From an uncultured Phocaeicola sp. (GTDB taxonomy: Bacteria > Bacteroidota > Bacteroidia > Bacteroidales > Bacteroidaceae): a stretch of 54,310 nucleotides of DNA. A program made the translations under genes and the position numbers. The first letter of the stretch is position 1. Each line of letters starts with the position of its first letter. Below are positions 1-54,310 of this stretch, in pieces. Under the pieces are notes generated by a model. It saw only the letters and a program-made list of their open reading frames with translations. It searched no databases and was not told where the DNA came from. Location: the NCBI GenBank assembly GCA_958434805.1, contig CAUBDX010000022.1:1-54310 (forward strand), in the 5' to 3' direction.

Positions 1-231
1 TATTTACTGCCAGAGCCGCTTAGGCTTGGCGAATTTTTAACGAACTATTGTTTTAGTTTAAAAGCAAAAATAAAAATAAAAAACAATAATAAAACGTTTT
101 TTATTTTTATTAAGATATCTGACAGAAACATGAGCTTTAAAAAGAGATCATAAACAAAAGGTCACCATTTAAGGCTTGCAACTTCAGAAAAACAGAGGCT
201 TTACTTGCTGTATATAAAAATAAAGTCTATA

Positions 232-258
232 TTTGGCGGTGAATTAAAGATACTTTTG
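232..258 (+). promoter_or_regulatory. Putative ndk promoter
   Basis: TACTTTTG at 251-258 matches the Bacteroidetes -7 element TAnnTTTG, and TTTG sits at 232-235. The spacing of 15 bases is shorter than the usual 19-21, so the -33 assignment is weak. The ndk start codon lies 25 bases downstream. Confidence 0.4.
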
Positions 259-283
259 TATAAACCTTATAATAATACACACT

Positions 284-760
284 ATGAGTCTTGAAAAAAC
301 TTTAGTTATTTTAAAACCCAGCGCAGTACAGCGTGGGCTTATCGGAGAAATAACCAGCCGTTTCGAACGCAAAGGTCTGCGCCTCGCAGGCATGAAAATG
401 ATGCAGCTTACTGAAGAAATATTAAATGAACATTATGCACATTTAGCAGAACGCCCATTTTTTGCACGTGTAAAGGCTTCTATGATGGCTTCACCTGTCA
501 TTGTCTGTTGCTATGAAGGAGTAGATGCCATTCAAGTAGTCCGCTCCATGACGGGAGCCACAAACGGACGAGTGGCCATTCCGGGTACCATCCGGGGTGA
601 CTTCAGTATGAGTTCACAGGAAAACATCATTCATACTTCCGATTCTCCCAAAACTGCAGCTACTGAAGTAGCCCGTTTCTTCCAGCCTGAAGAATTATTC
701 GAATACCAGCAAAATGCATTCCCGTTCTTATATTACACAGATGAATATCAGTTAGTATAA
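284..760 (+). CDS. ndk: Nucleoside diphosphate kinase
   Basis: This enzyme transfers the gamma phosphate of ATP to nucleoside diphosphates through a phospho-histidine, balancing NTP and dNTP pools in the cytosol. The N-terminus LVILKPSAVQRGLIGEI carries the nucleotide-binding Lys11. The catalytic histidine is His117 in NIIHTSDSP, and the stretch MTGATNGRVAIPGTIRGDF before it is typical of the family. At 158 residues it is slightly longer than the usual 140-155. The gene stands alone, with its own promoter-like element upstream and a strong hairpin terminator downstream that it shares with the convergent L,D-transpeptidase. Confidence 0.97.
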   Translation: MSLEKTLVILKPSAVQRGLIGEITSRFERKGLRLAGMKMMQLTEEILNEHYAHLAERPFFARVKASMMASPVIVCCYEGVDAIQVVRSMTGATNGRVAIPGTIRGDFSMSSQENIIHTSDSPKTAATEVARFFQPEELFEYQQNAFPFLYYTDEYQLV

Positions 761-815
761 AGATTTACGGGAAAGAACAGATAAGATGCTTACAGAAATG
801 CCTGTTCCATAAGTA

Positions 816-861
816 AAGAGCCGTATCAACACCTCACACAGCTAAGCTTGATACGGCTCTT
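816..861. terminator. Bidirectional hairpin terminator between ndk and L,D-transpeptidase
   Basis: A perfect 14-bp stem (AAGAGCCGTATCAA at 816-829 with its complement at 848-861) encloses an 18-base loop. A/T-rich tracts follow on both sides. It lies between two convergent genes and can serve both. Confidence 0.8.
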
Positions 862-879
862 CTATATTTTATTTAAGTC

Positions 880-1590
880 TTATAAGCGCTTCAGTTGTAA
901 AGAATCACTTGAATGCAAGATTGAGCTGTGAGCCAGATAATCGGCTGTCGCGGCGTAAATATACATCACACTTCCTCCCTTGATTGCATCAATAATAGGA
1001 CGGGAGAGAGCCGGAGGAAGAGCCGGACACCCCAAGCTTCGCCCTAAGCGTCCACCGCACCTTGCAACCGAAGGATCAGCATAATCCGCCCCATGCACTA
1101 CTATCGAACGCATCCGGGCCTTATCATTGATACCCTTTTCCAAACCATTTAAGATAAGCGAATAACCATTTTTACCCTGATAGGTAGTTTCGGTAAGATA
1201 AAACCCTAACGAACTTTTATATGAGCCATATTCATTAGAGAAAGAAGTAGCATAATTATTTCCACTGTTCCGCCCATGGGCAACCACTGAAGAAAAAAGC
1301 ATCTTATGTTGCTTCATGTCAAATACATAAAGACGCTGTTCTGTAGAGGGTTTTGAAAAGTCAATCACGGTAAGTACCTCTCGCTTGCGGCCGGTAATCT
1401 TCCAATATCCGGTTACAGCCTGACAGAAAGCCTCTTTACTTATAATGCCTTCCAGATTCATAGAGGTATATAACTTTGTTGCTTCATCTACCTTAATGGA
1501 GCGGTTTACTTCGGGCATTCCAGATTTACCCGTAACAGAAACAGAGCCCGGTAATAAGAGGAAAAAGATGGAGAATATAAATTGCCGCAT
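880..1590 (-). CDS. Murein L,D-transpeptidase catalytic domain protein (YkuD_2-like)
   Basis: This is a predicted periplasmic protein with an N-terminal signal peptide (about residues 1-20, MRQFIFSIFFLLLPGSVSV). The C-terminal half carries an L,D-transpeptidase-type active site: His166 in SIVVHGADYA and nucleophile Cys188 in GRSLGCPALP. The arrangement fits the YkuD_2 group better than classical YkuD. Known relatives form 3-3 cross-links or attach ligands to peptidoglycan, but the substrate here is not known. Its neighbour at 1681-2709 is a second, unrelated-looking L,D-transpeptidase in the same orientation with a separate promoter, so the two are probably independent units. A TATATTTG -7 element lies upstream at 1618-1625. 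Confidence 0.85.
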   Translation of the reverse strand: MRQFIFSIFFLLLPGSVSVTGKSGMPEVNRSIKVDEATKLYTSMNLEGIISKEAFCQAVTGYWKITGRKREVLTVIDFSKPSTEQRLYVFDMKQHKMLFSSVVAHGRNSGNNYATSFSNEYGSYKSSLGFYLTETTYQGKNGYSLILNGLEKGINDKARMRSIVVHGADYADPSVARCGGRLGRSLGCPALPPALSRPIIDAIKGGSVMYIYAATADYLAHSSILHSSDSLQLKRL

Positions 1591-1617
1591 GAAAAAAGCC
1601 TAATTAGATAATGGCGG

Positions 1618-1625
1618 CAAATATA
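1618..1625 (-). promoter_or_regulatory. -7 element upstream of YkuD_2-like gene
   Basis: Read on the minus strand this is TATATTTG, a perfect TAnnTTTG match 28 bases upstream of the start codon. No TTTG is found at the expected -33 spacing. Confidence 0.4.
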
Positions 1626-1680
1626 CTGATTTTGAACGAACTGGAAGAAATCTATTAAGATATATTAAAGATGTTTCAAC

Positions 1681-2709
1681 CTATTCAATGACAACAACCA
1701 GCGTCTCCCCAACCGGGGCCTTATCAAATATAAACTTTGCATGCGAAGTGGCATTCCGCACGCACATATGTGAACGGGGAACCGTTCCTAACGACCAGCT
1801 GTACTCAATCATAGCCGTACGCGGCACATTCACCGGAACTCCATGTATATAGGCTCCATTTGTAAAACGGCTGGCATAGGGCGCATATCCTCCGAGTGCC
1901 GATGAGCCGTCTTTCAGGAACAGCATTTTTTCTTTTTTCTGCTGAAGCAAAAACATACCTAACGGGGTTTCCTGTGCATACGGGGGCGCATGGCGACCGG
2001 TGGTTGCCGGATTCATGCTTCTTACCTCCCATTTACCTTCTTCCATACGCTCCAGAACAGCAATGTTCTGATCTTTCCTGTCTACAAAAATTACATGATG
2101 AAATTGAGTTGAATCAGGCAGCTGTTTCAAGTAGCGCCGAGGAATCAGCCATTCTCCCTCCATTGTAATCGGAGCAATACGGTAAAAACTTCCCTCTGCT
2201 GCAAGGATATGTGCCAGAAAACCATCTCTTCCATAACGTTCTGGGGTCACTGTATCTTTAGGAAGATATAAAGGAACCGACTGATAACGCTCTACCCCCA
2301 AGGTATCCGCTACCCGGCGGTATGCATTACGTATATACTTGCGCACCAAAGGAGCTTCTCTGTTTCGGTTCTGATAATTTTGAAAGACGCCCCAGTTTTT
2401 TTCCTCTGCCTGCATGTTTTCAACAAAAGCCAGACATTTGCGGATGGCGTCCCACTTGAATGAGCGTACCGTATCACCATACGGATAAACATCGTCTAAA
2501 GTATAGCGGTCGAACAATAAAGCTTTTGAAACGGTTATATCTTCGGATGTCAGTTCCTTTCTGTGGAAAGATAAATCAAGAGCAGACGTTATAACCTCAA
2601 GTATGCTTTGTCCTTGCTTTTCGCCAAGTACATCCTGCTCCGTTTGCTTTTGGCAACTTGCCAAAAGTAATACAGCCACACCCATCATCCAAAGAATACA
2701 CCGCCTCAT
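1681..2709 (-). CDS. Lipoprotein with L,D-transpeptidase (YkuD) domain
   Basis: The N-terminus MRRCILWMMGVAVLLLASCQK is a lipoprotein signal with lipobox LASC, so the protein is probably anchored in a membrane facing the periplasm. The C-terminal 120 residues hold the YkuD active-site pattern: His289 in AYIHGVPVN, then SHMCVRN (Ser313 to Asn319) with catalytic Cys316 and Arg318. The first 190 residues are not recognised. Total length is 342 residues. The likely role is peptidoglycan cross-linking or remodelling, inferred from the family. It has a well-formed promoter of its own at 2735-2766. Confidence 0.85.
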   Translation of the reverse strand: MRRCILWMMGVAVLLLASCQKQTEQDVLGEKQGQSILEVITSALDLSFHRKELTSEDITVSKALLFDRYTLDDVYPYGDTVRSFKWDAIRKCLAFVENMQAEEKNWGVFQNYQNRNREAPLVRKYIRNAYRRVADTLGVERYQSVPLYLPKDTVTPERYGRDGFLAHILAAEGSFYRIAPITMEGEWLIPRRYLKQLPDSTQFHHVIFVDRKDQNIAVLERMEEGKWEVRSMNPATTGRHAPPYAQETPLGMFLLQQKKEKMLFLKDGSSALGGYAPYASRFTNGAYIHGVPVNVPRTAMIEYSWSLGTVPRSHMCVRNATSHAKFIFDKAPVGETLVVVIE

Positions 2710-2734
2710 AAAACAGTCGTTTTAAGGTTATTTA

Positions 2735-2766
2735 CAAATATAATAAACTTTACAGATATAAACAAA
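2735..2766 (-). promoter_or_regulatory. Promoter of lipoprotein L,D-transpeptidase
   Basis: On the minus strand TTTG (2763-2766) is followed after 20 bases by TATATTTG (2735-2742). Both elements and the spacing fit the Bacteroidetes primary sigma consensus. The start codon is 25 bases downstream. Confidence 0.65.
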
Positions 2767-2880
2767 CTTATCGGGTATTCTGTTCAGTGCAGCGAACGAA
2801 TGCTCTGAAGCCGGGAAATAACAGTATTCAGCTCTTCAAAAGAGCAAGCAAAAAGACAGGCTCAACAATGTCTGTCAAGA

Positions 2881-3492
2881 TTACAGAGAATCATCGTCAA
2901 CAAACCTCAAGGTTTCTACCTTTTCCAGACGGGCTCTCAGTTTCTCCATCAATGATTTACGGATGCGCAGCCTCATCACACAATCCATATCATACGACTG
3001 TGACAGTATTTCGGGGGATTCTTCTTTTACAATACGCATTACACTGTTCATAAACGGATATTCAAAAGCAATCTCTACATCCGCATCCACCGTTTTTTCA
3101 ATAACAACCGCTTCTTCCAAAGCCTGAGCCGCAGCAGTGCGATATGCCACAATCAGTCCGCTGGTGCCCAATTTGATTCCCCCAAAATAACGCACCACAA
3201 TCACCAGCACGTCGGTTAATTCTTTAGAATTGATTTGTCCCAAGATAGGCTTTCCTGCAGTTCCAGAAGGCTCTCCGTTATCGTTTGCACGAAAATCCTT
3301 GCGCTCAGCCCCCAGCATATAGGCATAACAAACATGACGGGCATCGTAATATTTCTTTTGATATTCGTCTAAATATGTCTTGATTTCTTCAAGCGTACGC
3401 ACAGGCAATGCAATCGCAATAAACTTACTGCGCTTCTCCGTATAAATGGATTCTGATAATCCTTCAATCGTTTTATAAGAGTCTTCCACCAT
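2881..3492 (-). CDS. YigZ/IMPACT family protein
   Basis: Recognised by the UPF0029/IMPACT N-terminal pattern: EKRSKFIAIALPV, DARHVCYAY, FRANDNGEPSGTAGKPILGQI and VRYFGGIKLGTSGLIVAY, followed by a smaller C-terminal domain. Members of this family (E. coli YigZ) are of uncertain function and have been linked to translation regulation or proteolysis. I start the gene at the ATG giving MVEDSYKTIEG (3492). An upstream GTG at 3543 would add 17 residues that do not look like family sequence. A TACCTTTG element at 3568-3575 supports transcription from just upstream. Confidence 0.88.
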   Translation of the reverse strand: MVEDSYKTIEGLSESIYTEKRSKFIAIALPVRTLEEIKTYLDEYQKKYYDARHVCYAYMLGAERKDFRANDNGEPSGTAGKPILGQINSKELTDVLVIVVRYFGGIKLGTSGLIVAYRTAAAQALEEAVVIEKTVDADVEIAFEYPFMNSVMRIVKEESPEILSQSYDMDCVMRLRIRKSLMEKLRARLEKVETLRFVDDDSL

Positions 3493-3567
3493 CACTTTTG
3501 CTTTTACCGATGAAATTAGATACTCTGACAGAGTATAAACCACCTAAACATTCTGTTTTTACAAATG

Positions 3568-3575
3568 CAAAGGTA
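3568..3575 (-). promoter_or_regulatory. -7 element upstream of yigZ-like gene
   Basis: The minus strand reads TACCTTTG, a perfect TAnnTTTG, about 75 bases upstream of the chosen start. No clear -33 TTTG is present. Confidence 0.4.
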
Positions 3576-3611
3576 GTAATTTTATCAGCATCTTCATAAT
3601 GACAACAGGAA

Positions 3612-3661
3612 ATAGCCGGAAACCGTGAAGACCTCTTTGGGCAATCACAGCTTCCGGCTAT
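3612..3661. terminator. Possible terminator after the DUF1015 gene
   Basis: A 10-bp inverted repeat (ATAGCCGGAA at 3612-3621, complement at 3652-3661) with a 30-base loop lies about 50 bases past the end of the serC-serA-DUF1015 operon. The following T tract on the minus strand is short, so termination is only a suggestion. Confidence 0.35.
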
Positions 3662-3713
3662 ATTTTTCAAGTTTCAGAAACGCGTATCTTCGTTTTTGAA
3701 TGAAAGGATTTGC

Positions 3714-4961
3714 TTAACTCAATTTATGGATTACTAAACCCGAACGAAGCTTAGGCTCAAACCACGTAGTCTTTGGCGGCATGATATTACCTGTATCGGC
3801 TATATCCATCAGTTGCTTCATTGAAACAGGATACAAAGCCAATGCTACCTTCATTTCACCGCTGTCTACCCGTTTTTTCAGTTCTCCCAACCCACGGATA
3901 CCTCCTACGAAATCAATGCGCTTGTCCGAACGCAAATCTTTGATCCCTAATATTTCATCCAGAATCAAATTCGAAGAAATAGTCACATCCAGTACCCCTA
4001 TCGGATCATGATCATCATAAGTACCCGGTTTCGCAGTCAGACTATACCACTTACCATCCAGATAAAGAGAAAAATTATGAAGAGCTGCCGGTTTATACAG
4101 ATTCTCCCCTTTTTCCTCTATCTCGAAGTTACGGGAAACAGCCTCCAGGAACTGAGCAGAAGTCAATCCGTTTAAATCTTTCACCACACGATTATAATCG
4201 ATGATAGTCAGCTGATTTGCCGGGAAACAAACAGCCATAAAGTAATTATATTCCTCATCTCCTTTATGATTCGGGTTTTCTTTTGCCTTCTCTGCACCGA
4301 CCAGTGCAGCGGCGGCACTTCGGTGATGTCCATCGGCAATATACAAGGCAGGCATTCTTTCAAACAGCTGCGTAATTGCTGCAATATCCTCATCCTTGTC
4401 AATCACCCAGAAGGTATGACCAAAGCCATCGCCCGGAGCTATAAAATCATATTCCGGCTTATCAGCTACATATTTGGCAACAATCGCATCGAGCGCTTCG
4501 TTTTCAGGATAAGCAAAAAACACCGGTTCTATATTCGCATTGTTCACACGCACATGCTTCATCCGGTCTTCTTCCTTGTCGCGACGAGTCAGTTCATGCT
4601 TCTTAATAACCCCGTTCATATAATCAGGAACATACGCACCTACCACCAAGCCATACTGAGTTTTACCGTTCATGGTCTGCGCATATACGTAATAGCAAGG
4701 CTTATCATCCTGCACCAGCCATCCCTTCTCCTGAAATTTCCGGAAATTTTCAGCCGCCTTGTCATATACTTTAGGGTCGTGTTCATCCGTACCCTCCGGG
4801 AAATCTATTTCCGGTTTAATAATATGATATAATGACTTTTCATTGCCTTCAGCCTCAGCCCTTGCTTCTTCTGAATTCAACACATCATACGGACGAGAAG
4901 CCACTTGCTCTATCCATTCTTTCGGAGGACGTATCCCTTTAAAAGGTTTTATTCTTGCCAT
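3714..4961 (-). CDS. DUF1015 family protein
   Basis: This 415-residue cytosolic protein begins ARIKPFKGIRPPKEWIEQV and carries the conserved RPYDVL, NIEPVFFAYP and YIADGHHRSAAA motifs of DUF1015. The family has no established reaction, but His-rich DGHHR is its most conserved feature. It lies 109 bases downstream of serA on the same strand, and this serC-serA-DUF1015 order suggests a link to serine or phosphoglycerate metabolism (inference from context). The gene is intact and full length. Confidence 0.9.
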   Translation of the reverse strand: MARIKPFKGIRPPKEWIEQVASRPYDVLNSEEARAEAEGNEKSLYHIIKPEIDFPEGTDEHDPKVYDKAAENFRKFQEKGWLVQDDKPCYYVYAQTMNGKTQYGLVVGAYVPDYMNGVIKKHELTRRDKEEDRMKHVRVNNANIEPVFFAYPENEALDAIVAKYVADKPEYDFIAPGDGFGHTFWVIDKDEDIAAITQLFERMPALYIADGHHRSAAAALVGAEKAKENPNHKGDEEYNYFMAVCFPANQLTIIDYNRVVKDLNGLTSAQFLEAVSRNFEIEEKGENLYKPAALHNFSLYLDGKWYSLTAKPGTYDDHDPIGVLDVTISSNLILDEILGIKDLRSDKRIDFVGGIRGLGELKKRVDSGEMKVALALYPVSMKQLMDIADTGNIMPPKTTWFEPKLRSGLVIHKLS

Positions 4962-5070
4962 ATAAAAATACTATCTTTAAGGTTAAAGTCTTTTCTCGCT
5001 TTATGAAAAGAGGAACACAGAGTATTACCTCTGTGTTCTCTATTTATCTGTAACAGAAAAGTAAGTACAG

Positions 5071-5994
5071 TTATTTCTTATTCACACGGAATTTTTCACA
5101 TCCCTCTTTCAGGAAGCCTACAATTTGTCTTGCAGCAGCAATACCTGCGTTAATATTGGCTTCAGCAGTTTGTGCCCCCATCTTCTTGGGTGTAGAAAAA
5201 TAACGTCCGGGATAATGATCGGCAAATTCTTCATGATGAGCCGGCATGATATCAGTAATATATTTAATATCCGGACGATCATTCATCAACCGCAGCAAAT
5301 CGGCCTCATTAATAACCTCCTTACGGGCTGTATTAAGCAGAATACCATTTTGAGGCAATCGGTTTACCAGCTCATAATCAATTGAATTTTTAGTTTCAGC
5401 TGTAGCAGGGATATGCAAAGAAACAATATCACAAGTTTCGTATAAAGCCTGAGCCGAAGTTGCTGGAGTAACTCCGTCAGCCTGAATCACATCAGCCGGA
5501 CAATAAGCATCATAAGCATATACCTCCATGCCGAATCCTTTTGCAATACGGGCCACATTGCGTCCCACATTACCATACGCATGAATACCCAGTTTCTTTC
5601 CTTTAAGCTCAGTACCCGCTTTCCCGTTATAGAAGTTGCGCACTGCCATCACCATCAAGCCGAATACCAGCTCTGCTACAGCATTCGAGTTTTGTCCCGG
5701 CGTATTCATCACACACACGCCATGAGCCGTAGCAGCATCTAAATCCACATTATCATATCCCGCTCCGGCACGGACCACGATTTTCAGCTGTTTAGCAGCA
5801 TCAAACACTTCTTTATCTATAATATCACTTCGGATAATAATAGCATCTGCATCTTTAACAGCCTCCAATAACTGTTTCTTTTCGGTATATTTTTCTAACA
5901 GTGCCAATTCATAACCAGCCTCTACTATTTCCTTTCGGATACCGTCAACAGCCACTTTGGCGAACGGTTTTTCGGTAGCCACTACTATTTTCAT
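5071..5994 (-). CDS. serA: D-3-phosphoglycerate dehydrogenase
   Basis: SerA catalyses NAD-dependent oxidation of 3-phosphoglycerate, the first step of serine synthesis. The 2-hydroxyacid dehydrogenase pattern is clear: VVRAGAGYDNVDLDAA, nucleotide-binding KLGIHAYGNVGRNVARIA, LHIPATAETKNSI, ILLNTARKEVINE (substrate Arg) and a His-containing IMPAHHEEF. At 307 residues it is a short form without the C-terminal ACT regulatory domain of the E. coli enzyme, so allosteric inhibition by serine is not expected in the same way. It follows serC by 12 bases, so the two are co-transcribed. Confidence 0.93.
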   Translation of the reverse strand: MKIVVATEKPFAKVAVDGIRKEIVEAGYELALLEKYTEKKQLLEAVKDADAIIIRSDIIDKEVFDAAKQLKIVVRAGAGYDNVDLDAATAHGVCVMNTPGQNSNAVAELVFGLMVMAVRNFYNGKAGTELKGKKLGIHAYGNVGRNVARIAKGFGMEVYAYDAYCPADVIQADGVTPATSAQALYETCDIVSLHIPATAETKNSIDYELVNRLPQNGILLNTARKEVINEADLLRLMNDRPDIKYITDIMPAHHEEFADHYPGRYFSTPKKMGAQTAEANINAGIAAARQIVGFLKEGCEKFRVNKK

Positions 5995-6006
5995 AATACG
6001 GAAGAT

Positions 6007-7077
6007 TTAATGATTCTTTTCAAATTCCTGCATACAATCAATCAGAGCCTGCACACTTTCTATCGGCATGGCATTATAGCATGAAGCACGGAAACCGCCC
6101 ACTGAACGATGACCCTTGATGCCTACCATACCTTTTTCGGTTGCAAATTTCAAGAAATCAGCTTCCAGTTCCTTATATTCATCAGCCATTACGAAGCAGA
6201 TGTTCATATAAGAACGGTCGGCTTTATCAGTCACTGTACCACGGAACAATTTGTTACGGTCGATCTCTGCGTAAAGCATATCAGCACGCTGTTTGGCACG
6301 GCGCTGCATCTCTTCCACGCCTCCCTGAGCCTTAATCCAGCGCAATGTTTGCAATGCTGCATAAATAGGCACTACCGGAGGAGTATTAAACATGGAACCT
6401 TTCTCTACATGAGTCTGATAATTCAGCATGGTAGGAATATGACGTGAAACTTTGCCCAAAGCTTCATTTTTCACAATCACAAAAGTCACACCCGCCGGAG
6501 CCAGGTTCTTCTGTGCGCCACCATAAATACAAATGTATTTTGAAACATCTACAGGACGCGAGAATATATCAGATGACATATCGGCGACCATCGGAACCTG
6601 CACATCCGGGTCACAATGCCATTCAGTTCCATAAATCGTATTATTTGTGGTGATATGGAAATAATCCACATCCGAAGGAATTTCAAAACCTTTAGGTATA
6701 TAGGTAAAGCCATCCTTTTCAGAAGAAGCCACTTCAACGGCTTCTCCAAAAGCTTTTGCTTCTTTCAATGCTTTTTTTGCCCAAGTACCGGTATTCAGGT
6801 AGGCGGCTTTCTTTTCTAAGAAGTTGTAAGGAACCATACAGAACTCCAGACTTGCTCCTCCACCCAAGAACAATACCGAATAACCTTCCGGGATATTCAG
6901 AAGTTCTTTAAACAAAGCTACCGCTTCGTCAACAACGGGCTGGAAATCTTTAGCACGGTGACTGATTTCCATCAACGAAAGTCCTGAGCCATTAAAGTCA
7001 AGAATAGCCTGAGCTGTCTTTTCGATTACCTCGCGAGGCAGGATAGAAGGTCCCGCATTAAAATTATGTTTTTTCAT
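6007..7077 (-). CDS. serC: Phosphoserine aminotransferase
   Basis: This PLP enzyme converts 3-phosphohydroxypyruvate and glutamate to phosphoserine. It begins [19 protein letters not shown], the classic SerC start. The PLP lysine is in [14 protein letters not shown], and the C-terminus has [15 protein letters not shown] start at 7077 (356 residues); an earlier ATG at 7116 would add 13 residues before the conserved beginning. It is the first gene of the serC-serA-DUF1015 operon and has a promoter at 7123-7153. Confidence 0.95.
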
Positions 7078-7122
7078 TTGGAAGTTTGTTTTGGTTTGAC
7101 AATATGTTCTAATCACATAATG

Positions 7123-7153
7123 CGAAATTAGTGATTATTTTTAGACCTCCAAA
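7123..7153 (-). promoter_or_regulatory. Promoter of serC-serA operon
   Basis: On the minus strand TTTG (7150-7153) is followed after 19 bases by TAATTTCG (7123-7130), one mismatch from TAnnTTTG. The leader to the serC start is about 40 bases. Confidence 0.55.
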
Positions 7154-7239
7154 AGTTTTTGTAATAATTTTATCGGGCTACCCTATATTTTCTTTCATTT
7201 TAGTTGAAAAATGATTAAGGTGGTAACATTTTGATAAAA

Positions 7240-7282
7240 CAAAACACATAAATCTCCTTTCGCAGAAAATTCATGTGTTTTG
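7240..7282 (-). terminator. Terminator of the DEAD-box helicase gene
   Basis: A perfect 10-bp inverted repeat (CAAAACACAT and complement ATGTGTTTTG) encloses a 23-base loop. On the minus strand it is followed by a T-rich stretch. It lies 60 bases past the helicase stop codon. Confidence 0.55.
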
Positions 7283-7342
7283 CGATACAAAACCTTCGTT
7301 CTCCTCAGAAGAGAAAGGAGCACGGGCAATGACACAAAGTTA

Positions 7343-8656
7343 TTATTTTGCCAGTTCTATCAAAGCTTTTACCCCTTTAATCTTTTCACTTTGTACAAGT
7401 TTTAACGTTTGTTTAGCCTTTTGACGGGAAATTGCCACATAGGCATAATGATCTTTCACATCAATCCTCCCCACGTCTTCACGGCTCAGATTACCTTTCT
7501 TTGACAGAAAGCCTACAATATCAATTTTGTTAATCTTGTCTTTCTTCCCTTTGCCTATATATAAGGTGACATAATTAGGCAAGACCGGTGATGGAGTCTT
7601 TTCCGGTAAAGAAAACGCTTCAAGTTCCTTATCCAGATAATCCGGTATCTTCTCTTCGGGATGCAAGATAAGATACGCACTCCCCTCGCTTTCCCACCGC
7701 GCTGTACGCCCGTTCCGGTGAACAAAACCATCTTTGGCTACAGGCAAATGATAATGTACTACGTGCTTGATATCTGCTATATCCAAGCCACGCGCTGCCA
7801 AATCGGTTGAAATGAGAATGGAACAGCTTCCGTTACGGAATTTATACAAGGCTCTTTCCCGTTTATCCTGCTCCATGCCGCCATGAAAGACTTCACAATA
7901 CACTTTCATTGAATGCAGATAGTTGCCTACCCGCTCTACACTTTCCCGGTGATTGCAAAACACCAAGGTTGACTCACTTCCCAAAGAGCAAAGCAGTTTA
8001 TACAATGTCTCCAACTTATCTTTTACCGGTGAAAGCACCTTATACAGCTGCAGCCGTTGTTCCTGTGCTTCTTCAGTCAGAAAATTCAATTTAATAACCC
8101 GGTTCAGCCCGGTAAAACGAGGTATTTCCTCTGCATCGGTAGCCGACAACAGAAAACGTTGTTTCAAGTTGGGAAACTGAGTGATTACTTCGGCCATTTC
8201 ATCCTGAAAGCCGAACTCCAGACATTTGTCGAACTCATCAATCACCAACGTGCCTACGGCTGAAGCCTCAAAATTCTGCTTATTCAAGTGGTCGTTCATA
8301 CGTCCCGGAGTGGCTATAATTACCGAGGGACGAATATGCTTCATCGTCCGGTGTTCTTCCATCGCCGGACGCCCGCCATAACAGCTCATCACACTGAAAG
8401 GCGTGCCCATAGACTTGAACACGTGTTCTATCTGCAGGGCCAGCTCACGTGAAGGCACCAGCACAACCGCCTGTACCCCCTCGGCACCCGGTTTCAGAAT
8501 CTGGACCAAAGGAAGCAAATAAGCCAATGTTTTTCCCGTACCGGTAGGCGACAGAAGAATCACATCCTTGCCCTCTCCGGCTGCACTCAGAGAAGCCTGC
8601 TGCATTGCATTCAACTGCTCTATTTTCAAATTAAAAAGTATCTCTTGGATATTCAT
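7343..8656 (-). CDS. DbpA-type DEAD-box RNA helicase
   Basis: This ATP-dependent RNA helicase has motif I SPTGTGKT, motif Ib TPGRM, a variant motif II DEFD instead of DEAD, motif III SAT, and motif VI HRNGRTAR. The last 75 residues (LYIGKGKKDKINKIDIVGF, then VDVKDHYAYVAI-like sequence) resemble the DbpA RNA-binding domain, which in E. coli recognises 23S rRNA hairpin 92. The role is therefore probably large-subunit assembly. Length is 437 residues, close to E. coli DbpA. It is divergent from the pyridoxal-kinase-like gene and has its own -7 element and terminator. Confidence 0.9.
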   Translation of the reverse strand: MNIQEILFNLKIEQLNAMQQASLSAAGEGKDVILLSPTGTGKTLAYLLPLVQILKPGAEGVQAVVLVPSRELALQIEHVFKSMGTPFSVMSCYGGRPAMEEHRTMKHIRPSVIIATPGRMNDHLNKQNFEASAVGTLVIDEFDKCLEFGFQDEMAEVITQFPNLKQRFLLSATDAEEIPRFTGLNRVIKLNFLTEEAQEQRLQLYKVLSPVKDKLETLYKLLCSLGSESTLVFCNHRESVERVGNYLHSMKVYCEVFHGGMEQDKRERALYKFRNGSCSILISTDLAARGLDIADIKHVVHYHLPVAKDGFVHRNGRTARWESEGSAYLILHPEEKIPDYLDKELEAFSLPEKTPSPVLPNYVTLYIGKGKKDKINKIDIVGFLSKKGNLSREDVGRIDVKDHYAYVAISRQKAKQTLKLVQSEKIKGVKALIELAK

Positions 8657-8685
8657 AAATTACTGTATTTTGGATTACGCTTATA

Positions 8686-8693
8686 CAAAGATA
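8686..8693 (-). promoter_or_regulatory. -7 element of helicase gene
   Basis: The minus strand reads TATCTTTG, a perfect TAnnTTTG, 29 bases upstream of the helicase start. No -33 TTTG at standard spacing. Confidence 0.4.
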
Positions 8694-8705
8694 ACGATTT
8701 TTTCG

Positions 8706-8713
8706 TACATTTG
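8706..8713 (+). promoter_or_regulatory. -7 element of pyridoxal-kinase-like gene
   Basis: TACATTTG matches TAnnTTTG and lies 25 bases before the start at 8739. It sits back to back with the helicase -7 element, so the two divergent promoters occupy about 30 bp. Confidence 0.4.
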
Positions 8714-8738
8714 CCCACCATTCATAAATGAATACGCT

Positions 8739-9731
8739 ATGGCAGACAACTATATCGAAAGACAATACGAACAATACCAGGCACGTAAAGCTGCTTGGGA
8801 AAAAAGCCGGAAACATAAAGCAAACAAGAAGCCTGTTACACGCCGGTCCGAAGTACTCTCTCAGAGTCAGGTAAAGAAGGTGGTTGCCGTTCATGACTTA
8901 TCGGGAGTGGGACGTGTCTCGTTGATGGCAGTCATACCCATCCTCTCATCCATGGGGTTTCAAGTATGCCCGCTTCCTACCGCCATTCTTTCCAATCATA
9001 CCCAATATGCAAACTACTCTTTTCTCGATCTTACAGACGAAATGAAGCATATCATCGGAAATTGGGAAAAGCAGAACATCCACTTCGACACATTTTATAC
9101 GGGCTATTTAGGCTCAGCACAGCAGGCGCAGATTGTAGAAGACTTTATCTGTAAATTCCGCCGCCCTACCGATTTAGTAGTTGTTGACCCGGTATTGGGC
9201 GATAACGGGAAACTGTATAAAGGAATATCCGATGAAATGATTACAGAGATGCGCAAGCTGATTTGCCATGCAGACATCATCACACCGAATCTGACCGAAC
9301 TGTTTTTCCTTTCTGAAAAGCCCTTCCAAGATACAGTTTCGGATGAAGAGCTGAAACCCATCTTAAAAGCACTTTCCGACAAAGGTCCGGAGATTGTCAT
9401 TGTAACCAGTGTACCTGTTGCCGGAAATCCACACATGACCTCGGTTTATGCCTATAACCGCATCGGCAACCGCTATTGGAAAGTGACCTGCCCTTACCTT
9501 CCGGCACACTATCCGGGAACAGGTGACACCTTTACCAGTGTGATAACAGGTGCACTCATGCAAGGCGACAGTCTCCCTATTGCCTTAGACCGCGCTGTTC
9601 AGTTTATCCTTCAAGGCATAAGAGCCACCTTCGGCTATGAATATAATAACTTGGAAGGAATCATGCTGGAGAAGGTTTTACATAACTTAGACATGCCTAT
9701 CCAGATAAGCAGCTACGAGCTGGTTGAATAG
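8739..9731 (+). CDS. Pyridoxal/pyridoxamine kinase family protein
   Basis: This ribokinase-fold enzyme probably phosphorylates vitamin B6 vitamers (PdxY/PdxK type). Visible motifs are VHDLSGVGRVSLMAVIPIL at the start of the domain, LPTAILSNHT, VVDPVLGDNGKLY, ITPNLTELFFL and the catalytic GTGDTFTSVITGAL. The 330-residue protein has about 43 extra charged N-terminal residues (MADNYIERQYEQYQARK) compared with E. coli PdxY. I start at 8739; a longer in-frame extension into the divergent helicase gene is not credible. It is convergent with the pabC-like gene 13 bases away. Confidence 0.88.
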   Translation: MADNYIERQYEQYQARKAAWEKSRKHKANKKPVTRRSEVLSQSQVKKVVAVHDLSGVGRVSLMAVIPILSSMGFQVCPLPTAILSNHTQYANYSFLDLTDEMKHIIGNWEKQNIHFDTFYTGYLGSAQQAQIVEDFICKFRRPTDLVVVDPVLGDNGKLYKGISDEMITEMRKLICHADIITPNLTELFFLSEKPFQDTVSDEELKPILKALSDKGPEIVIVTSVPVAGNPHMTSVYAYNRIGNRYWKVTCPYLPAHYPGTGDTFTSVITGALMQGDSLPIALDRAVQFILQGIRATFGYEYNNLEGIMLEKVLHNLDMPIQISSYELVE

Positions 9732-9744
9732 ACGGAGGGAAAAA

Positions 9745-10341
9745 TTATCTTAAAGGCATGATAGCACTACAGTCTATTTCTATTTCTCCAAAACCGATCA
9801 TGGCATTAAACAGACGGATTTTCTGAAAACCAGACAAATCATCTACGTGAATATCCAAAGGGTGAATCATACCGGCGTCCAGCAGGAAAGCCCTTTGGGT
9901 TCCCTCAAGCAGAGGAGATGCAGGGGTATACCAGTCTGTGCCATCTCCTAATGCAATATTGGCAATGGAAGTGTCTGTAAGCAATCCGCTGCGCACAATC
10001 AGCACGTCGTCAGCCTCTCCGCGACAGGCAAACAGAGCATTTAAGCCCGAACGGTCTGCCCGCTTCCTCCGGTATTCAATCTGTCCACCCGGTACCAGCT
10101 GCAGCGAGCGTACCGGACGTATCTGATAAGGGAAAAATTCCACCGACTCTACTTCACGACCATACGTCACCCGGCAGCGGGTTCGCTCTTCATAAGGAGA
10201 AGCATCTATATAAGTTTCAAGAGAAACAGACCGGTCAACTCCCCACACTTCACGGCACACCTCATTCATTCTGCGGTCATGGTAAGCGATATTACACAGC
10301 TGCCCTTTCTCTATCCGGATGGTTTCAATATATCGGCACAT
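9745..10341 (-). CDS. Aminotransferase class IV (PabC-like aminodeoxychorismate lyase)
   Basis: This 198-residue class IV PLP-fold protein overlaps the end of the pabB-like gene by 17 bases. The likely reaction is 4-amino-4-deoxychorismate to p-aminobenzoate plus pyruvate, for folate synthesis. The probable PLP lysine is in YRRKRADRSGLNALF, and the C-terminal part has TDTSIANIALGDG and a PLLEGTQRAFLLD segment typical of the fold. It is shorter than E. coli PabC (269), as in many Bacteroidetes versions. The assignment rests on the pabB neighbour; a generic branched-chain-type aminotransferase is less likely. Confidence 0.8.
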   Translation of the reverse strand: MCRYIETIRIEKGQLCNIAYHDRRMNEVCREVWGVDRSVSLETYIDASPYEERTRCRVTYGREVESVEFFPYQIRPVRSLQLVPGGQIEYRRKRADRSGLNALFACRGEADDVLIVRSGLLTDTSIANIALGDGTDWYTPASPLLEGTQRAFLLDAGMIHPLDIHVDDLSGFQKIRLFNAMIGFGEIEIDCSAIMPLR

Positions 10342-11320
10342 ATACTTTCTTTTTCATTTCATCATATTCATCGTTCACGTCACTCTGAAACGTAATTCCT
10401 CCCCCGCTTTTAAACATCATGCGATTCCCCTCTCCCTGCTCAAGAAAACGAATCAGCACCCCGCTATCCAGATTATCCCCGTCAAAATATCCCATCACTC
10501 CGGTATAAAAGCCGCGATGATACGTTTCCGCCTCCTTGATAATCTCCACCGTTTTCTTCTTCGGGGCACCGGTGATAGAGCCCGCAGGCAGCAAACGGAA
10601 AAACAAGGTTCCCAACTCCTCCCTGTAGTTTTCCGGAAGCCTTCCCCGTATTTCCGAACTCATTTGAAGCAGCCGCCCCGTATGCGTACGCAACTCGTCC
10701 AGATAGCGGTAACGGGTCACGGTCACTTCCGTAGCAATCTGACTCAAGTCATTCCGTATCAAATCCGTAATCGTAGCATGTTCAGCAGCCTCTTTCTCAT
10801 CATTGAGTAGAAGTTCACGTGCATTCGGAATTGAGGCGTCTATCGTGCCCTTCATCGGATGCGAATAAATAAATCCGCCGTTAATACGCACAAAGATTTC
10901 AGGAGAAAACACCGTAAAGCCATCTTTTACCCAAAGTTTGTATTTTGCCTCGGCATGTTCAAAAAGCTGAAGCAGTGACAAGTCGGTCTCCACCGGTGTA
11001 GCACAGGTTAGATTCGTCAGAAAAGAGTTTCCGGCATATAAGTTCCGGTATACCACATCGAACGACCGGGCATACGCATCGAACGACTGCGGATAAGCCT
11101 TCCATTTAAAGTGAGCCGGATAAGGTGTATGAAGCCTATCATCATTCGTCTTCCCCGAAAAATCAAACCGGATTTCATCGGCAGATACATCCTCCATCCG
11201 TTCTACCAGACAATGCTCCATGTCAAAATCAATCAGGAAAAAGAATGGAGTTTGGGTCTTCCCATACAGATTCATACGCTGTATAGCCTCTTCCTTCTTA
11301 TAGAATGTCAATTTTTTCAT
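10325..11320 (-). CDS. pabB: Aminodeoxychorismate synthase component I (chorismate-binding)
   Basis: This is a chorismate-binding enzyme of 331 residues, the minimal catalytic domain without the long N-terminal region of TrpE or E. coli PabB. Diagnostic segments are FSPEIFVRI, SHPMKGTIDAS, DLIRNDLSQIA, GSITGAPKKKTVEII, YTGVMGYFDG and a C-terminal FKSGGGITFQSD. With PabA-type glutaminase activity it makes aminodeoxychorismate from chorismate. No pabA is next to it, so the glutaminase must be elsewhere. It overlaps the pabC-like gene downstream by 17 bases and the DUF454 gene upstream by 4 bases, so translation is likely coupled. Confidence 0.9.
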   Translation of the reverse strand: MKKLTFYKKEEAIQRMNLYGKTQTPFFFLIDFDMEHCLVERMEDVSADEIRFDFSGKTNDDRLHTPYPAHFKWKAYPQSFDAYARSFDVVYRNLYAGNSFLTNLTCATPVETDLSLLQLFEHAEAKYKLWVKDGFTVFSPEIFVRINGGFIYSHPMKGTIDASIPNARELLLNDEKEAAEHATITDLIRNDLSQIATEVTVTRYRYLDELRTHTGRLLQMSSEIRGRLPENYREELGTLFFRLLPAGSITGAPKKKTVEIIKEAETYHRGFYTGVMGYFDGDNLDSGVLIRFLEQGEGNRMMFKSGGGITFQSDVNDEYDEMKKKVYVPIY

Positions 11321-11679
11321 GCATGTTTCGTTTTAAATGATAAAATATAACAGGTCACTCCTACCGCCACTGCAAGCATCAATATCCTTAATCCCCAGTG
11401 GGTAAAGATAAATACGGAACAGTTAACCGCTGTAAGCCATAACAAAAACAAGGTAATGATTTTTGCATGAAGAGGGATTGATTTATCTTCACGGAAATTA
11501 CGGATATAGACTCCCAGATATTTATGGTTGAGCAGCCACGCATATGCCCTTGGAGAGCTCCGGAAAAACAAGGCAGCAGCAAGCAGCAGAAAAGGAGTTG
11601 TAGGCAAAACGGGCAGGAATATCCCCAAAACGCCTAAAGCCAAAGAGACAGAGCCGATGAGCAGATAAATATATTTCAT
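11317..11679 (-). CDS. DUF454 (YbaN) family inner-membrane protein
   Basis: This small membrane protein starts MKYIYLLIGSVSLALGVLGIFLPVLPTTPFLLLAA, the DUF454/YbaN signature with a conserved PTTPF motif. It has about three or four hydrophobic helices; function is unknown for the family. The stop overlaps the pabB start (ATGA). I start at 11679; an earlier ATG at 11694 would add MYICI. A TATATTTG -7 element at 11684-11691 puts the predicted transcription start within a base or two of this ATG, so the mRNA may be nearly leaderless. Confidence 0.85.
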   Translation of the reverse strand: MKYIYLLIGSVSLALGVLGIFLPVLPTTPFLLLAAALFFRSSPRAYAWLLNHKYLGVYIRNFREDKSIPLHAKIITLFLLWLTAVNCSVFIFTHWGLRILMLAVAVGVTCYILSFKTKHA

Positions 11680-11683
11680 GATG

Positions 11684-11691
11684 CAAATATA
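11684..11691 (-). promoter_or_regulatory. -7 element directly at DUF454 start
   Basis: The minus strand reads TATATTTG, a perfect -7 match, only 5 bases upstream of the ATG at 11679. If used, the pabB operon transcript would have almost no 5' leader. Confidence 0.35.
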
Positions 11692-12137
11692 CAATGAAAA
11701 GACTTAGGAAACAGCATTTATGCTGTCTTATTAAAAAGATTCTGTGACTTGTGGTAAAACAGAGCGTATCCTCATCTTGTGATTAGGGCTAACGACTCTC
11801 TCGCAAGCAGAAGTTCTGACAAACATCTTCGGATTTTCTTCTTGAACTTTCCTGAGTATGAAGTAAAAAAGCAAAAGCAGGAAACAGGCAGTACTGCAAT
11901 ACTTTCACGGAAGTCTTGGAATACGTTCACAAGCGTACCGGAATACTTCGGCGGAAGTACAGAAACGCCTCCGCACCTCCACCTGCTACGCAGCGAAAAA
12001 GTCTGGTTTCTCATAAAAAAAAACTAAAAACAGGTCTTTGAAACAGCACTTCTTTCTTTCGGAACATTTTTACTGAAATTCAGAGGGCTGATATTTCCCA
12101 TTTTATGCCGTTCTTTGTATGCCAAAAAGAAAAAAAC
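11692..12137. other. Gene-poor stretch with an overlapping open frame on both strands
   Basis: No convincing gene is seen here. Open frames of about 80 codons exist on both strands (minus 11772-12014, plus 11779-12027). The minus one, beginning MRNQTFSLRSRWRCGGVSV and rich in Cys, Phe and Arg, gives the impression of a sequence that recurs as small hypothetical ORFs in Bacteroides genomes. That would fit a dispersed noncoding repeat, but I could not verify it. No TAnnTTTG element precedes the downstream phosphoesterase gene clearly. Confidence 0.3.
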
Positions 12138-12944
12138 ATGAAAAAGACTTGTGTACTCCCGTTTTTAATGGGACTATTTTTATTTATAGGGTGTGACATG
12201 ATAGAATATCATCCCTATGATTTGGATATTCACGGAGAAACCGGTATCAATGCTAAAAACATCCAGCTGATTGAAGAGAAACTACACGGAAAAGAAAAAA
12301 TTTCTTTTGCAGTAATCAGTGATACGCAGCGATGGTACGATGAAACACAAGAAGTGGTGGATGTGATTAACAAACGCAATGATATTGACTTTGTGGTACA
12401 TACCGGAGATATTTCCGACTTCGGAATGAAGCTGGAATTTGAAAAGCAACGTGATATATTAAATGTACTCCGTGTTCCTTATGTATGCCTGCTGGGTAAC
12501 CATGACTGTCTGGCTACCGAACAAGAGGTGTTCAACCGGATTTTCGGACCGGAAAACTTTTCGTTCACGGCTGGCAACACACATTTTATCTGCCTGAATA
12601 CCAATGCGCTTGAATTTGACTACAGCACTGCAATTCCTGATTTCACTTTTTTGAAAGACGAATTGAAAAACCTTCCGGATCATGTCACCAAGACTGTAGT
12701 AGCGATGCATGCCAGACCTTTCTCAGAACAGTTCAACAACAATGTGGCAGAAGTGTTCCATCACTATCTTAAGCAGTTCCCCGGCTTGCAGTTCTGTATT
12801 TACGGACATGGACACAGCATTCAGGCCGATGATCTCTTCAAAGATGGAATCATGTACTACGAATGTACCTGCATTCACAAGCGTGCGTATCTCTATTTTA
12901 CCATTAACGAGAATGAATATACCTATGAAGTTGTTGATTTTTAA
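12138..12944 (+). CDS. Metallophosphoesterase lipoprotein
   Basis: This is a calcineurin-like phosphoesterase with a lipoprotein signal (MKKTCVLPFLMGLFLFIGC, Cys in lipobox), so it acts outside the cytoplasm. Metal-ligand motifs appear in order: AVISDTQ (Gln where many relatives have His), HTGDISDFG, LLGNHDC, a lone His in VAMHARP and YGHGHS. The substrate is unknown. I start at 12138, where the signal peptide begins; an ATG 33 bases earlier would spoil it. It overlaps the next gene by 20 bases, suggesting a coupled pair with an outer-membrane partner. Confidence 0.88.
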   Translation: MKKTCVLPFLMGLFLFIGCDMIEYHPYDLDIHGETGINAKNIQLIEEKLHGKEKISFAVISDTQRWYDETQEVVDVINKRNDIDFVVHTGDISDFGMKLEFEKQRDILNVLRVPYVCLLGNHDCLATEQEVFNRIFGPENFSFTAGNTHFICLNTNALEFDYSTAIPDFTFLKDELKNLPDHVTKTVVAMHARPFSEQFNNNVAEVFHHYLKQFPGLQFCIYGHGHSIQADDLFKDGIMYYECTCIHKRAYLYFTINENEYTYEVVDF

Positions 12945-13599
12945 TTTGTTATTTCTATTTATATATTGTGTTCCTGCTTATGGGGAACTACCTGAAACTG
13001 CCGCAGCAAACGACTCTTCCTTTACCCAAACCCGCCGCTGGGACAAAAGGGTTCATCTGAAATACAAGGGATGGCAGCGGTTAAAGCCAACGCTTATTAA
13101 ATGGCAATATGCCGGAGGGATGGGCGTATCCTCTTTTGGTATGGGATGGGATTATGGAAAGCGGAGACAATGGGAAACGGATTTTCTGATTGGGTACCTT
13201 CCCGCCAGATATGCCGACGAGTTTAAACTGACTTTCACGGTCAAGCAGAACTACATTCCATGGAGCATTACACTGAAAGACCGGTGGGTCATTGAGCCTT
13301 TCTACACCGGACTTTACCTGACCACCATTACCGGCGACGAGTTCTGGAAGAAAGAACCGGGAAGATACCCGAACTCTTATTATAATATATGCACGAAGGT
13401 GCGTCCATATATTTTTATCGGCCAGCGTGTAGGCTTTGATCTTCCCCATCCGGTACTGCGGAACATTTCTGCCTTTTATGAAATCAGCACCTGCGAAATG
13501 TATCTCATCAGCAAAGTGACCAACAAAGCATTGACCATGAAAGATATCCTCCGCTTTTCGTTCGGACTTAAACTGTATTTATTCCGCGAGCCGCAGTAA
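12925..13599 (+). CDS. Secreted or outer-membrane protein, unknown function
   Basis: This 224-residue protein has a signal peptide (MKLLIFNLLFLFIYCVPAYG) and then alternating hydrophobic and aromatic strands (for example WQYAGGMGVSSFGMGWDYG and WSITLKDRWVIEPFYTGLY) ending in LYLFREPQ. This resembles a small outer-membrane beta-barrel. No family name is claimed. It overlaps the 3' end of the metallophosphoesterase gene in another frame, so the two are co-transcribed. The start at 12925 is chosen for the signal peptide; 12913 is an alternative. Confidence 0.7.
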   Translation: MKLLIFNLLFLFIYCVPAYGELPETAAANDSSFTQTRRWDKRVHLKYKGWQRLKPTLIKWQYAGGMGVSSFGMGWDYGKRRQWETDFLIGYLPARYADEFKLTFTVKQNYIPWSITLKDRWVIEPFYTGLYLTTITGDEFWKKEPGRYPNSYYNICTKVRPYIFIGQRVGFDLPHPVLRNISAFYEISTCEMYLISKVTNKALTMKDILRFSFGLKLYLFREPQ

Positions 13600-13644
13600 C
13601 AAAGAGGAAGCACCTCATATCAGTCACTGAAAGATCTGTCTGGG

Positions 13645-14307
13645 CTACACTATGCGGTTTACCGTCAGATCCGGAAAATCATGGAGAAGCATCAGCAACA
13701 CTCCTTCCTCATTCATGCGCCGGGCTTTGATAACCATCGTTACCCGGTAGCATCCTTGAGCTTCCTCATTCATTTCATAGGAAGTAATCTGATAATCTGC
13801 CGAGGCAAACTTTGAAGAAACTGCCTTTAAAACGTTCCCATCCTTGGTAGAAAACTCTATAATCATATTCCGCATGCCGATACTCTTGAAACAATGACTC
13901 AGCGTTTCAAGTCCCACAAGCACCAGAATCGTTGCGGTTATTCCGATAGCATACATCCCGGCTCCCACTGCCAGTCCGATGCCCGATGTCGCCCATACAC
14001 CAGCTGCAGTAGTCAGTCCACGCACCACCTGCTTCTGCAGCAAGATAATCGTACCGGCACCGATAAAGCCTATCCCGCTGACCACCTGTGCAGCCAGACG
14101 ACTTGGGTCAAGCCGGACCAAGTCTTTTTCCAGTACATCCATAAATCCATACTGCGAAACAATCATCATCAGTGCACTCCCCAGAGCCACCAGGAAATGA
14201 GTGCGATACCCCGCCTCTTTGGCGCGGTATTCACGCTCCAGACCAATCAAGACTCCCATCAGTCCCGCCACAAATAACCTCAAACTAAAATCGATGTAGA
14301 TATTCAT
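13645..14307 (-). CDS. MgtC/SapB family membrane protein
   Basis: The N-terminal 130 residues form four or five hydrophobic helices with the MgtC/SapB signature GVLIGLEREYRAKEAGYRTH and VVSGIGFIGAGTIIL. A cytosolic C-terminal domain of about 80 residues follows. Family members modulate Mg homeostasis or F-ATPase in pathogens; the role here is not known. I start at MNIYIDFSLR (14307, 220 residues); an upstream ATG at 14331 is possible. The gene is convergent with the outer-membrane protein gene. Confidence 0.88.
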   Translation of the reverse strand: MNIYIDFSLRLFVAGLMGVLIGLEREYRAKEAGYRTHFLVALGSALMMIVSQYGFMDVLEKDLVRLDPSRLAAQVVSGIGFIGAGTIILLQKQVVRGLTTAAGVWATSGIGLAVGAGMYAIGITATILVLVGLETLSHCFKSIGMRNMIIEFSTKDGNVLKAVSSKFASADYQITSYEMNEEAQGCYRVTMVIKARRMNEEGVLLMLLHDFPDLTVNRIV

Positions 14308-14362
14308 TTCAAGTCTTATTTTATAATCCATTTTAAAGATAGAAAAAACTTAGAATATTTGC

Positions 14363-14370
14363 TATCTTTG
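14363..14370 (+). promoter_or_regulatory. -7 element of HAD phosphatase gene
   Basis: TATCTTTG matches TAnnTTTG 27 bases before the start codon at 14398. The -33 region is A/T rich without a clear TTTG. Confidence 0.45.
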
Positions 14371-14397
14371 CGAATGAAAAAAGTTCGATAATTGCTT

Positions 14398-15213
14398 ATG
14401 AAATACAAATTGCTCGTCCTCGATTTGGACGGAACACTTACCAACAAGAAAAAGGAAATAACAGAACACACACGCCAGACTCTGATTCAGGCACAAGAAA
14501 AAGGGCTGAAAATCGTACTCGCTTCAGGACGTCCTACCTATGGTGTGGCGCCACTGGCTGAAAAACTGGAACTTCAGAAATATGAAGGTTACATCCTCTC
14601 ATATAACGGCGGAGAAATCATTGACTGGAAAACAGGGGAACTAATGTATAAAAACCTGCTTGACCACGATGTTCTCCCTTATCTTTACCAATGTGCCAGA
14701 AAAAACGATTTTGCCATTGTTACCTATGATGGAGAATATGTGCTGACGGAACACCCGGATGATGAATATGTACAGAAAGAAGCCATTCTGAATGTCATGA
14801 AAACTAAAAAGGTAGCTAATTTTCTGGACGCAGTCAAACATCCCATCGCCAAATGTCTGATTGTGGGTGAACCTACCCGCCTGGCTGTTCTTGAAAAAGA
14901 GATGTATGAACATCTGAAAGACCGCATGGGGGTTTTCCGCTCAGAACCGTATTTCCTTGAGCTGGTACCTAAAGGAATAGACAAGGCACAGTCGCTTTCT
15001 GTCTTGCTGAAGGAAATCGGAATGACCAAGGATGAAATGATTGCTATCGGTGATGGCTTCAACGACCTTTCAATGATAAAATACGCCGGTCTGGGTATTG
15101 CCATGGAAAATGCGCAAGACATCGTAAAAGAAAATGCCGATTTCATTACCCTCTCCAACGAAGAAGACGGGGTGGCTTATGCAGTAGAAAAGTTCTTTCT
15201 GAAAAACGCATAA
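14398..15213 (+). CDS. Cof-type HAD-IIB phosphatase
   Basis: This 271-residue haloacid-dehalogenase-like hydrolase has motif I VLDLDGTLT (Asp nucleophile), motif II VLASGRP, motif III lysine in KGIDKAQSLSVLL, and motif IV GDGFNDLSMIKYAG. A large type IIB cap lies between motifs II and III. Members dephosphorylate sugar phosphates, FMN or similar small molecules; specificity cannot be read from sequence. I use the ATG at 14398 rather than a TTG 6 bases earlier. A strong shared terminator follows. Confidence 0.92.
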   Translation: MKYKLLVLDLDGTLTNKKKEITEHTRQTLIQAQEKGLKIVLASGRPTYGVAPLAEKLELQKYEGYILSYNGGEIIDWKTGELMYKNLLDHDVLPYLYQCARKNDFAIVTYDGEYVLTEHPDDEYVQKEAILNVMKTKKVANFLDAVKHPIAKCLIVGEPTRLAVLEKEMYEHLKDRMGVFRSEPYFLELVPKGIDKAQSLSVLLKEIGMTKDEMIAIGDGFNDLSMIKYAGLGIAMENAQDIVKENADFITLSNEEDGVAYAVEKFFLKNA

Positions 15214-15266
15214 CAACCCTATTCCATCCATTCTCCTGAAACGGTATATCTTTTAGGGAATTACAT

Positions 15267-15312
15267 AAAAAGAGAGCTCCCGGCAAAATCGTCTGCCGGG
15301 AGCTCTCTTTTT
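15267..15312. terminator. Strong bidirectional terminator
   Basis: A GC-rich perfect stem of 18 bp or more (AGAGAGCTCCCGGCA and its complement) with an 8-base loop is flanked by A and T runs on both sides. It separates the convergent HAD and serine palmitoyltransferase genes. Confidence 0.9.
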
Positions 15313-15372
15313 ATCTATATAAATATACGGCAAGCTGTTTTAACGCATTCTCACCGCAATCAGCGAACTCGG

Positions 15373-16560
15373 TTATTTCAAAAGATCCAACTGCTTGAAG
15401 CATTTAATCAACTTTTCGATAGCAAAGTCAACCTGCTCCTTGGTGTGGGTAGCCATCAGGGCAAAACGAACCAAGGTATCCTGAGGAGCACAGGCTGGCG
15501 GAATTACCGGATTGATAAACACGCCTTCATCAAAAGCTAATTTCGTAACTTCGAATGTCTTGTCTGTATCGCGCACGTAAAGCGGAATAATCGGACTTTC
15601 GGTTTCACCGATTTCGAATCCGGCATCACGGAAAGACTTCAATGCGTAATTTGTAATAGTCCACAGGTTTTTCTGACGTTCCGGTTCAGTCTTGAAGATA
15701 CGGATTGCCTCTCTGGCTGCTGCTGTAGCTGCCGGAGTATTACTTGCCTGGAATATATATGAACGGGCATTATGGCGTAACCAGTTAATGGTATCTTTAT
15801 CACCTGCCACGAAACCTCCGATTGAAGCCAACGACTTGCTGAAGGTACCCATAATCAAATCTACATCTTCGGTCACTCCAAAATGGTCGCACACACCACG
15901 ACCTTCACGTCCGAATACGCCCAAGCCATGAGCCTCATCTACGTAAACACTCGCATTGTACTTCTTCTTCAGGCGGATGATTTCCGGAAGATTAGCCAGA
16001 TCTCCTTCCATTGAAAATACACTGTCCACCACAATCAGCTTAATGGCATCGGGTTCGCATTTCTGCAATTCCTTTTCCAAAGCTTCCATGTCATTATGTT
16101 TATATTTCAACTGAGTGGCAAAAGACAGACGGCGGCCGTCAACGATAGAAGCATGGTCACGGTCATCGCAGATAATGTAATCTCCACGTCCCACTAATTG
16201 AGGAATAACACCTTCATTTACAGTAAAACCTGTTGAAAAACAAAGAGCCTCATCTTTGCCTACAAACTCGGCAAGTTCTTTTTCCAACTCAACGTGAATA
16301 TCAAGCGTACCGTTCAGCAAGCGCGATCCGGCACAGCCTGTACCGTATTTGCGAGTTGCTGCAATAGCCGCCTCTATAATTCTGTCATCATGGGTCAGCC
16401 CCATATATGAGTTCGAGCCGAACATTAATACTTTCTTTCCGTCCATGAATACCTCTGTATCCTGGGCACTGTCTATCTCACGGAAATAAGGATAAACGCC
16501 TCTCTCCATATACATTTGAGGCACTCTGAATTTACTTAATTTGTCTTGTAACAATCCCAT
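15373..16560 (-). CDS. spt: Serine palmitoyltransferase
   Basis: This alpha-oxoamine synthase of 395 residues closely follows the Bacteroides SPT sequence pattern from MGLLQDKLSKF to the end. It condenses serine with acyl-CoA, the first step of sphingolipid synthesis. Key parts: MFGSNSYMGLTHDDRI, GTGCAGSRLLNGT, DDRDHASIVDGRR, DEAHGLGVFGREGRG, and PLP lysine in MGTFSKSLASIGGF. The start is at 16560; extra upstream residues in the open frame are not family-like. It is divergent from a lipid-kinase gene (16743), plausibly also acting on lipids. Confidence 0.9.
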   Translation of the reverse strand: MGLLQDKLSKFRVPQMYMERGVYPYFREIDSAQDTEVFMDGKKVLMFGSNSYMGLTHDDRIIEAAIAATRKYGTGCAGSRLLNGTLDIHVELEKELAEFVGKDEALCFSTGFTVNEGVIPQLVGRGDYIICDDRDHASIVDGRRLSFATQLKYKHNDMEALEKELQKCEPDAIKLIVVDSVFSMEGDLANLPEIIRLKKKYNASVYVDEAHGLGVFGREGRGVCDHFGVTEDVDLIMGTFSKSLASIGGFVAGDKDTINWLRHNARSYIFQASNTPAATAAAREAIRIFKTEPERQKNLWTITNYALKSFRDAGFEIGETESPIIPLYVRDTDKTFEVTKLAFDEGVFINPVIPPACAPQDTLVRFALMATHTKEQVDFAIEKLIKCFKQLDLLK

Positions 16561-16601
16561 ATTATAATAATATAACTTTCTCCCAAAATTGTAAAATCGC
16601 G

Positions 16602-16609
16602 CAAAGATA
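16602..16609 (-). promoter_or_regulatory. -7 element of serine palmitoyltransferase gene
   Basis: The minus strand reads TATCTTTG, 41 bases upstream of the start. TTTG elements occur 12 and 23 bases before it, neither at ideal spacing. Confidence 0.45.
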
Positions 16610-16703
16610 ATCATTTTATCCCAAAACTGACGCAAACCAAAGGAAAAAACTCAACATCCAAGCAAATATCTGCAAAAAATATGGGTTTTTATTTTAAGAA
16701 TAT

Positions 16704-16711
16704 TAATTTTG
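16704..16711 (+). promoter_or_regulatory. -7 element of lipid kinase gene
   Basis: TAATTTTG matches TAnnTTTG 31 bases upstream of the start codon at 16743. Confidence 0.45.
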
Positions 16712-16742
16712 CGCTTCAAAGTTTCAGGAGAAAACCAAAAAT

Positions 16743-17777
16743 ATGGAGCAAAAAAAACGTATCATATTCGTTGTCAACCCCATTTCGGGAACAAATGGCA
16801 AAGAGGCTATTCTTCGGTTAATAGAAAACTTACTAGACCATTCCCGGTATGAATATACCATCCGTAAGACTCAATATGCCGGACATGCAACCGAAATCGC
16901 TGCCCAAGCTGTAAACGAACAGGCAGACATGGTGGTAGCCATCGGCGGAGACGGAACAATTAATGAAATAGGGAAAGCACTGATTCAGTCTCAAACCGCA
17001 CTGGGAATCATTCCTTGCGGGTCAGGGAATGGATTGGCACGACATCTGCGCATCCCTCTCGACCCTAAAAAGGCTATTCACATTTTAAATACAGGTATCA
17101 CTAAAAACATTGACTACGGAATCATTGACGGTCATCCGTTTTTTTGCACGTGCGGTGTGGGATTTGATGCCTTTGTCAGCCTGAAGTTTGCAGATTCGGG
17201 ACGGCGCGGACTGCTTACTTATCTGGAAAATACCCTTCATGAAAGTCTGACTTACCGCCCTGAAACGTATGAAATAGAAAACTCTACCGGTACGGTGCGC
17301 TACAAGGCTTTCCTTATAGCTTGTGCCAATGCGTCACAGTATGGGAACAATGCCTATATTGCTCCGCAAGCCTCGCTGACCGACGGTATGATGGATATTA
17401 CGATTCTGGAACCTTTTACGGTACTTGATGTACCCTCGCTTTCTTTCCAGCTCTTCAACAAGACAATCGACCAGAACAGCCGTATCAAGACCATGCGCGA
17501 TGACCGTATTGTTATCCACCGCACCGAAGAGGGGGTATTCCACTTTGACGGAGACCCTGCTATGGGAGGAAAAGACCTTGAGGTGAAAATCGTGCATCAA
17601 GGACTGAAAGTCGTTGCCCCGCTGAACCCGAAACTGATGTATGAACAGCCCACCAGCATTCTGCAGCATGTTACCGATTTCATCGGACGAAGACCGATTT
17701 CATCTAGTATCGCTGAAAAACACCGGCAGCTTCTTACGCTTAACCAGAACCTACTGAGAAGGCTCTCTAAAAAATAA
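16743..17777 (+). CDS. Diacylglycerol/sphingosine-type lipid kinase (DAGK catalytic domain)
   Basis: This soluble lipid kinase of the DAGK_cat/LCB5 family has 344 residues. It shows IIFVVNPISGTNGKE at the N-terminus, the nucleotide-binding VAIGGDGTINEIGKAL, IPCGSGNGLARHLRIP, and a C-terminal HFDGDPAMGG. Family members phosphorylate diacylglycerol, sphingoid bases or related lipids. Its divergent neighbour is serine palmitoyltransferase, so a sphingoid substrate is an attractive inference, but it is not shown by the sequence. Confidence 0.88.
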   Translation: MEQKKRIIFVVNPISGTNGKEAILRLIENLLDHSRYEYTIRKTQYAGHATEIAAQAVNEQADMVVAIGGDGTINEIGKALIQSQTALGIIPCGSGNGLARHLRIPLDPKKAIHILNTGITKNIDYGIIDGHPFFCTCGVGFDAFVSLKFADSGRRGLLTYLENTLHESLTYRPETYEIENSTGTVRYKAFLIACANASQYGNNAYIAPQASLTDGMMDITILEPFTVLDVPSLSFQLFNKTIDQNSRIKTMRDDRIVIHRTEEGVFHFDGDPAMGGKDLEVKIVHQGLKVVAPLNPKLMYEQPTSILQHVTDFIGRRPISSSIAEKHRQLLTLNQNLLRRLSKK

Positions 17778-17831
17778 GAACAGACAGGGAGCGGATGCAG
17801 ATACTGATTTCATTCTTTACTTGACTCAGTT

Positions 17832-18545
17832 TTACAGATACAGATAGTAATCTTTGACCAGAGCCAAAAATTCAGGGGCATAAACATGACGCTCTAATTC
17901 GATGGTGAGATGCCCTGCCTCCGTGGGGGCAACTTCCTCTTTTTTAAAAGTCATCAGCACCCGCTTGGGCTCGGCACCGGGTTTCGTATGCACCCACACC
18001 TGATGGTGAAGATACAGTCCCTGCCGAATGGCTTCCGATATAAAATCAGAAGCTGCAGCCGAAGGAAGAACAACGGAAAAGCGACCTTGCTCTGCCAGTA
18101 AAGCCGACACTGCCGCAGCCAGTTCAGAGAATGCAAGCCCCTCTGTGTGACGTGCTGCATTCCGGCGCTGTTCCGGACACATCACCTTTTCTGTAAAATA
18201 AGGAGGATTAGACACGATTAAATCAAACCTTCTGCCACATGTTTCTGCAAACTCCCGCACATCTTCCTGCCGCACTTCAATCTGCTCCGGCCAGGGTGAG
18301 TTTTTCACATTCTCACGGGCTTGAATCACCGCATCTTCATCTATGTCAATCGCCTGAACAGCGGCATCACACCGCTGCGACAGCATCAAGGCTATCAGTC
18401 CCGTACCCGTACCTACATCCAAGACCGAACGTACACCCTCCACATCGGTCCAAGCACCCAGCAAAACCCCATCTGTGCCCACTTTCATCGCACAGCGGTC
18501 ATGGTAAACCGTAAAACGTTTAAATTTAAAAAAAGGATTCGACAT
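17832..18545 (-). CDS. trmN6: tRNA1(Val) (adenine(37)-N6)-methyltransferase
   Basis: This is a class I SAM-dependent methyltransferase of 237 residues. The SAM motif is VLDVGTGTGLIALMLSQR, and the catalytic N6-adenine motif NPPY is in IVSNPPYFTEKVMCPEQ. The start FKFKRFTVYHDRCAMKVGTDGVLLGAW is characteristic of TrmN6/YfiC, which methylates A37 of tRNA1(Val). It converges with the lipid kinase gene and is divergent from lon. Confidence 0.9.
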   Translation of the reverse strand: MSNPFFKFKRFTVYHDRCAMKVGTDGVLLGAWTDVEGVRSVLDVGTGTGLIALMLSQRCDAAVQAIDIDEDAVIQARENVKNSPWPEQIEVRQEDVREFAETCGRRFDLIVSNPPYFTEKVMCPEQRRNAARHTEGLAFSELAAAVSALLAEQGRFSVVLPSAAASDFISEAIRQGLYLHHQVWVHTKPGAEPKRVLMTFKKEEVAPTEAGHLTIELERHVYAPEFLALVKDYYLYL

Positions 18546-18574
18546 TTATTTACTCATCTCTGTTTTATCAAGAA

Positions 18575-18582
18575 CAAAAATA
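18575..18582 (-). promoter_or_regulatory. -7 element of trmN6
   Basis: The minus strand reads TATTTTTG, a TAnnTTTG match 30 bases upstream of the trmN6 start. The area is A/T rich, so chance matches are likely. Confidence 0.3.
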
Positions 18583-18676
18583 TACAAATCTCAAAATACA
18601 GCCAACTATCAGACCGATATTCACGAATATTAAAGGTTTGAATCGTTACTTTTTTTTCTGTTTCCGTCAAAATCAC

Positions 18677-18684
18677 TAACTTTG
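18677..18684 (+). promoter_or_regulatory. -7 element of lon
   Basis: TAACTTTG is a perfect TAnnTTTG match 55 bases upstream of the lon start. A T-rich block lies at the -33 position without a strict TTTG. Confidence 0.45.
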
Positions 18685-18739
18685 TACCCGTTTCAATCTA
18701 AATGAAACCTATTTTAGAGAACAAGACACGAAAACAGTT

Positions 18740-21223
18740 ATGATAAAGAAAACCAGAAAAAGAAACATATCGGCAGGTCAGGAAGGCGAAGATATGCCCA
18801 TGCTGACCGAAATAGTTACTACCTCTGAAGAAGTTATGCCGGAGGAGCTGAACGGGGAAATCCCGATTATGACGCTACGAAACATGATTATATTTCCATC
18901 AGTGGTAATGCCGGTTACCGTAGGCCGGCAAAGCACTTTGAAATTGGTCAACTCAGCGTTCAACAACAAGCGCTCCATCGTAATTGCTACCCAGCGGGTG
19001 GTTGAAGTTGAAAACCCCGGCTTCAAAGACCTGTACCCCGTTGCCGTAGTCGGAAAAGTACTCCGTATATTCGAAATGTCAGGAGGAAACACCACGGTTA
19101 TCCTTCAGGCGAATGGTCCGAAAGTCCACATCGACGAAATCACTTCAAGCCGCTATTTTCTCAAAGGAAGAGTCAGCGCCATTGAAGAAAACAACATGCT
19201 CGAAAAAAATGAAGAAACCAAGGCTTTGATTGATTCATGCCGCGAACTGAGTACTAAACTCCTTGAGATGTCAGACCAAATGAGTCCGGACACTTCTTTC
19301 GCCTTGAAAAATATTGATGCCGTAGATGTATTTGTCAACTTCATCTGTGCCAACTTCCCCTTCAGCCTTGAAGACAAGTTCTCGTTGCTTGAACAAGACT
19401 CGCTGAAGGAGCGTATGTACCGTTTAATCCAAGTGCTCAACAAGGAAGTACAACTGGCCACGCTAAAGCAGAACATCCAGATGCGTACCCGTGAGGAACT
19501 CGACCGCCAGCAGCGTGAGTATTTTCTCCAACAGCAGATCAAGAACATACAAGACGAGCTGGGGAACGGCCAGAATGACGAAATAGATGAGTTGCGCCAA
19601 AAAGGGAAGAACAAAAAATGGAGAAAAGAAGTTGCTGAAATCTACGAACGTGAAGTAACAAAGCTGGAACGTATCAACCCGCAGTCGCCCGACTATAATG
19701 TCCAGACAACTTATCTGCAGACCTTGCTGGCTCTGCCTTGGGATGTTTACACAAACGATGTTATCAACATCCCCAATGCCGAAAAAATTTTGAACAAAGA
19801 CCATTATGGACTTGAAAAAGTAAAAGAGCGTATCTTGGAGCACTTGGCCGTATTAAAGCTGAAAGGCGACTTGAAGTCACCCATCATCTGCCTTTATGGT
19901 CCTCCGGGAGTCGGCAAAACCTCTTTAGGACGCTCCATTGCCGCTTCGTTAAAACGCAAGTATGTGCGTATGTCTTTAGGAGGCGTACACGATGAGGCTG
20001 AAATCCGGGGTCACCGCAAAACATACATAGGAGCCATGCCGGGACGTATCATCAAAAGTCTGATTAAAGCCGAGAGTTCCAACCCGGTCATCATTCTTGA
20101 TGAAATAGACAAACTGAGCAGCGACCGTCAGGGAGATCCGAGCTCTGCCATGCTTGAAGTGCTTGACCCGGAACAGAACAATACGTTTCATGACAACTAT
20201 ATTGACATTGACTACGATTTGTCGAAAGTCATGTTTATTGCCACAGCCAATAACTTGGGTACCATTCCGCTTCCCCTGCTCGACCGTATGGAGCTGATTG
20301 AGGTAAGCGGTTACATTACCGAAGAAAAGATTGAAATCGCACGCCGCCACCTTATCCCTAAAGAAATGGAGGCAAACGGACTGACCAAAGAACATGTCAA
20401 GTTCAGCAAGGCAGCTATTGAGTATATCATTGAAAACCATACGCGCGAAAGCGGAGTCCGTGAACTTGAAAAGAAAATCAGCAAGGTCATGCGTAAAATT
20501 GCATTGGAGATTGCCAGTGACAAATTCATCGGACAGCATGATTTAAAACCTGCCGACATCAAGACGTATCTGGGTACCCCTGAATACTCACGCGACAAAT
20601 ACCAAGGAAATGACTACGCCGGTGTAGTAACCGGACTGGCATGGACTGCCGTAGGAGGTGAAATCTTGTTCGTTGAAACCAGTTTAAGCAAAGGAAAAGG
20701 AGCTCACCTCACTCTGACCGGAAACCTCGGGGATGTCATGAAAGAATCGGCCATGCTGGCTCTTGAGTACCTCAAAGCCCACAGTCACCTGCTGAACTTG
20801 CCGGAAGGAGTCTTTGACAACTGGAATATCCATATCCATGTACCCGAAGGAGCTATTCCGAAAGACGGACCTTCTGCCGGTATTACCATGGTTACTTCAC
20901 TTGCTTCGGCACTGACCCAGCGGAAAGTTAAGCCGAACCTCGCCATGACCGGAGAAATCACCCTGAGAGGAAAGGTACTGCCGGTGGGTGGAATCAAAGA
21001 GAAAATCCTGGCAGCAAAACGGGCAGGCATCAAAGACATTATCTTGTGCGAGGAAAACCGGAAAGACATTGAAGAAATCCAGCCGATCTATCTGCAGGGA
21101 GTAACTTTCCATTACGTAAAAGATATAAAAGAAGTGCTTGACCTGGCTCTCACCGACGAGAAAGTTCCCGATGCGATCGACTTTACACTAACCGATGACA
21201 AGAAGAAAGATAACAAACAATGA
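18740..21223 (+). CDS. lon: ATP-dependent Lon protease
   Basis: Lon degrades damaged and regulatory proteins in the cytosol. The 827-residue protein has an N-terminal LON substrate domain (starting [19 protein letters not shown]), an AAA+ module with Walker [13 protein letters not shown] and Walker [11 protein letters not shown], and a C-terminal Ser-Lys protease domain with catalytic serine in [11 protein letters not shown] and lysine in [10 protein letters not shown]. An extra 35-residue N-terminal stretch is acidic and typical of Bacteroidetes Lon. The stop overlaps the tgt start by 4 bases (ATGA). Confidence 0.98.
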
Positions 21224-22350
21224 AATTTGAATTACAATATACAGACCCGCGTTCCAATGCACGCGCGGGTCTGATTACCACCGACCACGGACAGATAGAA
21301 ACACCGATTTTCATGCCCGTAGGAACCTTGGGCTCCGTAAAGGGAGTTCACCTGCATGAGATAAAAGAGGATATCAAAGCTCAGATTATTCTGGGAAACA
21401 CGTATCACCTTTATCTGCGTCCGGGACTGGATGTCATTGAAGGAGCCGGAGGATTGCATAAGTTCAACGGATTCGACCGTCCCATGCTGACCGACAGCGG
21501 GGGCTTTCAGGTATTTTCTCTCTCCGGCATCCGCAAGATGAGAGAAGAAGGCGTAGAGTTCCGCTCACATATCGACGGGTCAAAGCATCTGTTTACTCCG
21601 GAACGCGTTATGGACATTGAGCGTACCATCGGAGCAGATATCATGATGGCTTTTGATGAATGCGCTCCGGGAACTTCCGATTATAATTATGCCAAGAATT
21701 CAATGGAACTGACCCACCGCTGGCTGGACCGCTGTATCACCCGGTTCAATGAAACCGAACCGAAATATGGCTATAACCAGTCGCTCTTCCCCATCGTGCA
21801 AGGCTGTGTTTATCCTGACCTCCGACGCCGCTCTGCAGAATACATCGCCTCAAAAGGAGCCGACGGAAATGCCATCGGAGGCCTTGCTGTAGGTGAACCT
21901 ACCGAGAAGATGTACGAGATGATTGAAGTGGTCAATGAAATTCTTCCCAAAGACAAGCCCCGCTACCTCATGGGAGTGGGTACTCCGGTAAACATCCTTG
22001 AAGGAATTGAACGCGGAGTAGATATGTTCGACTGTGTAATGCCTACCCGCAACGGACGAAACGGCATGATTTTCACGAAAGACGGTATCATGAACATGCG
22101 AAACAAGAAATGGGAGAAAGACTATGCCCCCATTGAAGCCGACGGAGCCTCTTACGTGGATACCATGTACAGCCGTGCCTATCTGCGTCACTTGTTCCAC
22201 GCACAAGAGCTTCTTGCCATGCAAATAGCCTCTATCCACAACCTTGCCTTCTACCTGTGGCTGGTAGGTGAAGCCCGCAAGCATATCATTGCAGGCGATT
22301 TTGCAATATGGAAACCTATGATGGTAAAACGTCTTTCTACGAGACTCTAA
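21220..22350 (+). CDS. tgt: tRNA-guanine (queuine) transglycosylase
   Basis: Tgt exchanges guanine-34 of GUN tRNAs for preQ1. The 376-residue protein shows GTLGSVKGVHLHEI, MLTDSGGFQVFSLSG (catalytic Asp), AFDECAPGTSDYNYA, GGLAVGEPTEKM, YLMGVGTPVNILEGI and MFDCVMPTRNGRNG (second catalytic Asp). The C-terminal zinc site seen in E. coli (CxCxxC before YSRAYLxHL) lacks cysteines: the segment before SRAYLRHLF reads ADGASYVDTMY. The gene is coupled to lon by an ATGA overlap and followed 19 bases later by the lptG-like gene. Confidence 0.95.
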   Translation: MKFELQYTDPRSNARAGLITTDHGQIETPIFMPVGTLGSVKGVHLHEIKEDIKAQIILGNTYHLYLRPGLDVIEGAGGLHKFNGFDRPMLTDSGGFQVFSLSGIRKMREEGVEFRSHIDGSKHLFTPERVMDIERTIGADIMMAFDECAPGTSDYNYAKNSMELTHRWLDRCITRFNETEPKYGYNQSLFPIVQGCVYPDLRRRSAEYIASKGADGNAIGGLAVGEPTEKMYEMIEVVNEILPKDKPRYLMGVGTPVNILEGIERGVDMFDCVMPTRNGRNGMIFTKDGIMNMRNKKWEKDYAPIEADGASYVDTMYSRAYLRHLFHAQELLAMQIASIHNLAFYLWLVGEARKHIIAGDFAIWKPMMVKRLSTRL

Positions 22351-22369
22351 AAAGCATATCTGAACGCTC

Positions 22370-23479
22370 ATGAAGGAAAACCTTTTTAAGAAAAAGTGGC
22401 TGAAAAGGCTTGACCGGTATATCATCGTCAAGTTTCTGGGTACCTACTTCTTTGCCATAGCTCTGATTATTTCAATCGCCGTAGTTTTTGACATCAATGA
22501 AAACATTGATGACTTCATCAAAAACAAAGCCCCGATCAGTGCCATTGCATTCGATTATTACCTGAACTTCATCCCCTATTACACAAATCTGTTCAGTCCC
22601 TTGTTTGTGTTTATTGCGGTTATCTTTTTCACGTCGAAATTAGCGGAAAATTCGGAAATAATCGCCATGTTCTCTACGGGGATGAGCTTTAAGCGGCTCA
22701 TGGTGCCTTACATGATTTCGGCTGCCATCATCGCTGCGGTAACCTATGTGCTGAGCACCGAAATCATTCCCACGGGAAGCGTCACCCGACTTGAGTTTGA
22801 ACGGATTTACAAAAACAAGCGTTCATCTGATTACGCACGAAACATCCAGCTTGAAGTCGATTCCGGTACAGTGGCCTACATGGAACGTTACGAAGGCTAT
22901 AACAAAACCGGATACCGCTTTTCACTGGATAAGTTTGAAAATCATCAGCTGGTTTCTCACCTAACCGCACGGCGCATCACCTACGATACCACAAGCGTAC
23001 ACCGGTGGATTATCAAAGACTACATGATCCGTGAAATGAAAGGCATGCGCGAAATCATCACAAAGGGGGAACGTATCGACTCAACCATCAATATGGAACC
23101 GCAAGACTTCCTTATCAAGCGCGGACAGCAGGAAACCATGACCAGCCGCCAGCTCCGTGACTACATCGACAAGCAGAAAAAACGCGGATTCGCAAACATC
23201 AAGGTCTTCGAAGTGGAATATTACCGCCGCATCGCCATGTCGTTTGCCGCTTTTATCCTGACGGTTATCGGACTATCCTTGTCTTCCCAAAAACGCAAAG
23301 GAGGGATGGGACTCCACTTGGGTATCGGAATCGGACTCAGTTTTTCATACATCCTGTTCCAGACCATTTCATCTACCTTTGCCATCAACGGGAATATGCA
23401 CCCGAATCTTGCCGTATGGATACCGAATATCCTCTATTTAGGCATTGCCGTTTACTTATACCGGAAAGCCCCAAAATAA
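22370..23479 (+). CDS. LptF/LptG (YjgP/YjgQ) family permease
   Basis: This 369-residue integral membrane protein has three helices in the N-terminal third (after KRLDRYIIVKFLGTYFFAIAL), a periplasmic domain of about 160 residues, and three more helices at the C-terminus. This is the topology of LptF/LptG, inner-membrane components of the LPS export ABC transporter. Motif-like stretches are NLFSPLFVFIAVIFFTSKLA and FSTGMSFKRLMVPY. It is the third gene of lon-tgt-lptG and is followed by a terminator. Confidence 0.88.
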   Translation: MKENLFKKKWLKRLDRYIIVKFLGTYFFAIALIISIAVVFDINENIDDFIKNKAPISAIAFDYYLNFIPYYTNLFSPLFVFIAVIFFTSKLAENSEIIAMFSTGMSFKRLMVPYMISAAIIAAVTYVLSTEIIPTGSVTRLEFERIYKNKRSSDYARNIQLEVDSGTVAYMERYEGYNKTGYRFSLDKFENHQLVSHLTARRITYDTTSVHRWIIKDYMIREMKGMREIITKGERIDSTINMEPQDFLIKRGQQETMTSRQLRDYIDKQKKRGFANIKVFEVEYYRRIAMSFAAFILTVIGLSLSSQKRKGGMGLHLGIGIGLSFSYILFQTISSTFAINGNMHPNLAVWIPNILYLGIAVYLYRKAPK

Positions 23480-23510
23480 GAGAGACCCGTACAGAACACC
23501 TCATTCTTCT

Positions 23511-23551
23511 AAAAAGTTCCTTATCAATCACAGAGATAAGGAACTTTTTTT
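23511..23551 (+). terminator. Terminator of lon-tgt-lptG
   Basis: A 14-bp perfect stem (AAAAGTTCCTTATC and complement) with a 9-base loop is followed by a run of T. It is 32 bases past the stop of the lptG-like gene. Confidence 0.88.
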
Positions 23552-23552
23552 G

Positions 23553-23560
23553 TACTTTTG
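23553..23560 (+). promoter_or_regulatory. -7 element of LysM gene
   Basis: TACTTTTG matches TAnnTTTG directly after the terminator T run and 27 bases before the LysM start. The -33 position falls inside the terminator stem. Confidence 0.4.
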
Positions 23561-23587
23561 TCTCTCAACTTAATTCGAAACAAGAAA

Positions 23588-25366
23588 ATGAAACTTATTC
23601 ATACCATCTGCCTGTCGCTGGCATTATCTTTTGGCAGCATCTTCAACGCACAGGCACAAAGCGGATATTTCCTGCACACCGTAACAAAAGGGCAAAGCCT
23701 CTATTCTATCTCTACCATGTATAACGTTACCATGGAAGACCTTATACGGCTGAACCCCGGCTGTGAAAAACAAATCCGCGCAGGCGAATCATTGAAAATA
23801 CCTCAAACCAACAGCGGGTCGAATCAGGGGAAACCTACCTTTCATACCATTCAGGCAGGCGAAACCTTATATCAACTCACCTTGAAATACAACGTGACCG
23901 TACAGGCTATCTGCACGGCAAATCCCGGATTAAGTGCCAGCAATTTCCGGATCGGACAAGTCATTGCCATTCCCGCACAGACTGCCATCCCACCCGCCAA
24001 AGAGAATTTATCAGAAACGGCTTCTCAAGCCTCTTCTGAAAAAAAGACAGACTGGCGTGACATGCATAAAGTAGAACGGAAAGAAACCATCTTCAGCATC
24101 AGCCGCCACTATGGTATCACTGAGGAAGAACTCATTGCTGCCAATCCCGAATTAAAGGAAGGAAAACTGAAGCGCGGAAGTTTCTTGTTCATCCCCTATC
24201 CGGCTTCCAAACAACCGGTTAAAGAAGCCGAGAAAACTCCGGCACGCATACCGTCAAATGAAGAGTTGTTTGCCCAGAACAAGCAATCGCTCAAGAAAAT
24301 ACAAAACATAAAAGCCGCCGTATTGCTTCCGTTTACCGAAGGGAAAAACCGGGATGAACAAATGCGCATGGTGGAATATTACGAGGGATTCCTGATGGCA
24401 GTCGACAGCTTAAAGCGACAAGGAGTTTCAGTCAACCTCTATACATACGACACCAAAGGAAAGACAGATGTAACCCAGTCTATCCTCGCCAAAGAAGAGA
24501 TGAAGCATATGGATATCATCTTCGGTCCGGCTCATGCCGCCAATGTAAAGACACTGGCTGACTTTGCTGAAAAAAGCCAGACACGCGTAGTGATACCCTT
24601 CTCTCCCGAAGTGGAACAGGTATTTAAAAACCCTTATATTTATCAGGTCAATACGCCCCAGTCATATCTGTACTCCGAGGTATATGAACATTTCCTCCGT
24701 AAATTCAGTAAGGCAAACATTGTGTTCCTTGATGCCGGTACCGGACAAAACGAGAAAGCCGAATTTATCAAAGGAATGAAAAGTGAACTGAAAACCAATC
24801 AGGTAGCCTATAAACACATCAGTAACTCGGATACGCTGAAAATCCTGGCAGCCATCGACTCCACACGCGAAAACATCTTCATCCCCACCTCGGGAAAAGA
24901 TTTGTCGCTGACCCGCCTGATTCCTCAGCTTACCCAGATTCGCCGGAGCTATCCGAATGTAGACCTTCACCTGTTCGGCTACCCCGAATGGCAAACTTAT
25001 ACCCAGGACTATCTGGCCAGTTTCTATGAACTGGATACTTACTTCTACTCCTCTTTCTATACCAACAACCTGTTTCCGGCAGCCGTACGCTTCACACAAG
25101 AATACCGCCGGTGGTACAGCAAAGACATGGCTAACATATTCCCTAAGTATGGGATGTTAGGGTTCGACACCGGATACTTCTTCCTGAAGGGACTGGCACA
25201 AGAAGGCAGCCAGCTGGAAAATAACCTGAACAGGGTACAAGTAACCCCCATCCAGACCGGTTTTAAGTTTGAACGTGTCAATAACTGGGGAGGTTTCATT
25301 AACCGTAAAGTATTTTTCGTTCATCTCACGAAAGATTTTGAACTCATAAAACTCGACTTCGAATAA
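23588..25366 (+). CDS. LysM-repeat protein with periplasmic-binding-protein-like domain
   Basis: This 592-residue secreted protein (signal MKLIHTICLSLALSFGSIFNAQAQ) has three LysM peptidoglycan-binding modules at roughly residues 28-72, 86-131 and 162-207 (for example HTVTKGQSLYSISTMYNV and IQAGETLYQLTLKYNV). These are followed by a type 1 periplasmic-binding fold of about 340 residues (AAVLLPFTEGKNRDEQMRM onward). The layout resembles LpoA-like or amino-acid-binding receptors tethered to the cell wall. The role may be cell-wall or envelope sensing (inference). It is 4 bases from the next gene. Confidence 0.85.
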   Translation: MKLIHTICLSLALSFGSIFNAQAQSGYFLHTVTKGQSLYSISTMYNVTMEDLIRLNPGCEKQIRAGESLKIPQTNSGSNQGKPTFHTIQAGETLYQLTLKYNVTVQAICTANPGLSASNFRIGQVIAIPAQTAIPPAKENLSETASQASSEKKTDWRDMHKVERKETIFSISRHYGITEEELIAANPELKEGKLKRGSFLFIPYPASKQPVKEAEKTPARIPSNEELFAQNKQSLKKIQNIKAAVLLPFTEGKNRDEQMRMVEYYEGFLMAVDSLKRQGVSVNLYTYDTKGKTDVTQSILAKEEMKHMDIIFGPAHAANVKTLADFAEKSQTRVVIPFSPEVEQVFKNPYIYQVNTPQSYLYSEVYEHFLRKFSKANIVFLDAGTGQNEKAEFIKGMKSELKTNQVAYKHISNSDTLKILAAIDSTRENIFIPTSGKDLSLTRLIPQLTQIRRSYPNVDLHLFGYPEWQTYTQDYLASFYELDTYFYSSFYTNNLFPAAVRFTQEYRRWYSKDMANIFPKYGMLGFDTGYFFLKGLAQEGSQLENNLNRVQVTPIQTGFKFERVNNWGGFINRKVFFVHLTKDFELIKLDFE

Positions 25367-25370
25367 CGAA

Positions 25371-26069
25371 ATGAAAAAATATCCTATCATTGCCGCAGCA
25401 GCCTTGCTATGCCTGTGTACCCAGCCGATAAAAGCTCAGCTTCAAGATGAGCGACATAACTTCGCCGTCGGTATCAACGGAGGAGTAAACCTAAGCAACG
25501 TCAGCTTTGAACCGCGCATCAAGCAAGGCAAACTTATCGGTCCCTCAGTAGGCTTAACCGCCCGCTACATCTCTGAAAAATACTTCAAGATGATTTGCGG
25601 CATCCAGGCTGAAATCAATTACTCACAGCGAGGCTGGAAAGAGCGTATTGAAGATGGAAGCGGAGACACCTACAAACGTGCGATGAGTTATATTGAAGTC
25701 CCTCTTCTCGCCCATCTTGCTTTCGGGAAAGACCAGGGCAAGGGAGCTCGTTTCTTCATTAACCTGGGTCCGCAAATTGCTTTCCTGATCGGAGAAAAAG
25801 AAACCCAAAGCAGCTCATGGCATCCCGAACAACGCCCGAACGGCATCACCGAACAATATGGCAAGTTAGCCGATAACAAGTTTGATTATGGCATCGTAGG
25901 CGGAGGAGGCGTAGAAATACGCACCGGTATCGGTCACTTCCTGCTCGAAGGACGGTACTATTTCGGATTAAGCGACTTCTATAACAGTACCAAAAAAGAC
26001 TTCTTCTCGCGCTCGGCACATTCTTATATAGGAGGACGGCTGACGTATCTCTTCGACTTGAAGAAGTGA
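25371..26069 (+). CDS. Outer-membrane beta-barrel protein (PorT/OMP_b-brl_2 type)
   Basis: This 232-residue protein has a signal peptide (MKKYPIIAAAALLCLCTQPIKAQ) and a small outer-membrane barrel of the type common in Bacteroidetes (FAVGINGGVNLSNVSFEP, LTARYISEKYFKMICGIQAEI, SYIGGRLTYLFDLKK). Function is unknown. It lies 4 bases after the LysM gene and is probably co-transcribed. A dispersed repeat follows the stop codon. Confidence 0.82.
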   Translation: MKKYPIIAAAALLCLCTQPIKAQLQDERHNFAVGINGGVNLSNVSFEPRIKQGKLIGPSVGLTARYISEKYFKMICGIQAEINYSQRGWKERIEDGSGDTYKRAMSYIEVPLLAHLAFGKDQGKGARFFINLGPQIAFLIGEKETQSSSWHPEQRPNGITEQYGKLADNKFDYGIVGGGGVEIRTGIGHFLLEGRYYFGLSDFYNSTKKDFFSRSAHSYIGGRLTYLFDLKK

Positions 26070-26082
26070 CAAAGCTTCATTT

Positions 26083-26136
26083 CAGGTGACAAGGCGACAA
26101 GTCGACAAGGTGACAAGGCTCTGGAATGCTTTGGTA
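26083..26136 (+). repeat. Octamer-unit intergenic repeat, copy A
   Basis: Units CAGGTGAC, AAGGCGAC, AAGTCGAC, AAGGTGAC and AAGGCTCT follow each other every 8 bases from 26083. The tail GGAATGCTTTGGTA follows. The same layout occurs in copies B (28699-28771, reverse) and C (53751-53880). Confidence 0.7.
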
Positions 26137-26200
26137 ACTAAAAAACTAGCCAACTAGTCAACTTTAAAAACTCAGAGACTCAAAAACTAAAAAACTAAAA
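26137..26200. repeat. Low-complexity A-rich ACT repeat before xth
   Basis: A stretch of short near-repeats of AAAAACT and CAACTAG-type words fills the space between repeat copy A and the exonuclease III start at 26204. Confidence 0.45.
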
Positions 26201-26203
26201 CAT

Positions 26204-26962
26204 ATGCTCAAACTGATTTCATGGAACGTAAACGGAATACGCGCATGCTGCGACAAAGGATTCCGCGATGCTTTCAAAACACTCAACGCCGACTTCTTCT
26301 GTCTGCAAGAAACCAAGATGCAAGCCGGACAGCTTGACTTAGCTTTCGACGGCTATGCTTCTTATTGGAACTATGCCGACAAGAAAGGCTATTCAGGAAC
26401 TGCCATCTTCACCCGCCATCAGCCACTGGGAGTAACTTATGGATTAGGAATTGATGAACACGACCATGAAGGACGTGTCATTACACTGGAAATGGAAAAC
26501 TTCTACCTTGTCACCGTATATACCCCTAACTCACAAGACGGACTGAAGCGTCTGGATTACCGCATGACCTGGGATGATGACTTCCGCGCCTATCTACAGC
26601 GGCTGGATGAGAAAAAGCCGGTACTGGTATGCGGCGACTTAAACGTAGCTCATAAAGAAATCGACTTGAAGAATCCGAAGACCAACCGCATGAATGCCGG
26701 ATTTACCGATCAGGAACGCGAGAAATTCCAGCTCCTGCTCGATGCCGGATTTATCGATACGTTCCGCCATTTCTATCCTGATCAGGCAAATATCTATTCG
26801 TGGTGGTCGTACCGCTTTAAAGCTCGTGAGAAAAACGCAGGGTGGCGTATTGACTACTTCCTTGCTTCGTCACGCTTGAGCAACCAGCTGGAAGGAGCTA
26901 AAATACATACTGACATCTTCGGTTCCGACCACTGCCCTGTAGAAGTCACCCTAAACTGGTAA
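26204..26962 (+). CDS. xth: Exodeoxyribonuclease III
   Basis: This AP endonuclease and 3'-5' exonuclease of the EEP fold acts in base-excision repair. All motifs are present in 252 residues: [20 protein letters not shown] (metal-binding Glu), [35 protein letters not shown] (catalytic Asp and Asn), WRIDYFLAS and a terminal [11 protein letters not shown] (catalytic His). It is the first gene of a run with dgkA (4-base gap) and PAP2 (6-base gap). Confidence 0.96.
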
Positions 26963-26966
26963 GCCG

Positions 26967-27335
26967 ATGAAGAACGATGGATTTACCCTCCGGAAACGGC
27001 TGAATAGTTTTCGCTTTGCCTTCAATGGCATACGCCTGCTGATTACCCGTGAACATAATGCATGGATTCATTGCTTTGCCGCTGCGTGCGTCATCACAGC
27101 GGGCATCACCATAGGGTTAACTGCAACCGAATGGATAGCCATCACCTTTGCCATAGGCATGGTATTGGCTGCCGAAGCCGTAAATTCATCCATTGAAGCA
27201 TTGGCCGACCTCGTATCGCCCGGATATAACGAAGCCATCAAGCGCACCAAAGATCTGGCAGCAGGAGCAGTCTTGATACTGGCGATTGCTGCCGCCATCA
27301 TCGGACTGATTATTTTTATTCCTAAACTATTTTGA
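26967..27335 (+). CDS. Diacylglycerol kinase family protein (DgkA type)
   Basis: This small integral membrane kinase of 122 residues has three hydrophobic helices. The family signature EAVNSSIEALADLVSP lies between helices 2 and 3, and FRFAFNGIRLLITREHNAWIH at the amino end carries the conserved Glu and His. Gram-positive relatives phosphorylate undecaprenol rather than diacylglycerol. The adjacent PAP2 phosphatase suggests a matched kinase and phosphatase for a lipid carrier (inference). Confidence 0.92.
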   Translation: MKNDGFTLRKRLNSFRFAFNGIRLLITREHNAWIHCFAAACVITAGITIGLTATEWIAITFAIGMVLAAEAVNSSIEALADLVSPGYNEAIKRTKDLAAGAVLILAIAAAIIGLIIFIPKLF

Positions 27336-27341
27336 AAGAAC

Positions 27342-27905
27342 ATGCTAATGAGAAAATTCATCTTACTGCTTACCCTGGCTTGTCTCAGTTTCTCCTTAAA
27401 TGCCCAGCAGCTGGAGGTTACAGGAAGCCGAAAGGCAGTCCGCACTTCCGGTGATGTGGGTGCCATCCTGCTTCCGGTAGCCGGACTGACTGCCATCTTG
27501 ATCAACAAAGACTGGCAAGGACTTAAACAAGGGGTTTTCGCAGGAGCCACCACCCTCGGTGTAACTTATGCCCTCAAATACATTATAAAGAAAGACCGTC
27601 CCGACCATAGCGACAACCATTCCTTTCCTTCCATGCATACCTCTGTATCGTTTACAGCCGCTTCATTTATCCAGCGACGCTACGGATGGAAATGGGGAAT
27701 ACCCGCTTACCTTGTATCCAGTTACGTGGGATGGAGCCGCGTATATGGCAAGAAACACGACTGGTGGGATGTAGCAGCCGGAGCTGCCATTGGCATAGGA
27801 AGTTCGTATATATTTACCCGCCCGTTCGCCAAAAAACATAACCTGACCCTCAGTCCGGTAGCCGGCGACGGTCACTGCGGTTTCTACGCATCCATGCAGT
27901 TTTAA
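27342..27905 (+). CDS. PAP2-family lipid phosphatase
   Basis: This 187-residue protein has a signal or first helix (RKFILLLTLACLSFSLNAQQ). The three-part phosphatase motif reads KKDRPDHSD (Lys...Arg-Pro), FPSMHTSV (PSxH with the catalytic His) and GWSRVYGKKHDWWDVAAG (SR...H...D). The family dephosphorylates phospholipid or undecaprenyl pyrophosphate substrates. A second ATG 6 bases in is an equally good start. It converges with the TIGR02757 gene. Confidence 0.9.
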   Translation: MLMRKFILLLTLACLSFSLNAQQLEVTGSRKAVRTSGDVGAILLPVAGLTAILINKDWQGLKQGVFAGATTLGVTYALKYIIKKDRPDHSDNHSFPSMHTSVSFTAASFIQRRYGWKWGIPAYLVSSYVGWSRVYGKKHDWWDVAAGAAIGIGSSYIFTRPFAKKHNLTLSPVAGDGHCGFYASMQF

Positions 27906-27944
27906 AACCAAAGCCAATTGACTTTAAGGGTGAATCATGAAGCC

Positions 27945-28649
27945 TCACTTGTGGTTCACTCCATAACCAAACAGGGCAAAATCGCCCATACAAGGGTCTC
28001 CGGGGAATAATTCAGCCAGCGAGTCTGTAATCTTACGCGCATTGGTCAATGAAAATGCAGGTTTATCGGTTAACCCCAGCTGAAAAGCAACCCTGCACAC
28101 ATGGGTATCTAAAGGTATCAGCAAATCTGCCGGACTCATCCGGCTCCATATCCCGAAATCCACCTCCGAATTGCCCCGGATCATCCACCTTAAAAACATA
28201 TTCAGCTTTTTCTGCGGGCTGCGGTCGGATACACCCATAAACGCACACAAACGCTGCATCGGAGTTCCATGATAATCCAGCAAGACATCCTCCAGTGTCT
28301 TTCCCTGTACATACACCGCATGCAGCTTCTCAAAATACCCACGGAAATCCGAATAACTCAACATACGGTAAAAGCTGCGCTCGTCATCTTCGCCGAAATC
28401 TACCTTCCATTTTTCTGAAAGGACATAACGCAACGGAGCATGCCCCATCCGACAGTCAAGTTCTTCTGCCTTTTTCAGAATCTGTGTGCGGTTTCCAAAG
28501 CTCAGCAAAGCTGTCAGCAGACCGCTGATTTCAATATCACAAGAAGCCGTGTAACGATGTGGAAACTGTACAGGATCGGAAGTGATAAACGAGGATACAT
28601 GATACACCTTTGCCCATTCACGCAGCTGCTCTGCCTGATGTTGTGTCAT
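27945..28649 (-). CDS. TIGR02757 family protein
   Basis: This 234-residue protein of unknown function is recognised from TIGR02757-like segments: SDPVQFPHRY, SFGNRTQILKKAEELD, LNMFLRWMIRGNSEVDFGIWSRM, LLIPLDTHVCRVAFQLGLT and DFALFGYGVN. The pattern, with a helix-rich core and a conserved PLDTH, resembles HhH-GPD DNA glycosylases, and a nucleic-acid role is possible. It converges with PAP2, and repeat copy B lies upstream. Confidence 0.85.
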   Translation of the reverse strand: MTQHQAEQLREWAKVYHVSSFITSDPVQFPHRYTASCDIEISGLLTALLSFGNRTQILKKAEELDCRMGHAPLRYVLSEKWKVDFGEDDERSFYRMLSYSDFRGYFEKLHAVYVQGKTLEDVLLDYHGTPMQRLCAFMGVSDRSPQKKLNMFLRWMIRGNSEVDFGIWSRMSPADLLIPLDTHVCRVAFQLGLTDKPAFSLTNARKITDSLAELFPGDPCMGDFALFGYGVNHK

Positions 28650-28698
28650 ATAAAATATAAGTTTTGAGGTAATAAGATAACGAAACTCAGATACCAGA

Positions 28699-28771
28699 CA
28701 ACAAGGTGACGAGATTTAAATACCAAAGCATTTCAGAGCCTTGTCAACTCGTCACCTGAGACCTTGTCAAC
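28699..28771 (-). repeat. Octamer-unit intergenic repeat, copy B
   Basis: On the minus strand this reads AAGGTCT, CAGGTGAC, GAGTTGAC, AAGGCTCT, GAAATGCTTTGGTA, the same order as copy A. A 10-bp inverted repeat AGGTGACGAG (28704-28713) and its complement (28748-28757) frames it, so it can fold into a stem. Confidence 0.7.
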
Positions 28772-28793
28772 TAAAAGCAGAAGTATAGTCTGC

Positions 28794-29258
28794 TCAATTA
28801 AAATAATACAAGAAAGTTGCAATACCTTCAAGCGCTTTCTTGCGCTGTCCTTCTATTTCAATGGCAAATTTGATTTCAGCCTTTGCCACCCCACGCAGAT
28901 TAACCAGTGAATGTAAATCAGCAACCAGACGGACACGCTGACCCGACAAAACAGCCTGACCAAACTTCATTTTGTCCATACCATAGTTTACCATCATTTT
29001 CAGGTTATTCACCTCGATAATCTGATTCCACATATAAGGCAACAGTGAAAGCGTCAGATAACCATGTACAATCGTACTCTTATACGGACTTTCCACCTTG
29101 GCGCGTTCCACATCCACATGAATCCACTGATGGTCTAATGTAGCGTCAGCAAACTGATTGATGCGTTCCTGAGGCACTTCCAACCATTCTGAAACTCCAA
29201 TCTGCTGTCCTACTAATTTTTCAAAATCTTCATACGAATTAATAATCACTTTCTCCAT
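28794..29258 (-). CDS. MaoC-like hotdog dehydratase
   Basis: This hotdog-fold protein of 154 residues, (R)-hydratase/MaoC type, has the catalytic-like ADATLDHQWIHVDVERA (Asp and His) and STIVHGYLTLSLLPYM motifs. It probably hydrates or dehydrates acyl-CoA or acyl-ACP. The start at 29258 (MEKVIINSYEDF) is chosen because relatives begin there; 29267 is an alternative. A TATCTTTG element is upstream. It is the last core gene before the accessory island. Confidence 0.87.
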   Translation of the reverse strand: MEKVIINSYEDFEKLVGQQIGVSEWLEVPQERINQFADATLDHQWIHVDVERAKVESPYKSTIVHGYLTLSLLPYMWNQIIEVNNLKMMVNYGMDKMKFGQAVLSGQRVRLVADLHSLVNLRGVAKAEIKFAIEIEGQRKKALEGIATFLYYFN

Positions 29259-29288
29259 ATTCTTCATTTTTAAAGCATAAAACTGAAA

Positions 29289-29296
29289 CAAAGATA
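29289..29296 (-). promoter_or_regulatory. -7 element of MaoC-like gene
   Basis: The minus strand reads TATCTTTG, a perfect TAnnTTTG about 30 bases upstream of the start. No TTTG at 19-21 spacing. Confidence 0.4.
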
Positions 29297-29589
29297 CAAA
29301 TATCCGCCGAGTTTCACTTCTTTTTTTCATTGAAATCTCTATAAAAAGAAAAACCTTCCTCTCGCAGTCATGCTGTTCCAATAAATTTCTGTAAATCTGT
29401 ATAAGGAATATAGCTATTTGAAATTAAATGAGTTAGAAGAATTACCTTGTTTTGGGGTAACGATTTGGCAACCGTCCCAATTGCTGTGGTCTGCGTTATA
29501 TTACTTTTCAAGTAACTCTTTTCCTTTTGCAAATTTAGAAAAAAAATAGAGATATGAGAAACTTATTTTAGCGCATTATTTCAGTTTGC
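29297..29589. other. Junction region between core and island, possible small RNA
   Basis: No gene is seen. On the minus strand a TAAATTTG (29530-29537) precedes a segment that can fold: GTTACTTgaaAAGTAAT near 29511-29527 and a GGGACG/CGTTACCC-type stem at about 29458-29482. This could be a small RNA or a leader fragment. CGATTTGGCA occurs at 29461-29470. The left cassette boundary repeat CGCATTATTTCAG is at 29572-29584. Confidence 0.3.
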
Positions 29590-30450
29590 TTATATAGTAA
29601 AAGACCATGAAAGGCAATTTAAAGCTCCTCCCCCTCTTTTAACTATAGATTGCATCTGCACCTGATAAATTCTACCATCATACTCTGGAAACAGTTTTTT
29701 TATATGTTTCAAAGCTTCTTCATCTGTAGAACGTCCTACACCTGGGACAATTATTACATTTTGAGTATGAATCATATTTATATAAGCCCAACTCATATTA
29801 TGATAATCACTTAGCTCTAAATCGATGACTTTAAAGTATGATTCTAATCGACTTCTCATCTTAGCGGCAATATCATCAGGGTAAACTTTCAGATTCACCA
29901 GTACTTTATTACTGCCAACAGCATGTAAAATTCCATCTGTATGACCACAAACGTCACTTCTATCCCAAGGCAAAAATAAGAACTTATGATTTGGAAATAA
30001 CTTTTCCATTAGAGAAACAAGATATTTTCTATCCATATCAGGGTTCTCAATAAATATTTTCTCCGTCATTATAACAACAGCGGTGTATCCTCTACCTTTT
30101 TTTATGCTTCCAAAGGTAAAGTTACCACCGTCTGCTACAATGGGAGAAACACATATTGAAGAACTTGGTAATATCGTTTTAGCCAGCTTAATGGAGGTTT
30201 CTGTTGATGTTTCATAACCGCGAAGTCCTTCCAGATAGTCAGGATGATATTTAAACTGAACAAAAGAATTACCATCTACTTGTACTGGCATATAATCTCT
30301 ACACCAATAATCGGCTGTTCCTTTCAATACGCCGTAATGCACATCATGCTTTGACAATATTTCAGTCAATTCATTGTACACTTTCGGATAATATCTTTTC
30401 AGATTCTCCGAAAAAAACACATAGTCCATAGTTGATTTTAAGATTTTCAT
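29590..30450 (-). CDS. Agmatine deiminase/peptidyl-arginine deiminase-like protein
   Basis: This 286-residue protein has the pentein fold of agmatine deiminases. Visible motifs: ADYWCRDYMPVQ, VADGGNFTFG, WDRSDVCGHTDGILHA (GHxDG catalytic region) and the C-terminal RGGGALNCLSW that should contain the nucleophilic Cys. In known agmatine deiminases the last motif reads GGGxxHC; here the His is Asn. Length is shorter than typical (about 350). It is the last gene of a compact three-gene unit, overlapping the preceding gene by 4 bases (ATGA). The substrate is unknown and may not be agmatine, given the odd neighbours. Confidence 0.72.
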   Translation of the reverse strand: MKILKSTMDYVFFSENLKRYYPKVYNELTEILSKHDVHYGVLKGTADYWCRDYMPVQVDGNSFVQFKYHPDYLEGLRGYETSTETSIKLAKTILPSSSICVSPIVADGGNFTFGSIKKGRGYTAVVIMTEKIFIENPDMDRKYLVSLMEKLFPNHKFLFLPWDRSDVCGHTDGILHAVGSNKVLVNLKVYPDDIAAKMRSRLESYFKVIDLELSDYHNMSWAYINMIHTQNVIIVPGVGRSTDEEALKHIKKLFPEYDGRIYQVQMQSIVKRGGGALNCLSWSFTI

Positions 30451-31058
30451 TGCTGATCTGCGTCAAGATTAGTAAAACGCCACATACGGTCAGTTGCTTC
30501 CCCTTTTATTTTTTTTACATTTATTCTGGCGGAAGACATAATACGAACTTTATTAAAATCTTCATTATCCATCCAGACAATAGACAACCCTTTCTCGAAA
30601 ATTGAGGCATTACCAAACAAATCTTCCCATAAATATTGTGGCTTGAATTTATCTATTTCTCCTTCTTTCAATTTTTGAGAAGCCTTATTTGTAAAAGTCT
30701 TTTCATCATTATTAACCAAGGATTTATAAGTATACCCTCGAATAAGAAATGATGCACGATATTTTCCTTCACGCTCAAAAGTCATGTCAACACCAGACCT
30801 ATTGGGACAAATCGCTCCTACCGGGAAATAGGGAACATCTCCTACATGGTACATTTGAGGTTCAATTATACTTTTATTCTCTTCATCATGAAAATAGAAC
30901 TCAATATCAATTGGATATATCTCGTATTCTCCATTTACGACATAACGTCCATTAAATACAATTTGGGCAATGTCCTCAAATTGCTTTGTCAGTCCACTAA
31001 CAGTATTAGCTGGAGCAAACCGTTCAAGAGCATTTTGTAATCTTTTTAAGTGATTCAT
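30447..31058 (-). CDS. Unknown protein, weakly DNA-3-methyladenine-glycosylase-like
   Basis: This 203-residue protein has no confident family. The central part has a string of hydrophobic-acidic segments (IYPIDIEFYFHDE, then MYHVGDVPYFPVGAIC and SGVDMTFE). The order resembles the Ile-Glu-Phe-Tyr...His...Tyr-Phe...Gly-Val-Asp-x-Thr-Phe pattern of some bacterial 3-methyladenine glycosylase-like proteins. The similarity is weak and could be chance. It starts immediately at the stop of the upstream UDG-like gene and overlaps the downstream deiminase gene by 4 bases, so the three are translationally linked. Confidence 0.6.
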   Translation of the reverse strand: MNHLKRLQNALERFAPANTVSGLTKQFEDIAQIVFNGRYVVNGEYEIYPIDIEFYFHDEENKSIIEPQMYHVGDVPYFPVGAICPNRSGVDMTFEREGKYRASFLIRGYTYKSLVNNDEKTFTNKASQKLKEGEIDKFKPQYLWEDLFGNASIFEKGLSIVWMDNEDFNKVRIMSSARINVKKIKGEATDRMWRFTNLDADQQ

Positions 31059-31691
31059 TTAATTATTCCTTAAGTGTTCAACAATAATCCTATAATTTTC
31101 AATGCCGATGTTCTTCTCCGTAAGGGATTGATTAGCATAATTTTTACTAACCAGCAGTCTATTGTTATCATATAAATAATTCCATAGACCTTCTCCCATT
31201 AATGTTTTCCATTGGGCTTCGTGCCTCATCACAAGAAACTTTACTTCTTTTGCAGAGGTAGCCAAATAGAGCAACACCATTTTTGTAAATTTCTGAGATG
31301 GAAATAAATTCTTAATAGCTGGAGATACCAGCGAAGTGTAAGCAAAATACTGACATAAGGAAACATGATTAAAAATATTTTCCTTTTCCTGTTCTCCATA
31401 TACGGCTGTTCCTAAAGGAAGTATTTTCTTTCTCCAATAATAGTCACCCAATATTCTTGTTGGCTCGTAATAGTCAAATTTAGTTCCTTCCATTGACAAA
31501 ACCTTTCTTTTGTCCTCCATGATTTCTTCAGCCATCTGAGGTTTGAACATATTTGCAAGATTCTTATTCAGGTGCTCTACATATCCAGGATTCAAAGAAA
31601 GGATTACAAGTTTGGAATTAAGGATATTTCCACTCCATGGCTCAGGAGGAACACATAAAACCAACTGTCTAGTGGGGATTTTCCAACGCAT
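31059..31691 (-). CDS. Uracil-DNA glycosylase superfamily-like protein
   Basis: This 210-residue protein begins RQLVLCVPPEPWSGNILNSKLVILSLNPGYVEHL. The PEPWxGN followed by LSLNPGY is the pattern of UDG-superfamily proteins of unknown role that share the GxNPG active-site loop. The rest has FDYYEPTRILGDYYWRKKI and LVMRHEAQW, the latter in a place like the second active-site motif. Catalysis on uracil is not demonstrated. The gene starts inside the truncated ADP-ribosylglycohydrolase at 31669-31869 and is the first of the three-gene cassette. Confidence 0.6.
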   Translation of the reverse strand: MRWKIPTRQLVLCVPPEPWSGNILNSKLVILSLNPGYVEHLNKNLANMFKPQMAEEIMEDKRKVLSMEGTKFDYYEPTRILGDYYWRKKILPLGTAVYGEQEKENIFNHVSLCQYFAYTSLVSPAIKNLFPSQKFTKMVLLYLATSAKEVKFLVMRHEAQWKTLMGEGLWNYLYDNNRLLVSKNYANQSLTEKNIGIENYRIIVEHLRNN

Positions 31692-31869
31692 ATTTCAGAT
31701 AATAGCTTCCACTCGTGCCGCCATTCATCAGCCAGTCGGCCGTAGCGAACGTCAATATACTATCATCTGTATATTCTTGACGGCTTTGAAACAATGGAAA
31801 CTCTTTTGTTTTGATATTGTCGAATTCATAAATGCTCCCTACAATATCTCCTATAACACTACCGATCAT
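31669..31869 (-). pseudogene. Truncated ADP-ribosylglycohydrolase (N-terminal fragment)
   Basis: Only the first 66 residues remain: MIGSVIGDIVGSIYEFDN, with YTDDSILTFATADWLMNGG, the N-terminal metal-binding start of ADP-ribosylglycohydrolases (DraG/ARH). Full-length proteins have 250 or more residues. The frame stops near the first gene of the cassette, so it appears cut by insertion or deletion; no C-terminal half lies elsewhere in the window. It follows the exonuclease gene closely (14 bases) and was probably part of the WYL-exonuclease operon. Confidence 0.7.
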
Positions 31870-31883
31870 AAGATTGTACTAAT

Positions 31884-32432
31884 TTAAAGCTTTCCGTTAC
31901 AATAATTCATTTCTTCCAATTCGCAGTCTGCATCTATCAATTCTGTCAGAAACAGGCGTGCGCACATCTCCGCGTCATCTCCTGCCCGGTGATGCTGACC
32001 GTATGGAATCTTAAACTGGTCACAAAGATAATCCAGACTATTGCAGCCGAAGTTATAGAGCTTGCGGGCGGCACGGAGGGAACAATAATAAGTGATGTCC
32101 GGCTTCTCCATGCCGTATAGTTCCAATGAATGACGGATGCAACCGATGTCAAAGGCGGCGTTGTGAGCTACAAGTACGGGAATCTCTTTGAGGTATTCGC
32201 ATATTTCAGCCCATACTTCGGGAAATTCCGGTGAATTTATGGTGTCATGCGGACGGATGCCGTGTATCTGCATGTTCCAGTAACTGTACATGTTGCCCTG
32301 CGGACGGACGAGCCACGAACGGGTTTCCACTATCTCTCCGTCGCGCACCACGCAGATGCCGGCTTCGCAGATGGAAGCGCGTTTGCCTGTGGCTGTCTCA
32401 AAGTCGATGGCAATGAAATTTACTCCTTGCAT
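31884..32432 (-). CDS. DnaQ-like 3'-5' exonuclease
   Basis: This 182-residue DEDDh exonuclease has motif I FIAIDFETATG (DxE), motif II VAHNAAFDIGCI and motif III HHRAGDDAEMCA (HxAxxD). It is similar to the epsilon proofreading domain but free-standing; it may degrade ssDNA or RNA. The start overlaps the end of the WYL gene by 13 bases, implying co-transcription. The truncated ADP-ribosylglycohydrolase follows. Confidence 0.87.
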   Translation of the reverse strand: MQGVNFIAIDFETATGKRASICEAGICVVRDGEIVETRSWLVRPQGNMYSYWNMQIHGIRPHDTINSPEFPEVWAEICEYLKEIPVLVAHNAAFDIGCIRHSLELYGMEKPDITYYCSLRAARKLYNFGCNSLDYLCDQFKIPYGQHHRAGDDAEMCARLFLTELIDADCELEEMNYCNGKL

Positions 32433-33382
32433 GGTTTATCCTCCTCCCAAGTATAATAGTCCAAGATGTTTTTTGCAAAATTGCGCATCTCGCTGCGCAC
32501 TGATTCTGGCTCCAGCACTTCCACCTGGTCGCCTTGGGCAAGAACCAACTGATAGAAGTCGAATGTCGGTTTCAGATGGTATACAAAGAGCGTGGACTCG
32601 TCATCGCCCTCTATCTCCCGTTGTGATTCGTGCAGGGGCAAGGTGCGCAGATAGTCAGCAAAACCACCGTAAGCCAAAAGAACAATGCGCTGTATGGGTT
32701 CATCCGATGTGATTACCCCACAGCATCCTTCGAAGTATTGGTTGACATCGAAGTTCTTCTTCATCTTAAACGTCTTGCCCGTATCCTGAATATCTGAAAT
32801 ACGGTCAAGGGCATATACCCGGTAGACATCGGCAGGCTTGATGCCTCTCTCTTTGTTCCGCTCCGAATAGTACGGACTGCGTGCCACCACGTACCAGCGG
32901 CGCTTCACGACTTTCAGACAGTATGGCTCAATCTCAAACGTGCTGGCTTCCGGCTTGCCAAATCCTTGGTGAGTGATGCTTAATACATGATTGCGCCGCA
33001 TGGCTTCGGCAATAGGCGTGAGCCATGTTTGTCCCGACGGAATATTCTCAAAGATAATCCGGTCTTCCAGTTTGTTGTCCGCCTGAATCTGGTTCAAGGT
33101 GGCATAGGAACTTATCAGCCAACTTTGCAGGTTGTTTCCTTCCAACCGTTCCGGTTCATCTATGTAATACCGGTAGCCGTCCTTTCGGTCACAATCAATG
33201 TACACGTCGAAAATATCCTTGATGGCTTTCTGGTGATTATGAAACGTGCGCAAAGGCAATTCCTCACCGTAGCCCAGTCCGCTTTCCTGCCAAAGCTTGC
33301 TGATTTCCTGAAACGTCAGGCGTTTGTATCGACGCAGGGTGTCTATCAGCCAGACATACCGTCCAAAGAGATTTGCTGCCAT
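32420..33382 (-). CDS. WYL-domain transcriptional regulator
   Basis: This 320-residue protein has an N-terminal winged-helix region (about residues 1-70, IDTLRRYKRLTFQEISKLW). The WYL domain (about residues 120-220) follows, with FEIEPYCLKVVKRRWYVVARS, ERGIKPADVYRVYALDRI and GKTFKMKK, then a C-terminal domain. WYL proteins sense ligands, often nucleic-acid signals, and regulate defence and DNA-damage genes. Its gene is divergent from the rtcB unit, and both promoters lie in the 33383-33557 gap, so it may control them and itself (inference). Confidence 0.82.
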   Translation of the reverse strand: MAANLFGRYVWLIDTLRRYKRLTFQEISKLWQESGLGYGEELPLRTFHNHQKAIKDIFDVYIDCDRKDGYRYYIDEPERLEGNNLQSWLISSYATLNQIQADNKLEDRIIFENIPSGQTWLTPIAEAMRRNHVLSITHQGFGKPEASTFEIEPYCLKVVKRRWYVVARSPYYSERNKERGIKPADVYRVYALDRISDIQDTGKTFKMKKNFDVNQYFEGCCGVITSDEPIQRIVLLAYGGFADYLRTLPLHESQREIEGDDESTLFVYHLKPTFDFYQLVLAQGDQVEVLEPESVRSEMRNFAKNILDYYTWEEDKPCKE

Positions 33383-33408
33383 ACTGTCATTTATTTAATG
33401 TTCTGCTA

Positions 33409-33416
33409 CAAAGTTA
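33409..33416 (-). promoter_or_regulatory. -7 element of WYL regulator
   Basis: The minus strand reads TAACTTTG, a perfect TAnnTTTG about 30 bases upstream of the WYL start. No -33 TTTG at ideal spacing. The 18-mer GCGGCACATCCCTGTTTT lies nearby at 33438-33455. Confidence 0.45.
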
Positions 33417-33489
33417 CTTGTTTACTTGTGAAAAAATGCGGCACATCCCTGTTTTTTCTGCTTTCCAATTTATTTTTTATTGTTATGCC

Positions 33490-33520
33490 TCGATTTGGCA
33501 CTTGACAGTCTTTACTTTGC
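33490..33520 (+). promoter_or_regulatory. Shared upstream motif, copy 1
   Basis: TCGATTTGGCA (33490-33500), then 13 bases, then ACTTTGC (33514-33520). The same motif and spacing appears at 39412-39442 upstream of the DIP1984 gene. It may be promoter elements or an operator. Confidence 0.45.
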
Positions 33521-33557
33521 GGCAGAATTAATGTTAAACCATTTAATAACAAGTAGT

Positions 33558-34076
33558 ATGACAACAAAGAATTGGAGCAACGATTTTATGGCTAAAGTAT
33601 TGGAAGAGGCCGCCTGAAAAGAACTGTCAAGCGAGTTTGCATGGAATGAGCAACTGCTGGAAAAGTACAAGGACAAGGTGTCGTGGAAAGAAATTTCCGG
33701 CAATAGAAACATCATTTGGACCACCTCCATGATTGAGAAGTTCAAGAACAAAGTGGACTGGGAGGAACTTTCCTGTTCCGACAACGAGCATCTGTTCACG
33801 GCGGAGAATCTGGAGAAATACAAGGATTATTGGAATTGGCGTGAGTTGTCAAGAAATTCCGATATGGAACTTACTCCCGCGCTTTTGGAGCAATTTGTCG
33901 ACTATTGGGACTGGAGCGAAATCATCGACAGTTATGGCCGGGACGAATTGTACAGCATGGAGTTTCTGGAGAAGTACCATGATTATATTCCGGCATCCGC
34001 CCTGCAGCGTTCCCGTTTATGGGACAAGTTGGTTGAAGACGAAAAGAAACAATTGAAGATACGTATCATTTCATAA
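33558..34076 (+). pseudogene. Tandem W-repeat protein with in-frame TGA
   Basis: The frame begins at the ATG at 33558 (MTTKNWSNDFMAKVLEEAA) but hits TGA at codon 20 (33615-33617). The same frame continues unbroken to 34076. Beyond it lies a protein made of about four 24-27 residue repeats of the form YKDxVxWxELSxN...LLEKF (KDKVSWKEISGN, KNKVDWEELSCS, KDYWNWRELSRN, VDYWDWSEIIDS). It precedes rtcB by 6 bases. Alternative starts after the TGA include a GTG at 33678. The frame is either a decayed gene or a read-through case; decay is more likely. Confidence 0.7.
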
Positions 34077-34082
34077 AACAAA

Positions 34083-35348
34083 ATGAAAACCATAGAAGGC
34101 TATAACGTAAAGATCTATACGGACAACATCGAGGACAGTGCCAGCGAACAAATCAAAGAGCTACTGTCCGTCGATGTGTTCAGCAAGTGTAAAATCCGCA
34201 TCATGCCCGATGTACATGCCGGAGCAGGCTGTGTCATTGGTTTTACGGGAGATTTAGGCGACAAAGTGATTCCCAATATTGTAGGTGTGGACATTGGCTG
34301 CGGTATCTTGGTGCAGCCGTTCGTCTGTGTGGGGGACATGGATTACCATGCCTTCAACGAGTTCATTCTTCGTCACATACCGTCCGGTCGCAATTACCGG
34401 GATAACCGGTATGCGCCGCTCCCGCAAAAGTATATGGATGTATATCGCGCAGCCAAAGATATCATCAAGCAGTTGCGCTGCTACCGCGAACTGAAAGAGA
34501 CCAAACGATTGAACGCTTCCATAGGCTCATTGGGTGGTGGTAATCACTTCATCGAACTGGACAAAGACGAGTGCGGCATGACTTATCTGGTGGTTCACAC
34601 CGGAAGCCGCAATCTCGGCAAGCAAGTGGCGCAGATTTATCAGAAACTGGCCGTGAAATGCCAGTCGGGATGGGCAGAACTGATGGAAGAACAAAACCGC
34701 ATGATTGCAGAATACAAAGCGGCAGGGCACAAGGACGAGTTGCAGGAGGCCATACGCCAACTACACAATTCGTTCAAGATGCGTAAGCCTGCCATACCGC
34801 CCGACCTTTCCTATCTGGAAGGCGCTTACCGGGAAGATTATCTGCACGACATGCGCCTTTGCCAGCAGTGGGCCAAGATGAACCGCAAGCTGATAGCCAA
34901 TCTCATCATGGATTATCTCATCCTACAAGGAAATGTGGAAACGCCCTCCTATGATTTGACGTTTGAAAGTGTGCACAACTACATAGGCGATGACAACATC
35001 ATCCGTAAAGGGGCAATAGCCGCCTACGAGGGGCAGAAGTGCATCATCCCCCTGAATATGCGCGACGGCTCGCTTATCTGCATTGGCAAGGGCAATGCGG
35101 AGTGGAACTGCTCGGCTCCACATGGTGCCGGACGCATCATGAGCAGGAGGCAGGCCTTCAAAAGCATATCCTTGGATGACTACCGTGCCTCCATGCAAGG
35201 CATCTACAGCGAATGCCTTTCAGATGACACCAAGGATGAGTCGCCCATGGTGTACAAACCTAAGGATGAAATCATCGAAAACATCCGGGACGCGGTGAGC
35301 ATTGTGAATGTGATAAAGCCGGTGTATAATTTCAAGGCTGCGGAGTAA
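34083..35348 (+). CDS. rtcB: RtcB-type RNA ligase
   Basis: RtcB joins 2',3'-cyclic phosphate or 3'-phosphate RNA ends to 5'-OH ends using GTP and Mn, acting in RNA repair. The 421-residue protein has IMPDVHAGAGCVIGFTGDL, NIVGVDIGCGIL (metal-binding Asp and Cys), SLGGGNHFIELDK, VVHTGSRNLGKQVA (metal His) and CSAPHGAGRIMSR (guanylylated His). No archease or RtcA is adjacent. It is coupled to the broken repeat gene upstream and is in the accessory island, so an inducible repair or defence role is plausible. Confidence 0.93.
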   Translation: MKTIEGYNVKIYTDNIEDSASEQIKELLSVDVFSKCKIRIMPDVHAGAGCVIGFTGDLGDKVIPNIVGVDIGCGILVQPFVCVGDMDYHAFNEFILRHIPSGRNYRDNRYAPLPQKYMDVYRAAKDIIKQLRCYRELKETKRLNASIGSLGGGNHFIELDKDECGMTYLVVHTGSRNLGKQVAQIYQKLAVKCQSGWAELMEEQNRMIAEYKAAGHKDELQEAIRQLHNSFKMRKPAIPPDLSYLEGAYREDYLHDMRLCQQWAKMNRKLIANLIMDYLILQGNVETPSYDLTFESVHNYIGDDNIIRKGAIAAYEGQKCIIPLNMRDGSLICIGKGNAEWNCSAPHGAGRIMSRRQAFKSISLDDYRASMQGIYSECLSDDTKDESPMVYKPKDEIIENIRDAVSIVNVIKPVYNFKAAE

Positions 35349-35363
35349 GAAAGAGAAAAATGA

Positions 35364-35396
35364 TTTGGCCGATTAACAAATTTAAGGATACCTTTG
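35364..35396 (+). promoter_or_regulatory. Promoter of UDG-like gene
   Basis: TTTG (35364-35367) is followed after 21 bases by TACCTTTG (35389-35396), a full Bacteroidetes promoter. The start codon is 28 bases downstream. Confidence 0.6.
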
Positions 35397-35423
35397 TAAT
35401 CGTTTAAATCCAATAGACCCAAT

Positions 35424-36587
35424 ATGCAAATGAATACTCAATTAAACACCTGGGCAGCCAAAACAGCCGAGGCTTATGACAGGATTGCCCGTACGTATGG
35501 GAATAATGCTCCGGCGTTTTATACCCAGTCCGATCTCACAAAAATAAATGATTCTCCGCATGTGTTTGTCATGGGTATAAATCCCGGTTCTGGAGGGACA
35601 TATAAAGAACAATGTGAAAGTGAATACTGGCAGCTTGGTGGAAAGCCAATGGACGGTACACATCTATTAAAAGGCAATCCCTCATGGAGCAAAAGGTTTG
35701 ATTGGTCTTATTGGCAAAGGATATATAGATTGTTCGATTCCAATCCCCATCCGTTAGATGATGGAACCGACTTTATCGTTACAAATGCCACATTCTTCGC
35801 CACGCCGAAAGCTAAAAACTTATTACCACAGCTGTTGGCAGAAACATTGCCCTACACGCTGGAACTTATCGAAATAGCACGCCCTCGGATGATAGTGGTA
35901 TTGAGTGGAAATTCGTTGCTTAAGACCATCAAAGCACATTGTGACGCTACTGGTTGGCGGCTTGAATACTCACAGACTTTTGCCTCCTTGGGAAACATCT
36001 TCACCGGACATCTGGAGGGCATTCCATGTTGCGGCATCCCTCATCCGTCGGCATGTTTATTCCGTGAAGAACGCGAATTGATGAGAAAAGTAGTCACGCA
36101 GATATATTGTTGCGAAAGTATCACGGCCGATGCTTGTCAGGACTTGCTTCACAGCATAAAGCAACACAGAAACGCAAAAGGTTTGTCGAAAGAAGAAATG
36201 GACGCCTTGTTCGATGCTCTCATTGTACGTATGCAAAAACGGCCATATCTTGTATATGAGTCTTGCGAAAAAAAGTTCAGCCGCTACGACTTGTGCAATG
36301 GACTTCAACTGACCATAGCCAACAATTCGACCACTCATTGCATAGCCATACGCCCCAAAGATTACAAAGGGGAAAAAGACATTGACCAAATTCCCATACC
36401 ATATGTGAGAGAATTGCTCGAATGCTTTGATAAAGTGAATTATGTAAATACACCCATTTGGTTAGGGGTGAAAGATTTCAGCATCTTGACGATGGAAAAT
36501 GATATAGAAGGCTTGGCTGACAGTTTGGTGGACGAAGTGGAGAAACTCATTTCTGAAATTTACAAAATTCTGCCACCTTCCCGGTAA
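35424..36587 (+). CDS. Uracil-DNA glycosylase superfamily-like protein with unknown C-terminal domain
   Basis: In this 387-residue protein the first 220 residues resemble the UDG superfamily: FVMGINPGSGG (GxNPG loop), FIVTNATFFATPKAKNL and IPHPSACLFREE (second active-site-like motif). The C-terminal 160 residues (TADACQDLLHSIKQ onward) are not recognised. It could act on damaged or modified bases, or as a nucleic-acid-binding protein; the function is not known. It has its own promoter and lies between rtcB and the HU-like gene. A start 6 bases later (ATGAAT) is also possible. Confidence 0.6.
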   Translation: MQMNTQLNTWAAKTAEAYDRIARTYGNNAPAFYTQSDLTKINDSPHVFVMGINPGSGGTYKEQCESEYWQLGGKPMDGTHLLKGNPSWSKRFDWSYWQRIYRLFDSNPHPLDDGTDFIVTNATFFATPKAKNLLPQLLAETLPYTLELIEIARPRMIVVLSGNSLLKTIKAHCDATGWRLEYSQTFASLGNIFTGHLEGIPCCGIPHPSACLFREERELMRKVVTQIYCCESITADACQDLLHSIKQHRNAKGLSKEEMDALFDALIVRMQKRPYLVYESCEKKFSRYDLCNGLQLTIANNSTTHCIAIRPKDYKGEKDIDQIPIPYVRELLECFDKVNYVNTPIWLGVKDFSILTMENDIEGLADSLVDEVEKLISEIYKILPPSR

Positions 36588-36608
36588 AATCCATCGAAGT
36601 TATTCCCT

Positions 36609-37010
36609 TCACTTTTTCACCGTCCCCTCCAGTTCCGTCCATTCCACCTGCGAGGGGACGATGGTTCGTTTCTGCACCTGGTTGTTCTGTGCCCGACTGT
36701 ATTCGGGTATGAAGGTCACCGTCACCTTGCGGAACTGCTCCGGGCTGACTTCCTCTGGCGTGTCCACGCCTTGTCCATTGGCATTGCCCACCAGGTAGAA
36801 GGTGCCAAGCCCGTCCTGCTTCACCGAGTAGCCCAGTTCCATCATGCTGCCCAGCACCTCGCCCAGCCCTATGAGCACGGCATAAGTGTCGCCCTTGCTC
36901 ACCGTGGACATTTCGGACAACCGCTCGGCCACGTCCTTCGTGTCATACGTGCCCGCCGTGAACGAGCGGAGATACCACTTCTTTCCTATCTTCTGCTTCT
37001 TGTAAAACAT
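36609..37010 (-). CDS. HU-like DNA-binding protein (Bacteroidetes HU-HIG type)
   Basis: This 133-residue protein starts FYKKQKIGKKWYLRSFTAGTYDTKDVAERLSE and has the HU-related helical and strand pattern ending GLGTFYLVGNANGQG, followed by a tail with EFRKVTVTFIPEYSR-like sequence. Such proteins are common in Bacteroides, often near mobile elements. It converges with the UDG-like gene, 22 bases away. It has a good promoter of its own at 37103-37134, so its transcription is independent of the DUF6557-like gene upstream. Confidence 0.83.
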   Translation of the reverse strand: MFYKKQKIGKKWYLRSFTAGTYDTKDVAERLSEMSTVSKGDTYAVLIGLGEVLGSMMELGYSVKQDGLGTFYLVGNANGQGVDTPEEVSPEQFRKVTVTFIPEYSRAQNNQVQKRTIVPSQVEWTELEGTVKK

Positions 37011-37102
37011 ACTGCTGCCTTTTATTCAGTTAAATCTGTACATGGCCCTGGCTGAGAGCAAGGACCAACCTGGCATCATCATGCATAATACTCGGTCGGG
37101 TG

Positions 37103-37134
37103 CAAAGGTAAACCTTGTGCGCGACATATGCAAA
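37103..37134 (-). promoter_or_regulatory. Promoter of HU-like gene
   Basis: On the minus strand TTTG (37131-37134) and TACCTTTG (37103-37110) are separated by 20 bases. The leader to the HU-like start is about 90 bases. Confidence 0.65.
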
Positions 37135-37148
37135 CCCAGTTTCCTCCG

Positions 37149-38138
37149 TCAGCCAACTTTGTATTTGTTTAACAACAGCGTAACCGTTACCTCCGGCGTG
37201 TCTGCTTTCTGCGTAATGTTCCCGAAACGGATGTCGGCATATCCCAGCCTTTCCCTGACGCTGTGTTTGAAGGTTTCCAGTGCAAATTCCTCCAGCGGTG
37301 CACCGTCCGGGATACGCAAGAAGAGCAGTGCTCCATCATACCGAGACAGGTCCAGCTGTTGGTAGCGGGTCATTGAGGCAAGAATGTAAGCGAGGCGTGC
37401 ACTCATGTCTTGCGTCACCGAGTGGTAATCATACCGCGTACCGTATTCGATGTCAAGCAAAAAATCCACATCGCTCCGCCGAAGGCTGCTGCCTTCAGCA
37501 GAAAGCATCCTTACCAAATTCTCGCGCGCGGCCATCTTGCGCAGATATTCCTGCCGTTTATCTTGGCGGTATTCACGTTTCCGTTTAGAACGGTTCTTAC
37601 GGTCATTGAAGAAATCGCGTGCATTCGTCCACCTGACATACCGCCGCCCGTCTTTTCCCTTGCTGCGCAGGCGGCGCGGAGTCTGATGCCGCCAGATGCT
37701 TTCCTTCAACCTGTCCAAGGCCACTTCGTAGGGGTTGACAGGCTGTTCGTACACCAGTCTTTCTTGCCAACCTTCCTTGATTTCCGCCGGGGAAAATCCC
37801 CAATAAGTAATTTCCCAAAGGCAGTGCATGGCCAGTTCTGCCGGAGTGAGGTGCACGTCATTCGCCATGACAATATCCTTGGCCAAGTCTTCTTCCCAAC
37901 TACTGTTATGCATCGGCCCGACGTTAATCCATTTCTCTTCGCCTTCAAATTCTCCGCCAGACCATTCCACGTGTATTTCTCCGTTAAATCCTGTGGCAGG
38001 TTCCATGCCTTGAAGGATGTCGTATGCTTCGCGGAAGGCATAGATGTTATCAAGATGATCCGGCTCGTGTTCCTTCAAGTACAGAAGAAGCTCGTCGAAA
38101 CCGACTTGTTTCAATAGTTCTTTTAGTGTCATAAGCAT
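37149..38138 (-). CDS. DUF6557-like protein, unknown function
   Basis: This 329-residue protein of unknown function starts MLMTLKELLKQVGFDELLLYL and resembles DUF6557-type proteins (IYAFREAYDILQGMEPA, then AELAMHCLWEITYWGFSPAEI). A second fragment of the same type is at 39995-40273 (ELVAGLLWEITYFGG). The middle (residues 150-200) is very rich in Arg and Lys and may bind nucleic acid. The DUF number is from memory. The start lies inside the relic ATPase frame upstream. Confidence 0.6.
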   Translation of the reverse strand: MLMTLKELLKQVGFDELLLYLKEHEPDHLDNIYAFREAYDILQGMEPATGFNGEIHVEWSGGEFEGEEKWINVGPMHNSSWEEDLAKDIVMANDVHLTPAELAMHCLWEITYWGFSPAEIKEGWQERLVYEQPVNPYEVALDRLKESIWRHQTPRRLRSKGKDGRRYVRWTNARDFFNDRKNRSKRKREYRQDKRQEYLRKMAARENLVRMLSAEGSSLRRSDVDFLLDIEYGTRYDYHSVTQDMSARLAYILASMTRYQQLDLSRYDGALLFLRIPDGAPLEEFALETFKHSVRERLGYADIRFGNITQKADTPEVTVTLLLNKYKVG

Positions 38139-38364
38139 TATAAGTTTTTTTATTATTATTAGGTTGTATCCTATGAATGTTTGCCATTAAGTCAAGGATG
38201 ATAGTTGTTTTACCTACACCGGGGTCACCTATAACCATGTAGTTGACTCCTTTTGGTAAGCCACGATAACTGCACAACAACAAGTCTAACACTGTCCCTG
38301 ACAAATAGTTAACAAATAGATCTTTGTCGAATGTTATATCCTTGGTCTTTACTATCTTTTTCAT
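38050..38364 (-). pseudogene. Walker-A ATPase fragment (RecA/DnaB-like)
   Basis: A frame beginning KKIVKTKDITFDKDLFVNYL contains LPKGVNYMVIGDPGVGKTTIILDLM, a P-loop preceded by a strand as in RecA/KaiC/DnaB-type ATPases. The sequence degenerates after about 80 residues and overlaps the DUF6557-like start, so the rest of the ATPase is missing. It starts 14 bases past the dprA stop. It appears to be a truncated remnant. Confidence 0.55.
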
Positions 38365-38377
38365 TCTCGGCATACTG

Positions 38378-39307
38378 TTATGGACAAACAAAAAGTCGAT
38401 TATAATCGTCTAATATTATCTTCTGTCCTGGTCTAACTGGCAGGGCCAGGTTGTAATCAAGCAGAAACTTGTTGCCGGAGTTCAGCTCGTTCTGCGTGTC
38501 ATACAGGATGGCATAAATATCGTTTTTCCACCCGAAGCAGTCACCGTTATACTCTTGGACGAACCGCACGGCATACATCGTACCGCTGATGATGGGGCAT
38601 TGCGCCACGATAATTGATTGGGTCAGCACGACTTGCATCCGGCAACGTGCCACCAGCCTCGTAGGATTGGCTTTCACACCGAAAGGATGCTCAGACAAGA
38701 TGATTCCACCCTTCGCAACAATCTCGTCCTGCAGCAGCTTGTTTACTTTGGGATGCGTGATGTCCAACCCCGAAGCGACGACGGCTATCGTCTGCCCGTC
38801 TGCATCAAGGCATCCCCGGTGGGCAGCAGTATCGCATCCCAACGCCAGACCGCTGATAATAACATGGCCTTGCCTAGCTATTTGATTGGCAAGTCTGTAT
38901 GTCATATCCAAGCCTTCCTTGTCTGCGGCGCGAGCGCCGATGATAGCCACATTGTCTTCACGATTGAGCAGTTCCCCATTGCCTAGCACGTGGATAAGCG
39001 GCGGGGCATCAATACCTAAATTACGGAAGTGACGGGGATACATATCATCATAATAGGGAATAGTGATCACTCCGGCTTTTGTCTGCCTGCCCAATATCCG
39101 TCTTGCCTTAGCAAGTTCGCTGGTGGACTTGGAGACAAGAGTTTTCAGAGCACCAGCGTATTTCATCTCTCCGTACAATTGTCTGGAAGTATAACCCAAT
39201 AACTGCAGGCATAACAGTTCTTCGATAGAAAGACAAGAATCCCTCCATCCTTCCATATCCTTAAGGCTATTCTTTATCGTTCCTTTCCACTCTTCTTTAT
39301 ATTTCAT
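38378..39307 (-). CDS. DprA-like DNA-processing protein
   Basis: This 309-residue DprA-family Rossmann protein has VAIIGARAADKEGLDMTY, GHVIISGLALGCDTAAHRGCL, TIAVVASGLDITHP, GGIILSEHPFG and a C-terminal KFLLDYNLALPVRPGQK. DprA loads RecA on ssDNA in transformation; homologues in islands can act in defence. I start at 39307 (MKYKEEWKG); 39316 is possible. A TACTTTTG -7 element at 39330-39337 gives a short leader. Its upstream gap shares a motif with the WYL/rtcB gap. Confidence 0.82.
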   Translation of the reverse strand: MKYKEEWKGTIKNSLKDMEGWRDSCLSIEELLCLQLLGYTSRQLYGEMKYAGALKTLVSKSTSELAKARRILGRQTKAGVITIPYYDDMYPRHFRNLGIDAPPLIHVLGNGELLNREDNVAIIGARAADKEGLDMTYRLANQIARQGHVIISGLALGCDTAAHRGCLDADGQTIAVVASGLDITHPKVNKLLQDEIVAKGGIILSEHPFGVKANPTRLVARCRMQVVLTQSIIVAQCPIISGTMYAVRFVQEYNGDCFGWKNDIYAILYDTQNELNSGNKFLLDYNLALPVRPGQKIILDDYNRLFVCP

Positions 39308-39329
39308 AAGCGGCATTATTATTTTGTCG

Positions 39330-39337
39330 CAAAAGTA
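39330..39337 (-). promoter_or_regulatory. -7 element of dprA
   Basis: The minus strand reads TACTTTTG. The nearby minus-strand sequence CGGCACATGGC lies between this and the -33 position, in the place of a repressor site. Confidence 0.5.
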
Positions 39338-39411
39338 GCGATGCCATGTGCCGAATTGAAGCATAGACAGATAATTTTTTCGTTTACTACAAAATATTTT
39401 CAGCTTATACT

Positions 39412-39442
39412 TCGATTTGGCATTTTCATCACAGAACTTTGC
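39412..39442 (+). promoter_or_regulatory. Shared upstream motif, copy 2
   Basis: TCGATTTGGCA (39412-39422), 13 bases, then ACTTTGC (39436-39442), identical in spacing to 33490-33520. It precedes the DIP1984 gene start at 39469. Confidence 0.45.
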
Positions 39443-39468
39443 AATATCAAACCAAATGGAGGTATACA

Positions 39469-39918
39469 ATGAAACTGGCAGAAGCATTAAGCATCCGCGC
39501 CGATTTGCAAAACAGAATCGACCAATTGAAGAGTCGGCTGAAGTACAGCGCGAAAGTACAAGAAGGCGACCAATCTTCGGAGAACGTGAATGAATTGTTT
39601 AAAGAATTGGATGAGTGCCTTTCATAATTCGAGGAGATCGTCTATCGGATTAACCGCACCAACATGCAAACCTTTCACGAAGGCGAAACCCTCACTCAAA
39701 TGATTGTCCGTAAGGATGCGCTGAAGTTACGCCTGTCGGTCATGCGCGACCTCTTGAAACATGTAGTAGAAAACGAACGTTATGCACGATTGGAGATAAA
39801 ATATGTCCGCACGGTGGACGTAGGAGAACTGAGGAAAGTCACGGACAACTATTCCAAACAGCTCCGAAACCTGGACATGCGGTTACAAAGCCTGAACTGG
39901 TCAGTAGACTTAATTTGA
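39469..39918 (+). pseudogene. DIP1984-family protein gene with in-frame TAA
   Basis: The first part, KLAEALSIRADLQNRIDQL through FKELDECLS, and the second part, NMQTFHEGETLTQMIV through LNWSVDLI, are in the same frame and together match the DIP1984 family, a helical-bundle protein of about 150 residues. They are separated by TAA at 39625-39627 followed by FEEIVYRINRT. A CAA-to-TAA change would explain it. The gene is probably inactivated. Confidence 0.75.
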
Positions 39919-39994
39919 CGAACAAGGCGTAGTCCTTCTTTGCATCAGACAATGGCGGCACATCCTTGTCTTCGGACAGGGGCAACAAACCAAG

Positions 39995-40273
39995 GTGGCA
40001 GCTGGTAGAAGCATGGTTATTATCGCGCATCTCCGGCACAGCGTACAAACGCATTACGTATACTGTTATCCATCGTGGCAGGAAGTAGCAGGCATGGAAG
40101 TAGTGATAGAGAAACAGGAAGTAGCAGGCATGGAAGTAGTGATAGAGAAAGATGTCGTGATTACACCTCAAGAACTCGTCGCAGGTTTGCTGTGGGAAAT
40201 CACTTACTTTGGCGGGACAGAAGAGATTGCGCAGAAGAATATGGACAGGACATTTCGCGGAGGAACAAAATGA
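39995..40273 (+). pseudogene. DUF6557-like fragment with tandem duplication
   Basis: The C-terminal half EVVIEKDVVITPQELVAGLLWEITYFGGTEEI resembles the DUF6557-like protein at 37149-38138. The N-terminal part is not family-like. A 36-bp unit (40081-40116 and 40117-40152) duplicates QEVAGMEVVIEK in frame. The stop overlaps the next start (ATGA). Confidence 0.5.
40081..40152 (+). repeat. 36-bp tandem duplication
   Basis: GGAAGTAGCAGGCATGGAAG and its continuation are repeated twice; the copies differ only at the second-last base. The repeat preserves the reading frame (12 codons) and looks recent. Confidence 0.85.
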
Positions 40274-40392
40274 AACAGAAAAAAGTTGCCGCAATCATTT
40301 GGGCATGTATTGTTTTTGTCCTTATGGTTTTCCTGCTTGTCTCGCTTAGTGGAGAAATGTCGGAAGAACGGTGGGTAAGAATAGATTTTTAA
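40270..40392 (+). CDS. Small single-pass membrane protein
   Basis: This is a 40-residue protein, MKQKKVAAIIWACIVFVLM followed by VFLLVSLSGEMSEERW. It has a positively charged start and one hydrophobic helix. Its ATG overlaps the stop of the previous frame by 4 bases, so it is likely translated by coupling. Function is unknown. Confidence 0.5.
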   Translation: MKQKKVAAIIWACIVFVLMVFLLVSLSGEMSEERWVRIDF

Positions 40393-40404
40393 TAGTATAT
40401 AGAA

Positions 40405-40827
40405 ATGGAAGAATCAAATAGAGAAGAATTGATACGAGTTATCAAGGATGAACAGGAGATAACAAAAGATTATTTTATTAATGTAGCCCAAGTAAGAGGG
40501 CTGATTAATTTAGACCTGAATGATTTCAGAAAATTCGCTGATAAGCTTAAACCCATAATGGAGGTAATCGTTGATGCCCGTATTTCGGTTTCTGCTCAAA
40601 TAGAAACTGCTATGGAGGAAATAAGGAAACAGCAGACAACTGTGGTATCAGCCATAATTCTGTCTGTCTCGTTCAAACCTTCATATCCGCTTATGATGGA
40701 AGAGCTTGAGGGCATGGCTGATTGTTTGAACAATTTAACAAAACAGGATATAGAGGTGATATGGGGAATACAAGAACGTGCATATATTTCAAATCAACGC
40801 AGTGTATCTTTGTTTGTTTTCGTGTAA
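40405..40827 (+). CDS. Protein resembling an isolated FtsZ C-terminal domain
   Basis: This 140-residue protein has the segment FINVAQVRGLINLDLNDFRKF, which matches the GLINxDxxDV element linking the FtsZ GTPase and C-terminal domains. A predicted beta-strand and helix order (TTVVSAIILSVSF, LEGMADCLNNL, DIEVIWGIQERA, SVSLFVFV) like the FtsZ C-terminal alpha/beta domain follows. No GTP-binding GGGTGTG motif exists, so the GTPase part is missing. It may be a degraded or adapted FtsZ-like protein. It lies between the small membrane protein and another unknown. Confidence 0.5.
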   Translation: MEESNREELIRVIKDEQEITKDYFINVAQVRGLINLDLNDFRKFADKLKPIMEVIVDARISVSAQIETAMEEIRKQQTTVVSAIILSVSFKPSYPLMMEELEGMADCLNNLTKQDIEVIWGIQERAYISNQRSVSLFVFV

Positions 40828-40842
40828 TCAAATAAAAACAGT

Positions 40843-41523
40843 ATGAATGCCATTAATGAAATATTCTTTGACAATCACGGGCTGACTTCCACATCGGCAT
40901 CACACTTGGCAGATCTTGCGCAGGAAATCATCGCAGGAAATGAGGCGAAGTTGAAAAATATGACCTTCTTAACTACGAAAGTTGATATCGTAGGCTCGGC
41001 TTCAGAATCAGGGAAAACGATATGTGTCGGGTATGACGAGAGTATGCTGAAGCAGGTTCGTCCGCTTTTGGAAGACATAGCCTCTATGAATGCCTTTTGC
41101 GCGTGGATGAGGGAGGCGGTAAAGGCCAAAGACAAGGAATTGAAATGGGCGGCGAACCTGACGTTTGAAGAGTGGTGTACGCTTCAAGGCGTTAAAGTTC
41201 CTTCCAACCCACCATATCCGGAGGATTTTACGGAAACGGATGTTATCGCACAGATGAACATCAAGGAACGTAACCGATATTTACAGTTGGAGGCTGTGGC
41301 TGCCACCATCGGTAAATATATTCATCCCGGAGGTCAATTCTCTTCAGCACGTGAGGAACTCCAAAATGGAATTATGAAGCCTTACAGCACCGACGGCAAT
41401 GGAAAAGACACACTGATTTATGTTCATGCTCCTTCCGTTGACCCGCAAAAAGTAGAAGATGTGTTTTTCGAACTCCAAAAATGGCATCGACAAAATGAAC
41501 GGGAACTTTGTTGCGTCTTGTAG
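40843..41523 (+). CDS. Unknown protein
   Basis: This 226-residue protein is not recognised. It has no signal peptide or membrane helix. The sequence is helical with several Trp and Cys residues (FCAWMREAVKAKDKELKWAA, NLTFEEWCTLQG). It follows the FtsZ-C-like gene by 15 bases and is probably in the same transcript. Its last residues ELCCVL form a CCxx-like end. Nothing more can be said. Confidence 0.6.
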   Translation: MNAINEIFFDNHGLTSTSASHLADLAQEIIAGNEAKLKNMTFLTTKVDIVGSASESGKTICVGYDESMLKQVRPLLEDIASMNAFCAWMREAVKAKDKELKWAANLTFEEWCTLQGVKVPSNPPYPEDFTETDVIAQMNIKERNRYLQLEAVAATIGKYIHPGGQFSSAREELQNGIMKPYSTDGNGKDTLIYVHAPSVDPQKVEDVFFELQKWHRQNERELCCVL

Positions 41524-42269
41524 GCTGCATTAAAAGTAAATCTGATAATGCCATGCCAAGGTGAATTTTTGTAATTAGAATATACGAAAAACAGGTTGTC
41601 CAACTTCGGAAGGCAACCCGGCGGTTAGGCTTTCGGAGTAACCCGAAAGGTTTCGAGTAACTCGAAACATACCTTGCTGCTGCCACTTTTCGGCAGTAAC
41701 CGAAAAGCCTTCGGGTAACTCGAAGGACACCTTGCTGCTTTCTCGTGAAATCAAAAATCCGCCAGCAAACGGACTGGAATTTGTGCTGTTATTCCGGCTC
41801 TCAAAGCATCGTTTTCCGATGCCTAAGCTGCCCAAAAGAAGAACGAGAATGAGAGGATGAGAGGGCGTAAGAGAGTGGTTATATCCGCATGAATGCTTGC
41901 AAGCCTGACTGAATGTGAGTTTGCATGAATGAAAATACGTGTGAACATACACACGCTGGCCTGCAAGCCTGCCCGCGCTCCAACCTGCCTGCCGTCCATC
42001 CTGCCAACAGACCGCTCCGCCAACAGGCAGGCTTAAATATAATATGGAACGGCATGGGATTAAAAGGGGCAGTGCTTTGGGGTTTCGACCGCAAGATGGG
42101 CAACAAATGTACAATAATGAAAAGATGTTCGATTTTCTCTGTTTTTCAGAGGAATAACTTTGGTAGTTAGGGATTAAAACACTACTTTTGCGAAAGAGAA
42201 AAGCGTTCTTTTGATTAGTGCAGAACATTGCAGAATATAGAAGCCCGCTGGTTTCCAAGTCGTTACCTG
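41524..42269. other. Gene-free stretch with hairpin array and degenerate repeats
   Basis: This is a 746-base region without a convincing gene. It holds four short hairpins at 41630-41726 (separate entry), the direct repeat ACCTTGCTGCT at 41671 and 41729, and a region rich in GCAAGCCTG words and CCTGCC/GGCAGGC inverted repeats (about 41890-42030). It may be the degenerate end of an integrated element. Long minus-strand open frames here look like noise. Confidence 0.45.
41630..41726. repeat. Array of four short palindromes with GTAAC centres
   Basis: Palindromes are CTTTCGG...CCGAAAG (41630-41649), TTTCGAGT-A-ACTCGAAA (41651-41667), CTTTTCGG...CCGAAAAG (41686-41707) and CCTTCG...CGAAGG (41708-41726). 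Each loop contains GTAAC. Confidence 0.7.
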
Positions 42270-42831
42270 TCAAGCTGACAATCTTTGTAAGTTTCTCGTT
42301 TTCAATGAGTAAGAAGAAATGATATGTCTTGAGCAGTGAAAGCTGATTTTCTTGGTAATACCGCATTCCTTTATCATCTTTCCCATACGCTTGCATATTG
42401 ACCAATAGTTGAGATTGGGAAATACAAGATTGTTTTCCTGAAAAGCCTTGTAACGCTCGATTATCTGCAAGGGAATATCCAGCAGCTTCACCTGAAACGG
42501 TACACCCGTCTTGTGTCGTTTGGAAATAATCCATTTCTCACCGTTCACTTCCACAATTTGGTCGTTGCTTAATTCCTTTATATCCACGAATGAGAGGGCG
42601 GTAAAACTGGCGAAAACAAAAAAATGCGCCCGCATCACCACACCTTTCAGCCACATGCAGTTTTCCCATATCGAACCGTTGTGCAGTCCGGCTTCGTTGG
42701 AAAGGAACACGGCGAACTCCTTGATGAAGTCGGGTGTAAGTTCAGGCATGGAGATGTCGTTCCGCTTGTAATCCGTTCTTTTCCTTACTGCCGTTCACGT
42801 AGAACAGCACCTTGAATGTGCTTCTTGCCAT
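42270..42831 (-). pseudogene. Decayed tyrosine recombinase (integrase)
   Basis: The N-terminal start MARSTFKVLFYVNGSKEKNG (from 42831) and the central part MPELTPDFIKEFAVFLSNE to KKISFHCSRH (from 42749) belong to a Bacteroidetes site-specific integrase, but they are in different frames with missing sequence between them. The part with the first catalytic region (HCSRH) runs into nonsense and the tyrosine nucleophile is absent. It marks the probable right edge of an integrated element. Confidence 0.75.
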
Positions 42832-42850
42832 ACTCGTTTCTTTTTGGTTG

Positions 42851-42858
42851 CAAAACTA
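42851..42858 (-). promoter_or_regulatory. -7 element of integrase relic
   Basis: The minus strand reads TAGTTTTG, a TAnnTTTG match, 20 bases before the integrase start. Confidence 0.35.
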
Positions 42859-43098
42859 TAAATCAACGAGTTACCTATTGATAAGCAAAGCTGCGCAGAA
42901 CGCCGCAAAATGAAATAGGGACTGTTAAATCTGCACTTTCATCGGGTAATGATTAGGAAACCGTTCTTTTGCTTTAATCTGCTTTAAGACGGTTTTCAAC
43001 TGTCTGCCCAACTTCTGCGTTTTTCCTCTAACTCCCTAATTATCAAATCCTGTTGCGTTAATCTGCTGCAATTCGGCGGATATTCCAGAGATTTTTAG
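42859..43098. other. Spacer between integrase relic and acyl-CoA synthetase
   Basis: No gene is seen in these 240 bases. Short open frames on the minus strand are rich in Lys and Gln and shift frame at an A run, so they look like remains of a coding region. The right side contains the acyl-CoA synthetase promoter. Confidence 0.35.
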
Positions 43099-43131
43099 TA
43101 CATTTGCACAAATGCATTTCAATTTGTGCAA
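43099..43131 (+). promoter_or_regulatory. Acyl-CoA synthetase promoter with operator-like palindrome
   Basis: TACATTTG (43099-43106) is a -7 element. Overlapping its end is a 10-bp perfect inverted repeat TTGCACAAAT (43104-43113) and ATTTGTGCAA (43122-43131), covering the expected transcription start. This is a good repressor-site position. Confidence 0.55.
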
Positions 43132-43151
43132 TTTTATTTAATAAAACAGAT

Positions 43152-44810
43152 ATGGATAAAAGTTTCATTTCAATTATAGAAACAAGCATCAAGCAAAACT
43201 GGGACTTAGATGCACTGACAGATTACAAGGGAGCTACCCTGCAGTATAAAGACTTGGCACGGAAAATAGAAAAACTCCACATCCTGCTGGCCGAAAGCGG
43301 AGTAAAACCCGGCGACAAAGTTGCCCTATGCGGGCGAAACAGTTCCCATTGGGGAGTTGCACTCCTTGCCATCATGACCTACGGAGCCGTAGCTGTACCC
43401 ATTCTGCATGAATTTAAAGCCGACAACGTACATAACATTGTCAACCACTCTGATGCCCGCCTGCTTTTTGTGGGAGACGTCGTATGGGAAGCACTGAATG
43501 AAGCCGAGATGCCCAACCTTGAAGGAATCATTCTGATGACCGACTTTACCCTGCTGGTTTGCCGCAGCAAGAAACTGGAATATGCCCGCGAGCACTTGAA
43601 TGAAATGTTCGGCAAAAAATTCCCGCGCAATTTCCGCCGCGAACACGTAAGTTACCGCCGCGATCTGGCTGAAGAACTTGCTATCATCAACTACACATCG
43701 GGAACTACCAGCTTCTCCAAAGGGGTCATGATTCCTTACCGTGCCTTATGGTCGAATACCCGGTTTGCCTTCGAAGTGATGAACCTCAAGCCCGGAAACC
43801 GGGTTATATCCATCTTGCCGATGGCACACATGTATGGTCTGGCTTTTGAATTCCTCTACGAAGTATGTGCGGGATGTCATGTGTATTTCCTCACCCGCAT
43901 GCCCAGCCCGAAAATCATTTTCCAGGCATTCTCTGATGTAAAACCACACATCGTCATTGCCGTACCCCTCATCATTGAAAAAATCATCAAGAAAAACATC
44001 CTGCCCAAGCTGGAAACACTGAAGATGAAAATCTTGCTGAAAGTTCCTCTGATTAACGACAAAATCAAAGCTACCGTACGCGAACACATGATTCAGGCTT
44101 TCGGAGGAAACTTTTATGAGCTGATTATCGGAGGTGCGGCTTTCAACCAAGACATTGAGAAACTGCTGCGCAGCATTGACTTCCCTTATACCGTAGGCTA
44201 CGGCATGACCGAATGTGCCCCCATCATCTGCTATGAAGACTGGCTCCGCTTCAAACCCGGCTCATGCGGAAAGGCTGCTCCGCGCATGGAGGTAAAAATA
44301 GACAGCAGTGACCCTGAAAATATCGTAGGCGAAATCCTTGCACGAGGTGAAAACGTCATGCTGGGATATTATAAAAACCCGGAATCGACCGCACAGGTCA
44401 TCGATAAAGAAGGATGGCTGCATACGGGCGACCTCGGTATCATGGATGCTGAAGGCAATGTAACCATCAAGGGACGCAGCAAGAACATGCTCCTCGGTCC
44501 GTCCGGACAAAACATCTATCCGGAAGAAATAGAAGACAAGCTGAACAACCTTCCGCTGGTAAGCGAAAGCATCGTCATCCAGCAAAGCGACAACAAGCTG
44601 GCTGCTTTAATCTACCCCGACTTTGATGACGCTTACGCGCAGGGCATGACTAATGCAGACATCGAAAAAGTCATGGAGGAAAACCGCGTGGCTCTCAATG
44701 CCGAACTGCCGGCTTACTCTCAGATAGCCCGTGTGAAAATCTATCCGGAAGAATTTGAAAAGACTCCGAAAAAGAGTATCAAGCGATTCCTTTATCAAGA
44801 CGTTAAATAA
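43152..44810 (+). CDS. Long-chain fatty-acid-CoA ligase-like (AMP-binding)
   Basis: This is a 552-residue ANL-superfamily enzyme. Motifs: ALCGRNSSHWGVALLA, INYTSGTTSFSKGVMIPYR (P-loop-like A3), GYGMTECAPII (A5), GWLHTGDLG (A7) and a C-terminal KSIKRFLY with the catalytic Lys (A10). It activates fatty or other carboxylic acids with ATP and CoA. The start at 43152 is chosen because the family begins near here. A palindrome at the promoter suggests control by a fatty-acid-responsive regulator (inference). The surface repeat protein follows by 5 bases. Confidence 0.92.
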   Translation: MDKSFISIIETSIKQNWDLDALTDYKGATLQYKDLARKIEKLHILLAESGVKPGDKVALCGRNSSHWGVALLAIMTYGAVAVPILHEFKADNVHNIVNHSDARLLFVGDVVWEALNEAEMPNLEGIILMTDFTLLVCRSKKLEYAREHLNEMFGKKFPRNFRREHVSYRRDLAEELAIINYTSGTTSFSKGVMIPYRALWSNTRFAFEVMNLKPGNRVISILPMAHMYGLAFEFLYEVCAGCHVYFLTRMPSPKIIFQAFSDVKPHIVIAVPLIIEKIIKKNILPKLETLKMKILLKVPLINDKIKATVREHMIQAFGGNFYELIIGGAAFNQDIEKLLRSIDFPYTVGYGMTECAPIICYEDWLRFKPGSCGKAAPRMEVKIDSSDPENIVGEILARGENVMLGYYKNPESTAQVIDKEGWLHTGDLGIMDAEGNVTIKGRSKNMLLGPSGQNIYPEEIEDKLNNLPLVSESIVIQQSDNKLAALIYPDFDDAYAQGMTNADIEKVMEENRVALNAELPAYSQIARVKIYPEEFEKTPKKSIKRFLYQDVK

Positions 44811-44815
44811 AAACA

Positions 44816-46063
44816 ATGAAAATAAAGTCCCTCATCATGGCTTGGCTCCTGCTGGCTTCACTGCCGGCCGGAGCAACTTCTCTTTCAGATCAGAAAGCAA
44901 AAGGACTGAAAAAAGGAGCCAACGTGTCACTCAATGTGACCAACAAAAAAAAGAACCCTCACCAAACCTACTTCAACTTCGGTCTGCTTAGCAATTTCAG
45001 CAGTCTGAACGGAGCAGGCATCAATTTGATTTCCAGCATCGTACATCAAAACGTGAAAGGCGTACAGCTGTCGGGATTCTTGAATATCAGCGGGCTCAAT
45101 GCCTCCGGACTCCAGTTGGCTGGCGTCGCCAATCTCGCAGGGAAAGACGCAAACGGCATGTCGCTTGCCGGACTGATGAACATCAGCGGAAAATCAACCC
45201 GAGGCATCCAAATTTCCGGACTGGGAAACATCACCGGCCAGAACCTGAATGGGGTAGCTGTCAGCGGACTGGTAAATATCACCGGAGACAACAGCAACGG
45301 CATGCAGGTGGCAGGATTGGCCAACATCACAAGTGAAAACCATAACGGACTTGCCATAGGCGGACTGATGAATGCTGCCGCTAAGAACAGCAACGGACTG
45401 CAACTCACTGCCCTGCTGAACATAGCTGGGAATGAAAACCGGGGGGTACAGCTGGCTGGATTAGGCAATGTGAACGTGAAAAACAAAGGAGTGCAGTTCA
45501 GCTTTTTAAACTATAGTGCACAGAATAACGGACTGCAGCTTGGTATAGGCAATATTGCCAATCAGGGAGACAGAGGAGTACAACTGGGATTGGTCAATGT
45601 CAGTGCCGACAAGAAAACGCATCAGATAGGCTGCATCAATATCAAACCCGGCACCCGTACCCAAATGATTCTCTCGGGCGGAAACTCCAGCAAGTTCAAC
45701 CTGGCCGTACGCTTCAAGAACCGCTTTGCCTACACCCAGCTGGGAACAGGAGTCTACCATTTAGGTCTTGACCGCGATTTCTCGCTCAGCGGATTCTATC
45801 GTGCCGGAGTTTATTATCCCCTCACCTCACGCCTCGATGTCAGTGCCGATTTGGGCTACTACCATATTGAGAGTTTCGATAACAAACACCAGGGATACCC
45901 TGCCCGTCTGTATGCCATCCAGCCCCGCATCAACTTAGAATATGCCATCACTCCCCGTTTTGGACTCACCGCATCGGGAGGTTATGAATGGCTGCGCGGT
46001 TACAAAGGTGCAGGGAAAATAGACGACAAAGCCGTATTTGAAATCGGCATCGTCTTATTTTAA
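44816..46063 (+). CDS. Surface protein with twelve 16-residue repeats (LA_2272-like)
   Basis: This 415-residue protein has a signal peptide (MKIKSLIMAWLLLASLPAGA). From about residue 80 to 265 it is built of roughly twelve units of 14-16 residues, such as GLQLAGVANLAGKDAN and GMQVAGLANITSENHN (G-hydrophobic-Q-L-x-G-L-x-N-I pattern). A beta-barrel-like C-terminal 130 residues follows (TQLGTGVYHLGLDRD, YQHIESFDN-like). The style is that of LA_2272 surface-repeat proteins. The repeats may form a beta-helix. Function is unknown. Confidence 0.75.
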   Translation: MKIKSLIMAWLLLASLPAGATSLSDQKAKGLKKGANVSLNVTNKKKNPHQTYFNFGLLSNFSSLNGAGINLISSIVHQNVKGVQLSGFLNISGLNASGLQLAGVANLAGKDANGMSLAGLMNISGKSTRGIQISGLGNITGQNLNGVAVSGLVNITGDNSNGMQVAGLANITSENHNGLAIGGLMNAAAKNSNGLQLTALLNIAGNENRGVQLAGLGNVNVKNKGVQFSFLNYSAQNNGLQLGIGNIANQGDRGVQLGLVNVSADKKTHQIGCINIKPGTRTQMILSGGNSSKFNLAVRFKNRFAYTQLGTGVYHLGLDRDFSLSGFYRAGVYYPLTSRLDVSADLGYYHIESFDNKHQGYPARLYAIQPRINLEYAITPRFGLTASGGYEWLRGYKGAGKIDDKAVFEIGIVLF

Positions 46064-46102
46064 TTAATAAATACTAAAAGAACAATCATCTTGTTTTGGC
46101 GT

Positions 46103-46132
46103 ATAAACAATCGGGTCTTACCGCTTGTTTAT
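46103..46132. repeat. Inverted repeat upstream of tpx
   Basis: ATAAACAATCGG (46103-46114) and its imperfect complement (46121-46132, one mismatched pair) with a 6-base loop, 32 bases before tpx. It could be an operator or an mRNA hairpin. Confidence 0.45.
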
Positions 46133-46163
46133 CTGGCAGAACAAAACTAAAACCATAACAATC

Positions 46164-46667
46164 ATGGCAAAGACAGCATTTAACGGAAGTCCGGTAACTT
46201 TAGCCGGCAACTTTGTAGAAACAGGAGTACAAGCTCCGGAGTTTTCATTGGTAAAGGGTGACTTAAGCAACTTTACCCTCGCTGACGTAAAAGGTAAATA
46301 TGCCCTGCTCAATATCTTCCCCAGCATGGATACAGGTGTATGTGCTGCTTCAGTACGCAAGTTCAATAAGCTGGCAGCTGAAATGCCCAATACCGTGGTA
46401 CTGGCCATTTCAAAAGACCTTCCCTTTGCACAAGGTCGTTTCTGCACAGCTGAAGGTATCGAAAACGTAGTTTCTCTGTCTGATTACCGCTACACTTCCC
46501 ACTTCGGAGAACAATATGGTGTATTGATAACCGACGGTCCTTTATGCGGTTTGCTTACCCGTGCAGTGGTAGTTATCAACCCTGAAGGAAAAGTGGTGTA
46601 TACCGAACTGGTTCCTGAAATCACGCAAGAGCCGAACTATGAAGCAGCCCTGGCTGCCATCAAGTAA
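46164..46667 (+). CDS. tpx: Thiol peroxidase
   Basis: This atypical 2-Cys peroxiredoxin reduces hydroperoxides using thioredoxin. The 167-residue protein has the peroxidatic Cys in [15 protein letters not shown] and the resolving Cys in [13 protein letters not shown], with an [10 protein letters not shown] approach. The start at 46164 ([17 protein letters not shown]) is the normal Tpx beginning; upstream in-frame codons are not family-like. A strong terminator follows. Confidence 0.96.
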
Positions 46668-46731
46668 AGCGAAAAATTTATCAAGGCTACTGTAAAATAA
46701 TTCAAGTGCAGTAGAATTCAGATTACTCTTC

Positions 46732-46774
46732 CCGCCGGATATGCTTACTGAAAGGCATATCCGGCGGTTTTTTT
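46732..46774 (+). terminator. Terminator of tpx
   Basis: A perfect 13-bp stem CCGCCGGATATGC and complement with a 10-base loop is followed by seven T. It is 65 bases past the tpx stop. Confidence 0.9.
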
Positions 46775-46830
46775 CTTTCCTTCACCCACAAAAACAGAAT
46801 AAATCAAGCAAAAATGCACAAGAAGATTGT

Positions 46831-46838
46831 TACCTTTG
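46831..46838 (+). promoter_or_regulatory. -7 element of hsd operon
   Basis: TACCTTTG matches TAnnTTTG 54 bases before the hsdM start. There is no -33 TTTG at normal distance. Confidence 0.45.
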
Positions 46839-46892
46839 CCATATCAACATTCAGAACCGGGGCATACAGTCCCAAACAAGAAACAGAAACCA

Positions 46893-48410
46893 ATGATTAC
46901 AGGCGAAATTAAAAATCAGATAGACCAGATTTGGGATACCTTCTTCGTGGCAGGCATCACCAACCCCATTACCGTACTTGAGCAGATGACGTATATCTTC
47001 TTCATGAAAATGCTCGACGACAAGCAGCTGCAGGAAGAACAAAATGCCGAGCTCTGGGGAGGCACACTCTTAAACCCCACCTTCCTGAAAGGAGAACGAT
47101 GGGTGAACCCCGATGCAGTGAGCGAAGAAGAAAAGCAGGGAGTGCCTTATGAGAACCTGCGCTGGCATGTATTCAAAAACCTGGGAGCCGACAACATGTT
47201 CAAGCTGGTACGGCAGAGTGTATTCGAGTTTATCAAACACATCGGAACCGGAGAAGAAAGTGCCTACAGCCGCTACATGAAATCTGCCATTTTCCTCATC
47301 CCAAACGCACGCACCTTGGTGAAAGTGGTAGAAGGAGTCAATGCCCTCGACATGAACAACCGCGATGCCATGGGCGATGTATATGAGTATATCTTGGGCA
47401 AGATGGCTGCCTCGGGCACCAACGGACAGTTTCGTACGCCCCGTCATATCATCCGCATGATTGTAGAGATGATGGAACCCAAGGCTCACGATTATATCTG
47501 CGACCCTGCCATGGGGTCGGCAGGCTTTCTGGTGGAAGCCGTGAAGTATATCAAAGAACAGGGAGAGATGGCGCAATATGCAGCGAAAGAAATTCAGCAT
47601 ATCAAAACCAGCATGATCAACGGGTATGATACCGACCAGACCATGCTGCGCATCGGGGCGATGAACTTGCTGCTGCATGACATCACCGCTCCCGAACTGG
47701 CTTGGCGTGACTCGCTCTCTGAGCAGAACGACGACGAACGGTGTTACAGCCTCATCATGGCTAATCCGCCCTTTGCCGGAAGCTTGGACAAGGGAAATGT
47801 GAACAAGAAAATCCTGGCGTATGCCAACACCAGCAAGACCGAGCTGCTCTTCCTTGCCCAATTTGTACGCTCACTGGAAATCGGGGGTCGTTGCGCCAGC
47901 ATTGTACCCGACGGCGTACTCTTCGGCTCCAGCAAAGCCCACTTGGCTATCCGCAAGGAAATTGTAGACCATCAGCAGCTGCGTGCGGTGATTTCCATGC
48001 CGAGCGGTGTGTTCAAGCCCTATGCCGGTGTGTCGACTGCTGTATTGGTATTTACCAAGACCAACAGTGGCGGCACAGACAAGGTATGGTTTTACGATAT
48101 GAAAGCCGACGGCTATTCATTGGATGACAAGCGTTCGCCCATCAGCGACAATGATATTCCCGATGTGGTGGCTCGCTTCCGTCACCTGGAGGCTGAATCC
48201 GGACGGAGCCGCAAGGAGCAGAGCTTCCTTGTTCCGGTAGAGGAAATCCGGAAGAATGACTACGACCTTTCCATCAATAAATACAAGGAGGTGGAACGTG
48301 AAAAGGTGGAATATGAACCGGTAACTGATATTCTGACCCGATTGGAGCAAACGGAAAGCCAATACCTGAAGGGGTATAGCGAACTATATAAGATGCTGGA
48401 GGAGAGATGA
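46893..48410 (+). CDS. hsdM: Type I restriction-modification system, methyltransferase subunit
   Basis: This 505-residue N6-adenine methyltransferase subunit has an N-terminal helical domain (TGEIKNQIDQIWDTFFVAG) and SAM motif I DPAMGSAGFLVEA, with catalytic motif IV ANPPFAGSLDKG. A C-terminal helical part contacts HsdS. It modifies host DNA at the site set by HsdS. The start at 46893 is chosen as MITGEIKNQID; the upstream in-frame part is not family-like. It is the first gene of the hsd operon, and its TGA overlaps a 30-codon ORF start. Confidence 0.95.
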   Translation: MITGEIKNQIDQIWDTFFVAGITNPITVLEQMTYIFFMKMLDDKQLQEEQNAELWGGTLLNPTFLKGERWVNPDAVSEEEKQGVPYENLRWHVFKNLGADNMFKLVRQSVFEFIKHIGTGEESAYSRYMKSAIFLIPNARTLVKVVEGVNALDMNNRDAMGDVYEYILGKMAASGTNGQFRTPRHIIRMIVEMMEPKAHDYICDPAMGSAGFLVEAVKYIKEQGEMAQYAAKEIQHIKTSMINGYDTDQTMLRIGAMNLLLHDITAPELAWRDSLSEQNDDERCYSLIMANPPFAGSLDKGNVNKKILAYANTSKTELLFLAQFVRSLEIGGRCASIVPDGVLFGSSKAHLAIRKEIVDHQQLRAVISMPSGVFKPYAGVSTAVLVFTKTNSGGTDKVWFYDMKADGYSLDDKRSPISDNDIPDVVARFRHLEAESGRSRKEQSFLVPVEEIRKNDYDLSINKYKEVEREKVEYEPVTDILTRLEQTESQYLKGYSELYKMLEER

Positions 48411-48499
48411 TACTGTTAGCCAAGGTACTAGCATTTGGAAATCACGATTTCCAAATGCTTAAATTGCAACATGAATTAAAGATGGAGGGAAAGGTATGA
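48407..48499 (+). CDS. 30-codon ORF between hsdM and hsdS
   Basis: ATG at 48407 overlaps the hsdM stop (ATGA), and the TGA at 48497-48499 overlaps the hsdS start (ATGA). The predicted peptide is MILLAKVLAFGNHDFQ and ends LKLQHELKMEGKV. A perfect palindrome (48430-48459) lies inside it. Whether it is translated or only couples ribosomes from hsdM to hsdS is unknown. Confidence 0.45.
   Translation: MILLAKVLAFGNHDFQMLKLQHELKMEGKV
48430..48459. repeat. Perfect 14-bp palindrome in hsdM-hsdS junction
   Basis: AGCATTTGGAAATC and its exact complement are separated by only two bases (AC). There is no T run after it, so it is not an ordinary terminator. Confidence 0.75.
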
Positions 48500-49602
48500 G
48501 AAAGGATTGGGAATATAAGAAATGGGCCGATGTACTAACAATAATAAATGGGAAAAACCAAAAAGCAGTAGAATCTATAGATGGAACATATCCCATATAT
48601 GGAAGTGGTGGCATAATGGGATATGCTAATGATTGGTTATGTCCAGAGAATTGCACAATTATTGGAAGAAAAGGAAATATTAATAAACCTATATTTGTAG
48701 AGAGCAAATTTTGGAACGTTGATACCGCATTTGGGCTTAATAGCAATCAAAATTTATTAGCATCCAAATACCTATACTATTTCTGTCTAAATTATGATTT
48801 TAATCGTCATAATAAGGCTGTTACTATTCCAAGTTTAACAAAAGTAGATTTACTTAAAATAGAAATGCCTCTTCCTCCTAAGCCCACCCAGCTCGCCATC
48901 GTTGCCGAACTCGACAAGATAAACGAGTTGATTCAGCTAAAGAAGCAGCAACTGAAAGACTATGACCAATTAGCTCAAAGCATCTTCTATGAGATGTTTG
49001 GCGACCCCGTGGAGAATGAAAAGGGATGGGAAGTGAAAAATATAGAATCTGTATGCTCTTCAATTGTAAGAGGACCATTTGGAAGTGCACTAAAAAAAGA
49101 TTTCTTTGTTCCCAAAAATAATTCAACTTATAAAATATACGAACAAAAAAACGCCATACAAAAGAATGCAAGCATAGGAAGTTATTATATCACCGAAGAA
49201 AGATTTAAAGAATTATCAAGATTTGAATTACTGCCTGGTGATATTATAATGAGTTGTTCGGGAACTATAGGTGAATTATACAGAATCCCTGTGAATGCTG
49301 AAAAAGGTATTATGAATCAAGCTTTACTTAAATTTTCATTGCTTAAACAAATAAACTTCCTTTATTTTCTCTACTTAATGGATTACGTAAAAAAAGAATT
49401 TACGATTAGAGGATCAGGATTACAAAACATAGGTTCTGTAAAAATTATTAAGTCAATGAAATTCGGTCTCCCTCCCCTCCCCTTGCAGCAACAATTTGCC
49501 GCCCGCATCGAAGCCATCGAACGGCAGAAGCAGCAAGTCAGTGAAACGATAAAAGACCTCGAAACCTTACTCGCCTCACGGATGCAGTACTGGTTCGACT
49601 AA
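48496..49602 (+). CDS. hsdS: Type I restriction-modification system, specificity subunit
   Basis: HsdS determines the DNA sequence recognised. The 368-residue protein has two target-recognition domains (about residues 1-130 and 175-330) separated by a conserved helical spacer with QLAIVAELDKINELIQLKKQQLKDYDQLAQ. A second such spacer is near the end (QQQFAARIEAIERQKQQ). The two TRD coding parts are AT rich and the spacers GC rich, the usual mosaic. A strong purine-rich RBS (GGAGGGAAAGG) precedes the start. Only one hsdS is present. Confidence 0.93.
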   Translation: MRKDWEYKKWADVLTIINGKNQKAVESIDGTYPIYGSGGIMGYANDWLCPENCTIIGRKGNINKPIFVESKFWNVDTAFGLNSNQNLLASKYLYYFCLNYDFNRHNKAVTIPSLTKVDLLKIEMPLPPKPTQLAIVAELDKINELIQLKKQQLKDYDQLAQSIFYEMFGDPVENEKGWEVKNIESVCSSIVRGPFGSALKKDFFVPKNNSTYKIYEQKNAIQKNASIGSYYITEERFKELSRFELLPGDIIMSCSGTIGELYRIPVNAEKGIMNQALLKFSLLKQINFLYFLYLMDYVKKEFTIRGSGLQNIGSVKIIKSMKFGLPPLPLQQQFAARIEAIERQKQQVSETIKDLETLLASRMQYWFD

Positions 49603-49617
49603 TATATACTTACCACT

Positions 49618-50046
49618 ATGCAGAAAATATTTGAAACAACCTTACCAAACAATTACGCTGTCTGCATACACCACAACTGCAAACAGGCAGACACATGCCT
49701 CCATCAGTTGGCTTACCGCCTGCTGGTGGATAAAGAAAACTTCATGCGACTCATTAACCCCACCCGATGCACAAAAGAAGCATCGTGCCCGTATTACAGA
49801 AACAGCCAGCCGGTTACCTTTGCACGCGGATTTACCGGATTCAAGAAACAGCTCTCGATGGAACAATATCAGAAGTTCATGAACATACGGACTGCCCTGC
49901 TGGGACGAAACGTCTACTTCAAACAGAGAAAAGGAGCCGTGGCTCTCTCGCCCGAAGAACAAAACGATATTAAAGAAACACTTCACCAACTGGGCGTATG
50001 CACCGAGGTGACTTTTGATAACTACGAAGAAACTCCACGCTGGTAA
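49618..50046 (+). CDS. DUF6078-like protein within the hsd operon
   Basis: This 142-residue protein has Cys/His positions near the N-terminus (CIHHNCKQADTCLHQLAYRLL) and CTKEASCPYYRNSQPVTFARGF, then GRNVYFKQRKGAVALSPEEQ and a C-terminal FDNYEETPRW. I recall this pattern as the Bacteroidetes DUF6078 family, which has no known function. The two CxxxxC-like clusters may bind a metal. It sits between hsdS and hsdR on the same strand, 15 bases after hsdS. Confidence 0.65.
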   Translation: MQKIFETTLPNNYAVCIHHNCKQADTCLHQLAYRLLVDKENFMRLINPTRCTKEASCPYYRNSQPVTFARGFTGFKKQLSMEQYQKFMNIRTALLGRNVYFKQRKGAVALSPEEQNDIKETLHQLGVCTEVTFDNYEETPRW

Positions 50047-50079
50047 CCATGCACGCATCCCACCCTTACAGCCGTCTCA

Positions 50080-50163
50080 GTTTCCCGTGAGAAAACTCTG
50101 GTTTTCCCGTGAAGAAACTCCGGTTTCTCGGTGGGAAAACTCCGGTTTCTCCGTGAGAAACTG
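50080..50163. repeat. Array of four 21-22 bp palindromic units upstream of hsdR
   Basis: Units GTTTCCCGTGAGAAAACTCTG, GTTTTCCCGTGAAGAAACTC, GTTTCTCGGTGGGAAAACTC and GTTTCTCCGTGAGAAACTG follow directly. Each is a small hairpin around CCGTGA or CGGTGG. Confidence 0.7.
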
Positions 50164-50228
50164 AACGGGACTTTACTACGACAACTGCAAACCATAGGAA
50201 GAACTTCCATAAACCCTTTACATGAATT

Positions 50229-53200
50229 ATGAAAAACTTCGACTTTATCAAACTGCTGACTGAGGAAATTCCCAGTTTCAACCAACTGCATGCTTACTGC
50301 GATAAGGCGGAAATCTTTCAGAAGGCTTTCCCCGAAGAAAGCGCCAACAATGCACGCAAAGCCTTGGAATGGCTCGTAAAAAACCATCTCACCATGGCAA
50401 ACGTGACACTCGACCCGCATGAAACCTTAAACGCCATGCTGAAACGTCCGGAAATCGATGCATTCATTGACGATGACTGGCAGTTTGAAAAAGACATCTA
50501 TACAGTAAAGAAAATTGGCAACTTCGCCTCACATGCCGGTGAACAGTGCGTACTGCGAAACAATGCCTTCGTCTGCCTGCGGTCGCTCTATTATGTGGTA
50601 AGCGGCTTTCTCTACCGCTGGCGTGCCATCCGGCGTATCTCAGCCTTCGATGCTACCTTGATTCCGGATGTCTTCCCCGGCTTGCACATCACCGCCGGAG
50701 ACGAACCCGGCGTTGCACCCGATGTGGTGAAAAGCGTACCGCAAGAGGCTATCGAGCATCCTGTAGCACCCGCTGACCGACCCAAGGAATCGCTTGCCAG
50801 TGAAGCCATTACCCGCCGGTGCCTCATCGACTATATGCTCAATGAAGCCGGATGGGAAGTGATGACCGACAAAGGGGTGGCTCAGGGAGGAAAGGCAGGC
50901 ATCGAAATCAAAGTAACAGGTATGCCTACCGATTCGGGAACGGGCTATTGCGATTATGTGTTGTTCAGCAAAGGAGGTCTGCCGCTGGCAGTAATTGAAG
51001 CCAAAAGCACCCTCCACAGCAAGGCAGAGGGGCGCAAGCAAGCCCTCTTATATGCCGACTGTCTGGAACGTCAATACGGTGTACGTCCGGTAATTTATTA
51101 TACCAACGGCTACAGCACCATGGTTATCGACGGAATGGGATACCCCGACCGTGAAGTCATTTCATTTCACAGCCACGACGACCTGGAATACCTGATTCAG
51201 AAACGGGGACGGGCGAAAATAAAAGACCTCACCATCGATGAGTCGATTACCGACCGCCCGTATCAGAAAACCGCCATCAAGAGTCTGGTGGAATGGCTGA
51301 ATGCCAATCACCGCAGAGGCTTGCTGGTACTTGCCACAGGTACGGGAAAGACCCGTGTCAGCATCTCGCTCTGCAAGTTGCTGAGCAACAATAACTGGAT
51401 AAAGAAAGTATTGTTTCTTGCCGACCGTACGGAGTTGGTAAACCAGGCTCGGGGAAATTTTGAACGGCTCTTGCCCAGCGAGTCGATGGCATGCCTTTCG
51501 GAGGAAGACAAACCCGACCTGACGGCGCGTTTCATCTTCTCTACCTATCAGACGATGATTAACTACATCAATGCCATCCCACTACAGTTCTCGGTGGGAC
51601 ATTTCGACTTGATCATCATTGATGAGGCTCACCGCAGTGTCTTCGGCAAGTATGGGGCTATCTTCCAGTATTTCGACTCACTGCTCATCGGACTTACGGC
51701 TACTCCGCGCGATGAGATAGACCGTAATACGTTTAAACTGCTGGAGCTGGAAGATGAACCCAATTTTGAATATACCCTTGATGAGGCGGTCAGAGATGGG
51801 TATCTGGTTCCTTACAAGGTGAAAAACTGCACCTCGAAATTCATGAACCGGGGCATCCGCTATGATGAGCTGACTCCCGAACAGCAGCAGCAACTGGAAA
51901 AGGTATGGGCGTATGAAAAGGTGCAGAAGGGCATTCCTTCTACCGAAGAATATCACCGCGACATTCAGGGGAACGAGTTGTTCCGCTATCTCATCAACGA
52001 TGATACCATCGATCATGTGCTGGCTGAACTGATGACCGACGGACTGAAGATTCACAGTGGGGAGGACATCGGCAAGACCATCCTCTTTGCCTATAATCAT
52101 CTGCATGCCGAACGCATCGTAGAGCGGTTTCATGCGCTTTATCCGGAGCGGGGAGCAGACTACTGTCAACTTATCGATAATCAGGTGAAACATCATGACA
52201 GGCTGATACGTGAATTCAAAACTCCGGAAAAGTATCCCCAGATAGCAGTTTCGGTGGATATGCTCGATACGGGTATCGATGTGCCCGAGGTGCTTAACTT
52301 GGTTTTCTTCAAGATTGTGAAATCGAAAATCAAGTTTGAGCAGATGATTGGCAGGGGTACGCGCCTCTGTCCCGATGTATTCGGACCGGGAAAGAAGAAG
52401 GAGCATTTCTATATCTTCGACTGGTGCGGCAATTTCGATTATTTTTCCAAGCCGGTCACCGGCATTGCGTCTATGGCTGTGCAGTCGCTTACGGAACGCC
52501 TGTTCTGCCTGCGTCTTGACATTGCCTACATACTCCAGCATGCCGACCATCAAGCCATTGCTTTCGACAAACAGCTGCACGACGACCTCAAGCAGCTGCT
52601 CCACCGGCAGGTAGGCCGCATCGGCAAGGAGCGGAAAGAGGCGCGTCCGTACTTGAACATCATCGAACCTTTCCGGCAGAAAGAGAAATGGACCTGTCTC
52701 TCGGAAGTGGATGTGCTTCAGCTGAAGGAGATAGGCAAGCTGATTCCGCAAGATGCCGACAACGAGGCTGCAAAGAAGTTTGATGTGATTATGCTTCAAA
52801 TCATGCTGGCTCACATAGACGGCACGGTACGCGTAGGACAATGTCGCCAGGTGGTGGTGAATATCGCTCAGGCACTGGAAAAGAAAGCCACACTGCCTGC
52901 CGTAACGGCTCATCTGGATACCATCAGACAGGTGCAGTCTCCTCTGTTCTGGGAACACGAAACGCTGGATGCACTGGAGCAGGTACGCACCGGACTGAGG
53001 GAGCTGGTCAAACTGCTGGAAGGGGGAAAGAAGCAGAAGTTTATCATCGATATTGAAGATACGTATGAGTCGGTGGAAAGTGGAGAGGATGTGATTATAC
53101 AGACTTCGTATAAGCAGCGGGTAACCGACTATCTGGCAAGGAATATACAGAACGCTACGCTGCAGAAAATCCAGAATCTGGAGCAGCTTACGTCAGCCGA

Positions 53201-53567
53201 TTTTGCCGAACTGGAACGCATTTTCTTTGAAGAACTGGGTACGCGCGAAGAGTATGATGAACTGGCTCAAGGTCAGCCTTACAGAAATAACATTGCTGCC
53301 TTTATCCGGGTAATCAACGGAATAGACCGGCAACGGGCTCTCCGCATTTATAAGCAGTTTGTCGACGGGTATGACTTGACTTCAGAACAAGAACGGTATC
53401 TGAAGAATATCCTTGACTATGTGTGTACCAACGGGGATATCGAAACGAAAAACTTCCTTGAGTATCCGCTGAAGAGCATGAACTGGCAGGCTACATTTGG
53501 CGAGCAGTTCACCAGTCTGAGAGATTTTGTCATCCGCATTCATCGGGTGATTTCGACAACGGCGTAA
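50229..53567 (+). CDS. hsdR: Type I restriction endonuclease subunit R
   Basis: This 1112-residue motor-nuclease cleaves DNA away from unmodified sites. Order of parts: N-terminal DUF4145-like domain (residues 1-120), PD-(D/E)xK nuclease (GTGYCDYVLFSKGGLPLAVIEAKS, with Asp, Glu and Lys at the active site), superfamily 2 helicase with LLVLATGTGKTRVS (motif I), FDLIIIDEAHRS (motif II), GLTATP (motif III) and KFEQMIGRGTRL (motif VI), then a C-terminal helical assembly region. It is the last gene of the operon. A palindromic array precedes its start. Confidence 0.95.
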   Translation: MKNFDFIKLLTEEIPSFNQLHAYCDKAEIFQKAFPEESANNARKALEWLVKNHLTMANVTLDPHETLNAMLKRPEIDAFIDDDWQFEKDIYTVKKIGNFASHAGEQCVLRNNAFVCLRSLYYVVSGFLYRWRAIRRISAFDATLIPDVFPGLHITAGDEPGVAPDVVKSVPQEAIEHPVAPADRPKESLASEAITRRCLIDYMLNEAGWEVMTDKGVAQGGKAGIEIKVTGMPTDSGTGYCDYVLFSKGGLPLAVIEAKSTLHSKAEGRKQALLYADCLERQYGVRPVIYYTNGYSTMVIDGMGYPDREVISFHSHDDLEYLIQKRGRAKIKDLTIDESITDRPYQKTAIKSLVEWLNANHRRGLLVLATGTGKTRVSISLCKLLSNNNWIKKVLFLADRTELVNQARGNFERLLPSESMACLSEEDKPDLTARFIFSTYQTMINYINAIPLQFSVGHFDLIIIDEAHRSVFGKYGAIFQYFDSLLIGLTATPRDEIDRNTFKLLELEDEPNFEYTLDEAVRDGYLVPYKVKNCTSKFMNRGIRYDELTPEQQQQLEKVWAYEKVQKGIPSTEEYHRDIQGNELFRYLINDDTIDHVLAELMTDGLKIHSGEDIGKTILFAYNHLHAERIVERFHALYPERGADYCQLIDNQVKHHDRLIREFKTPEKYPQIAVSVDMLDTGIDVPEVLNLVFFKIVKSKIKFEQMIGRGTRLCPDVFGPGKKKEHFYIFDWCGNFDYFSKPVTGIASMAVQSLTERLFCLRLDIAYILQHADHQAIAFDKQLHDDLKQLLHRQVGRIGKERKEARPYLNIIEPFRQKEKWTCLSEVDVLQLKEIGKLIPQDADNEAAKKFDVIMLQIMLAHIDGTVRVGQCRQVVVNIAQALEKKATLPAVTAHLDTIRQVQSPLFWEHETLDALEQVRTGLRELVKLLEGGKKQKFIIDIEDTYESVESGEDVIIQTSYKQRVTDYLARNIQNATLQKIQNLEQLTSADFAELERIFFEELGTREEYDELAQGQPYRNNIAAFIRVINGIDRQRALRIYKQFVDGYDLTSEQERYLKNILDYVCTNGDIETKNFLEYPLKSMNWQATFGEQFTSLRDFVIRIHRVISTTA

Positions 53568-53613
53568 GGCTGCGGCTGATTGCCTCAGCCAATAAGCAAC
53601 AATATTGAAACAA

Positions 53614-53712
53614 GATAGAGCCGGTAATGCCGCCAGTGGGGAGGCGGGAGGGTTTTTCAAACCATCACTATGGTCGGGTTCGACTCCCGGCTGCTGGTTC
53701 TGTCTTTTTTTT
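53614..53712 (+). ncRNA. tRNA-like element or hsdR terminator
   Basis: A hairpin CGGGTTCGACTCCCG (53675-53689) looks exactly like a tRNA T arm, flanked by segments CCAGTGG and CTGCTGG that can pair as an acceptor-like stem. The D arm is missing and the anticodon loop is not normal. A run of T (53705-53712) follows. It could be a degraded tRNA left at an integration site or simply a structured terminator. Confidence 0.35.
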
Positions 53713-53750
53713 ATTCCATCCATTTACTTAAGCTTCGCAGGTTCGCTTTC

Positions 53751-53880
53751 AAGGTAACAAGTCAACAAGGTGACGAGTTGACAAGGCTCTGAAATGCCCG
53801 TCCGCTTGTGTACATAGAGAAAAAGGTTTCTAAAACCTCGTCAACTTGTCATCTGAAGCCTTGTCAACTGACAAGTTGAG
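53751..53880 (+). repeat. Octamer-unit intergenic repeat, copy C
   Basis: Units AAGGTAAC, AAGTCAAC, AAGGTGAC, GAGTTGAC and AAGGCTCT run from 53751, then GAAATGC. A reversed half of the same type lies at 53834-53880. Together they form a large inverted repeat. Confidence 0.7.
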
Positions 53881-53937
53881 CACTTGCGAAACTTGAATCA
53901 TTTAAAACAGCCCGATTAAACAGCCTTTAAATGCGGT

Positions 53938-54045
53938 TTAAATTGTATTTAAAATCACCACGGAAAAGATGGTGACGATGTGACGAACATCCGCTTCCTG
54001 CTTGAAGCACTCCGGGAATGTATAGCCAAGTGATTTTTTCTTCAT
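53938..54045 (-). CDS. Possible small protein
   Basis: A 35-codon frame (MKKKSLGYTFPECFKQEAD to VVILNTI) ends at a TAA inside an inverted repeat. No RBS or promoter is clear. It may be noise. Confidence 0.25.
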   Translation of the reverse strand: MKKKSLGYTFPECFKQEADVRHIVTIFSVVILNTI

Positions 54046-54092
54046 AAGTTTGTTCTTTTGTAATCTTTTAAACCGCATTCAAGCTTGAGCAT

Positions 54093-54130
54093 AAAAAAAG
54101 GCTCTGAAAACAAAATGTTTTCAGAGCCTT
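54093..54130 (-). terminator. Terminator of tRNA-Lys operon
   Basis: A perfect 14-bp stem AAGGCTCTGAAAAC and its complement with a 5-base loop is followed on the minus strand by seven T. It is 22 bases past the end of tRNA-Lys. Confidence 0.85.
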
Positions 54131-54152
54131 ACCGTTTAGCTTCACAGCTTCG

Positions 54153-54225
54153 TACACCCTCAGGGATTCGAACCCTGGACCCACTGATTAAGAGTCAGTT
54201 GCTCTACCAACTGAGCTAAGAGTGC
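54153..54225 (-). tRNA. tRNA-Lys (anticodon CTT)
   Basis: The minus strand folds as a normal tRNA of 73 bases: acceptor GCACTCT with AGGGTGT, D arm GCTCAGTTGGTAGAGC, anticodon loop CTCTTAA (anticodon CTT), T arm CAGGGTTCGAATCCCTG. CCA is not encoded. Confidence 0.95.
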
Positions 54226-54257
54226 ATCCACTATAAATTGTCAAACTTCCCGAATAG

Positions 54258-54310
54258 TACACCCTCAGGGATTCGAACCCTGGACCCACTGATTAAGAGT
54301 CAGTTGCTCT
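54258..54310 (-). tRNA. tRNA-Lys (CTT), partial
   Basis: The 3' half of a second copy identical to the preceding tRNA-Lys over the visible 53 bases, cut by the end of the window. The 32-base gap suggests a tandem operon. Confidence 0.9.

Follow-up and report, generated by a model that had tools for sequence, protein, structure and literature searches.

What does an enzyme of the agmatine-deiminase fold do directly beside genes that resemble DNA glycosylases, and does this neighbourhood recur in other genomes? The question arises from a 54,310-nucleotide stretch of DNA of an uncultured Phocaeicola sp. (the window), for which the sequence-only reading had described a compact cassette of three genes. 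Three minus-strand open reading frames (ORFs) were found exactly at the coordinates it gave (31691-31059, 31058-30447 and 30450-29590), and its account of their arrangement is correct as well: the stop of gene 1 adjoins the start of gene 2 end to end, and gene 2 shares 4 bases with gene 3. The features of the region are as follows.

29386..31677, no strand: mobile stretch, common to loci L001 and L002 (blastn, end sequences compared)
29590..30450, minus strand: gene 3, agmatine-deiminase-fold (PAD_porph) enzyme, 286 aa (PF04371, residues)
30447..31058, minus strand: gene 2, AAG-type (3-methyladenine) DNA-glycosylase-like protein, 203 aa (AAG alignment)
31059..31691, minus strand: gene 1, C-terminal UDG-superfamily-like (Brig1-related) domain, 5'-truncated, 210-aa ORF
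31669..31869, minus strand: ADP-ribosylglycohydrolase fragment, first 66 aa (PF03747)
31884..32432, minus strand: DnaQ-like 3'-5' exonuclease, conserved border of a variable site (PF00929, 1.6e-25)
32420..33382, minus strand: WYL/WCX-domain regulator, paired with the exonuclease (PF13280, PF25583)

The cassette is richer in A and T than its neighbours, as had been noted, with a GC content of 34.6% against 44.9% for the whole window and at least 39.9% in every window of the same length that does not touch it (step 100 bases). It also lies at a truncated gene, as claimed, abutting the ADP-ribosylglycohydrolase fragment, which matches profile positions 4-68 of 287 (E 0.0032, below the cut-off). 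The description as a compact three-gene cassette holds for three ORFs and fails for three whole genes, gene 1 being itself truncated; with this one correction, the earlier observation is partly confirmed. The near-identical full-length homologue of gene 1 in L002, a Barnesiella MAG, has 440 aa (L002:6678-8000), and other longer homologues include proteins of 281, 321 and 277 aa, the 281-aa one (P0242) having residues upstream of 'RQLV' too. The DNA common to the window, L001 and L002 starts at window position 31677, inside the joint, and the first codons of the 210-aa ORF derive from ADP-ribosylglycohydrolase DNA. Judged from these comparisons, the gene 1 of the window is the 3' part of the 440-aa gene, joined behind the ADP-ribosylglycohydrolase fragment. 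The 210-aa form is the representative (P0241) of a 90% cluster of 52 sequences from 22 contigs, a weak sign against an assembly error. With gene 1 cut short at the joint, the cassette represents a larger mobile unit in rearranged form.

The truncated gene 1 still holds the domain with the UDG-like loop on which the earlier reading had remarked. This loop is backed by a match of the Brig1-family profile (NF047634) to a gene-1 relative at 3.6e-9, below the family cut-off, and more weakly by the structure model of gene 1. Distant similarity to the Brig1 profile was found for gene 1 and for L009:6433-7110, and the gene 1 family stays below the equivalog cut-off (16.6 and 36.5 against 230 bits); on these profile scores, the anti-phage glycosylase Brig1 appears to be a distant relative of gene 1. 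Foldseek returned no match for gene 1 at E <= 0.001, and a gene 1 profile search of PDB chain sequences found no true relative. As gene 1 keeps only its UDG-like domain, genes 2 and 3 may be all that the window copy relies on. At L050, a gene-1 relative lies beside genes that resemble, by eye, the pair of WYL regulator and exonuclease.

The shared stretch is 99.6% identical in DNA to L002 and 99.8% to L001, ends near window position 29386 and has different flanks in each case (blastn). In the window, the cassette sits behind the WYL regulator and the DnaQ-like exonuclease, and DNA identity to the closest relative, L177, ends at 31883, where the exonuclease ends. The genes downstream of WYL regulator orthologues vary: DUF262/GmrSD-like ORFs (by eye) occupy the WYL-exonuclease site in L177, L181, L183 and L184, and parts of the module occur there in two relatives, namely L182, with the deiminase-gene 2 pair about 1.2 kb from the site, and, by eye, L050. 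A Mob_Pre-family relaxase (PF01076, 3.5e-25) lies directly upstream in L002, and a similar relaxase (by eye) accompanies another version of the module in L212. Because flanks differ, site contents vary and relaxases adjoin, the cassette is to be seen as mobile cargo at a variable site, with recent movement; the settings of the module as a whole comprise the neighbourhood of relaxase genes, plasmids and viral contigs.

Gene 3 certainly has the deiminase fold. It matches PF04371 with 66.7 bits against a cut-off of 25 (E 2.8e-18), which bears out the earlier assignment to the agmatine-deiminase fold, the match beginning at profile position 72 of 321. Profile matches to solved agmatine deiminases were also obtained, and a search of PDB chain sequences with the gene 3 sequence alone found no true relative. 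The protein holds Asp52, Asp107, His170, Asp172 and Cys279, and among 44 deiminases Cys279, His170, Asp107 and Asp172 are each kept in 43 and Asp52 in 42; L089 carries a degenerate deiminase copy beside an intact one. We take the Cys, His and Asp residues to be catalytic, and the kept Asp residues presumably correspond to those that grip the guanidinium group in the deiminase superfamily.

Gene 2, in which the sequence-only reading had seen a weak 3-methyladenine-glycosylase-like pattern, proved well supported as a protein of the AAG fold. Its family aligns with 20 AAGs at an hhalign score of 37.0 (probability 61; an earlier run against only 6 AAGs scored 40.8), and Glu53, Tyr55 and Arg107 fall on the EAY and LIRA motifs of AAG. 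Glu53 and Tyr55 are kept in 32/32 gene 2 proteins and Arg107 in 30/32, and we assume that this E-x-Y pair and the Arg represent the AAG catalytic residues. As catalytic-type residues are kept in nearly all copies, genes 2 and 3 are both predicted to encode working enzymes, probably. Foldseek returned no match at E <= 0.001 for gene 2, as for gene 1; realignment with VIA-align was informative for gene 2. Further searches were negative: the Pfam scan of gene 2 returned 0 families at E 1 and thus no PF02245 score above the curated cut-off; a PF02245 family search of 12 module-carrying genomes gave 0 matches; PDB chain sequences held no true relative of gene 2 alone or of its profile; 5 of 6 distant gene-2 proteins had no NCBIfam match; and the gene-2 profile had no match in a scan of viral sequences. 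PADLOC-DB yielded no accepted match for the three proteins, the only hit being Mem_03 for gene 2 (0.0047).

The pairing of genes 2 and 3 recurs beyond chance. A gene-2 profile search of 295 Bacteroidales genomes found 16 places in 14 genomes, and in 12 of these 16 a deiminase is adjacent or one ORF away; among 15 loci from a gene-2 search of genome contigs, the same applies to 14. The deiminase itself (E 1e-25) is present in 34/295 Bacteroidales genomes, in 2/249 presumed Bacillota genomes, one of which (G007, short contig L008) may be contamination, in 3/200 genomes of the family of G608, and in 11/198 Bacteroidota genomes, where 6 resemble ordinary agmatine deiminases; the group labels Bacteroidales, Bacteroidota and Bacillota were assigned by way of the search centres L001 and L008. 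When 47 loci found through their deiminase, plasmid and phage records included, were scored with one script, 27 had an AAG-type partner, 4 a deoxyinosine-glycosylase-type partner, 6 an HNH partner and 10 none. The weakest partner counted scored about 1e-8, and no partner at E 1e-4 occurred in the controls, neither at 6 loci of ordinary agmatine-deiminase-like genes (about 3.8 kb each) nor in 20 random windows (about 14 kb each).

These counts have a defined scope. Adjacency in the 47-locus count means the same strand and up to 2.1 kb, and at least one ORF intervenes in 5 of the 27 AAG cases (L036, L037, L038, L041 and L089). The count is not fully independent, because some of the counted loci also went into the partner profiles g2, HDG and HNHp. 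Near-duplicates exist (L011/L013, 99.3% identical; L001/L002, 99.6%), and L008 and L013 may be contaminants, as their bins carry the names of other phyla. The 47 leave out the G007 match (that is, L008, with gene 2 beside the deiminase), the 6 weak Bacteroidota matches, which were regarded as ordinary agmatine deiminases, 3 Bacteroides phage matches at 24% identity, L182, which has the pair and was found via its WYL gene, and the loci from the gene-2 search of genome contigs except L001, L002 and L005. Counted apart are 13 further IMG/VR viral loci with flanks of at most 4 kb: an AAG-type partner occurs in 3 (L212, L213 and L217), and 10 are without all three partner classes, among them L218, where the deiminase lies between ORFs resembling, by eye, type I restriction subunits, and 9 others without any.

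In 25 of the 33 two-gene loci the genes overlap or lie within 20 bases of each other, with an overlap of exactly 4 bases in 9, values that are approximate since ORF starts were taken as the first possible start codon; the deiminase comes first in 9 of the 33. The outcome that the sequence-only reading had named as refuting, a lack of recurring co-occurrence, is clearly contradicted by the widespread gene 2-gene 3 pair. The trio itself is confined, among the loci examined, to two lineages, that of the window, L001 and L002 and that of L009, which has another gene order. As an exclusive unit the trio was rejected: gene 1 relatives are present in 4/295 Bacteroidales genomes and adjoin the pair in only two of these, the genomes with L001 and L002.

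The partners around the deiminase can be exchanged. L198 and L205, from the G608 family (presumed Bacillota), have a Sel1-like gene, a reverse transcriptase (by eye) and the deiminase in common; L198 carries an AAG, and L205 a deoxyinosine-glycosylase-type protein in its place. The L198 partner matches the 3-methyladenine glycosylase model TIGR00567 (1.7e-6, below cut-off) together with four sister models, and in direct profile comparison the gene-2 family gave no match to this single AAG (probability 2.7%). The L205 partner scores 4.1e-12 against a two-sequence deoxyinosine-glycosylase profile that we built ourselves. Matches above the cut-off of the DNA-deoxyinosine glycosylase model TIGR04274 were found for the L201 partner (6.4e-27) and for a domain fused to gene 2 in L011 (2.5e-29), matches below it in L099 (4e-9) and L100 (3.5e-5), and none in four plasmid and phage records. 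The HNH partners of L086, L091, L101 and L206 are mutually related (blastp E 2e-47 to 1e-8), with a similarity to the restriction enzyme PacI in the case of L101 (1.1e-7), and the same HNH family stands beside the deiminase on two Flammeovirga plasmids (4e-20, 3.6e-18). In L210 (MT836602.1), a single 514-aa protein unites an AAG-like part (residues 11-219) with a deiminase (225-513). The constant unit is thus a deiminase plus a DNA-attacking partner, in a modular family that presumably spans two phyla.

The proposed check for defence islands gave no clear signal. In the PADLOC scan, defence genes were not clearly commoner near the loci than in the control windows, with 138 families among 148 neighbour genes against 151 among 130 control genes (dropped were 18 of 166 neighbours, namely all of the window, L002, L006 and L083 and one small ORF each of L100, L102, L104 and L105, and 8 of 138 control genes, from L109 and two of L118). 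Among the locus neighbours are restriction families of type IIG and type I, as far as the 25 commonest of the 138 and 151 families tell, and control genes matched Cas1, Cas2 and others too. Given these family totals and the Cas1/Cas2 matches of the controls, we claim no defence enrichment. Individual loci have a Cas9-like neighbour with RuvC/HNH domains (L039), a TIR protein (L093) or GmrSD_N (L097).

We propose, with a probability of roughly 0.45, that the family constitutes a mobile module that targets DNA and probably acts against phages, its deiminase processing a base for the partner to excise or cut. The exchange of partners around the deiminase and the AAG-deiminase fusion suggest that the deiminase works together with base excision or DNA cutting. 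We infer by analogy that it would prepare the base: it might hydrolyse a group of amino, amidino or guanidino type carried by a base, which could be a decorated one in phage DNA or one from the nucleotide pool. An AAG-type, deoxyinosine-glycosylase-type or Brig1-like partner would then recognise and excise the processed base, and an HNH-type partner would recognise it and cut the DNA, leaving abasic or broken invader DNA that could not be replicated. The partnerless loci, the PADLOC result, the failure of the L198 AAG to match gene 2, the distant gene-2 proteins without an NCBIfam match, and the N-termini and Asp residues of the deiminase discussed below count against this two-step scheme. The earlier interpretation is partly supported as a whole: its fold assignments are good, and the defence or nucleotide-modification role of the cassette is one that we, too, infer from sequence.

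Possible, if rather improbable, is a division of labour in which the glycosylase or HNH protein senses foreign or modified DNA, and the deiminase, as an effector in its own right, stops the infected cell by depleting arginine or agmatine or by deiminating proteins. The kept active-site residues of the guanidinium type, a role we presume from the superfamily, fit this arrangement and could point away from a base, towards a substrate that resembles arginine or agmatine. A protein or envelope effector would also suit the Sel1 repeats, which form a fusion with the deiminase in L083 and L087 and are encoded near it in L008, L011 and L037 (by eye in others), and the N-termini that look, by eye, signal-like in L036, L037 and L041 and membrane-like in L098, odd for a DNA-acting enzyme. 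Deiminases without a recognised DNA partner, in 10 of the 47 loci and 10 of the 13 viral ones, are likewise easier to accommodate here. Such a sensor is opposed by the exchanged partners, which have nothing but base excision or DNA cutting in common, by the direct fusion of the deiminase to an AAG-like domain, and by the retention of glycosylase-type catalytic residues, which a pure sensor would not need.

The proposed base processing could take a more specific form, which we consider improbable as it stands: the deiminase would turn adenine, an N6-modified base or an amidine base, within DNA or among free nucleotides, into a hypoxanthine-like one, and the glycosylases would remove it. AAG and deoxyinosine glycosylases are unrelated in fold and both remove hypoxanthine; the prepared base may for this reason be hypoxanthine-like, and the swap of the two types beside the same deiminase in L198 and L205 speaks for it. 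The conserved Asp residues, presumed to bind guanidinium, point instead to a substrate that bears an amidine or guanidine. Deamination followed by excision would parallel, in bacterial immunity, the joint action of APOBEC/AID and UNG in animals, which the covered part of PMC10273834 describes.

A role in repair or self-resistance, removing from the cell's own DNA a base that is damaged or modified by a toxin, for example the base-modifying toxin of a competing gut bacterium, seems quite unlikely. AAG, deoxyinosine glycosylase and UDG are repair families by name, the gene-1 relative P0243 has SMI1/KNR4-type domains (PF09346/PF14568), and an ADP-ribosylglycohydrolase lies nearby as a fragment in the window or as a gene in L095, where it stands beside the pair (PF03747, 1.6e-75); the patchy, mobile distribution, the restriction-type genes near some loci and the HNH nuclease partners do not agree with such a role. 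That gene 3 is an ordinary polyamine gene, an agmatine deiminase beside unrelated cargo, is very improbable indeed, as PF04371 membership and public product names of the kind 'agmatine deiminase family protein' (the other name given in such records is 'hypothetical protein') are outweighed by a score of 30.4 against the 381.8 bits of the AguA equivalog cut-off (TIGR03380), the non-random set of partners and the fusion.

The family shares its fold and the catalytic Cys/His/Asp pattern with AguA and the peptidylarginine deiminases (PF04371) and differs from AguA in having DNA enzymes as neighbours, in scoring far under the AguA cut-off and in a profile match that lacks the first 71 of 321 positions. 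RADAR (PMC9994260) and Kongming (PMC12948488) are set apart by their deaminases, whose fold is presumably not the agmatine-deiminase fold. Both are adenosine-deaminase-based defences that involve deaminated purine nucleotides (ITP, dITP), and no glycosylase is named in the covered part of the Kongming paper. Among the titles and abstract beginnings listed for the literature searched, which included few subscription papers, none links the deiminase family to DNA glycosylases or defence; the covered part of a polymorphic-toxin paper (PMC3482391) names no deiminase, and in that of PMC13092281 'glycosylase' occurs only within the abbreviation list of a legend (UDG).

The closest parallel is Brig3-BapA, a 5hmC DNA glycosylase and a glucosyl hydrolase in one short operon, where BapA strips glucose from 5hmC and Brig3 then excises 5hmC; an ADP-ribosyl glycohydrolase gene adjoins the two and was excluded from the phenotype, according to the part of the paper covered (PMC13160076). 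Here, too, a glycosylase-type protein and a hydrolase are adjacent or fused, with the deiminase in the putative base-preparing role, an ADP-ribosyl glycohydrolase is found nearby (a fragment in the window, a gene in L095), and Brig3 is a UDG-superfamily glycosylase, as gene 1 appears to be. The differences are that the hydrolase of the present family has the agmatine-deiminase fold and is its constant part, and that the glycosylases are mostly of AAG or deoxyinosine-glycosylase type and can be replaced by an HNH nuclease. Brig1 likewise lies beside an ADP-ribosyl glycohydrolase and conferred immunity by itself, as the covered part of PMC11078745 reports. The likeness to Brig1 consists in the distant profile similarity noted above; the gene 1 family falls far below the Brig1 cut-off, and the core of the present family is the deiminase pairing.

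In the parts of the cited papers covered, glycosylase-based defence rests on few enzymes, Brig1, Brig3 and the PabI family. Judged by sequence and gene neighbourhood, the recurring partnership looks like an undescribed route of attack on foreign DNA. Should the deiminase act on bases, the chemistry of the guanidino-modifying superfamily would extend to nucleic acids and a new base-processing enzyme would be on offer; it would be, to our knowledge, the first deiminase of the agmatine-deiminase fold known to work on nucleic acid.

Destruction of DNA via base excision, as proposed here, would also be common to this family and the restriction glycosylases of PabI type, a comparison made by description and limited to the covered part of the source, in which these enzymes attack improperly methylated sites as part of restriction-modification systems (PMC10273834). 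The window differs from such systems in that no cognate DNA methyltransferase is among its 7 ORFs scanned. At L200, a methyltransferase gene overlaps the pair.

The deiminase has a more distant relative, at 23-30% identity, in phage-like gene clusters on the viral contigs L220-L224, where it might be a phage gene for base modification or counter-defence. In L221, L222 and L224 this relative is adjoined by an ORF that resembles phosphatidylserine decarboxylase by eye, and in L220, L223 and L224 it is accompanied by a similar ORF of 318-334 aa. Among sequenced Bacteroides phages, SJC03 encodes a deiminase relative with 24% identity (region L211:2967-4756), which is preceded by an ORF that by eye appears HNH-like, and phages DAC16 and DAC23 gave similar matches.

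Deiminase genes were also found beside genes that resemble restriction or reverse-transcriptase genes. In the region L218:1133-6437, the deiminase is flanked by ORFs that by eye resemble the type I restriction subunits HsdR and HsdM, and retron-like genes, likewise recognized by eye, stand next to the glycosylase-deiminase pairs of two presumed Bacillota loci:

L198:7800-8867, retron-like reverse transcriptase gene
L205:4174-5238, retron-like reverse transcriptase gene

A further locus, L089, holds two adjoining copies, one intact and one degenerate:

L089:7912-8928, minus strand, deiminase copy in which Cys, His and Asp of the active site are missing

The degenerate copy is perhaps a regulatory pseudo-enzyme.

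The N-termini of the gene-1 family vary, and in one metagenomic protein (P0243) SMI1/KNR4-type (SUKH) domains are fused to the UDG-like domain. Three further features lie elsewhere in the window:

35424-36587, plus strand, second UDG-superfamily-like protein, 387 aa (PF03167, 0.0018, below the cut-off)
42270-42749, minus strand, ORF with a tyrosine-recombinase-like motif at its end, by eye
46827-48410, plus strand, ORF resembling a type I restriction-modification HsdM subunit, by eye

The UDG-like gene is about 4 kb and the HsdM-like ORF 15 kb from the cassette. The recombinase-like ORF is apparently a remnant; near it, positions 42988-43114 match L002:4860-4985, from a Barnesiella MAG, at 81%.
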